A DNA stretch of 33,969 bases, from NCBI GenBank assembly GCA_022823765.1, contig JAJEHK010000038.1, positions 1 through 33,969 of the forward strand, given 5' to 3'. Of this stretch, positions 1-33,969 are shown one piece after another (the stretch's first letter is position 1; each line of letters begins with the position of its first letter). Position numbers and translations under genes: made by a program. The stretch comes from Alphaproteobacteria bacterium (GTDB taxonomy: Bacteria; Pseudomonadota; Alphaproteobacteria; SP197). Below the pieces are notes generated by a model. That model did not search any database. It was not told the origin of the DNA and saw nothing but the letters and a program-made list of their open reading frames with translations.

Positions 1-189
1 GAACTCGCCGACTTCATCGGTCTCGATGTCTGCTATTCCGTCATGCAGGTGCTCTATGACGGTCTAGCGGACACGAAGTACCGCCCGTGTCCGCTGCTCG
101 CCAAGTATGTCGAGGCGGGCTGGCTCGGCCGCAAGTCCGGCCGCGGCTTCTACGACTACTCGGGCGAAACCCCGGTCCCGACTCGCTGA
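1..189 (+). CDS. hbdA: 3-hydroxybutyryl-CoA dehydrogenase, C-terminal fragment
   Basis: Frame 1 is open from the window edge to TGA at 187-189 and encodes the last 62 residues of a 3-hydroxyacyl-CoA dehydrogenase C-terminal domain. The tail contains [19 protein letters not shown] followed by SGRGFYDY, which is the characteristic end of short-chain 3-hydroxybutyryl-CoA dehydrogenases (PaaH/HbdA type). The family oxidises (S)-3-hydroxybutyryl-CoA to acetoacetyl-CoA with NAD(P)+ in fatty acid, butanoate or PHB metabolism. The Rossmann NAD domain and the catalytic His/Glu lie outside the window, so specificity cannot be judged here. It is absent from the ORF track because the start is missing. 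The choice of hbdA over paaH or fadB is tentative. Confidence 0.88.
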
Positions 190-244
190 TCGCCCTTCCG
201 GCGTCCACGAGCACTTCATCACGAGGCCGTTCGTGAAAGGGCGA
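190..244 (+). terminator. nested inverted repeats after hbdA, candidate terminator
   Basis: Directly after the hbdA stop there is an outer 8-bp inverted repeat, TCGCCCTT (190-197) with AAGGGCGA (237-244). An inner perfect hairpin TCACGA-GGCCGT-TCGTGA (219-236) sits against the outer 3' arm. No T-tract follows, so this would be an atypical intrinsic terminator. The placement right behind a stop codon is the main support. Confidence 0.4.
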
Positions 245-386
245 GGATCATCTCCGTATCCACTCAGTGTGCCGGTCTGGCCGTACTCTTGCCACGCGCG
301 TGAGAGGGACGAGTCCCGTGCAGCAGTTCGTCGATTTCATGTGTCGTTCAGTCAGCGCCGTCATGAGGCTGACTATCTGCCCTTGA

Positions 387-415
387 TTGACAAGATAGGC
401 GCATATACGTTTAAA
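387..415 (+). promoter_or_regulatory. sigma70-type promoter of the toxin-antitoxin operon
   Basis: TTGACA (387-392) is separated by exactly 17 bases from TTTAAA (410-415). The predicted transcript start near 422 lies just before the GGAG ribosome binding site (427-430) and the ATG at 439. This argues that translation begins at 439 and not at the ATG at 421, which would fall at or before the 5' end of the mRNA. Confidence 0.7.
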
Positions 416-426
416 CGCCTATGCGC
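395..426. repeat. inverted-repeat operator candidate over the TA promoter
   Basis: ATAGGCG (395-401) is repeated inverted as CGCCTAT (416-422), centre to centre 21 bases, i.e. two helical turns. GCGCAT (399-404) is repeated inverted as ATGCGC (421-426). Together they bracket the -10 box. RHH antitoxins classically bind such repeats and repress their own operon; binding here is inferred from position. Confidence 0.5.
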
Positions 427-438
427 GGAGCTGCTACC

Positions 439-675
439 ATGACTCGATGGAACCTCTCCATTTCTGAGGAGACGGACCGTGCCGTACGCACCTTTCTTGC
501 CCGCAACGGAGGAAAGAAGGGTGATCTCTCCCGGTTTGTCGATGAATCAGTTCGTCAGCGTGTTTTCGACCTCACCATCAGACAGGTCAAGGATCGCAAT
601 GCCGAATTGGACCAACGGCAGATTCTCGACTTGATCAACGATGAGGTGAGTGCGGCGGGTGCGGGTCGTTCTTGA
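439..675 (+). CDS. ribbon-helix-helix antitoxin of a PIN toxin-antitoxin pair
   Basis: Encodes a 78-residue protein starting MTRWNLSISEETDRAVRTF. A short N-terminal beta strand (WNLSIS) followed by two helices (EETDRAVRTFLARNG, then DLSRFVDESVRQRVFDL) is the ribbon-helix-helix DNA-binding fold. The C-terminal part, NAELDQRQILDLINDEV, would be the toxin-binding tail. The start at 439 was chosen over the track's 421 because GGAG lies 8 bases upstream and the predicted transcript starts near 422. The toxin gene overlaps its 3' end by 26 bases, implying translational coupling. Known role of the family: neutralise the PIN nuclease and repress the operon. No closer named family is recognised. Confidence 0.78.
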   Translation: MTRWNLSISEETDRAVRTFLARNGGKKGDLSRFVDESVRQRVFDLTIRQVKDRNAELDQRQILDLINDEVSAAGAGRS

Positions 676-1075
676 CACCAACATCCTGATCGGCGCCCTC
701 ATCACCAAGGGTACTCCGCCGGATAGCCTGTATCAGGCGTGGCTGCGCGGCGAGATGGACGTTGTGACTTCAATCGCGCAGATTCGCGAACTGGCAGATG
801 TGCTCGGGAGAGATCGTCTCAGGAGCTTCGTCAACGCTGACGAGGCTTCTGCCATTGTCGAGAATATTGGCACGCGCGCCGTCATCCTTCATGACCCCCC
901 GGGGGTGTCTTACTCTCCAGACCCCATGGACAACCAGATACTGGCGGCCGCGATCGCCGGCGGCGTCGAATTGATCATCTCCGGAGACAAAAGGCACATG
1001 CTTGCGCTCCTGGACGTTGACGGCATTCCAATTGTGACCGCCCGCAAGGCGCTGGAACTGCTGAGCCGGGTCTGA
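650..1075 (+). CDS. PIN-domain toxin (COG1569-type ribonuclease)
   Basis: Encodes 141 residues starting with GTG at 650 (track M is GTG); GTG at 659 is an alternative. The N-terminus VVLDTNILIGAL is the PIN signature. The likely metal-binding acidic set is D9 (LDTN), E47 (QIRELAD), D94 (PMDNQIL) and D113 (SGDKRHML), the arrangement of the 'putative toxin-antitoxin system toxin component, PIN family' (PIN_3, COG1569). PIN toxins are Mg2+-dependent ribonucleases that cut tRNA, rRNA or mRNA; the target here is unknown. The gene overlaps the antitoxin and is convergent with the MFS gene 57 bases downstream. All four acidic residues are present, so the toxin looks intact. Confidence 0.85.
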   Translation: MRRVRVVLDTNILIGALITKGTPPDSLYQAWLRGEMDVVTSIAQIRELADVLGRDRLRSFVNADEASAIVENIGTRAVILHDPPGVSYSPDPMDNQILAAAIAGGVELIISGDKRHMLALLDVDGIPIVTARKALELLSRV

Positions 1076-1132
1076 CAAACGGATCGCGACGTCATTGCCA
1101 TGGGACCTCGATCGTGCAATCGGGACCTGGCG

Positions 1133-2368
1133 TCAGCAGTGGCGCCGGCAGGCAAGATACCAGACGAAACAGGCAATCTGGACCAGCACCCAGCCGCCGA
1201 ACGCGGCGAGGTAGCCTGAAGGCGAATAGCCACCTTCGCCCGAAGGGAAGAGATCGAGGACGAGACCGACCAGGATCTGGAGGACGCCTCCGAGGCCGAA
1301 GGTATAGAGGGCGAGCGTGGTGTTGACCCTGCCTGCCATGGCCGCCGGGAACCTCTGGGTCATGTCGGCATAGAATATGATGACCGCACCTCCGGTCGCG
1401 GAGAACGCCGCCGTCAGCACCCATGCAGGCAATCCGCTGCCCAGCGCCAGCATCGCCTGTACGGCAATGAACACCAGCGTGACCGGAGCCGCGACGAAGG
1501 AGACCGGAATGCCGATCCGGCTCAGCCGTTCGGCGAGCCAGCCGAGAAAGGCATACCCGGCGATCATCGCGAGGCCGCCGACGAAAAGGGCCTCGGCCGC
1601 AGGGCCGGCATCAAGGCCGGCCATGTCGCGCAGCCATGGCCCGAACCACAGCGACTGGGTCGACAGCCATGCCGCCTGTGTCGTCATCACCAGCGGCGCC
1701 ACGGCCCGGAAGGCCGGCGAAGCCTGGATGAGCCGGAGTCCCTTCAGCTGGTCCGAAAGTGTGACCGGCGCGCCCGCCGCCCGCCGCTCCGGCACGACGA
1801 CGAGGATGATAACTGCCACCAGAACGGTGACTCCTGCCAGGACGACAAACAGCTGCCGCCAGCCGATGAGCGCAATCATGGCGTGAACCGGAGCGGACGC
1901 TGCCATGGCTCCGGCCCCGCCCGCGGCCAGGACCATGCCGTTGACCAGAGGCAGCTTTTGCCCCGGAAACCACAGCGCAAACATTTTCATGGCGGCCAGC
2001 AGGCCCCCGGCCATGCCCATGCCGATGATGGCGCGCGCCAGGGTGAGGACGGGCGTGCCGTCACCCTGGCTGAAGAGGACCGCACCCGCTGCGGCAATGA
2101 CGAGCAGCACCGCATGGGTTCGCCTGGGTCCGAACCTGTCGAGCGCCATGCCGAGGGGAAACTGGATACCGGCAAAGGCAAGGAAGAAGACACTGGTCAT
2201 CAGGCCGATGGCGGCGGCATCCAGGGCCAGTTCCTCGCCGAGAACCGGTCCGAGAACGGCGTTCACGGTCCGGAAGAGATAGGAGAGGAAGTAACCTGCT
2301 GCGAAGGGAAGGAAGACGCGGCCCACCAGGAACAGAAGACCGTGGGCCGGCGCCTCGGGGGCAGTCAT
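1133..2368 (-). CDS. MFS transporter
   Basis: Encodes 411 residues starting MTAPEAPAHGLLFLVGR. The track extends to 2482, but the extra 38 residues are arginine-rich and unlike a membrane protein start, so ATG at 2366-2368 was chosen; no clear Shine-Dalgarno is seen, so the start is moderately sure. Around twelve hydrophobic helices are visible, with a motif-A-like loop between TM2 and TM3 (MALDRFGPRRTH), typical of the major facilitator superfamily. The family moves small solutes across the inner membrane by uniport, symport or antiport. Substrate cannot be read from the sequence. It is divergent from argH and convergent with the PIN toxin, with no functional link evident. Confidence 0.85.
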   Translation of the reverse strand: MTAPEAPAHGLLFLVGRVFLPFAAGYFLSYLFRTVNAVLGPVLGEELALDAAAIGLMTSVFFLAFAGIQFPLGMALDRFGPRRTHAVLLVIAAAGAVLFSQGDGTPVLTLARAIIGMGMAGGLLAAMKMFALWFPGQKLPLVNGMVLAAGGAGAMAASAPVHAMIALIGWRQLFVVLAGVTVLVAVIILVVVPERRAAGAPVTLSDQLKGLRLIQASPAFRAVAPLVMTTQAAWLSTQSLWFGPWLRDMAGLDAGPAAEALFVGGLAMIAGYAFLGWLAERLSRIGIPVSFVAAPVTLVFIAVQAMLALGSGLPAWVLTAAFSATGGAVIIFYADMTQRFPAAMAGRVNTTLALYTFGLGGVLQILVGLVLDLFPSGEGGYSPSGYLAAFGGWVLVQIACFVWYLACRRHC

Positions 2369-2448
2369 GACAAGGGAAGCGCCATCGCGGTATCGAGGAG
2401 GAGCGGAGAATACCCGGTTGAGAAGGAAACGCCACGTTTGCAACCGTC

Positions 2449-2478
2449 TTGGACACGGTAGCCGGCGGCCGCTACACT
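2449..2478 (+). promoter_or_regulatory. candidate promoter for the argH operon
   Basis: TTGGAC (2449-2454) and TACACT (2473-2478) are 18 bases apart in the divergent space between the MFS gene and argH. Both boxes match sigma70 consensus in four of six or better. If used, transcription would start near 2485, before the ATG at 2558. Confidence 0.4.
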
Positions 2479-2557
2479 CCACGCCACGTTCCGGTCGGCG
2501 GGCATGCGTCGGCGGGCCGGTACCAGTATCGACACTCCGCTCCGGTGCCTGATCGGC

Positions 2558-3955
2558 ATGTCAGCAACGAACAACCCCAATCCTGTCCGGGGCGGGCGCT
2601 TCCGCGAAGAACCGTCCGCCATCATGGAGCGGATCAACGCCTCGGTGGGCTTTGACCGCCAGCTGGCGCCCTATGACATCGCCGGGTCCAGGGCCCATGC
2701 CTCGATGCTGGCGGCCACGGGCATCCTCTCGGCCGCCGACAACGATGCCATCCAGGAGGGTCTCGATCGCATCGCCCGCGAGATCGAGGAAGGAACCATG
2801 ACCTGGGACCCGGCGCTGGAGGATGTGCACATGAACATCGAGGCGCGTCTTGCCGACCTCATCGGCGAGCCGGCCCGGCGTCTGCACACGGCGCGTTCGC
2901 GCAATGACCAGGTTGCGACGGACCTGCGCCTGTGGTTACGCGATCACCTCGATCGTCTCGATGACGCGCTCACCGGTCTCCAGGAGGCGCTGATCGACCA
3001 GGCGGACCGTCATGTCGCGTCGGTCATGCCGGGAATGACACATCTGCAGCCGGCCCAGCCCGTCACCTTCGGCCATCACATGCTGGCCTATGTCGAGATG
3101 TTCGGCCGGGACCGCGGCAGGCTGACTGACTGTCGACGCAGAATGAACGAATCACCTTTGGGGGCTGCGGCACTGGCCGGGACATCGTTCCCGGTGGACC
3201 GTGAGGCGACGGCCGCCTCGCTGGGCTTCGATCGGCCGGCGGCCAACTCCATGGATGCGGTGTCGGACCGGGATTTCTGCCTGGAGTTTCTCGCCGCAGG
3301 CGCCATCATCGGCGTGCACCTGTCGCGCCTGGCAGAAGAACTCGTCCTGTGGACCAGTCCGACCTTCGGATTTGTGCGCCTGCCCGACAGTCTGACCACG
3401 GGGTCGTCGATCATGCCCCAGAAACGCAATGCCGATGCTGCCGAACTGGTGCGCGGCAAGGCCGGACGCCTGACCGGTGGGCTGGTGTCGCTCTTGACCA
3501 TGCTGAAGGGTTTGCCGATGACCTACGGCAAGGACATGCAGGAAGACAAGGAACCGCTCTTCGATGCTGCCGAGACGCTGATGCTGGTGGTTCCGGCGAC
3601 AGCGGCCATGATACGCGGCATGACCGTCGACACGGAGGCCATGAGGGCGCTCACGGATGACGGTTTTGTGACCGCGACCGATCTTGCGGACTGGCTGGTT
3701 CGCGAGAAGGGACTTCCGTTCCGGGAGGCCCATCACATCACCGGCCGTCTCGTCGCGCTTGCCGAGGAGACGGGATGTGATCTGGTATCGTTGCCGCTTG
3801 ACGCGATGCGTCGGGTGGACGACCGTCTCGATGCCTCGGTGCGCCAGGTTCTCACGATTGATGCTTCGGTCGCCAGCCGTGCGAGTTCGGGCGGTACGGC
3901 GCCAAGACGAGTGGCTGAAGCGGTGGAAGAAGCCCGCAGGAGGTACCTTGCATGA
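2558..3955 (+). CDS. argH: argininosuccinate lyase
   Basis: Encodes 465 residues, normal for ArgH. It cleaves argininosuccinate to arginine and fumarate, the last step of arginine synthesis, as a cytosolic homotetramer. Visible signatures: GGRF near the N-terminus, HTARSRNDQ (110-118), [12 protein letters not shown] with the conserved His162, and the fumarase/aspartase superfamily signature [10 protein letters not shown] starting at residue 282, whose Ser283 is the catalytic base position. The start at 2558 gives the usual family N-terminus; the track start (2504) adds 18 residues and cannot be excluded. The W that usually precedes GGRF is R here. The stop overlaps the lptM start as ATGA (3952-3955), opening a long operon. 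Confidence 0.97.
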
Positions 3956-4062
3956 CCAGACGCAATGCCCTGATGCTGGTGCTTGCAGCCCTCGCAGCCG
4001 CATGCGGGCGCAAGGGGGATCTGACACGTCCCGGTACGGACGGGGAGTCAGACGACAGTTGA
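3952..4062 (+). CDS. lptM: small lipoprotein LptM (YifL-type)
   Basis: A 36-residue ORF too short for the ORF track. It starts [14 protein letters not shown], then a lipobox LAAAC with the lipidated Cys at position 18, then the family core CGRKGDL and a short polar tail. This matches the LptM/YifL lipoprotein always found between argH and lysA in many Proteobacteria. In E. coli LptM associates with the LptDE LPS translocon and helps LptD disulfide maturation at the outer membrane. The ATG overlaps the argH stop and the TGA overlaps the lysA TTG start, so both junctions are 4-base overlaps. Residues after the core are few, making this a minimal version. Confidence 0.85.
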
Positions 4063-5321
4063 CCGCCTTCGAGTACCGCAACGAGCGGTTGCACGTGGAG
4101 GATGTGGATCTCGCGACCATCGCTCGCGAGATCGGCACACCCTTCTATTGCTACAGCGCGACGGCGCTGCGTCGCCGCTTCCTTCACCTTCGGAACATGC
4201 TGGCCGGGACCGGTACATCGGTCCTGTATGCGGTCAAGGCCAACAGCAACCTCGCGGTCGTTCATCTCCTCGGCGGCCTGGGCGCGGGGGCGGATGTCGT
4301 CTCGGCGGGCGAGATACACCGCTGTCTTGCTGCAGGACTCGGCGCGAACACAATTGTCTTCTCTGGAGTTGGCAAGTCCCGTGATGAGATCGTCTTCGCC
4401 CTGGAGAACGGCATCAGGCAGATCAACATCGAGAGCGAAGGCGAATTCGATCGTATCCTGAAGATCTGCGACGAATTCGACATGGAAGCGCCCGTGGCCT
4501 TCCGGTTCAATCCGGATGTCGATGCGGGCGGACACGAGAAGATCTCCACCGGGAGGCAGACCGACAAGTTCGGTCTTCCCGCGGCAACCATCCGGCACCT
4601 GTGGTCAAGGGCCCGGGCTCATCCCCTGATCCGGCCCGTCGGACTCGCGGTTCATATCGGATCCCAGATACACGATGTCGGACTCTACCGCACCGCCTTC
4701 GACAGGCTGCTGGACCTGGCCGACGCGCTGGATGGTGTCTCCTCGCTTGATCTTGGCGGAGGACTGGGCATCGCATACCACGAAGAGGAAGAAGCAATCG
4801 ACCTCGATGGCTATGCACGTCTTCTGGCGGACATCCGCCGCCGGACGGACGCGGAACTCGCCATTGAACCCGGACGCTGGCTGGTCGCGTCGGCCGGCGT
4901 CCTTGTCACCGGGGTGAACACGGTCAAGCAGGCAGGATCGAAGCGCATCGTCATCGTTGATGCCGCCATGAATGATCTGGTGCGGCCGACACTCTATGAC
5001 GCCCGCCATCCGGTCTGGCCGCACCGCGAGGCAACACCACCCCTCTTCGATTCCGTGGTGGCGGGGCCGGTCTGCGAGTCGGGGGACGTGCTGGCCCACG
5101 ACGTGTTGCTGCCTGGTCTCGACGACGGCGATCTGCTGGCCATCGGCCATGCCGGAGCCTATGGCGCCGTCATGGCCTCAGGTTACAATGGACGCTTGCT
5201 GGTACCGGAGGTGATGGTGGACCAAGATCGCCATGCCGTGGTCCGCAGGCGACCGGGACATGATGAAATGATGGCGCTGGAGACAGTTCCGGACCTGCAA
5301 CGTCATGACACCGTCCGCTGA
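4059..5321 (+). CDS. lysA: diaminopimelate decarboxylase
   Basis: Encodes 420 residues. A PLP enzyme that decarboxylates meso-diaminopimelate to L-lysine, the last step of lysine synthesis. Start chosen as TTG at 4059, giving [18 protein letters not shown], the usual family N-terminus; the track start at 3684 lies inside argH in another frame. Visible motifs: YAVKANSN with PLP Lys60, the HIGSQI strand, the phosphate-binding GGGLGI, EPGRWLV, and GPVCESGD with the catalytic Cys near residue 339. The TTG overlaps the lptM stop (TTGA), and the 3' end overlaps the next gene by 17 bases. A rare start codon plus overlap suggests translation coupled to lptM. Confidence 0.96.
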   Translation: MTAFEYRNERLHVEDVDLATIAREIGTPFYCYSATALRRRFLHLRNMLAGTGTSVLYAVKANSNLAVVHLLGGLGAGADVVSAGEIHRCLAAGLGANTIVFSGVGKSRDEIVFALENGIRQINIESEGEFDRILKICDEFDMEAPVAFRFNPDVDAGGHEKISTGRQTDKFGLPAATIRHLWSRARAHPLIRPVGLAVHIGSQIHDVGLYRTAFDRLLDLADALDGVSSLDLGGGLGIAYHEEEEAIDLDGYARLLADIRRRTDAELAIEPGRWLVASAGVLVTGVNTVKQAGSKRIVIVDAAMNDLVRPTLYDARHPVWPHREATPPLFDSVVAGPVCESGDVLAHDVLLPGLDDGDLLAIGHAGAYGAVMASGYNGRLLVPEVMVDQDRHAVVRRRPGHDEMMALETVPDLQRHDTVR

Positions 5322-7707
5322 CAACAGGGCAGGCCCCGCCCTGGTTGCGCGGCGGTTGTTCCTGGCTCGCCTGGCGCTCGTCTGGGAGGACCTCCTTATC
5401 CGGTCCTGGCGTGCTGCGTCCCTCGTCGTCCTCTTCCTGGGACTCGTCCTGCTCGGAGTGGTGTCATCGCTTCCCGGGATACTCCACATCGCCCTCCTGG
5501 TTTTCTTCGGCATTGCCACGCCTCTTGCCCTGTGGCGGGATTTTCGGGGATTCAGCTGGCCCCGGGAAGAGCAAGTACGACGCCGCCTCGAAATCGGGAG
5601 CGGTGTGCCGCACAGACCGCTGATGGCGCTCGACGATGTCTATGCGGGCGATCTCCAGGACGGGGCGAGTCAGGCGTTGTTCGAAATGCATCGTGCGCGA
5701 GCGGCCGGACGCGTACGCCGCCTGCGGGTCGGCTGGCCGCGCAGCGCGCTGGCCTCGCGTGACCGTTTCGCCCTCAGATATCTTGCCCTGCTGGTTCTGG
5801 TTTGGGGGGTGATTGCCGGCTGGTCACAGGCCCGGGCCAACTTCACCGCCCTGCTGCAGCCGGGATACTCCGTGAGCGGAGGCGCCGGTGCTGCCGGAGA
5901 GGCGACATTCTGGATCACGCCTCCGGCCTATACCGACGTTGCTCCCATCTGGTTTGAGCAGAGCGCAGGGGATCACCCGGTGCCGGTTCCCGTTGGCAGT
6001 GAATTGGTGGTGCAGGTCCGTGGCGGCTCCCGGACACCGGTGCTGACGGTCGATGACACGTCGTTCGATTTCACCAATGCCGGAGGAGAGAATTGGCAGA
6101 TCGCCCACGTGCTCGTCAGCGGCACGCAGTTTTCGATCCTCCAGTCCGGCATTCTGCTGGCTGGGCGGACGATTTCCCTCATCACCGACGAACCGCCCGA
6201 GGTTGCCCTCACGGCGGAGCCCTCCGAGACACTGCGGACGGGGCTGCGCCTCGATGTCGCAGCCAGCGACGACTACGGTCTCGAGTCCGTCACCGGCGAG
6301 ATCCGCCGACCTGACGGCACCGACGATGAAGTGCTGCGGATTTCCGTGCCACTGGCGCAGCCGGGAATCCGTACCGTGTCGGGTCCTGCCTTCTACAATC
6401 TGATGGCGCATCCATGGGCCGGTCACGAGGTGGAGCTGGTTCTGGTTGCCACGGACGAGATCGGTCAGAGGAATACGAGTGTCCTTCATACCTTCGAGTT
6501 GCCCGAGCGATTTTTCTTTCACCCGGTGGCGCGCGAGATAGCGAAGCAGCGCAAGGCCTTCGCTGTCGACAGGGACCTCGCAGGCGAGACGGTCTCGGTG
6601 CTGCACCGTCTTTCAAGGGAACCTGAAGCCTACCTCTCGGAAGTCGACGTTCACCTGGCGCTGGTGACGGGCGCGTTGCGCCTGGACTACAGCGCCGACC
6701 GGGAATCGACAGCCGACGATGTGATCGGACTGATGTGGGAAACGGCACTTGCCATCGAAGAGGGCCCGCTGGCCTTCGCTGAACAGCGGGTGCGCGATCT
6801 GCAGCAGCAGATTCTCGAGGCTCTCAGTGGCGGTGCATCGGATGCCGAGATCGAACGTCTGCTCGCAGAACTGCGCAACGCCATGGACGACTACATGCGG
6901 GCTCTTTCGAACAGGCTGCGTTCGGATCCGGGGGAGTTATTCGACCCCACCGAGGCGCTGAAGGCGGTCGGCAGCCGCGAACTGACTGATCTGGTCGACC
7001 GGATATCCGAATTGGTGCGCACCGGATCACGCCAGCAGGCCCGGACCCTGCTGACCCGTCTCCAGGAGATCATGGAGAGCATTTCGGTGGGCAATCTCAG
7101 TGACCTTTCGGGAAGCTCGTCTGCCGAAGCCGTGGAAATGATCCAGACCATCCGCCAGATCATCAGCGAACAGCAGCAGCTGTTGGACGAGAGTTTCAGG
7201 ATTCTGCGCGATGTCGGGGAAGAGGACGTTGACACGACCGAGCAGGCCGAACGCCAGGCTGATGTAAGGGACGTTCTCAAGAGTTTCATGGAGCGCATGG
7301 AGGAATTCGGTTACGACGTGCCCCGTCACTACAGCCGGGCCAACCGCTCGATGCGTCGCGCCGTTCGCCAACTGAAGGCCAACCGCCCGGGCCATGCGGT
7401 CGATCACCAGACAGAGGCCGTTGATTTCCTGAAGGAAGGCGCCGGCGACATGATGGCGCAGATTCTCGATCTCCTCGGCGAGAGCGTGGGGGGTGATTCC
7501 CAGGGGTTCTTCTCGGCGCCCAGGGACCCGATCGGCCGCAGCCTTGGCAACTCCATCGGTTCCGCCACTGACGATATCAACATTCCCGACAAGGGATCCC
7601 TCATCCGCGTTCGCCAGATACTTGACGAACTGAAGCGACGCGCCGCCGAACAGCACAGGCCCGAGGAGGAGCAGGAGTATCTCCGCCGCCTGCTCAGGCG
7701 GTTCTGA
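5305..7707 (+). CDS. DUF4175 / TIGR02302 family membrane protein
   Basis: Encodes 800 residues starting MTPSADNRAGPALVARRLF, overlapping lysA by 17 bases. Two hydrophobic helices lie at about 38-77 and a third near 157-173, followed by a long periplasm-sized region with beta-rich stretches (about 190-390) and then acidic, coiled-coil-prone helices (about 430-800). The C-terminus RVRQILDELKRRAAEQ followed by EYLRRLLRRF is the conserved tail of TIGR02302/DUF4175, an alphaproteobacterial family of unknown function. The family regularly sits between lysA and ftsEX, as here, so an envelope or cell-division role is a fair guess but not shown. Length is at the low end for the family. Confidence 0.88.
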   Translation: MTPSADNRAGPALVARRLFLARLALVWEDLLIRSWRAASLVVLFLGLVLLGVVSSLPGILHIALLVFFGIATPLALWRDFRGFSWPREEQVRRRLEIGSGVPHRPLMALDDVYAGDLQDGASQALFEMHRARAAGRVRRLRVGWPRSALASRDRFALRYLALLVLVWGVIAGWSQARANFTALLQPGYSVSGGAGAAGEATFWITPPAYTDVAPIWFEQSAGDHPVPVPVGSELVVQVRGGSRTPVLTVDDTSFDFTNAGGENWQIAHVLVSGTQFSILQSGILLAGRTISLITDEPPEVALTAEPSETLRTGLRLDVAASDDYGLESVTGEIRRPDGTDDEVLRISVPLAQPGIRTVSGPAFYNLMAHPWAGHEVELVLVATDEIGQRNTSVLHTFELPERFFFHPVAREIAKQRKAFAVDRDLAGETVSVLHRLSREPEAYLSEVDVHLALVTGALRLDYSADRESTADDVIGLMWETALAIEEGPLAFAEQRVRDLQQQILEALSGGASDAEIERLLAELRNAMDDYMRALSNRLRSDPGELFDPTEALKAVGSRELTDLVDRISELVRTGSRQQARTLLTRLQEIMESISVGNLSDLSGSSSAEAVEMIQTIRQIISEQQQLLDESFRILRDVGEEDVDTTEQAERQADVRDVLKSFMERMEEFGYDVPRHYSRANRSMRRAVRQLKANRPGHAVDHQTEAVDFLKEGAGDMMAQILDLLGESVGGDSQGFFSAPRDPIGRSLGNSIGSATDDINIPDKGSLIRVRQILDELKRRAAEQHRPEEEQEYLRRLLRRF

Positions 7708-7735
7708 CACACCGTCCGGTGAAGGCATGCCGTTG

Positions 7736-7763
7736 CCTCCGGCTCTGTGCTAGTGTCCGGAGG
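7736..7763. repeat. inverted repeat upstream of ftsE
   Basis: CCTCCGG (7736-7742) and CCGGAGG (7757-7763) are perfect inverted copies, centre to centre 21 bases. The spacer contains TGCTAGTGT, which could be an extended -10 box (TAGTGT at 7751-7756). It lies in the 96-base gap before ftsE, the only sizeable gap in the operon, so it may be an operator/promoter for ftsEX or a hairpin attenuating read-through from lysA-DUF4175. Confidence 0.4.
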
Positions 7764-7803
7764 ACCTTGCCTCCTCATCGGGCCTGAAGCAGGGAAAGTT
7801 GGC

Positions 7804-8469
7804 GTGATTCGGTTTGAAAACGTCGGTCTGCGCTATGGCAGCGGGCCGGAAGTCCTCCATGATATCGATCTCACCCTGGAATCGGGGTCCGGCCACTACC
7901 TTGTCGGCCCCACAGGCGCCGGCAAGACGTCGATGCTGAGCCTGCTCTATCTTGGCCGGCGGCCCACCCGCGGGCTGCTGACCATGTTCGGGCAGGATGT
8001 GGCGACGGCAACGCGAAGCGCCCTCACGGGCTTTCGCCGGCGCATCGGTGTCGTTTTCCAGGACTACAACCTGCTCGATCATCTCTCGGCGTTCGACAAC
8101 GTTGCGCTGCCGCTGCGCCTGGTCGGCACGGACCCGGGCATGGTGAGAGATCACGTGTACCAGCTGCTGGAATGGGTTGGCCTCGACACCATGGCCGACG
8201 TGAAGCCCCCCTTCATGTCGGGTGGCGAAAAACAGCGGGTGGCCGTGGCAAGGGCGGTGATCGGACAACCGGATGTGCTGCTCGCAGATGAGCCGACAGG
8301 AAATCTCGATGAGCCGATGGCGGATCGTCTGATGATGCTCTTCATGGAGCTCAATCGCCATGGCACGACTCTGGTGATCGCCACCCACAACACCAGGCTT
8401 CCGCAGCGGTTTCCCCATCCGGTCCTCCACCTCAAGGAAGGGTTCCTGAAAGCGGGCCGCCCATGGTGA
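7804..8469 (+). CDS. ftsE: cell division ATP-binding protein FtsE
   Basis: Encodes 221 residues from GTG at 7804 (V/MIRFENVGLRYGSG), the normal FtsE N-terminus; the track's start at 7747 adds an unrelated leader. Walker A is GPTGAGKT (35-42), Q-loop VVFQDYNLL (84-92), signature MSGGEKQR (138-145), Walker B VLLADEP (158-164) with GNLD after it, and the H-loop is IATHN. FtsE is the cytoplasmic ATPase of the FtsEX complex, which signals to periplasmic peptidoglycan hydrolases at the septum. The GGGAAAG upstream of the GTG can serve as ribosome binding site. The stop overlaps the ftsX start by 7 bases. Confidence 0.93.
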   Translation: MIRFENVGLRYGSGPEVLHDIDLTLESGSGHYLVGPTGAGKTSMLSLLYLGRRPTRGLLTMFGQDVATATRSALTGFRRRIGVVFQDYNLLDHLSAFDNVALPLRLVGTDPGMVRDHVYQLLEWVGLDTMADVKPPFMSGGEKQRVAVARAVIGQPDVLLADEPTGNLDEPMADRLMMLFMELNRHGTTLVIATHNTRLPQRFPHPVLHLKEGFLKAGRPW

Positions 8470-9347
8470 GGTGGAGGCAGCGACCGCAGGAGGTCCCGCT
8501 CGCTTCGGATCCCTCGTCCAGCTTTGTTCCGACCATCATCGGCGCCATGGTGTTCCTGTCGACCCTGGTACTCAGTGCCTCGCTGGCCATGGAAGGAGTC
8601 GCGGACCGGTGGCAGATCACCGGTCAGCAGTATGGCGCCACCATCGAGATGTCCCGGGACAACGCCAGCGAAGAGGCCGTGGCCGCTTCCATCGACGTGC
8701 TGGCACAGTTGCCGGGAATCAGCCGGGTCCACCTGGTCGGGGATAACGAGATTCTCGAGACCATCGAGGCGTGGACAGGCGGCAGACCCGACCCGGACTT
8801 GTTGCCGTTACCGGTGCTGATCGATGTCGAGGCCGTGTCACCCGAATCCCTGAGAGGTGATGTCATCGAGCAGATTCTCGAGGAGACTGTCGGTGCCGTC
8901 ACGGTCTATGTCGAACCGCAGTGGCTCCTTGCCGTGCGCAGCACCGTCGGTACCGTTCAATTGGTGACCGCCCTGATGCTGATCATCATTGCGCTGATCT
9001 CTGTCGTCTCGATCATCTATGTCACGCGCACGGCGCTTTCGATTCATCAGGACACCATCGAGATTCTGCACCAGGTCGGAGCCCAGGACAGCTACATTGC
9101 GTCCCAGTTTCAGAACCAGTCCCTGATCCTGGCGTTGATGGGAGGCATTCCCGGCAACGTTTTGGCCATCATCATCATAATCCTGATGGGCGAACTGTCC
9201 GGCGATATCGAGGCGCCCCTGTTGCCGGCGGTCTCCTTCTCGGTTCGCGAGTGGCTCTTTCTCGGTGCGCTTCCCGTTGTCGCGGCGCTGGTGGCGATGG
9301 TCGCGGCGCGGGTGACGGTGATCACCTCACTGGGCCGCATGCCGTGA
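8463..9347 (+). CDS. ftsX: cell division protein FtsX
   Basis: Encodes 294 residues starting MVRWRQRPQEVP. The layout is that of FtsX: a cytoplasmic N-terminus, TM1 at about 22-42, a periplasmic domain of about 110 residues, then three further hydrophobic segments (about 158-182, 210-240 and 260-285). The last two flank the conserved polar loop GELSGDIEAPLLP. FtsX is the membrane partner of FtsE; its periplasmic loop recruits or activates EnvC-type or NlpC/P60-type hydrolase activators. Overlap with ftsE by 7 bases and with the next gene by 4 supports one transcript and fixed stoichiometry. No unusual residue was noticed. Confidence 0.9.
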   Translation: MVRWRQRPQEVPLASDPSSSFVPTIIGAMVFLSTLVLSASLAMEGVADRWQITGQQYGATIEMSRDNASEEAVAASIDVLAQLPGISRVHLVGDNEILETIEAWTGGRPDPDLLPLPVLIDVEAVSPESLRGDVIEQILEETVGAVTVYVEPQWLLAVRSTVGTVQLVTALMLIIIALISVVSIIYVTRTALSIHQDTIEILHQVGAQDSYIASQFQNQSLILALMGGIPGNVLAIIIIILMGELSGDIEAPLLPAVSFSVREWLFLGALPVVAALVAMVAARVTVITSLGRMP

Positions 9348-9937
9348 GACGGAAACGCACATTGAAGACGCGGCTGGTCATCGTCCTGCTGGTGATTCTG
9401 GCCGCGGTCTGGGTTGGTGGACTGATGCGTTTTGTCACGCAGATCGCCCCGGAAACCCCACCGGCGGCGAGCCAGAAGGCGGACGCCATCGTCGTGCTCA
9501 CGGGAGGCAGGGAAAGGCTGCCCGCCGGGATCGATCTCCTGCAGCAGGGAATGGCCGAACGCCTGTTTGTCAGCGGTGTTCACAGTGGCGTCGATGTCGC
9601 CGAGATCCTTGATCTCAACAGTCAGGCGCCAACCACCCTGGCCTGCTGCATCGATCTTGGACATGATGCCCGCCATACGGTGGGCAATGTGCGCGAGACT
9701 GCGAACTGGATGGCGGCGGGAGGGCGCACGTCCATGATCCTTGTGACCGCGAACTACCACATGCCGCGCAGTCTCGTCCTCTTTCACCGGTTCATGCCGG
9801 CGATCGATGTCATTCCCTACCCGGTGGTGTCAGGCGCGGTGCATCTGGATATCTGGTGGCGTCACCCGCGGACCCTGCTTCTTCTTGCCAGCGAATACTC
9901 CAAGTACCTCGTCAGTCTGATCTGGCCTCCGGCATGA
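9344..9937 (+). CDS. YdcF family protein (DUF218)
   Basis: Encodes 197 residues from GTG at 9344, whose GTGA overlaps the ftsX stop; the track start (8921) lies in a shadow frame within ftsX. One N-terminal transmembrane helix (LVIVLLVILAAVWVGGL, about 11-27) is followed by a DUF218 domain: ADAIVVLTGG at the first strand, ERLFVSG, then ETANWM and LVTANYHMPRS, which are the conserved family motifs. YdcF/SanA-type proteins are linked to envelope integrity and vancomycin-related phenotypes in E. coli; the biochemical activity is unknown. Position between ftsX and plsC is usual in Rhodospirillales-like genomes and fits an envelope role. Confidence 0.87.
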   Translation: MRRKRTLKTRLVIVLLVILAAVWVGGLMRFVTQIAPETPPAASQKADAIVVLTGGRERLPAGIDLLQQGMAERLFVSGVHSGVDVAEILDLNSQAPTTLACCIDLGHDARHTVGNVRETANWMAAGGRTSMILVTANYHMPRSLVLFHRFMPAIDVIPYPVVSGAVHLDIWWRHPRTLLLLASEYSKYLVSLIWPPA

Positions 9938-10662
9938 CCTTCATCCGGTCATGCGCGTTTCTCACCCTGTCGCTCGGCGTCATGGTGTTTCTGGGCGTCA
10001 CGATGATGCCGACACTGCTCCTTGCACGCCGCCTGGCTGCCCGGGTCCCTGTCTGGTTTGCCGGTGCGCAACTCTTTCTCCTCGACGTGGTGGCCGGACT
10101 CAGGATCGAGGTGAGGGGCAGGAACAACCTGCCGGACGGTCCAGCGCTGATAGCGGTCAAGCACCAGTCCGCCCTGGAAACCTATGCCCTCTTGCGGCTG
10201 TTCCCGGACGCCTGTTTCATCATCAAGCAGGAAATTGCCCGACTTCCAGTTGTCGGCTGGTTCATTTCGACCATGGACTTCATCGCCATCGACCGCAGCG
10301 CCGGCCTCGCCGCGATGCGTCGGATCCTGGTTCACGCGGCAACGGTCACCAATGAGGGCCGGTGCATGGTGATCTTCCCCGAGGGGACACGCACTGCCCC
10401 CGGCGAAAGGGTCGCCTACCAGCGTGGCGTGGCCGGACTCTATACCGCCCTGGGCGTGCCGGTGGTTCCGGTGGCGCTCAACAGCGGGATCTTCTGGCCG
10501 CGCCGGCAGTTCAGGAAGAGGTCGGGGTGCGCCGTCATGGCCTTCCTCGAGGCGATTCCGCCTGCTCTGCCGCGGACACGTTTCATGGAAGAGCTTGAAT
10601 CAAGGATAGAAACCGGAACCAGGGAACTCATCGCCGAAGCCAGAAACAGGGGCCGGCCTTGA
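9934..10662 (+). CDS. plsC: lysophospholipid acyltransferase (PlsC-like)
   Basis: Encodes 242 residues from ATG at 9934, overlapping the previous stop as ATGA. Hydrophobic N-terminus (about 7-30 and 41-55), then the acyltransferase motifs: motif I around VKHQSALET with His77, motif II with AIDR (118-121), motif III FPEGTR (148-153) and motif IV VPVVPVALNSG. The family acylates 1-acyl-glycerol-3-phosphate to phosphatidic acid at the inner membrane. Motif I reads HX4E and not the textbook HX4D; the E variant is recalled as common in alphaproteobacterial members, so activity is expected. Could be a paralogue acting on another lysolipid such as an ornithine lipid, so the symbol is tentative. Confidence 0.88.
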   Translation: MTFIRSCAFLTLSLGVMVFLGVTMMPTLLLARRLAARVPVWFAGAQLFLLDVVAGLRIEVRGRNNLPDGPALIAVKHQSALETYALLRLFPDACFIIKQEIARLPVVGWFISTMDFIAIDRSAGLAAMRRILVHAATVTNEGRCMVIFPEGTRTAPGERVAYQRGVAGLYTALGVPVVPVALNSGIFWPRRQFRKRSGCAVMAFLEAIPPALPRTRFMEELESRIETGTRELIAEARNRGRP

Positions 10663-10687
10663 GAGTACATTTCAGGAACGTTATGAT
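10659..10687 (+). promoter_or_regulatory. promoter of nrdJ overlapping the plsC stop
   Basis: TTGAGA (10659-10664) and TATGAT (10682-10687) are 17 bases apart. The -35 box covers the plsC stop codon. Predicted start near 10694 leaves a leader of about 20 bases containing GGAAGAG before the nrdJ ATG, so nrdJ can be expressed apart from the upstream operon. Confidence 0.6.
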
Positions 10688-10714
10688 GCCAGGAGAGGCG
10701 GAAGAGATGCCTAG

Positions 10715-13006
10715 ATGAGCGACGCACAATCCCCCATTGCCCTGCAGATCTGGGACATGAAGTACCGTCTGAAGAAGCCCGACGGCACGCCGGTGGACGA
10801 CAACGTCGAAGCAACCTGGCGACGGGTGGCCGAGGCATGCGCCTCGGTGGAGGACTCCGCCAACCGACACCGGATGGGAGAACAGTTCTTTGAGGCCATG
10901 TCGGGCTATCGTTTCCTGCCCGCGGGCAGGATTCTGGCCGGCGCAGGCACCGAGAGGAATGTCACGCTCTTCAACTGCTTTGTCATGGGGACCATTCCCG
11001 ACGACATGGGTGGGATCTTCGATCACCTGAAGGAGGCGGCTCTCACCATGCAGGCCGGTGGCGGGATCGGCTATGACTTCTCGACGCTGAGACCTGAGGG
11101 TGCTGCCGTTCGTGGCGTGGGCGCCGACGCCTCCGGACCGCTGACCTTCATGGATGTCTGGGATTCCATGTGCCGCACCATCATGAGCGCCGGCCATCGT
11201 CGCGGCGCGATGATGGCGACCATGCGCTGCGATCATCCGGACATCGAGGCGTTCATCGACGCCAAGCAGGAAGCCGGGCGGCTGCGCATGTTCAATCTTT
11301 CCGTGCTCGTGACCGACGCCTTCATGACTGCGGTCCGGCAGGACGATGCCTGGGAACTCGTCTTTGACGGTGTCGTCTACGGCACGGTGTCGGCCCGCGG
11401 CCTGTGGGACCGGATCATGCGTGGCACCTATGCCTGTGCCGAGCCTGGCGTCGTCTTCGTCGACCGCATCAACCAACGGAACAATCTGCATTACTGCGAG
11501 ACCATCTCCGCCACCAATCCGTGTGGCGAACAGCCTCTGCCTCCCTATGGCGCCTGCCTCCTGGGATCGCTCAACCTGACGCGCTTCATCACCGACCCCT
11601 TTGGCGATGAGCCGCGGTTCGATCACGAGGCGTTTTCCCGCACGGTTGCCGCAGCTGTGAGATTGATGGACAACGTCGTCGACGTTTCGCGGTTTCCCCT
11701 CAGGGAACAGCGCCAGGAGGCGGTGGCCAAGCGGCGCATCGGTCTGGGCGTCACCGGACTTGCGGACGCACTCATCATGATGAAGGCGCATTACGGCAGT
11801 GAACGAGCGGTCACGCTGACCCGCACCTGGCTCGCGTGCCTGCGTCGCGGAGCCTATCTTGCATCGGCACGCCTGGCGGAGGAGAAGGGACCCTTTCCGC
11901 TCTTCGATGCCGAAGCCTATCTGGCAGGCGAAACGGTCGCCGGACTCGACAAGGATGTGCGCGACGCGATCGCCGCCAACGGCATTCGCAATGCGCTGCT
12001 GACATCGATTGCCCCGACCGGCACCATTTCGCTCTTCGCCGACAACATCTCCTCGGGTCTCGAGCCGGTCTTTGCCTTCTCTTACACGCGCAATGTGCTG
12101 ATGCCCGACGGAACCAGGAGGAGCGAAGAGGTCACCGACTATGCGCTCCGCCTGTGGCGCCGGATTCGCGGCGAGGACGCGCCATTGCCCGACTACTTCG
12201 TGGATGCCCAGACACTCAGGCCGGCCGATCACATCCGCATGCAGGCGGTCGTCCAGGAGTACATCGACAGCTCGATTTCCAAGACTATCAACGTGCCCGT
12301 GGACATGCCTTTCGAGGACTTCAAGGATGTCTATCTCGAGGCTTACCGGCTGGGATGCAAGGGATGCACGACATACCGGCCGAACGATGTCACGGGTGCT
12401 GTCCTCGAGGCCCCTCCGGCCACCGACCCCGAGCCTCTTCTGCCCCTTGACGAGCCCGGGCCCGAAACCCCGGGAGATACCTTCGAGACCGCCGGCGTCA
12501 TTCACCTGACCCGGCCCCTCGACCGTCCCGAGGTTCTCCCGGGGAGGACCTACAAGCTACGCTGGCCGGAGAGCGACCATGCGATCTACCTGACCGTAAA
12601 CGATGTGGTCAGGAATGGCCGCAGGCGGCCCTTCGAGGTCTTCATCAACTCGAAGAACATGGATCACTACGCCTGGACACTGGGTCTCACCCGGATGATC
12701 TCGGCGGTGTTCCGCCGTGGCGGTGATGTGAGCTTCGTGGTTGAGGAACTGAAGGCTGTGTTCGATCCGCGTGGCGGATCATGGATGAACGGTCGCTATG
12801 TGCCCTCGCTGTTGGCCGCCATCGGTGATGTTCTCGAGACCCACATGACCAGCATCGGTTTCATCAGCGACACAACGGAGACCATCGGCACCGTCGGCGA
12901 ACCGGATCGCCGCTCCGCCAGTTGCCCGCGATGCGGCCTTCCCGGTCTGATCCATCAGGAGGGGTGCCACCTCTGTACCTCCTGCGGGTTCTCCAAATGT
13001 GCCTGA
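10715..13006 (+). CDS. nrdJ: adenosylcobalamin-dependent ribonucleotide reductase (class II)
   Basis: Encodes 763 residues. It reduces ribonucleotides to deoxyribonucleotides using an adenosylcobalamin-generated thiyl radical and works with or without oxygen. Seen: first redox Cys88 in LFNCFV; the finger-loop NPCGEQ with Asn, thiyl Cys and Glu; ACLLGSLNL with the second redox-partner position; and the phosphate-binding PTGTIS. Next comes a TSCPD domain (TYKLRWPESDHAIYLTVND ... GGDVSFVVEELKAVFDPRGG). The tail carries Cys737, 740, 751, 754, 757 and 762, a likely zinc/redox thiol module for re-reduction. Length fits the roughly 750-residue class II group and not the ~1200-residue one. GGAAGAG precedes the ATG. 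Confidence 0.95.
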   Translation: MSDAQSPIALQIWDMKYRLKKPDGTPVDDNVEATWRRVAEACASVEDSANRHRMGEQFFEAMSGYRFLPAGRILAGAGTERNVTLFNCFVMGTIPDDMGGIFDHLKEAALTMQAGGGIGYDFSTLRPEGAAVRGVGADASGPLTFMDVWDSMCRTIMSAGHRRGAMMATMRCDHPDIEAFIDAKQEAGRLRMFNLSVLVTDAFMTAVRQDDAWELVFDGVVYGTVSARGLWDRIMRGTYACAEPGVVFVDRINQRNNLHYCETISATNPCGEQPLPPYGACLLGSLNLTRFITDPFGDEPRFDHEAFSRTVAAAVRLMDNVVDVSRFPLREQRQEAVAKRRIGLGVTGLADALIMMKAHYGSERAVTLTRTWLACLRRGAYLASARLAEEKGPFPLFDAEAYLAGETVAGLDKDVRDAIAANGIRNALLTSIAPTGTISLFADNISSGLEPVFAFSYTRNVLMPDGTRRSEEVTDYALRLWRRIRGEDAPLPDYFVDAQTLRPADHIRMQAVVQEYIDSSISKTINVPVDMPFEDFKDVYLEAYRLGCKGCTTYRPNDVTGAVLEAPPATDPEPLLPLDEPGPETPGDTFETAGVIHLTRPLDRPEVLPGRTYKLRWPESDHAIYLTVNDVVRNGRRRPFEVFINSKNMDHYAWTLGLTRMISAVFRRGGDVSFVVEELKAVFDPRGGSWMNGRYVPSLLAAIGDVLETHMTSIGFISDTTETIGTVGEPDRRSASCPRCGLPGLIHQEGCHLCTSCGFSKCA

Positions 13007-13013
13007 CGTCAGG
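13002..13013. repeat. 12-bp perfect palindrome between convergent genes
   Basis: CCTGACGTCAGG is self-complementary over all 12 bases. It spans the nrdJ stop codon (13004-13006) and ends 3 bases before the stop codon of the convergent methyltransferase gene. With no loop it is not a standard terminator; it could be a protein-binding site or chance. Confidence 0.45.
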
Positions 13014-13015
13014 TC

Positions 13016-13753
13016 TCAGGGCTTGCGGGCCGAGAAGATTGCGTGTCCGGCGAGAAGCCAGTGGACATCAATATCCACCAGACCGGCTCCCTCCAGCCAC
13101 TTGAGCTGTTCGAACAGGCCGGATGGCATGTCGACCGGATCGGCTTCAGGATCGCTGTAGTAGTTCCAGCCGTCCTCGCGGAAAAAGTGCAGCATGTCCT
13201 CGTTGCCATCGAGACGCATGGCCCTTTCCCTGACGCCGTCGTCCCAGTGGCGCTCCCACAGCGTGAGACCTTCCTGGTGTCGCGCTTCGACGAGGTCGCA
13301 AAGGACGATCACGCCTCCGGGTGCGAGGGCAGTCGCGAGATCCCTGAACAGACCGGCCTTTCCCGGTCCGTCGAGGTGGTGGACGGCAAGCGACGACACG
13401 AAAGCGTGGACCGGGCGGTCGAATTGCCGCCAGCCTGAATCGGCAATATCCATGATTGATGTTGTCCAGGATGCCCCGGTTTTGCCGAGGCGTCTGCCCG
13501 CTGCCTCGAGCATGGCCGATGAGCCGTCAAGTGCCAGGATATGGCATTTGCTGAATCTTCGGGCCAGGGCTGAAGCGAGCAGCCCTTCACCGCAGCAGAT
13601 ATCGACAATGAGGGCGTTTTCCTGCGGACTCGGAATGACACTGCAAATTGTGTCAATCTGTGTTTCCCGTTCGGGCACAAAGTAGGCGCCATAGTCGATG
13701 AAGTGGCGTGAATCACCTTCACTCCAGCCTTCTTTGGTGTCACTGTCTGCCAT
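13016..13753 (-). CDS. class I SAM-dependent methyltransferase
   Basis: Encodes 245 residues starting MADSDTKEGWSEGDSRHFIDYG, with GGAG 9 bases before the ATG. Motif I is VDICCGEGLLA (50-60), the acidic end of strand 2 is LALDGS (D76), and LSSLAVHHLDGPGKAGLFRD-type sequence marks motifs IV-V; the order is that of small-molecule methyltransferases (Methyltransf_25-like). The family transfers a methyl group from S-adenosylmethionine; the substrate cannot be told. The C-terminal region ends with a DIHWLLAGHAIF-like strand, consistent with a complete seven-strand fold. It is convergent with nrdJ, with 9 bases between the stops, and divergent from the AT-hook protein gene. No functional partner is evident. 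Confidence 0.85.
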   Translation of the reverse strand: MADSDTKEGWSEGDSRHFIDYGAYFVPERETQIDTICSVIPSPQENALIVDICCGEGLLASALARRFSKCHILALDGSSAMLEAAGRRLGKTGASWTTSIMDIADSGWRQFDRPVHAFVSSLAVHHLDGPGKAGLFRDLATALAPGGVIVLCDLVEARHQEGLTLWERHWDDGVRERAMRLDGNEDMLHFFREDGWNYYSDPEADPVDMPSGLFEQLKWLEGAGLVDIDVHWLLAGHAIFSARKP

Positions 13754-13779
13754 CTGCCGAACTCCAACTGCAATTGAAT

Positions 13780-13801
13780 GCGGAACCTACCATAGTTCCG
13801 C
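13780..13801. repeat. dyad in the divergent intergenic space
   Basis: GCGGAAC (13780-13786) and GTTCCGC (13795-13801) are perfect inverted copies with an 8-base spacer, centred about 37 bases before the methyltransferase ATG and 119 before the divergent GTG. The layout suits a dimeric repressor or activator site. TATACT (13805-13810) directly beside it could be a plus-strand -10 box, and TTGACG (13832-13837) a -35 of another start; neither has a good partner box. Confidence 0.4.
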
Positions 13802-13909
13802 GAATATACTTCGTCTTCCTGCACAAAAGGATTGACGTTTACCTACCCCGGCCTTAGTGAACATTGAAACACACCGGAATCTCGAAGCGAACCGGGAAAG
13901 GGAATCCAC

Positions 13910-14806
13910 GTGAGCAACGCCAAGATTGCAGAAGCCCTGACGATGATTAACAGGGAAATTGCTTCCGAAGAAGAAAGGCACCGGACGTTGCTGGCCGAAG
14001 CCGCAGCAGTCGGGAAATCTATTGAGGAAATGCAAAAGGCGGCACAAAGCCTGGAGGCGCTGATCGGCGATGCCGCTGCGGAACGCCAGCCGGCAAGGAG
14101 AGGCAGACGTCCCGCCAGGAAAACCGGCAAGGCCCGGTCCGGAAAGGGGCGCGGACGGAAGGCCTCCGGAAAGGCCGTCGGGGGACATGACAGGGTTGCA
14201 CCTGCGAAGGTTCTCGCCGTGATTTCCGGTTCCGGACAACGCGGCGTCAAGCGTTCAGCCCTGAGCGGATTGCTGGCCAATCGCAAGGGAGAGGAGCCGA
14301 CCCGCAAGGCGCTTGACGAGGCGCTGGAGGCGCTTCTTTCGGAAATGAGCATTCGTCGCGAGGGCTACCGCTTCGTGGCGGTGGAGCAGGCTGCATCAGA
14401 GGCCGCGCCCGAGATCGTTCAGGCAGAAACCGAAATTCCCTCGGATGATGGCGACCAGGAACCGGAGGCGGCACAAACCGAGGGCGATTCGATTCCGTTC
14501 GAGGAAGATCCGGCCACAGGCGTAGCTGGCGAATTGGAATTGACCGCACCGGAGGCGCCGTCGGGAGGCGCCAGGCGTGGGCGGCCCCGCAAGCCTGTTT
14601 CCGACGAAGTTGCGCAGGCGATGGCCGCGGTTGCCGGCGTCATCGCTCAGGCCGGAGAAACAGGCTGCAAAATGTCCGCCATTCGTGCGGGCGTCGAGCA
14701 GGCGACCGGTGTGTCGCTTTCCACCGCCGACGCGACACGGGCTGTCAAGGATCTTCTTAAGGAAGGCAGTGTGCATCGCGACGGATATCGATACGTCGCC
14801 AGCTGA
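13910..14806 (+). CDS. duplicated AT-hook-like / C-terminal domain protein, function unknown
   Basis: Encodes 298 residues from GTG at 13910, preceded 8 bases upstream by GGGAAAGGGA. Not recognised as a named family. Layout: residues 1-58 coiled-coil-prone helix; 60-90 very basic (ARRGRRPARKTGK); 97-157 a helical unit ending EGYRFVAV; 158-218 acidic linker; 221-229 ARRGRPRKP, a canonical AT-hook core; 238-297 a second helical unit ending DGYRYVAS. The two units align (V..VI...G..G.K.SA ... A...A...LL.E.S..R.GYR.VA), so an AT-hook-plus-domain module is present twice. The units resemble winged-helix modules. Inferred role: nucleoid or chromatin-like DNA binding, or a regulator. Codon use fits the neighbours. 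Confidence 0.8.
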   Translation: MSNAKIAEALTMINREIASEEERHRTLLAEAAAVGKSIEEMQKAAQSLEALIGDAAAERQPARRGRRPARKTGKARSGKGRGRKASGKAVGGHDRVAPAKVLAVISGSGQRGVKRSALSGLLANRKGEEPTRKALDEALEALLSEMSIRREGYRFVAVEQAASEAAPEIVQAETEIPSDDGDQEPEAAQTEGDSIPFEEDPATGVAGELELTAPEAPSGGARRGRPRKPVSDEVAQAMAAVAGVIAQAGETGCKMSAIRAGVEQATGVSLSTADATRAVKDLLKEGSVHRDGYRYVAS

Positions 14807-14830
14807 AATCGGGGCCGGCGCCGCATTCAG
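14803..14830. terminator. imperfect hairpin between convergent stops
   Basis: CTGAA (14803-14807) pairs with TTCAG (14826-14830), and the interior CGGGGC/GCGCCG pairs with one mismatch. The element spans both stop codons of the convergent genes ending at 14806 and 14827. It could act as a bidirectional terminator, but pairing is imperfect and there is no T-tract. Confidence 0.3.
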
Positions 14831-15843
14831 GTCGACGGTACCGGCACCCCGGTTTTGCGGGCAGCATCGACGAGGCCCTGCCAGACTTCCGAGTGAAGTT
14901 CGATGCCGGATATCCGTTTCCGACATTCGCTTTCCCTTTCGGGATCTCCTGGAACCCGAACCCGGTCGACGCCGGGGGCTGGCGGAGAGGAACGAAGATT
15001 TTCGACAATGGCCCTTGCATTTTCGTCATAGAGTTCGGCCGAACTGAAGATGTCAGTGGCGATGGCGACAATGAACCAGTTGAATTCGAATGCCGGGCCG
15101 AGCATGGCGCTTCCGACAATTTCCCCAATAATGGCGAGACCGTAACCCTTGTGGCCGCCGGCCGGGAGCAGGGCCCCGCCGTTGTCGTAATCATCGATAT
15201 TCGTGGTGGGATGACCGTCGCGGTCGATCAGCCAGCCTTCGGGCACCTCCTCACCGGTTCGACGTCGCAGGCGAATCTTGCCGTTTGCCACGACACAGGT
15301 GGCAAAATCCGCCGATACGGGTCCGGCCTCGCCAGCCGGCATGGCGAGTGCCCACGGATTGGTCGACAGCGCCCCGCCGCGACCGCCATGGGCGGCCACC
15401 ATGCGCCAGCGCTCCCGTCCGCCACCACCGCAGATCATGGCCAGCAGGCCATGCCGGGCCAGTCGTTCGGCATAGGCGCCCATGCGCCCGGTGTGGGCAA
15501 CATTGACGATACCGGCTGTCACCACCGGTTGGTGATGTCTCATGTCAATCAGTTCATCGACGGCCCGTTCCATGGCCAGAATGCCAAGTCCGCTGCCGCC
15601 GTCGACACGTGCCACCGAAGGCCCGTGCCGTGTCACGGTGATGTCGGCAACCGGTTCGGCGCTGTGGCTTTCGAAAAACGAGAGATAGTAGGGAATCCTG
15701 TTGACGCCATGGGAGACAACATCCTTGAGTTCGGCGTCAACGAGATGGGCGGCAACCGCGCCGGCGTCGCCATCACGCATGCCGGCGGCAACGAGAATGT
15801 CCTTGCAGAAGCCTCCAAGGAGGTCCGCATCAAGCGTCGGCAT
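14827..15843 (-). CDS. Ldh-family (malate/L-lactate/L-sulfolactate-type) oxidoreductase
   Basis: Encodes 338 residues, usual for the family. Seen: N-terminal helical part with HLVDAELKDVVSHGVNRIP, the catalytic-His motif NVAHTGRMGAYAERLA, GGALSTNPWALAMPA (substrate/nucleotide loop), and GGHKGYGLAIIGEIVGSA near the C-terminus. These are the hallmarks of the NAD(P)-dependent Ldh_2 superfamily (YlbC/AllD/ComC), which interconverts 2-hydroxyacids and 2-oxoacids and differs in fold from ordinary malate/lactate dehydrogenases. Candidate substrates are malate, lactate, ureidoglycolate or sulfolactate; sequence alone does not decide. It lies 27 bases downstream of acs on the same strand, so probably cotranscribed, hinting at carboxylic-acid use. 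Confidence 0.88.
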   Translation of the reverse strand: MPTLDADLLGGFCKDILVAAGMRDGDAGAVAAHLVDAELKDVVSHGVNRIPYYLSFFESHSAEPVADITVTRHGPSVARVDGGSGLGILAMERAVDELIDMRHHQPVVTAGIVNVAHTGRMGAYAERLARHGLLAMICGGGGRERWRMVAAHGGRGGALSTNPWALAMPAGEAGPVSADFATCVVANGKIRLRRRTGEEVPEGWLIDRDGHPTTNIDDYDNGGALLPAGGHKGYGLAIIGEIVGSAMLGPAFEFNWFIVAIATDIFSSAELYDENARAIVENLRSSPPAPGVDRVRVPGDPERESECRKRISGIELHSEVWQGLVDAARKTGVPVPST

Positions 15844-15870
15844 GGTCCCGATTCTCCTGGTGTGGCGGGA

Positions 15871-17811
<1,941 letters not shown>

Positions 17812-17899
17812 GGGAACCTCGTCGCTGAACGCCCGGAAGTGTGGCCCGACACGGCTCCTGGAATCAAGAATCCACCCGTCCGGCACAGGCGGTCGTTTC

Positions 17900-17936
17900 A
17901 AGAGGCCCTTGACTGCCACGTCTCCTGAGGCCTCTT
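17900..17936. repeat. 8-bp inverted repeat upstream of acs
   Basis: AAGAGGCC (17900-17907) is repeated inverted as GGCCTCTT (17929-17936), 21 bases apart. It lies about 90-125 bases before the acs ATG, where an activator site could be expected, but no specific regulator is recognised. Confidence 0.35.
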
Positions 17937-17942
17937 CCTGGC

Positions 17943-17958
17943 GATGACGAATGTCATC
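17943..17958. repeat. GATGAC-GAAT-GTCATC dyad upstream of acs
   Basis: Perfect 6-bp arms around a 4-base centre (16-bp site), just 6 bases beyond the preceding repeat. The size suits a dimeric helix-turn-helix regulator; identity is unknown. Confidence 0.4.
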
Positions 17959-18095
17959 TCCTTGTCGGTGAAGTGTTCGCCCGCTGTCGACACATTCGGT
18001 CCACGCCACTCTGCGGCCTTCGTCGAACAATTGCCGAACGCCTGGCGTGACCGGGACATGGCTCGACCGTTTGCGAGAACCTTCGCTGAACGCAA

Positions 18096-18113
18096 TTCCG
18101 CCATCATGCGGAA
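18096..18113 (-). terminator. hairpin downstream of the sugar ABC operon
   Basis: TTCCGC (18096-18101) and GCGGAA (18108-18113) form a 6-bp stem with a 6-base loop, 15 bases beyond the stop codon of the ABC ATPase gene on the minus strand. There is no T-run after it, so it is a weak terminator candidate. Confidence 0.35.
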
Positions 18114-18128
18114 ACCGGCGTGCATCGA

Positions 18129-19226
18129 TCAGTTCAGACGTTCACCGGTATCCTGCGCGAAGTACGACACCTTGCCGAGATCGAAAGCCAGATCGAGCGT
18201 CGATCCTGGCTGGGCCGTGGTTTCGGAATGAAGCCGCGCCGTGACCTGTCTGCCTGCGAGCCGGGAAACGACAAACGTATCCGCTCCGGCCGGCTCAACC
18301 ATGTCGATCAGGCATTTCACTTCCTGCACCTCTTCGCCTGCGCGGAACCCCGCCTCTGCGATGTCTTCGGGTCGCAATCCAAGGATGACCTCCTCGGGCA
18401 GGTCGCCGTTGCGGGTGTCGATCAGCACGACGGGTGCCCCTCCGGTCCGCTCGATCTCAATCCTTGTGCCTCCGCTCTCGCGCGAAGTTCTGGCCGGGAT
18501 CAGATTCATTGCGGGGCTTCCCATGAAGTCGGCGACGAACAGGTTCGCCGGGCGCCGGTAAATCTCGGCCGGCGACCCGATCTGCTGCACGACGCCATCC
18601 TTGAGAACGACGATCTTTGTCGCCAGCGTCATCGCCTCGATCTGGTCATGGGTCACGTAGACCATCGTCGCACCGAGGTCGTGATGCAGCTTCTTGATCT
18701 CCAGCCGCATCTCGACTCGCAGCTTGGCGTCGAGATTCGACAAAGGTTCATCGAACAGGAACAGCTGCGGATCGCGTACGAGCGCCCGACCCATGGCCAC
18801 GCGTTGGCGTTGCCCGCCCGAGAGCTGGCTGGGGCGTCGATCGAGAAGCTGTTCGATCTGAAGCTGTCGGGCCACGTCCTGCAGCTTGCTGGCGCGGGTC
18901 GCACGGTCCACCCCGCGCACCTTCATGCCGAACGTGATGTTCCTGGCCACGGACATGGTTGGATACAGAGCGTAGGACTGGAACACCATCGCAATGTTGC
19001 GGTCCTTGGGGCTGACATGGGTCATGTCGCGCCCGCCGATATGTATCGACCCGCCGGAAATCGACTCCAGCCCCGCTATGCAGTTCAGCAGGGTGGACTT
19101 GCCACAGCCGGACGGGCCCACCAGAACCAGAAAGCCGCCAGGCTCCGCCGACACGTTGATGTCCTTCAGGATTTCCGTCGCGCCATAGCTCTTGTCGAGA
19201 TTTCGTATCTCCAGCATCGCTTCCAT
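18129..19226 (-). CDS. sugar ABC transporter ATPase (MalK/UgpC family)
   Basis: Encodes 365 residues starting [15 protein letters not shown], with GGGGTG before the ATG; a second ATG three codons on is possible. Walker [10 protein letters not shown] (38-46), Q-loop VFQSYALYP, signature [15 protein letters not shown], Walker [13 protein letters not shown] and the H-loop YVTHDQIEA are all intact. A C-terminal TOBE/MalK-type regulatory domain (about 240-365, with GLRPEDI) marks the carbohydrate CUT1 class. It energises the adjoining GtsB/GtsC-like permeases and is the last gene of the operon, 4 bases after the previous stop. MalK-type ATPases are sometimes shared among several sugar importers, so it may serve more than this one. 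Confidence 0.93.
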
Positions 19227-19230
19227 CGGA

Positions 19231-20121
19231 TCACCCCTTCACGGAACCCGCGGTCAGTCCGCGGATGAAGTACTTGCCGGCGACGGCATAGACGAACAGC
19301 GTGGGGAACGCGGCGATGATGGCGGCGGCCATGTTCACGTTGTATTCCTTCACGCCCGTGGTCGAGTTGACGATGTTGTTCAGGGCCACCGTCACTGGCT
19401 GCGTCCCCGCCTGGCTGAAGCTCACGCCAAAGAGGAAGTCATTCCAGATCTGGGTGAACTGCCAGATCACCGTGACCATCATGATCGGCAGGCTGAGCGG
19501 CATGAAAATGGACCAGAAGATGCGAAAGAACCCCGCGCCGTCCACCTTGGCCGCCTTGACCAACTCGACCGGAATGGTGACGTAGTAGTTGCGGAAGAAG
19601 AGGGTGGTGAATCCAATTCCGTAGATTACGTGAACGAAGATCAACCCCGGAATTGTCCCCGCCACACCCATGAATCCCAGAGTCCGCGCCATCGGCAGAA
19701 GCACCACCTGGAACGGGATGAAGCAACCGAAGAGCATCAGCGAGAAGATCAGATTGGCGCCCCGGAACTTCCACTGCGCGATCACGTAGCCGTTCACCGC
19801 GCCGATCAGGGTCGAGACCGCCACCGCCGGCACCGTCAGCGCCACGGAGTTCCAGAAATACGGCCGCAGCCCCTCGCACTGGATGCCGGAACAGGCGCTG
19901 GACCAGGCCGTCCTCCAGGCCTCGAACGTCACCTGGACAGGGAGCGCTACCAGGCTTCCCGAACGGATTTCATCCAGACTCTTGAGCGACGTGGTGATCA
20001 TCACGAACAGCGGCATGAGGTAGAACAGGGCGAACAGCGCCAGAATCGCGAACAACAACCACCGCAAGGCCACTTGGCCCGCCCGGGGATTGACAAGCGG
20101 GGCTGGGGTTGCGTCAACCAC
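19231..20121 (-). CDS. gtsC: glucose/mannose-type ABC permease, GtsC-like
   Basis: Encodes 296 residues with six hydrophobic helices. The N-terminal segment ALRWLLFAILALFALFYLMP is typical of MalG-type CUT1 permeases. The EAA loop that docks to the ATPase reads VKAAKVDGAGFFRIFWSIFM, and the C-terminus RGLTAGSVKG is the standard MalG-like ending that touches the ATPase dimer. It imports sugar through the inner membrane together with the partner permease, which it overlaps by 8 bases. The gts assignment rests on the binding protein's similarity to glucose-binding GtsA; permease sequence alone would only give a CUT1 sugar call. Confidence 0.9.
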   Translation of the reverse strand: MVDATPAPLVNPRAGQVALRWLLFAILALFALFYLMPLFVMITTSLKSLDEIRSGSLVALPVQVTFEAWRTAWSSACSGIQCEGLRPYFWNSVALTVPAVAVSTLIGAVNGYVIAQWKFRGANLIFSLMLFGCFIPFQVVLLPMARTLGFMGVAGTIPGLIFVHVIYGIGFTTLFFRNYYVTIPVELVKAAKVDGAGFFRIFWSIFMPLSLPIMMVTVIWQFTQIWNDFLFGVSFSQAGTQPVTVALNNIVNSTTGVKEYNVNMAAAIIAAFPTLFVYAVAGKYFIRGLTAGSVKG

Positions 20122-20986
20122 GCTTCGCCCTCAGTTCCGAATAGAGGTAGGGCACGACGATTGCAAAGACGACGGTCATCATGACCATGGCCGAACTGGC
20201 AGCCTGGCCGATATCGCCACGCGAGAACGCCATTGCATACATGTAGGTCGCCGGCAGGTCCGTGGCGTAGCCGGGTCCGCCACCCGTCAACGCGATGACC
20301 AAATCGAAGCTCTTGATTGCCAGGTGAGCCAGGACGATGAAGGCGGAGAGGAATATCGGCGCCATCGAAGGAATGATGATTGCGGAATAGATGCTCCAGG
20401 TCGGAATTCCGTCGACTCTTGCCGCCCTGATGATCTCTTCATCCACGCTGCGCAGGCCTGCAAGGAACAGCGCCATGACGAAACCGCTGGCCTGCCAGAC
20501 TGCGGCGACGACTATTGCGTAAATTGCCATGTCCGGGTCTATGACCCAGTCGAAGGCGAATTCGTCGAAGCCCCAGCCACGTACCATGGCTTCGATTCCA
20601 AGGCCCGGATTCATGATCCATTTCCACGCGGTTCCGGTCACGATCATCGAGAGCGCCATGGGATACAGGTAAATCGTGCGCAACGCGCCTTCGGTCCTGA
20701 TTTTCTGGTCGAGGAGAATCGCCAGAAGGAGTCCCAGCAGCATCGAGACCACGATGAACAGCGCACCGAAAATGAACAGGTTGTTCATGGCTGTGTCCCA
20801 GCGGGGCGCCGCGAACAGCCGTTCGTACTGAATGAATCCTTCGATCTCGTATTTCGGCAACAGGCGCGAGCGTGTCATCGACACCCAGGCCGTCCAGGCG
20901 ATGAATCCGTAGACAAAGACAAGGACGGCCAGAAAGGACGGCGCAAGCAGGATTCTCGGAACGTTGCGTTCCAGCCATGCGGCCAT
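20114..20986 (-). CDS. gtsB: glucose/mannose-type ABC permease, GtsB-like
   Basis: Encodes 290 residues from ATG 20984-20986 (MAAWLERNVPRILLAPSF); the track start at 21061 would extend back into the strong hairpin and into the gtsA stop region, giving an Arg-rich leader. Six hydrophobic helices are visible. LAPSFLAVLVFVYGFIAWT and RFLPKYEI-like sequence in the first loop match GtsB-type glucose permeases (recalled from Pseudomonas). The EAA loop is IRAARVDGIPTWSIYSAIIIP-like. It pairs with GtsC to form the channel. The gene lies 58 bases after the binding-protein gene, with the hairpin between them probably tuning relative amounts. Confidence 0.9.
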   Translation of the reverse strand: MAAWLERNVPRILLAPSFLAVLVFVYGFIAWTAWVSMTRSRLLPKYEIEGFIQYERLFAAPRWDTAMNNLFIFGALFIVVSMLLGLLLAILLDQKIRTEGALRTIYLYPMALSMIVTGTAWKWIMNPGLGIEAMVRGWGFDEFAFDWVIDPDMAIYAIVVAAVWQASGFVMALFLAGLRSVDEEIIRAARVDGIPTWSIYSAIIIPSMAPIFLSAFIVLAHLAIKSFDLVIALTGGGPGYATDLPATYMYAMAFSRGDIGQAASSAMVMMTVVFAIVVPYLYSELRAKRG

Positions 20987-20999
20987 GGAGTGAGACCTT

Positions 21000-21039
21000 C
21001 CCGGTCCCGTGCCCGCGACTATGCGGCCACGGGACCGGG
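21000..21039 (-). terminator. strong intercistronic hairpin between gtsA and gtsB
   Basis: CCCGGTCCCGTG (21000-21011) pairs perfectly with CACGGGACCGGG (21028-21039). Inside, after one C-C mismatch, CCGC (21013-21016) pairs with GCGG (21023-21026) around the 6-base loop GACTAT. The structure is 16 pairs long and GC-rich, with no T-tract. Hairpins in this place in ABC operons (malE-malF is the classic case) stabilise the binding-protein mRNA and lower downstream expression. Confidence 0.7.
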
Positions 21040-21044
21040 GCGCG

Positions 21045-22289
21045 TCACATCGAGTTGGCAACCGCGTTGGCCAGCATCTCGACAGCGTCGGCGGACGACA
21101 TGTCCGAGTTGAAATGCGCCGTCACAACGTCGGTGATCGCGCCGGCCTGTGCTCCGCGCAGGGCCATGCCATGGGCGTAGCTGGGCAGGAGGGAACCACC
21201 TTCCGAGCTTGCGGCCATGTCCTCGGCAGACAGGTGCGCACAGCTATCGAACTCGTCCAGGGAAACATCCGTGCGCGCCGGGATCGAGCCCTTGTTCAGG
21301 TTGAACACCTTCTGGAAGTTCTTGCCGACGATCAGCTTGGCGAGCAGTTCCTGGCCAGCCCGCTTGTCGTCTCCGTCCACGTTGAACATCGCGAAGCTGT
21401 CGACGTTGTAGAGGAATCCGTCGCCTGGCGTCGAAGCGCAGAGGAAGTCCTCTCCCGGCACCTTGCCCGCGGCCAGGAACTCGCCCTTGGCCCAGTCCCC
21501 CATGATCTGGAAGGCGGCTTCGCCGTTCATCACCATGGCCGTGGCGAGGTTCCAGTCGCGGCCCGAGAAGTTGCGGTCGACATGACCGCGCAAGATGCGC
21601 ATCTGATCGAACACGGCAACCATCGCATCCGACGTCAGGGCATTCTCGTCCAGTTCGACGAAGGCCTTGCGGAATCCGTCGGCCCCCAGAATGCCCAGCG
21701 CGACCGCTTCGAACACGGTCGCGTCCTGCCAGGCCTGCCCGCCATGAGCCAGCGGGATGATGCCCGCCGCCTGGAGTTTCTCGGCGGCCGCGTTGAATTC
21801 TTCCCATGTGCTCGGCATGGAGACGCCGTTGGCTTCCAGGACGCCGGCATTGGCCCAGATCCAGTCAACACGGTGAACGTTGACCGGAGCGGCGCACCAG
21901 GTTCCTTCACATCGCATGTGGCCTGCGATCGAGGCCGGAAGCACGTCGACCCAGCCCTCGGCCTCGGCCACGGCCGAGATGTCGGCCAGAGCTCCTTCTT
22001 CGTACCATTCCTGAATTGCCGGACCCTTCAACTGAACCGCGGTCGGTGCGTTGCCCGACAGAACGCGTGCACGCAGCGCGGTCATCGCGGCGTCGCCGCC
22101 GCCGCCGGCTACGGGCATGTCGGTCCAGGTACCGCCGTTTGCGGCAAACTCCTGCTGAAGCACGGCCACGGACTTCGCCTCACCCCCCGAAGTCCACCAG
22201 TGCAGGACCTCGGCCTGGGGTTCGGCGAGAACCGAAACAGGATTGCCCAGAGTCACGGCTACAAGCGCCGTGAGCGTGATTCTTCTCAT
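21045..22289 (-). CDS. gtsA: glucose/mannose-type periplasmic binding protein, GtsA-like
   Basis: Encodes 414 residues from ATG 22287-22289; the track start at 22385 adds 32 non-family residues. A signal peptide MRRITLTALVAVTLGNPVSV ends near VLA|EP (22/23). The mature protein starts with EVLHWWTSGGEAKSV, then VAGGGGDAAMTALRARVLSG, AAPVNVHRVDWIWAN, PLAHGGQAWQDATVFE, GRDWNLATAMVMNGEAAFQ and YNVDSFAMF. These stretches match my recollection of the Pseudomonas/Thermus glucose-binding family (bacterial solute-binding family 1), including the Trp and His/Gln segments lining the sugar site. It delivers glucose or mannose to GtsBC. First gene of the operon, with AAAGG before the ATG. Confidence 0.9.
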   Translation of the reverse strand: MRRITLTALVAVTLGNPVSVLAEPQAEVLHWWTSGGEAKSVAVLQQEFAANGGTWTDMPVAGGGGDAAMTALRARVLSGNAPTAVQLKGPAIQEWYEEGALADISAVAEAEGWVDVLPASIAGHMRCEGTWCAAPVNVHRVDWIWANAGVLEANGVSMPSTWEEFNAAAEKLQAAGIIPLAHGGQAWQDATVFEAVALGILGADGFRKAFVELDENALTSDAMVAVFDQMRILRGHVDRNFSGRDWNLATAMVMNGEAAFQIMGDWAKGEFLAAGKVPGEDFLCASTPGDGFLYNVDSFAMFNVDGDDKRAGQELLAKLIVGKNFQKVFNLNKGSIPARTDVSLDEFDSCAHLSAEDMAASSEGGSLLPSYAHGMALRGAQAGAITDVVTAHFNSDMSSADAVEMLANAVANSM

Positions 22290-22678
22290 CGATTTACCTT
22301 TCGTTGCGGTTGTTGCCCTGATGTCCGGCTCAGGCCAGGGCCAAGTCGGCGAAACTATGCAAGCTGCGAGCGAATTCGGCAACAATGCCGGTGATCATGT
22401 GGTCACTTCGCGACCTGGACGACGAGTACGGTGCGTTCCCGACCACCCAAAGGCGAGACCAAGGTCGGCGGCGCGTGGGCAGACAGTTGCTACTCATCAG
22501 GCTTGACGGAAGCCCGTGTCGTTGCCTTGACCGCTGCTTTGCGGACTCGCGCGTCGAAGAACCGACGACTGCCCTGCGTTGTGTCGATCTGAATCCGGTC
22601 GCAACATTGCAGGCCCGGCACCATTGTTCGGTGATGGCCGGGCGGGATAGTCTTGGCGCAGGCGCAGCGGGGGACATC
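22290..22678. other. 389-base divergent intergenic region
   Basis: Lies between gtsA (minus) and the creatininase gene (plus) and must hold both promoters. No complete gene is supported. For gtsA, TTGCCG-17-CATAGT on the minus strand is the best but weak promoter. An imperfect dyad GTGATC-ATGT-GGTCAC (22391-22406) may be an operator. The minus-strand frame ending at 22330 (…ITGIVAEFARSLHSFADLALA) has GC-rich third positions for its last ~22 codons, so a decayed gene end is possible but unproven. Confidence 0.45.
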
Positions 22679-23425
22679 ATGCAGCTCAGTCTTTCCACAT
22701 GGCAGGAAGTGGAGCACTACCTGGAATCGCGTTCCGGCATCATCATGCCGGTGGGCTCCACGGAACAGCACGGCCCGGGGGGATTGATTGGAACGGATGC
22801 CATCTGTCCGGAAGTCGTCGCCCGCCGTCTCGGTGAGGAGACCGGTGTCCTTGTGGCGCCCACCCTCGGTATTGGTGTCGCGCAGCACCATCTCGGCTTT
22901 TCCGGATCAATGTGCCTGCGTCCCTCGACGCTCATGAGCGTCATCCGGGATTGTGTCGTTTCCCTTGCCCGTCACGGATTCGACCGGTTCTTCTTTCTCA
23001 ACGGGCATGGCGGGAATATTGCCACCATCCATGCGGCGATCGCCGAGATTCACTCCGAGGTCTCGATGCGCACCCGGCCGGTGGAACGGCCGCTGCGCTG
23101 CGCGCTGTCGAACTGGTGGGATTCGGCAGGTGTACGGTCAATCTCGAAGGAACTCTATGGGGCCGACGAGGGCGAGCACGCGACGTGCAGCGAGGTTTCG
23201 GTCACCTGGTTTGCCTATCCCGACCACATCAAGAAGGTCAATCTGGCGGGCAGGGCGCCTGCCTGGTCGGGATTTCACGATTCCGACGACTACCGCAGGC
23301 GCTATCCTGACGGGCGGATCGGCAGCCTGCCGTCCCTCTCCACTCCCGATGCGGGACGCCGTTTGGTGGACGCATCGGTGAAGGACCTTGCCGGCAAGCT
23401 CAACCGATTTCTTGATGAATCCTGA
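22679..23425 (+). CDS. creatininase family amidohydrolase
   Basis: Encodes 248 residues from ATG at 22679, preceded by GCGGGGGAC; the track start at 22385 adds about 98 residues unlike the family. Seen: GSTEQHGPGGLIGTD, giving metal ligands E29, H31 and D40; FLNGHGGN with H110; and DEGEHATCSE with E172. This is the creatininase superfamily metal site (two divalent metals), which opens cyclic or linear amides. Members include creatininase, formamidopyrimidine-type deformylases and the mycofactocin peptidase MftE. Length is right for the family. The ThDP-enzyme gene follows 21 bases downstream, so the two probably act in one pathway. The substrate is not known; creatinine itself is not implied. 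Confidence 0.88.
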   Translation: MQLSLSTWQEVEHYLESRSGIIMPVGSTEQHGPGGLIGTDAICPEVVARRLGEETGVLVAPTLGIGVAQHHLGFSGSMCLRPSTLMSVIRDCVVSLARHGFDRFFFLNGHGGNIATIHAAIAEIHSEVSMRTRPVERPLRCALSNWWDSAGVRSISKELYGADEGEHATCSEVSVTWFAYPDHIKKVNLAGRAPAWSGFHDSDDYRRRYPDGRIGSLPSLSTPDAGRRLVDASVKDLAGKLNRFLDES

Positions 23426-23446
23426 CAAGAACTGACGGGAAACCCC

Positions 23447-25003
23447 ATGGAAGGCAATGTCATGAACGGGGCCGAGAGCCTGGTGCGCACTCTCGTCAAT
23501 GGCGGAGTGGACACCTGTTTCACCAATCCCGGCACCTCGGAAATGCACTTTTGCGCCGCCCTCGACAAGGTCGATGGCATGCGGTGCATCCTTGGTCTCT
23601 TCGAGGGCGTGGTGACAGGCGCCGCCGACGGTTACGGACGCATGAAGGACGGCCCTGCGGCAACGCTTCTCCACACGGGTCCCGGACTGGGAAACGGTCT
23701 GGCCAACCTGCACAATGCCAGAAAGGCGCACACACCCATCGTCAACATCGTTGGTGAGCATGCGACTTACCACATTGCCCATGACGCACCACTGACGGCC
23801 GATATCGAAGGCATCGCCTGGCCGGTTTCCGATTGGGTCAGGACCAGCGCGGACGCGGTGTCGGTCGCCACCGACGGGGCGGCGGCGATTGCCGCGGCAC
23901 GTACCCTGCCAGGTCAGATCGCCACCCTCGTTCTTCCGGCGGACACTGCGTGGAACGATGCGGAGGGCCCGGCCCCGGTTCCTGATGTGCGGGCGCCGCA
24001 ACGTGTGGACGAGGCCCGGGTCAGGACATGCCGGGACGTGCTCACGTCCGGCGAGCCGGTGCTGATGCTGCTCGGCGGTCGGGCATTGCGAGCCGATGCA
24101 ACGGAATTGGCCGGGCGCATCGCCGAGCGGACTGGCGCTCTCCTCATGAGTGAGTTTGCCGGTGCCCGTACGGAGCGTGGCGCCGGCCGGGTCAACCCCG
24201 AACGCATGCCCTATGTGGTTGATGTCGCCCTCGCCGCCACCGCCGGAATACGTCATGTCGTTCTTGTCGGTGCGAAGATGCCGGTTGCCTTTTTTGCCTA
24301 TCCCGGCAAGCCGAGCCTGCTCGTTCCCGAGACCGCGCGCCCGGTCGAGCTTGCGGGAGGGGCGGACGATGTCTTGGATGCACTCGAACGACTCGCGGAT
24401 GATCTGGGCGCCATGGCATGCGAGCCCCGCCGCGAGGCGGCGAAAAGGCCCGACCCTGCATCAGGAGACCTCGATATCCACAAGATTGCAGCGGCAATCG
24501 GCCACCTGATGCCTGAAGGGTGCATCGTCTCCGACGAGGCGATCACATCGGGACGCATGCTTCACCCCTACACCAGTGGTTGTCCCCACCATGACTGGTT
24601 GTTCGGAACCGGAGGGTCCATCGGCCGTGCCCTGCCCGAGGCGACGGGAGCCGCAGTCGCCTGCCCCGACCGCAAGGTGCTCTGCCTCACCGGTGACGGC
24701 AGTGCGCTCTACACGGTCCAGGCCCTGTGGACCCAGGCACGTGAACAGCTTGATGTGGTCACGGTTGTCTATGCCAACCGGACCTATGCCATTCTTCACA
24801 CCGAACTTCTGAATGTCGGCGCCACTCCGGGACCGAAGGCCCACGACATGTTCGATCTCGACCGGCCCGAGATCAACTGGGTCGAGATGTCGCATTCCAT
24901 GGGTGTCGAGGCCCGACGGGCGGATACTGCCGAGGAATTCAACGAGGCACTGGCAGCCGGTTTTGCGACTCCGGGCCCGTTCCTGATCGAAGCCAGGATC
25001 TGA
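23447..25003 (+). CDS. acetolactate-synthase-like ThDP-dependent enzyme
   Basis: Encodes 518 residues, shorter than true IlvB/IlvI (about 560-590). N-terminal PYR domain with the catalytic Glu53 in LFEGVVTGAADGYGRM; central domain about 180-320; C-terminal PP domain with LTGDGSALYTVQALW (GDG 416-418) and Asn444 in YANRTY, the Mg-ThDP motif. Databases commonly call this group 'acetolactate synthase large subunit', but no regulatory-subunit gene is near and the central domain lacks an obvious FAD signature, so a benzoylformate-decarboxylase-like or other 2-oxoacid decarboxylase/carboligase is more likely. A second ATG (MNGAES, 23462) may be the real start. Cotranscribed with the creatininase gene. 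Confidence 0.85.
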   Translation: MEGNVMNGAESLVRTLVNGGVDTCFTNPGTSEMHFCAALDKVDGMRCILGLFEGVVTGAADGYGRMKDGPAATLLHTGPGLGNGLANLHNARKAHTPIVNIVGEHATYHIAHDAPLTADIEGIAWPVSDWVRTSADAVSVATDGAAAIAAARTLPGQIATLVLPADTAWNDAEGPAPVPDVRAPQRVDEARVRTCRDVLTSGEPVLMLLGGRALRADATELAGRIAERTGALLMSEFAGARTERGAGRVNPERMPYVVDVALAATAGIRHVVLVGAKMPVAFFAYPGKPSLLVPETARPVELAGGADDVLDALERLADDLGAMACEPRREAAKRPDPASGDLDIHKIAAAIGHLMPEGCIVSDEAITSGRMLHPYTSGCPHHDWLFGTGGSIGRALPEATGAAVACPDRKVLCLTGDGSALYTVQALWTQAREQLDVVTVVYANRTYAILHTELLNVGATPGPKAHDMFDLDRPEINWVEMSHSMGVEARRADTAEEFNEALAAGFATPGPFLIEARI

Positions 25004-25391
25004 CCCGCGGCGTCCGGTTGACACCACGGATATTACCGGCAGCGATGCCCCGGCGGACAGTCCATGGCGCCTTGATCGTGGAGGATTGGCAGGTCATCCC
25101 TCAGTAGAGGAGGGCCGTCTGCCGTCACCTGCTTCGAGGGGACGGATCGTTGCGACGCGGGGCTGTGCCGACTGATCCCCCGGAGGGTCCGGAGCTTCAG
25201 TTTTCGGCATGGCAGCGGGCACTGCGATTGTGATAACCGGAAACACATCGGCGTCTTGAGAGGGAGTGAGCGCCACTTGACAACCGCGAAGTGCATTTGC
25301 ACGACCATGGTAGAATCACGACCAACGGGCTTCAGGTGATCGCATACGCGCCGGCATCGTTCACATCCTGGATCCTTGAGGGACGACAGAC
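25004..25391. other. 388-base intergenic region before hemC
   Basis: No gene is supported; the minus-strand ORF 25033-25434 has no recognisable family features and overlaps the hemC start. The region carries a weak hairpin CCGGA-GGG-TCCGG (25180-25192) with TTTT eight bases later, a possible terminator for the ThDP-enzyme gene. TTGACA at 25277-25282 has no -10 box at the right distance. TAGAAT (25311-25316) is the best -10 box for hemC. Confidence 0.5.
25291..25316 (+). promoter_or_regulatory. hemC promoter candidate with a GTGCA-TT-TGCAC dyad
   Basis: The 12-base inverted repeat GTGCATTTGCAC (25291-25302) lies just before TAGAAT (25311-25316), a near-consensus -10 box, and covers its -35/spacer area, which is poor (GAAGTG). 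Predicted start near 25323 gives a leader of about 70 bases. A site over the spacer would fit repression or activation of heme synthesis; the regulator is unknown. Confidence 0.45.
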
Positions 25392-26309
25392 GTGGAACCC
25401 TTGAGAATCGCCACACGGGGAAGCCGGTTGGCACGATTCCAGGCCAATCTTGTCCGCGAGGCCCTGATGATGCGTCATCCCGACCTCGCGGGGCCGGAAT
25501 TGGTGATCGTGCGCACCACAGGCGATCGGGTCCGGGACCGCCCTCTCGCCGAGGTGGGGGGCAAGGGTGTCTTCACCGCGGAAATCGACCGTGTCGTGGT
25601 CCGGGGCGATGCCGACCTTGCCGTTCACTCCATGAAGGACGTTGAAACCACCGTCACCGAGGAGGTGGTGCTGGGATCCATCCTGCCACGCGCCGATCCT
25701 CGCGATGCCCTCGTCTCGACCGTTGCCGGCTCGATTGGCGACCTTCCCGGGGGCGCCCGGGTGGGCACGTCGTCGATACGCCGCCGGGCGCAACTCCTCA
25801 GCCTTCGGCCCGATCTCGAGATCGTGACCTGGCGAGGCAACGTCGACACGCGCCTTGCCCGGTTGAAGGAGGGAAAGGCTGCAGCGACGTTGCTCGCGGC
25901 AGCCGGCCTGGAACGTCTGGGCCTTCTCCACGAGGCGACGGCGCTCCTTGATCCGGGCGACATGCTCCCTGCTGCCGGACAGGGCGCCATCGGCGTGACG
26001 TGTCGTGCCGGGGAGTCGGGCATCCTGGCCCTGCTCGAGGCTATCGACGATGCGCCCACCAGACAGTGTGTCGAGGCGGAACGTGCCGTCCTCGCGGTCC
26101 TCGATGGATCGTGCCGGACACCCGTTGCTGCCCTCGCCACACGATCCGGCGACGGCGTGCGGGTTCGAGCCCAGGTGCTGTCGGACGATGGCAGCCGGTG
26201 GACGATGAGCGAAGAGAAGGGCGCAGAGGCCGAGGCCGTGGGCAGGGCGGTCGGCGAGAGGCTTCTGAGCCGGGCCGGCAGGGATCTTTACGGAAGCCGG
26301 ATGTCATGA
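25392..26309 (+). CDS. hemC: hydroxymethylbilane synthase (porphobilinogen deaminase)
   Basis: Encodes 305 residues from GTG at 25392, with GAGGGA upstream. It joins four porphobilinogen units into hydroxymethylbilane in heme, siroheme and cobalamin synthesis. Seen: IATRGSRLARFQA, EVGGKGVFTAEID, HSMKDVE with catalytic Asp83, GTSSIRRRAQL, RGNVDTRLARL, PAAGQGAIGV, and LDGSCRTPVAA where Cys241 anchors the dipyrromethane cofactor. All pyrrole-binding arginines expected in these motifs are present. The stop overlaps hemD as ATGA. The cobalamin-using NrdJ in this window also depends on the pathway's uroporphyrinogen III branch. Confidence 0.97.
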   Translation: MEPLRIATRGSRLARFQANLVREALMMRHPDLAGPELVIVRTTGDRVRDRPLAEVGGKGVFTAEIDRVVVRGDADLAVHSMKDVETTVTEEVVLGSILPRADPRDALVSTVAGSIGDLPGGARVGTSSIRRRAQLLSLRPDLEIVTWRGNVDTRLARLKEGKAAATLLAAAGLERLGLLHEATALLDPGDMLPAAGQGAIGVTCRAGESGILALLEAIDDAPTRQCVEAERAVLAVLDGSCRTPVAALATRSGDGVRVRAQVLSDDGSRWTMSEEKGAEAEAVGRAVGERLLSRAGRDLYGSRMS

Positions 26310-27025
26310 CCGTTCTCGTGACAAGGCCGAAGAAGGACTCCCTGGCCTTCGCGGCCATTCTCCGGCTTCGCGGCATCGAGTGCCTCATTGCTCCGGTGCT
26401 GACGATCGTCGACATCACCGTCACGCTTGGCGACCTTGACGGTGTCCAGGGATGTGTGGTGACGAGCGCCAATGGCGCCGATGCCCTCGCACGGGCCACG
26501 GCCAACCGTTCGGTTCCTGTCCTGGCCGTCGGCACGGTCTCGGCAGGCCGGGCACGGGATCACGGCTTCACCGGTGTACGCGCTGCCGGAGGCAACCTGG
26601 AGAGCCTTGCAATCCTCATCCGTCAGCACCTTGATCCCGGAACCGGGCGACTGATTCATGTGTCGGGCTCGAAAGTCGCAGGCGATCTGGTGGGTCTCCT
26701 GGCGGGGGACGGATTCGTCGTCGAACGAGTGGTCGGCTATCATGCGGACGCTGTCAGCAGCCTTCCACAGGTGGCCCTGAGCGCATTGCGGGGAGGTCAT
26801 CTTCGGGGCGTGGCCCATTTTTCGCCGCGAACGGCCGCAATCTTCATGGGGCTCATTCGCGAGGCGGGTGCCGAAACGTGCTTGCAGTCGCTCATCGGGT
26901 TCTGTCTGAGCGACGCTGTCGCCCGGACCCTTGAGGGATCGGGCTGGAAAGGTCTTGTCGTGGCCCCTCGCAGTGATGCAGAGAGTCTTGCGGGGTGCAT
27001 CGTCCTTGCCGGAGAACATTCATGA
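26306..27025 (+). CDS. hemD: uroporphyrinogen-III synthase
   Basis: Encodes 239 residues from ATG at 26306 (MTVLVTRPKKDSLAFAAIL); the track start at 26000 is in a shadow frame of hemC. The protein shows the loosely conserved HemD pattern: VTRP at the N-terminus, CVVTSANGADALA in the first domain, LIHVSGSKVAGDL at the domain switch, and VAHFSPRTAAIF before the C-terminal helices. It closes and inverts ring D of hydroxymethylbilane to give uroporphyrinogen III. HemD is poorly conserved, so the assignment rests on these motifs plus position after hemC. 4-base overlaps on both sides (with hemC and the next gene) indicate one operon. Confidence 0.93.
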   Translation: MTVLVTRPKKDSLAFAAILRLRGIECLIAPVLTIVDITVTLGDLDGVQGCVVTSANGADALARATANRSVPVLAVGTVSAGRARDHGFTGVRAAGGNLESLAILIRQHLDPGTGRLIHVSGSKVAGDLVGLLAGDGFVVERVVGYHADAVSSLPQVALSALRGGHLRGVAHFSPRTAAIFMGLIREAGAETCLQSLIGFCLSDAVARTLEGSGWKGLVVAPRSDAESLAGCIVLAGEHS

Positions 27026-28095
27026 CGTCTGACGACAGCAGCAATCCGGCGAAAGACGGCACCACCGATGCCCCCTGGACCAGGAGACCGGCGCAGGCCG
27101 TGAAGCTGTCTCTGGCACGGTACTCCGGATGGATGGCGTCAGGGATCCTCATTCTGGCGATGGCGGCCCTTGTCGCCGGTCTGGCCTGGCTGTGGTCCGG
27201 GATGCGCGACACCACGGCACGCCTTGCCGACCTCGAGGAGCGGGTTCTTCACCTCGCAGCGGAGGATGGCGAGACGGACATCGGCCTCACCGTGACGCAA
27301 CTCGCGGAACGCCTCGATGTGGCGGAGGCTGCGCTCGCCGCTGAAGGTGATTCTCGCTCCGGGCTGGAGACGGACCTTGCAGAACTTGTCGGGCGCGTCG
27401 ATCGCATCGATGAAACACTGAGCGATGCACCGCCCCCGGTCGTTCCGGACACGGACATCGAAACTCCCGATGCCGCGGACAGGGAGCAAGCCCGCCTGAT
27501 TGATGCGCTTCGTCGGGATGTGGCGAACCTTCGCGAGATGCTGGATACCCTCGCCGCCCGGTCCGGTGATCACGGTGCGGCGTTTGTCGTTGCCCTTGGT
27601 CAGTTGCGGGACGCCGTCGACAGCGGCCGGCCGTTCACTGCGGAACACGAAACCGTCGCTGCCCTCGAAGGGAATGATCCCGGTGTCAAGGCAGATCTCG
27701 ACATCCTGGCCCGTCATGCCGGCACCGGCATTCCCTCACATCACGCACTCGGGGCGTCCCTCGGTGATGTACTCACGGCCACTCGCAATGCCGCCAGGGT
27801 GGCGGCGGCCAGCGGGTGGGTCGACGAAACCCTGGCCCATATCGAAAGCCTCGTTACCGTCAGGCGGATCGACGGCGAGGGTGACGGCACCGGCAACGAG
27901 GCAACAATCCTCAGGATTGAGGCTGCGGTGGCCGCAGGAAACCTTGAGGAGGCGTTGCGGGAGATCGATTCCCTTCCCGCCCGGTCTGCCGGAATCATGG
28001 CGCAATGGGCCGGTGAGGCGAGGGCACGCATCGATGCCGATGGCGCCCTCGATCGCCTCCATCAACGGGCCGTCGCCGGCATCGTGCAACCATGA
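27022..28095 (+). CDS. mitofilin-like COG4223 membrane protein
   Basis: Encodes 357 residues from ATG at 27022, which overlaps the hemD stop. A short cytoplasmic N-terminus, one transmembrane helix (about 38-60, ASGILILAMAALVAGLAWLW), a coiled-coil-prone stretch (about 62-190, rich in Leu/Glu/Arg heptads such as LADLEERVLHLAAED), and a C-terminal helical domain (about 195-350). This is the alphaproteobacterial COG4223/mitofilin (Mic60-like) layout always found between hemD and hemY. Family members bend inner membranes and contact the outer membrane in related bacteria; a role in organising the heme machinery or intracytoplasmic membrane is inferred. Overlaps hemY by 4 bases. Confidence 0.85.
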   Translation: MTSDDSSNPAKDGTTDAPWTRRPAQAVKLSLARYSGWMASGILILAMAALVAGLAWLWSGMRDTTARLADLEERVLHLAAEDGETDIGLTVTQLAERLDVAEAALAAEGDSRSGLETDLAELVGRVDRIDETLSDAPPPVVPDTDIETPDAADREQARLIDALRRDVANLREMLDTLAARSGDHGAAFVVALGQLRDAVDSGRPFTAEHETVAALEGNDPGVKADLDILARHAGTGIPSHHALGASLGDVLTATRNAARVAAASGWVDETLAHIESLVTVRRIDGEGDGTGNEATILRIEAAVAAGNLEEALREIDSLPARSAGIMAQWAGEARARIDADGALDRLHQRAVAGIVQP

Positions 28096-29438
28096 TCGCT
28101 CTCCTCTTCTACGTCATTGTCATGGCCGCGGTGATCGGGGGCATCGTTTGGGTTGCCGATCGCGGCGGCAGCGTCACCTTCGTCTGGGATGTCTGGGAAG
28201 TGACGACCGATACGCCGATACTGATTCTCGGCATCGTTCTCCTCGTCGTCGTGTCCGTGCTGGCGGTGCTCCTTCTCCAGTGGGTCTGGCGCGGACCGCG
28301 CCGCATCCGGCTCGCACTGGGCGATCGCCGCAAGGAAAAGGGCTGGCAGGCGCTGACCTCAGGGCTTGTGGCGGTGGCGGCCGGCGACGCCCCGGGCGCC
28401 CGGGCCCATGCGAAGAGAGCCGACAGGCTGCTCGATCGTCCACCGCTCACCCTGCTCCTGACGGCCCAGGCCGCCCAGCTCGACGGGGATGAAAGCGAGG
28501 CGGACCGTCGCTTTCGCGCCATGCTGGAGCGTCCGGAGACGGAGTTTCTGGGCCTTCGCGGCCTGATGGCGGCGGCCCTGAGGAAGGGCGATCACGAGGC
28601 TGCGGCAGGGTATGCGCGCCAGGCCCATGCGCTCAGACCCGATGCCGCGTGGGCAGCTGAGGCCGTCTTCGAGTTGCAGACGCGGGCCGGAGACTGGACC
28701 GCCGCCCGCCAGACGCTGAAGTCCGCACGCGATCGCAAGGTCGTGGAGGCCGCACCGGGACGGCGACGCCATGCCGTCCTGCTGGTCGAGGAAGCGGTGC
28801 GGGCCCACGAGGAAGAGCGTCACGAAGAGGCCCTCAAGCTTGCCCGCACAGCCCACGGAGAGGCGCCGGATCTGGTGCCTGCGGGCTGTATCCTCGCCCG
28901 GCTTCTCATCGACTCCGGAAAGGGAACCCAGGCTGTCCGCGTTGTCGAGAAGACCTGGAAGGTGGCGCCGCATCCGGATCTCGCCGATCTCTACATCGAA
29001 GCCTGGGGTGACGAAGGGGCCAGCCGCTATCGCCGCATGGAACGCCTGCTCAACCTCAACGAGGATGACCGGGAGGCCCATGTGGCTGCAGCGCGGGTGG
29101 CGATGGACTCGAAGCTGACAGGAGAGATGCGACGCCACCTCAATGCCATTGGCACGACGGGTCTGGCGCCCCGGGAGATTCGCCTGTGGGTCGACCTCGA
29201 GGCCAGCGAGGAAAACGCCGAGGAGGCCGCGAAGTGGCAGGCGCGCATGATCGAGGCGAGCCCGGACAGGACCTGGCAATGCAACGGATGTGGCCACATC
29301 ACCCGGACATGGCGTGCCGTCTGTGACGGTTGCGGGCGTTTCGACTCCATGGTCTGGCGCAGTCCGGGCACCGTGGAAGAGGCCCGCCCCACGGTCCTGG
29401 CATCGCCGGGACCGGCCGAACCCGTCACGCTGTCGTGA
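28092..29438 (+). CDS. hemY: HemY-type TPR membrane protein with C-terminal zinc ribbon
   Basis: Encodes 448 residues. Two N-terminal transmembrane helices (about 2-21 and 43-65) flank the HemY_N domain; the rest is TPR-like helical repeats (about 85-380). The C-terminus carries C397-X2-C400 and C411-X2-C414 in WQCNGCGH ... CDGCGRFDSMVWR, a rubredoxin-like zinc ribbon like that of LapB/YciM and recalled as typical of alphaproteobacterial HemY. This protein is not the protoporphyrinogen oxidase also called HemY in Gram-positives; in E. coli it is linked to heme synthesis by genetics only. Last gene of the heme block, 63 bases before the tRNA. It may act as a membrane scaffold. Confidence 0.88.
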   Translation: MIALLFYVIVMAAVIGGIVWVADRGGSVTFVWDVWEVTTDTPILILGIVLLVVVSVLAVLLLQWVWRGPRRIRLALGDRRKEKGWQALTSGLVAVAAGDAPGARAHAKRADRLLDRPPLTLLLTAQAAQLDGDESEADRRFRAMLERPETEFLGLRGLMAAALRKGDHEAAAGYARQAHALRPDAAWAAEAVFELQTRAGDWTAARQTLKSARDRKVVEAAPGRRRHAVLLVEEAVRAHEEERHEEALKLARTAHGEAPDLVPAGCILARLLIDSGKGTQAVRVVEKTWKVAPHPDLADLYIEAWGDEGASRYRRMERLLNLNEDDREAHVAAARVAMDSKLTGEMRRHLNAIGTTGLAPREIRLWVDLEASEENAEEAAKWQARMIEASPDRTWQCNGCGHITRTWRAVCDGCGRFDSMVWRSPGTVEEARPTVLASPGPAEPVTLS

Positions 29439-29448
29439 GCTTGCGGCA

Positions 29449-29478
29449 TTGACCCTGGTGCCGGCTTGTGACTAGGTT
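29449..29478 (+). promoter_or_regulatory. promoter of tRNA-Thr with GC-rich discriminator
   Basis: TTGACC (29449-29454) and TAGGTT (29473-29478) are 18 bases apart and directly precede the tRNA. The bases after the -10 box, CCCCGCCC, form a GC-rich discriminator, the known hallmark of ppGpp-controlled stable-RNA promoters. Predicted start near 29485, 17 bases before the mature tRNA. Confidence 0.6.
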
Positions 29479-29501
29479 CCCCGCCCTGAACGGGTGCCCC
29501 A

Positions 29502-29576
29502 GCCGAAGTAGCTCAGTGGCAGAGCAACTGATTCGTAATCAGTAGGTCGGGAGTTCGAATCTCCCCTTCGGCACCA
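29502..29576 (+). tRNA. tRNA-Thr (anticodon CGT)
   Basis: 75 bases including an encoded CCA. Acceptor arm GCCGAAG (29502-29508) pairs with CTTCGGC (29566-29572), discriminator A, then CCA. D-arm GCTC...GAGC is present, the anticodon stem ACTGA/TCAGT encloses the loop TTCGTAA with anticodon CGT at 29534-29536, and the T-arm contains GTTCGAATC. It reads the ACG codon for threonine, a frequent codon in GC-rich genomes. No terminator is seen in the 23 bases before the next ORF, so read-through into that gene is possible. Confidence 0.97.
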
Positions 29577-29599
29577 TTCTGCCGGATCAATCTGGAACC

Positions 29600-30733
29600 A
29601 TGGCCGCATTTGATGTCGTCATCATTGGCGCAGGCGTGGTGGGAGCGTCGCTCGCCTGGCGCCTTGCGTCATCCTGCAGGGTGGCGATCGTCGAGGCGGA
29701 AGACCAGCCAGGCTATCACAGCACGGGACGATCGGCGGCGCATTACACCGATGTGATCGGCGGCGCGGTCGTCCAGGCCCTCAGCGCCGCCACCAGGCCC
29801 TTTCTCGAGAATCCGCCGCCAGGGTTCACCGATGTACCCCTGATCAGGAGGCGCCCCGTTCTCCTTCTCTTCGGAACCGGAACCCGGGACGCAGCGTTCA
29901 CGCTTCACGGATTGAGCCATGTGATCGGGCACCAGCTCTTCGAACTTGATCGCGACGGGTGCCTCGAACTGTGTCCGGTCCTCAAGCCGGAGAAGATCCA
30001 ATCAGGGCTCTGGGAACCCGCTGCCGGCGATATCGACGTCCATGCCATCCACGGCGCCTATCTCCGGGCGGCGCGAGCGTCCGGTGCCACCATGTTCCTC
30101 AATGCGCCGGTCACTGAGATGGAACACCGCAGCGGGGTCTGGCACGTGACGGTGCCCGGAAAGACCCTCGAGGCGCCCGTCGTGGCCAATTGCGCCGGTG
30201 CCTGGGGCGATGTCGTCGGCCGCATTGCCGGGGCCGCGCCAGTCGGCCTCGTACCCATGCGCCGCACCGCCTTCACGTTCCGTGGGCCGAACGGCATGGA
30301 CCATGGCGCCTGGCCGCTGGTCGCCGATGATGGCGAGAGTTTCTACTTCAAGCCGGAGGCCGGACTGATCCTCGGTTCCCTGGCCGACGAACAGCCAAGC
30401 GAACCCTGCGATGCCGCGCCCGAGGAACTGGACCTCGCCCTCGCCGCCCACCGGATCATGGAGTGGACCACACTCGACATCCGGCGCATGGAAAGCCGGT
30501 GGGCGGGATTGCGAAGCTTCGTCCCGGACAGGCTGCCGGTGACAGGCTTCGACCCTTCATGTGAGGGGTTCTTCTGGAATGTCGGCCAGGGAGGAGCCGG
30601 AATCCAGACGTCCACGGGTCTGTCGGCCTATGCCGCCTCCGTCATCCTCGGCAACGGCCTGCCACAGGATCTCCTCGACGCAGGTCTGGATTCGGAAACC
30701 CTGTCGCCGTCAAGACTGGGTGGCGCCCGCTGA
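29600..30733 (+). CDS. FAD-dependent D-amino acid dehydrogenase, DauA-like
   Basis: Encodes 377 residues. GAGVVG (10-15) is the FAD GxGxxG loop. Sequence and length track Pseudomonas D-arginine dehydrogenase (DauA) as I recall it, without gaps over the first 90 residues: GYHSTGRSAAHYT, IDVHAIHGAYLRAAR, MRRTAF, ESFYFKPEAG, WAGLRSFVPD and GGAGIQTS. H48 and the positions of R222, Y249 and R305 (FAD/carboxylate contacts) are conserved. However, Tyr53 and Glu87, which hold D-Arg, align with Ile53 and Val87. So a D-amino acid with a neutral, perhaps hydrophobic or aromatic, side chain is more likely. The product would be a 2-oxoacid plus ammonia. Gene starts 23 bases after the tRNA. Confidence 0.85.
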   Translation: MAAFDVVIIGAGVVGASLAWRLASSCRVAIVEAEDQPGYHSTGRSAAHYTDVIGGAVVQALSAATRPFLENPPPGFTDVPLIRRRPVLLLFGTGTRDAAFTLHGLSHVIGHQLFELDRDGCLELCPVLKPEKIQSGLWEPAAGDIDVHAIHGAYLRAARASGATMFLNAPVTEMEHRSGVWHVTVPGKTLEAPVVANCAGAWGDVVGRIAGAAPVGLVPMRRTAFTFRGPNGMDHGAWPLVADDGESFYFKPEAGLILGSLADEQPSEPCDAAPEELDLALAAHRIMEWTTLDIRRMESRWAGLRSFVPDRLPVTGFDPSCEGFFWNVGQGGAGIQTSTGLSAYAASVILGNGLPQDLLDAGLDSETLSPSRLGGAR

Positions 30734-30755
30734 CCTCCTGGCGGCAGCGGGCGCC
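30722..30755. terminator. strong hairpin between convergent genes
   Basis: GGCGCCCGCTG (30722-30732) and CAGCGGGCGCC (30745-30755) are perfect inverted copies of 11 bases around a 12-base loop. The element begins in the last codons of the D-amino acid dehydrogenase gene and ends 12 bases before the stop of the aminotransferase, so it can serve both strands. It lacks a T-tract. Confidence 0.6.
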
Positions 30756-30767
30756 CGTGACAGGTGA

Positions 30768-32156
30768 TCAGGCTGCGTCGAGCAGGCTCTCCTGGCGGAC
30801 GTACTCAAGGGTGTCGTCGAGTGCTGCCTTCAGGCGATCGAAGATCTGGTGAATCTGCTCTTCCTCGATGATGAGAGGAGGGCAGACCGCGACAGAGTTC
30901 CCACCGGCCGCCCGCACGATGAGGCGATGCGCGAGGCACCGTTCGCCACAGTAGTTGGCAATGGCGGGCGGGAAGTTCTCCCGGGTCCCCTTGTCCCTGA
31001 CGAGTTCCACCGCGCCGATGAGGCCGACACCCCTCGCTTCGCCGACGATCGGGTGATCGCCGAGGGCCATGAGTCGTTCCTGCATGACCGGTGCTATCCT
31101 GGCGACGTGGTCGGCGATGTTGATTTCGTCGTAGATCTTGAGGGTCTCGACAGCAACCGCTGCCGGAACGGGATGGCCCGAATAGGTGAAGCCTGTCGCA
31201 AACACGCCGTTTTCATCCGAAAAATCGCGAATTGGTCCATAGACCTTTTCGTTCACGATCACCGCACTGATCGGCAGGTAGGCCGAGGAAAGTTGCTTGG
31301 CGACGACCATGATGTCGGGCTTGATGCCGTAAGTGTTGGAACCGAACAGCTGACCGGTGCGGTGGAAACCGCAGATCACCTCGTCGGCGATCATCAGCAC
31401 GTCGTATTTCGCCAGCACGGCCTGGATCTTCTCGAAGTAGCCGGCGGGTGGCACGATGACACCGCCGGCGCCCATGACAGGCTCGGCGATGAAGGCGGCC
31501 ACGGTCTCGGGTCCCTCGGCGAGGATCATCTGTTCGAGTTCCTCGGCCCTTCGGGTCGCGAAATCCTCTTCCGATTCACCTTCCAGGCCTTCGTGGTACC
31601 AGTGCGGTGACCCCGTGTGCATGATGTTGGCGATCGGCAGATCGAAGCCCTGGTGCATCAGCGGAATGCCGGTGAGGCTGCCCGACGATACGCAGATACC
31701 GTGATAACCGCCGAGGCGGGCGATGATCTTCTTCTTTTCCGGCTTGCCGCGGGCGTTGTTGTAGTACCAGACGAACTTCACCGCATGGTCGTTGGCCTCG
31801 GAACCGGAGTTGGCGAACCAGACACGCGCCATCGGTGCCGGTGACATGTCGATCAGGCGTTCGGCCAGTTCGATGGACGGCATCGAGGAGCGGTGAAAGA
31901 AGGCGTGGTAGTAGGGGAGCTTGCGCATCTGTGCGGCCGCTGCCTGAACCAGCCGTTCGTTGTTGAAGCCGAGCGAGGTGCACCACAGGCCGGCGAGTCC
32001 CTCGATGTAGGTGTTGCCTTCGAGATCCTCGACATGGACGCCGTTGCCCTTCTCGATGATGAGCGGGCCTTCCCTCTCATGTGTCACCAGATTGGAATAG
32101 GGGTGGATGAGGGTTGCGGCGTCGCGCGCATGGGGAGAATTCGGGATGACGGTCAT
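30768..32156 (-). CDS. class III omega-aminotransferase
   Basis: Encodes 462 residues, with GAGGA 8 bases before the ATG. Fold-type I class III signatures: NSGSEAND (116-123) for PLP phosphate, GGYHG (149-153), ADEVICGFHRTG with Asp258, and Lys287 in VVAKQLSSAYLP as the PLP lysine, then TGFTYSGHPV. The N-terminal HPYSNLVTHEREGP and GLWCTSLGF resemble putrescine-, beta-alanine- or taurine-pyruvate transaminases ('aspartate aminotransferase family protein'). It moves an amino group from an omega-amine to pyruvate or 2-oxoglutarate. Substrate is not decided by sequence. Convergent with the D-amino acid dehydrogenase and divergent from the IOR gene; a polyamine or omega-amino acid role is possible. 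Confidence 0.92.
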   Translation of the reverse strand: MTVIPNSPHARDAATLIHPYSNLVTHEREGPLIIEKGNGVHVEDLEGNTYIEGLAGLWCTSLGFNNERLVQAAAAQMRKLPYYHAFFHRSSMPSIELAERLIDMSPAPMARVWFANSGSEANDHAVKFVWYYNNARGKPEKKKIIARLGGYHGICVSSGSLTGIPLMHQGFDLPIANIMHTGSPHWYHEGLEGESEEDFATRRAEELEQMILAEGPETVAAFIAEPVMGAGGVIVPPAGYFEKIQAVLAKYDVLMIADEVICGFHRTGQLFGSNTYGIKPDIMVVAKQLSSAYLPISAVIVNEKVYGPIRDFSDENGVFATGFTYSGHPVPAAVAVETLKIYDEINIADHVARIAPVMQERLMALGDHPIVGEARGVGLIGAVELVRDKGTRENFPPAIANYCGERCLAHRLIVRAAGGNSVAVCPPLIIEEEQIHQIFDRLKAALDDTLEYVRQESLLDAA

Positions 32157-32222
32157 GACGGGATCCTCGTTGGCAGGTCTGGTCAGGTTCCGTTCTCTTT
32201 AGTCCACTTCCCCGCAGAAGGC

Positions 32223-32228
32223 TATACT
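32223..32228 (+). promoter_or_regulatory. candidate -10 box upstream of the IOR gene
   Basis: TATACT in the 160-base divergent space between the aminotransferase and the IOR gene is a strong -10 match, but the -35 region (TAGTCC/TTAGTC, 17-18 bases upstream) is poor, which would fit an activator-dependent promoter. Either proposed IOR start lies downstream of it. Confidence 0.35.
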
Positions 32229-32316
32229 CGCGGGCGGTCAATCGCGACTCGCCGGTATGGCTCATGACCGCTATGGTGAGAAGCATTCGCCCCTCCAGGA
32301 AAGCGGTCCTCCATTC

Positions 32317-33969
32317 ATGCCGGAAGGCGAGGTCAGCCTCGATGACAAGTACGTTCTTGAAGAAGGACGTGTCTACCTGACGGGCATCCAGGCCCTGGTT
32401 CGCCTGCCCCTGGAGCAGCGCCGGCGCGATGCCAGGGCGGGACTCGACACGGCGGGGTTCATTTCCGGATACCGCGGTTCACCCCTCGGCGGCTATGACC
32501 AGCAGCTCTGGCGTGCCGCGGAACACCTGGAAGAGCACCGCATCCACTTCCAGCCCGGCATCAACGAGGATCTCGCGGCGACGGCCATCTGGGGCACTCA
32601 GCAGACACAGTTGTTCGATGACGCACGCCACGACGGGGTGTTCGCCTACTGGTATGGCAAGGGACCGGGGGTCGACCGTTCCGGTGATGTCTTCAGACAT
32701 GGCAATCTGGCCGGATCGGCGAAGCATGGCGGTGTACTGCTGATTGCCGGTGATGATCACGGCTGCCGGTCCTCGACACTGCCGCACCAGAGCGAACAGG
32801 CCTTCGTGGCGGCCGGCATTCCGGTTCTCAACCCGGCGGGTGTGGCGGAGATTCTCGACTTCGGAATCATCGGCATGGAAATGTCCCGCCATTCGGGATG
32901 CTGGATCGGTTTCAAGACGACGGCGGACAACCTCGATGCATCCTCATCGATCGAGCTCGTGGCGGACCGGTCGATCATCGCACCTCCTTCGGTCGATCCG
33001 GTGCCCGGGGGGCTCAACATCCGCTGGCCCGATGACCCGATGCGCCAGGAGGAGCGCCTGCAGAACCACAAGCTCGGCGCCGCAAGGGCCTTCGCCCGGG
33101 CGAACCGTCTCGACCGCATTGCCGGAGGCCGCCACAGGGCGCGTCTTGGAATCGTGGCAGCCGGGAAATCGTGGCTTGATCTGGCCCAGGCCCTGGACGA
33201 TCTCGGACTCGATGACGCCGCGATGGAGGCTGTCGGTCTGCGTCTCTACAAGGTAGGCATGACGTGGCCCCTGGAGCCGGACGGGCTCGCCGAGTTCGCC
33301 ACGGGTCTCGAGGACATTGTCGTCATCGAGGAAAAGCGCGCTCTCATCGAAACGCAGATCAAGGAGGTTCTCTATCATCTGCCGGCGACGGACCGGCCAC
33401 GCGTGAGCGGCAAGCGTGATCCGGCGGGAACACCTCTCGTGGCGTCGGATGGCGAGCTGGAACCGTCGACAATCGCCCGGATCATCGCGCCCCGTCTCGA
33501 CGCGCTCACCGATTCCACGACCTTCGCCGGACGACTTCGTGCCCGCCACCAGCCAACCCCTGACGTGGAAGCGCCACCCCTTGAGCGCACGCCCTACTTC
33601 TGTGCCGGCTGTCCGCACAACACGTCGACCAGGGTGCCCCCGGAAAGCCGGGCCCTCGCCGGCATTGGCTGCCACTACCTGGCGCTCGGCATGAAGAGGA
33701 ACACCGCGACCTTCACCCACATGGGTGCGGAGGGCGCCTCATGGATCGGCCAGGCCCCGTTCGTCGACACGGACCATGTCTTTGTCAATCTGGGCGACGG
33801 CACCTACAGCCACTCGGGCCTGCTGGCGATCCGTGCCGCCGCGGCGGCAAACGTCAACATCACCTACAAGATCCTGTGCAATGATGCCGTAGCGATGACA
33901 GGCGGGCAGAGCGCCGACATCGATGTCAGCCCGGCCCGGATCGCCCGCCAGGTGGCGTCGGAAGGGGTA
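32317..33969 (+). CDS. indolepyruvate:ferredoxin oxidoreductase, fused type, N-terminal part
   Basis: Open from ATG 32317 to the window edge (551 codons), so absent from the track. Starts MPEGEVSLDDKYVLEEGRVY; an in-frame ATG at 32257 is also possible and neither has a good ribosome binding site. Seen: LTGIQALVRLP, GFISGYRGSPLGGYDQQLW (pyrimidine-binding), YGKGPGVDRSGD, an FCAGCPHNTSTR motif near residue 428, and NLGDGTYSHSG near 490, the Mg-ThDP site. This is the IorA half of the long fused IOR found in Proteobacteria (about 1150 residues); IorB lies beyond the window. It converts aryl-pyruvates or other 2-oxoacids plus CoA to acyl-CoA, CO2 and reduced ferredoxin. Confidence 0.93.
   Translation, partial: MPEGEVSLDDKYVLEEGRVYLTGIQALVRLPLEQRRRDARAGLDTAGFISGYRGSPLGGYDQQLWRAAEHLEEHRIHFQPGINEDLAATAIWGTQQTQLFDDARHDGVFAYWYGKGPGVDRSGDVFRHGNLAGSAKHGGVLLIAGDDHGCRSSTLPHQSEQAFVAAGIPVLNPAGVAEILDFGIIGMEMSRHSGCWIGFKTTADNLDASSSIELVADRSIIAPPSVDPVPGGLNIRWPDDPMRQEERLQNHKLGAARAFARANRLDRIAGGRHRARLGIVAAGKSWLDLAQALDDLGLDDAAMEAVGLRLYKVGMTWPLEPDGLAEFATGLEDIVVIEEKRALIETQIKEVLYHLPATDRPRVSGKRDPAGTPLVASDGELEPSTIARIIAPRLDALTDSTTFAGRLRARHQPTPDVEAPPLERTPYFCAGCPHNTSTRVPPESRALAGIGCHYLALGMKRNTATFTHMGAEGASWIGQAPFVDTDHVFVNLGDGTYSHSGLLAIRAAAAANVNITYKILCNDAVAMTGGQSADIDVSPARIARQVASEGV

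What the first reader, a model, noticed from the sequence alone, without database searches (positions are those of the whole stretch)
13910..14806. A protein with a duplicated AT-hook-like motif plus C-terminal domain
The predicted protein contains two copies of one module: a basic AT-hook-like segment (ARRGRRPARK at 62-71; ARRGRPRKP at 221-229) followed by a ~60-residue helical unit ending in EGYRFVAV or DGYRYVAS. A coiled-coil N-terminus and an acidic linker complete it. RGRP AT-hooks are rare in bacterial proteins and no family is recognised. The domain resemblance to winged helices is inference. It may be a nucleoid-associated or DNA-bridging protein.
Basis: partly seen in the sequence, partly recalled or inferred. 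Interest (0 to 1): 0.6.

Follow-up and report, generated by a model that had tools for sequence, protein, structure and literature searches.

The report
Double winged-helix AT-hook DNA-packing protein
Four related bacteria carry a previously unclassified protein that looks built to grip and bridge AT-rich DNA, and the same four have lost the DNA-binding half of MucR, the usual gene-silencing protein of their class, so the new protein may have taken over its job.

Summary
ORF 13910-14806 (+, GTG, 298 aa) is a real gene: four species of one alphaproteobacterial genus keep it intact, syntenic and under purifying selection (dN/dS 0.25-0.37). It contains an acidic predicted helix (1-58), a basic RGR-rich stretch (59-94), winged helix 1 (95-157), an acidic linker (158-218, no K/R), a near-canonical AT-hook RRGRPRK (222-228) and winged helix 2 (231-298). 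The two units are homologous (35% identity, 0/5000 shuffles) and both are predicted winged helices. The first 'AT-hook' is degenerate. No known family matches, and no relative turned up outside these four species in what was searched. The closest mechanistic precedent is Bacillus Rok, but no homology to Rok was detected.

New: at the mucR locus, the five other genus members with a match encode full MucR, the class's H-NS-like silencer. The four gene carriers instead keep a selected 59-aa stub, the oligomerisation domain alone, zinc finger gone. Best explanation: a nucleoid-associated silencer/bridger that took over MucR's DNA-binding role. Caveat: the four form one clade, so this is one correlated event, and nothing was tested biochemically.

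The parts
13910..14806 (+). Whole gene, 298 aa, GTG start, stop included
   Evidence: Open in four species at the same GTG; dN/dS 0.25-0.37
13832..13860 (+). Candidate promoter: TTGACG, 17 nt, TAGTGA
   Evidence: GGATTGACGT and TTAGTG are invariant in the four upstream regions; below the threshold of the consensus scan, so tentative
13910..14083 (+). Residues 1-58: single long helix, net charge -5, candidate oligomerisation helix
   Evidence: AlphaFold helix 2-58, pLDDT about 90; charge. Coiled-coil state is inferred
14084..14191 (+). Residues 59-94: basic disordered stretch, net +13, with RGRRPARK and GKGRGRK
14192..14380 (+). Residues 95-157: winged helix unit 1
   Evidence: AlphaFold pLDDT 88 alone; homologous to unit 2
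14381..14563 (+). Residues 158-218: acidic linker, 18 D/E and no K/R; the only region with indels
14573..14593 (+). Residues 222-228: AT-hook RRGRPRK, invariant in all four species
14600..14803 (+). Residues 231-298: winged helix unit 2
   Evidence: AlphaFold pLDDT about 91; homologous to unit 1

Best explanation
The gene encodes a nucleoid-associated, H-NS/Rok-like silencer or DNA bridger. The N-terminal helix should make dimers or higher oligomers. Each protomer then offers two DNA grips, each a flexible arginine-rich tail for the AT-rich minor groove followed by a winged helix. The acidic linker spaces the two grips and may fold back on the basic parts when DNA is absent. Multivalent binding would coat or bridge AT-rich, often foreign, DNA and keep it quiet. 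In this one clade it appears to have taken over the DNA-binding role of MucR, the usual alphaproteobacterial silencer, whose gene has been cut down to its oligomerisation domain at its native locus. Shown by computation: the gene, the duplication, its conservation, the mucR truncation, and the co-occurrence. Predicted: the winged-helix fold and the N-terminal helix. Inferred: oligomerisation, AT-rich binding, bridging, silencing, and replacement of MucR. My estimates: DNA-binding chromatin-type protein about 0.8; the full silencer-replacement account about 0.45.
For: Homologous winged-helix units each preceded by an Arg/Gly-rich tail. Foldseek returns winged helices, with the Rok C-terminal domain/DNA complex 5zux third for the full model. 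In Rok an R/G-rich tail (R105-R112, R108-G109 in the groove) plus a winged helix both enter the AT-rich minor groove (PMC6212790). The charge pattern, acidic N-terminus then basic stretch, resembles that described for H-NS, MvaT and Lsr2 (PMC6936261). PF05443: full MucR in 5 of 6 genus members lacking the gene and in all 6 other family members sampled; in all 4 carriers only a 59-aa N-terminal stub at the orthologous locus, under purifying selection with dN/dS 0.15-0.25, with no zinc-finger remnant downstream. No H-NS family protein in the genus.
Against: The four carriers are one clade (100/100 in two trees, second tree and 78), so gene gain and MucR loss could be unrelated events on one branch. 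G009 lacks both the gene and MucR, though it is only 90% complete in 530 contigs. Foldseek E-values are only 0.05 and above, and the winged helix is a very common fold, also in proteins that bind protein rather than DNA. Net charge of unit 2 is -1. Other clade-specific DNA-binding genes were not surveyed.
Confidence: 0.45

Rival explanations
1. A clade-specific sequence-specific transcription factor or accessory chromatin protein, unrelated to the loss of MucR. The two winged helices read one composite operator and the AT-hook only adds affinity.
For: Winged helices are most often part of sequence-specific regulators; tandem DNA-binding domains with a flexible linker suit a composite site. The co-occurrence with MucR loss is one event on one branch.
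Against: No ligand-binding or receiver domain; the gene stands alone, divergent from one neighbour and convergent with the other; long basic and acidic disordered parts are more typical of chromatin proteins.
Confidence: 0.3
2. The winged helices are mainly protein-binding, and the protein is an adaptor of a larger DNA complex such as a replication, repair or condensin-type assembly, with only the basic parts touching DNA.
For: Many Foldseek matches are protein-binding winged helices: cullin WHB, ScpB, RPA32C. Unit 2 is not basic.
Against: Conserved RGR/RGRP motifs directly before each unit; no partner gene nearby; restricted to four species, unlike core replication or condensin parts.
Confidence: 0.15
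3. A host-directed nuclear-mimic (HMGA/linker-histone-like) protein used in association with a sponge host.
For: One carrier is a sponge symbiont bin (PMC5649159); AT-hooks are typical of eukaryotic chromatin proteins; a linker histone is among the weak fold matches.
Against: No secretion signal is evident in the N-terminus, which is a predicted acidic helix; no effector-type neighbours. Not otherwise tested.
Confidence: 0.03
4. Spurious ORF or chance repeat.
For: Alternative long ORFs overlap it on other frames, as usual in GC-rich DNA.
Against: dN/dS 0.25-0.37, frame-preserving indels and four intact orthologues; the repeat exceeds all 5000 shuffles.
Confidence: 0.01

Closest known systems
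Rok (Bacillus xenogeneic silencer; C-terminal domain/DNA complex 5zux)
   Same: N-terminal interaction region, linker, then an Arg/Gly-rich tail directly followed by a winged helix (PMC6212790); 5zux is third in the Foldseek list of the full model.
   Different: Two tail-plus-winged-helix units instead of one, a true AT-hook, an acidic instead of a neutral linker, and no detectable sequence similarity.
MucR/Ros (PF05443)
   Same: Proposed role: silencer and bridger of AT-rich DNA in Alphaproteobacteria (PMC8857273, PMC6250670). Complementary occurrence in this genus.
   Different: Unrelated sequence and predicted fold: winged helices and AT-hook instead of the Ros zinc finger; a long helix instead of the MucR oligomerisation domain.
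H-NS / Lsr2
   Same: Acidic N-terminal helix followed by a basic stretch; RGR core as in the Lsr2 AT-hook-like motif (PMC6212790; PMC6936261).
   Different: The DNA-binding domain is a different fold; PF00816 is absent from the genus and does not match this protein.
H-NST (truncated H-NS), as precedent for the 59-aa MucR stub
   Same: A silencer's N-terminal interaction domain kept as a stand-alone protein without its DNA-binding domain (PMC6936261 section 5.2.2).
   Different: H-NST also lacks the oligomerisation site and counteracts full H-NS. The MucR stub keeps the oligomerisation region, and no full MucR was found for it to antagonise.

Membership tests
Rok family | Detectable sequence similarity to Rok | tested here: not met
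   No Rok chain among PDB sequence matches at E<=10, single sequence or profiles; no Rok-type family in Pfam at E<=5
Rok family | Winged-helix DNA-binding domain preceded by a basic R/G tail | tested here: met
   AlphaFold and Foldseek; prediction only
Rok family | N154-T156-R174 minor-groove triad, N154 and R174 invariant in Rok homologues | tested here: inconclusive
   Judged only from secondary-structure position: the residue just before helix 3 is E128 in unit 1 and S271 in unit 2, not Asn; wing arginines are present. No structural superposition was available
MucR/Ros family | Match to PF05443 (N-terminal oligomerisation domain plus Ros zinc finger) | tested here: not met
   No PF05443 match for this protein in Pfam at E<=5; the genome's only PF05443 match is the stub on another contig
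AT-hook proteins (HMGA type) | GRP core flanked by basic residues | tested here: met
   Met once, at 222-228 (RRGRPRK, invariant; 1 of 20,000 shuffles); not met at 62-71 (RGRRP, SGRRP in one orthologue)
H-NS-like silencers as a functional class | N-terminal oligomerisation domain | not testable with these tools
   A confident long N-terminal helix is predicted; oligomerisation needs light scattering
H-NS-like silencers as a functional class | Preferential binding and bridging of AT-rich DNA, silencing of foreign genes | not testable with these tools
   Needs EMSA/ITC, a bridging assay, ChIP-seq

The most novel reading that the evidence does not exclude
In one alphaproteobacterial clade the class-wide silencer MucR lost its DNA-binding domain. 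An unrelated, apparently new protein with two Arg-rich-tail-plus-winged-helix units replaced it, while the orphaned MucR oligomerisation domain was kept under selection as a separate 59-aa protein, possibly a partner or modulator of the new silencer. This would be a further, independent DNA-binding solution for H-NS-type silencing and a natural case of silencer replacement.
Probability: 0.35. Interest if true: 0.8.

Novelty: new variant of a known kind. Interest (0 to 1): 0.58.

Why it matters
The known silencers of foreign DNA (H-NS, MvaT, Lsr2, Rok, MucR) use unrelated DNA-binding domains, and how a lineage swaps one for another without losing control of its foreign genes is, to my knowledge, unresolved. 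Here the old silencer is visibly cut down at its native locus and a candidate replacement sits in the same genomes. The pair makes a concrete prediction that can be tested by complementing a mucR deletion in a laboratory strain.

Tried and rejected
Known family: none in Pfam, NCBIfam, PHROGs or PDB. The weak unit-level Pfam hits (HTH_psq, HVO_A0261_N, EutK_C; E 0.05-0.2) are sub-threshold.

Mobile-element origin: no match in viral contigs, plasmids or phages.

Single-module relatives: the unit profile gave four hits at E 1e-3 to 1e-4 among 399 genomes of the phylum. All four lie in BamA POTRA repeats, so they were rejected as chance or compositional resemblance.

A syntenic but diverged copy in gene-lacking species: the slot between the Ldh_2 and methyltransferase genes was read in G002 and G004. 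By eye it holds a nitroreductase/BluB-like gene in G002 and about 7 kb of other genes in G004, and no relative.

A first LDH tree was wrong because three rows had been translated on the wrong strand (first tree); it was redone correctly.

Papers on a MucR truncated to its N-terminus, or on replacement of MucR, were looked for and not found.

Full report
WHAT WAS CHECKED. The ORF at 13910-14806 (+) starts with GTG and encodes 298 aa. Searching 60 related genomes found intact orthologues in three other species of the same genus (G006 88%, G003 82%, G007 81% identity). All begin at the same GTG and lie between a methyltransferase gene and an Ldh_2 dehydrogenase gene. Pairwise dN/dS is 0.25-0.37 over the gene, with indels only in the linker. 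It is a real protein-coding gene.

ANATOMY. Residues 1-58 form one long helix with high confidence, net charge -5. Residues 59-94 are a basic, disordered stretch, net +13, with RGRRPARK and GKGRGRK. Residues 95-157 and 231-298 are the two copies of the unit. Between them lie a 61-residue linker with 18 acidic and no basic residues, and the AT-hook RRGRPRK at 222-228. The two units align without gaps over 61 positions (score 88, shuffled mean 24.3, 0 of 5000 shuffles as high), and as profiles with probability 96%. AlphaFold gives helix-helix-helix-strand-strand for both. Foldseek against PDB returns winged helices for the full model and for unit 1 alone; E-values are about 0.05 and above, so the fold class is supported but no closer kinship.

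DISTRIBUTION. The gene is in 4 of 10 species of the genus and was found nowhere else: 16 genomes of the family and order, 385 of the class, the genome-contig scan (three known relatives only), viral contigs, plasmids and phages. One match of E 0.004 in G010 runs through two stop codons and overlaps a long unrelated ORF on the other strand, and was set aside as chance. The genome contigs and viral scans were seeded with N-terminal peptides, so a relative of the C-terminal unit alone could have been missed there; the unit profile was searched separately in 399 genomes of the phylum and gave only hits to BamA POTRA domains. The four carriers form one clade, support 100/100 in both usable trees (second tree). 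One carrier is bin56 from the sponge Aplysina aerophoba (PMC5649159).

THE MUCR LINK. Asking which known silencer these genomes use gave the main new result. PF05443 (MucR/Ros) is full length in five of the six genus members without the gene (G001, G002, G004, G005, G008) and in all six other family members sampled. The sixth, G009, has no match, but it is a 90% complete assembly in 530 contigs. The four gene carriers have only a partial match. Reading those loci shows a stand-alone 59-aa protein, MEKAMLSAIDQADILEMTTEIVTAYVAGNSVPPDDVPELIKRIHATLAGLATEKPQDPT in G000 (about C22:18485-18664), matching PF05443 positions 1-44. Its neighbours are rpiB and glyA on one side and livM on the other, as for full mucR in G001, G002, G005 and G008; in G004 the contig ends beside mucR and only the livM side can be seen. 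The stub is therefore mucR itself, cut down. No zinc-finger remnant was found around it. An endonuclease/exonuclease/phosphatase-like ORF sits between it and livM in all four, and not in the others. The stub has dN/dS 0.15-0.25 and 81-88% identity to the G000 copy, so it is maintained. In Brucella MucR the oligomerisation region is residues 33-44 with L36, L39 and I40 (PMC6250670); the stub keeps the same spacing (V/L-P-E-L-I; matched by pattern, not by alignment to the Brucella protein). H-NS family proteins are absent from the genus.

INTERPRETATION. MucR is the H-NS-like silencer of Alphaproteobacteria (PMC8857273, PMC6250670). A lineage that loses its DNA-binding half might be expected to need another silencer. 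The protein studied here is a fitting candidate: acidic N-terminal helix, basic stretch, and minor-groove-type arginine motifs directly before winged helices. The nearest mechanistic precedent is Rok, where an R/G-rich tail and a winged helix both enter the AT-rich minor groove (PMC6212790). It is not a member of the Rok family by sequence. With two such units per chain and a possibly oligomerising N-terminus it would be highly multivalent, suited to bridging. The acidic linker could shield the basic parts when DNA is absent. These last steps are inference.

LIMITS. The replacement idea rests on one branch of one tree, and other clade-specific genes could equally fill the role. Most genomes here appear to be metagenome bins. 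The structure models come from 4 and 8 sequences. DNA binding, oligomerisation, bridging and silencing are untested.

Noticed in passing
G000:C22 about 18485-18664 (L077 2986-3165); also L078, L079, L080: mucR reduced to a 59-aa stand-alone N-terminal oligomerisation domain in four species, at the native mucR locus and under purifying selection (dN/dS 0.15-0.25). An H-NST-like orphan without a full-length partner; used in the argument but deserves study of its own.
   Followed up: yes
L077 3290-4144 (G000:C22): An ORF resembling endonuclease/exonuclease/phosphatase-family proteins (by eye, not searched) sits between the mucR stub and livM in the four carriers only.
   Followed up: partly
L051 (G002:C16), L053 (G004:C167): The slot between the Ldh_2 and methyltransferase genes varies across the genus: a nitroreductase/BluB-like gene in G002, about 7 kb of other genes in G004, this gene in the four carriers.
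   Followed up: partly
L086 (G001:C3:125521-125838): G001 has a second, shorter and more diverged MucR (match to positions 3-108 of 123).
   Followed up: no
window 5305-7707: Full-length DUF4175 protein (800 aa, E 5e-185), a family without known function, beside a PLP decarboxylase gene.
   Followed up: no

Follow-up and report, generated by a model that had tools for sequence, protein, structure and literature searches.

The closest described counterpart of the enzyme discussed here is the D-arginine dehydrogenase of Pseudomonas aeruginosa (DauA or PaDADH; structures 3NYC, 3NYE and 6P9D), in which the side-chain pocket ends in Tyr53, Glu87 and Glu246. As described in PMC11193025, Glu87 contacts the guanidinium group and its carboxylate is required for the binding of D-Arg, which supports what the earlier note had said about this residue. 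For D-Leu, ionisation of Glu87 is not needed in PaDADH (PMC11193025). Glu246 also interacts with the guanidinium, and joint binding by Glu246 and Glu87 has been proposed (PMC11193025, PMC10655190).

A relative of this enzyme is encoded in the window, i.e. the whole stretch of 33,969 nucleotides that was analysed. The gene, with its predicted function, and the codons of the pocket residues (numbering of PaDADH) are located as follows:

29600..30733, + strand: predicted FAD-dependent D-amino-acid dehydrogenase of the DauA family (Pfam DAO PF01266, E 3.5e-50)
29741..29743, + strand: His48, as in P. aeruginosa DauA
29747..29749, + strand: Thr50, kept; hydrogen bond to the guanidinium in PaDADH (PMC9996824)
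29756..29758, + strand: Ile53, in place of the gate residue Tyr53
29858..29860, + strand: Val87, at the site of Glu87
30263..30265, + strand: Arg222, predicted to bind the carboxylate by homology to PaDADH, invariant
30326..30337, + strand: loop L2, D243-D244-G245-E246, whose E246 provides the second carboxylate at the guanidinium in PaDADH (PMC11193025, PMC10655190)
30344..30346, + strand: Tyr249, kept
30512..30514, + strand: Arg305, predicted to bind the carboxylate by homology to PaDADH, invariant
30596..30598, + strand: Ala333, in place of Tyr333 of loop L4

The window protein and PaDADH

The open reading frame of the dehydrogenase (377 aa, ATG start, one uninterrupted frame) is conserved with 90-96% identity in three genomes of the same genus and with 64-68% identity in nine more genomes of the same family; it is a real gene. 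No NCBIfam model naming its protein was found. On the model of DadA (NCBIfam PRK00711), which it resembles in its FAD and in the D-amino-acid oxidation predicted for it, the protein scores 46.8 bits where 383 would be required, and no protein of the source genome scores above this cut-off. Paralogues in the source genome share at most 32% identity with the window protein, which is thus the genome's sole DauA-type enzyme. The DauB/ornithine cyclodeaminase family is represented in this genome by four full-length genes, located elsewhere and unlinked to the dehydrogenase gene.

Residues 4-374 of the window protein align to PaDADH (PDB 6p9d/3nyc; phmmer, E ~1e-89) without any gap, just as the earlier note had assumed, and 157 of 371 positions are identical (42%). 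The next PDB family in this search is dimethylglycine dehydrogenase (E ~1e-15). As the alignment is free of gaps, the numbering of PaDADH can be used directly, and the register is safe, fixed as it is by R85-P86 for position 87 and by T50 and G54 for position 53. A structure predicted from a 39-row alignment (mean pLDDT 93.9) superposes on 3NYE with a TM of 0.95 and 1.7 A, and a fold search with this structure yielded D-arginine dehydrogenase with E ~1e-53 versus 1e-28 for the next hit. The full-length ungapped homology, the shared fold and the carboxylate clamp R222/Y249/R305 of the DauA-type sequence family are all found in the window protein, which also agrees with PaDADH in length and FAD motif.

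Among the pocket residues H48, T50, R222, E246, Y249, G303 and R305 are identical to those of PaDADH, whereas Tyr53, Glu87 and Tyr333 are replaced by Ile53, Val87 and Ala333. The Ile and Val named in the earlier note, as well as the kept positions H48, R222, Y249 and R305, are therefore correct. Its statement that the D-Arg contacts are lacking goes too far, however, as the guanidinium-contacting residues E246 and T50 are both kept (PMC11193025, PMC10655190, PMC9996824). The far end of the pocket reads Ile53/Val87/Glu246 in the window protein, and loop L2 reads ADDGE instead of the VSLDE of PaDADH. An acidic residue should lie near the side-chain pocket of the window protein. The earlier note had regarded such a residue as a point against its own reading, and with E246 kept and D243/D244 as extra acids in loop L2 this objection applies in part.

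Residue 87 across the family and the clade of the window protein

Homologues were taken from the window's order, its class, other Proteobacteria and a named genome collection, which gave 145 usable sequences after one (L171) had been excluded for a misread frame. Glu87 is present in 12 of these 145, a proportion that is not a population frequency, since the sampling relied on similarity to either PaDauA or the window protein. All twelve are Pseudomonas-type DauA proteins with at least 67% identity to PaDauA. The other homologues contain Ala (50), Val (37) or else C, T, S, M, I, L, W, Q or N at this position. R222, Y249 and R305 are nearly invariant, and position 246 is acidic in 140 of the 145 family members. 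On a tree with 104 rows, Glu87 appears as one change within the Pseudomonas-type DauA branch (support 99). Judged by this tree, Pseudomonas-type DauA has gained Glu87 and Ala or Val is the family default, which reverses the loss of Glu87 that the earlier note had proposed.

The flanks of the homologues (1.5 to 8 kb, with some contigs ending sooner) were searched with the DauB and DauR sequences that adjoin a P. aeruginosa dauA, dauB being the adjacent gene there. DauB and DauR adjoin 10 of the 12 Glu87 genes, DauB with 67-72% identity outside P. aeruginosa itself. Homologues without Glu87 had just two weak DauB matches nearby (25% and 22% identity), and no DauR was found in their flanks of 1.5 to 8 kb. 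These co-occurrences of Glu87 and dauBAR are not independent events, because Glu87 arose once. L164 and L165 are Glu87 homologues which, unlike the other ten, showed no DauB match in their 1.5 kb flanks. The linkage of DauA proper, present for PaDADH, is missing in the window, where no match to DauB or DauR was found.

Unnamed DauA-family oxidoreductases of Alpha-, Beta- and Gammaproteobacteria, annotated as 'FAD-binding oxidoreductase', resemble the window protein in their non-acidic residue 87, their acidic residue 246 and R222/Y249/R305. They differ from it in having mostly Tyr53 and Tyr333, usually Leu or Met at position 48, and at most 50% identity. A third kind of pocket, with Leu53, Trp87, Ala333 and the acid at position 240 (Glu240), was observed in a separate clade of the DauA family (L111, L113, L128).

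The window protein and 12 relatives of the same bacterial family (64-96% identity) group together in a single clade (support 100, stem 0.71), outside of which identity to the window protein does not exceed 50% in the sets searched. On the 104-row tree this clade stands, with support 100, apart from the E87/dauBAR branch. Ile53 occurs in 13/13 clade members and in 0/132 sequences elsewhere, and Val87 is likewise present in 13/13, which is not due to chance. Asp244 is found in 12 of the 13 and never among the 132, and Ala333 in all 13 and in 6 of the 132; all clade members have Asp243, and E246 is present in 12 of them, including the window protein. His48 (14/145 homologues) is shared by all 13 members and elsewhere by P. 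aeruginosa only; as the tree counts these occurrences as two changes, the agreement with P. aeruginosa looks convergent. Several further residues are clade-specific, none of them with a known pocket location. At the sequence level, Ile53 is the feature which sets the window clade apart, together with Ala333, Asp244 and His48. Two marks of DauA proper, Glu87 and the gate Tyr53, are replaced in the window protein by Val87 and Ile53, and another, Glu246, is present, yet near-universal in the family.

Genomic surroundings

Three further features of the window lie around the dehydrogenase gene:

29502-29576, + strand: tRNA-Thr (CGT), ending 23 bases before the dehydrogenase start
30768..32156, - strand: class-III (omega) aminotransferase (Pfam PF00202, NCBIfam PRK06105), convergent with the dehydrogenase gene
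32257-33969: indolepyruvate ferredoxin oxidoreductase gene, near the aminotransferase gene

The stop codons of the dehydrogenase and aminotransferase genes are separated by 34 bp. Ten of the 12 clade relatives (L137-L139, L141-L146, L148) likewise have the aminotransferase on this side, between a few tens of bases and about 4 kb away. The contig of L140 ends too early to show it, and L147 exhibits a match of just 82 residues (49%) at the expected place. In L142 (11478-12862) the match comes in two pieces that overlap, suggestive of a frameshift in the genome or the assembly. The opposite flank contains tRNA-Thr and hemY in the group of the window and large genes in most other relatives, those of L148 being an RND pump according to a family search. 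That the pair stayed together while one flank changed suggests a functional link between dehydrogenase and aminotransferase; the two genes may also be neighbours by history only. The position of the tRNA-Thr gene just before the dehydrogenase gene is shared only with L137-L139, the three closest genomes.

An RND efflux pump, located beside the gene in L140, L143, L144 and L146-L148 (as judged by gene size), was considered as functional partner and rejected because it is absent in the window. In L143 (5293-9214) a family search identified a penicillin-amidase gene, which has the orientation of the dehydrogenase gene and overlaps its end, and a GH3-like gene after it, and L146 (5466-9327) has genes of similar size at these places (size and position only). 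As such genes between dehydrogenase and aminotransferase occur in one genus (L143, L146), they are not general and were discarded as partners. Linkage of the indolepyruvate ferredoxin oxidoreductase was restricted to the two 90% relatives with contigs long enough to include this site. An aromatic substrate, which this neighbour might have indicated, was not retained, as the linkage was not found in more distant clade members with sequence on the aminotransferase side. The gene context of the dehydrogenase points to no particular substrate.

Probable substrate and relevance for the family

With moderate confidence, the window protein is taken to be a D-amino-acid dehydrogenase which belongs to the DauA family, though not to its D-arginine branch, and which would prefer neutral or hydrophobic D-amino acids. 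This explanation draws on the alignment, the fold, R222/Y249/R305, the restriction of Glu87 to one branch and the presence of dauB/dauR with 10/12 Glu87 genes. Specificity for D-arginine is unlikely, given the missing dauBAR context and the placement outside the E87 branch of DauA, and guanidinium binding should weaken with a pocket end of Ile53/Val87/Glu246. The changed substrate predicted by the earlier note is upheld to this extent: a neutral D-amino acid is plausible, whereas an aromatic one found no specific support. Among characterised enzymes, none with I53/V87 in its pocket was found.

We infer the catalysis, the substrate, the electron acceptor and the metabolic tie to the aminotransferase. 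By homology to PaDADH, the substrate would be held at the flavin by its alpha-carboxylate, which R222, R305 and Y249 would clamp; its alpha-amine would be deprotonated and a hydride transferred to FAD, and the imino acid would be released and hydrolysed, giving ammonia and a 2-keto acid. A respiratory acceptor would presumably take up the electrons. Strong guanidinium binding would be lost at the Ile53/Val87 end of the pocket, favouring neutral or hydrophobic D-amino acids, and weak activity on basic ones may persist through Glu246 and Thr50.

What counts against a neutral preference is that E246 and T50 are kept and that loop L2 has the extra acids D243/D244, so that basic D-amino acids may bind well. 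The dehydrogenase could even still prefer D-Arg, D-Lys or D-Orn if Glu246 and Asp243/Asp244 replaced Glu87. E246 contacts the guanidinium in PaDADH and is retained in nearly the whole clade, and Asp244 is specific for it. However, an acidic residue 246 is so common in the family, mostly without dauB, that it is not a marker of D-Arg; in addition, dauB/dauR are not nearby and Tyr53, the partner of E246, is gone. Such a preference is therefore unlikely, although it deserves some weight. It is also rather doubtful that the substrate is another carboxylate-bearing amine (N-substituted, cyclic or opine-like) within the glycine/sarcosine oxidase fold class. Glycine oxidase, sarcosine oxidase and dimethylglycine dehydrogenase share the fold according to the fold search, and the smaller residues in place of both Tyr53 and Tyr333 may enlarge the pocket, but D-arginine dehydrogenase structures are closest by far in that search and none of the alpha-amino-acid residues R222, Y249 and R305 is missing. 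That the protein is a true, merely diverged DauA orthologue, as its fold, its length and H48 might indicate, is highly improbable in view of its separate, long-stemmed clade far from the E87 branch, the convergent H48 and the absent dauB/dauR linkage.

Variants E246L and Y249F of PaDADH react with oxygen. Going beyond the preference for neutral or hydrophobic D-amino acids, it can tentatively be proposed that the I53/V87/D244/A333 clade is an uncharacterised subfamily of D-amino-acid dehydrogenases with a specificity of its own, which may share a pathway with the aminotransferase and, considering its non-polar active-site residues, might react with oxygen. The survey points to naturally occurring enzymes with non-polar pockets, on which ideas about substrate choice and oxygen reactivity could be examined. 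For the family as a whole, Glu87 being a single gain restricted to one branch and tied to dauBAR implies that the name D-arginine dehydrogenase should not be given to most genes annotated by similarity to DauA. Glu87 plus dauB is offered as a simple test in two parts for such annotations.
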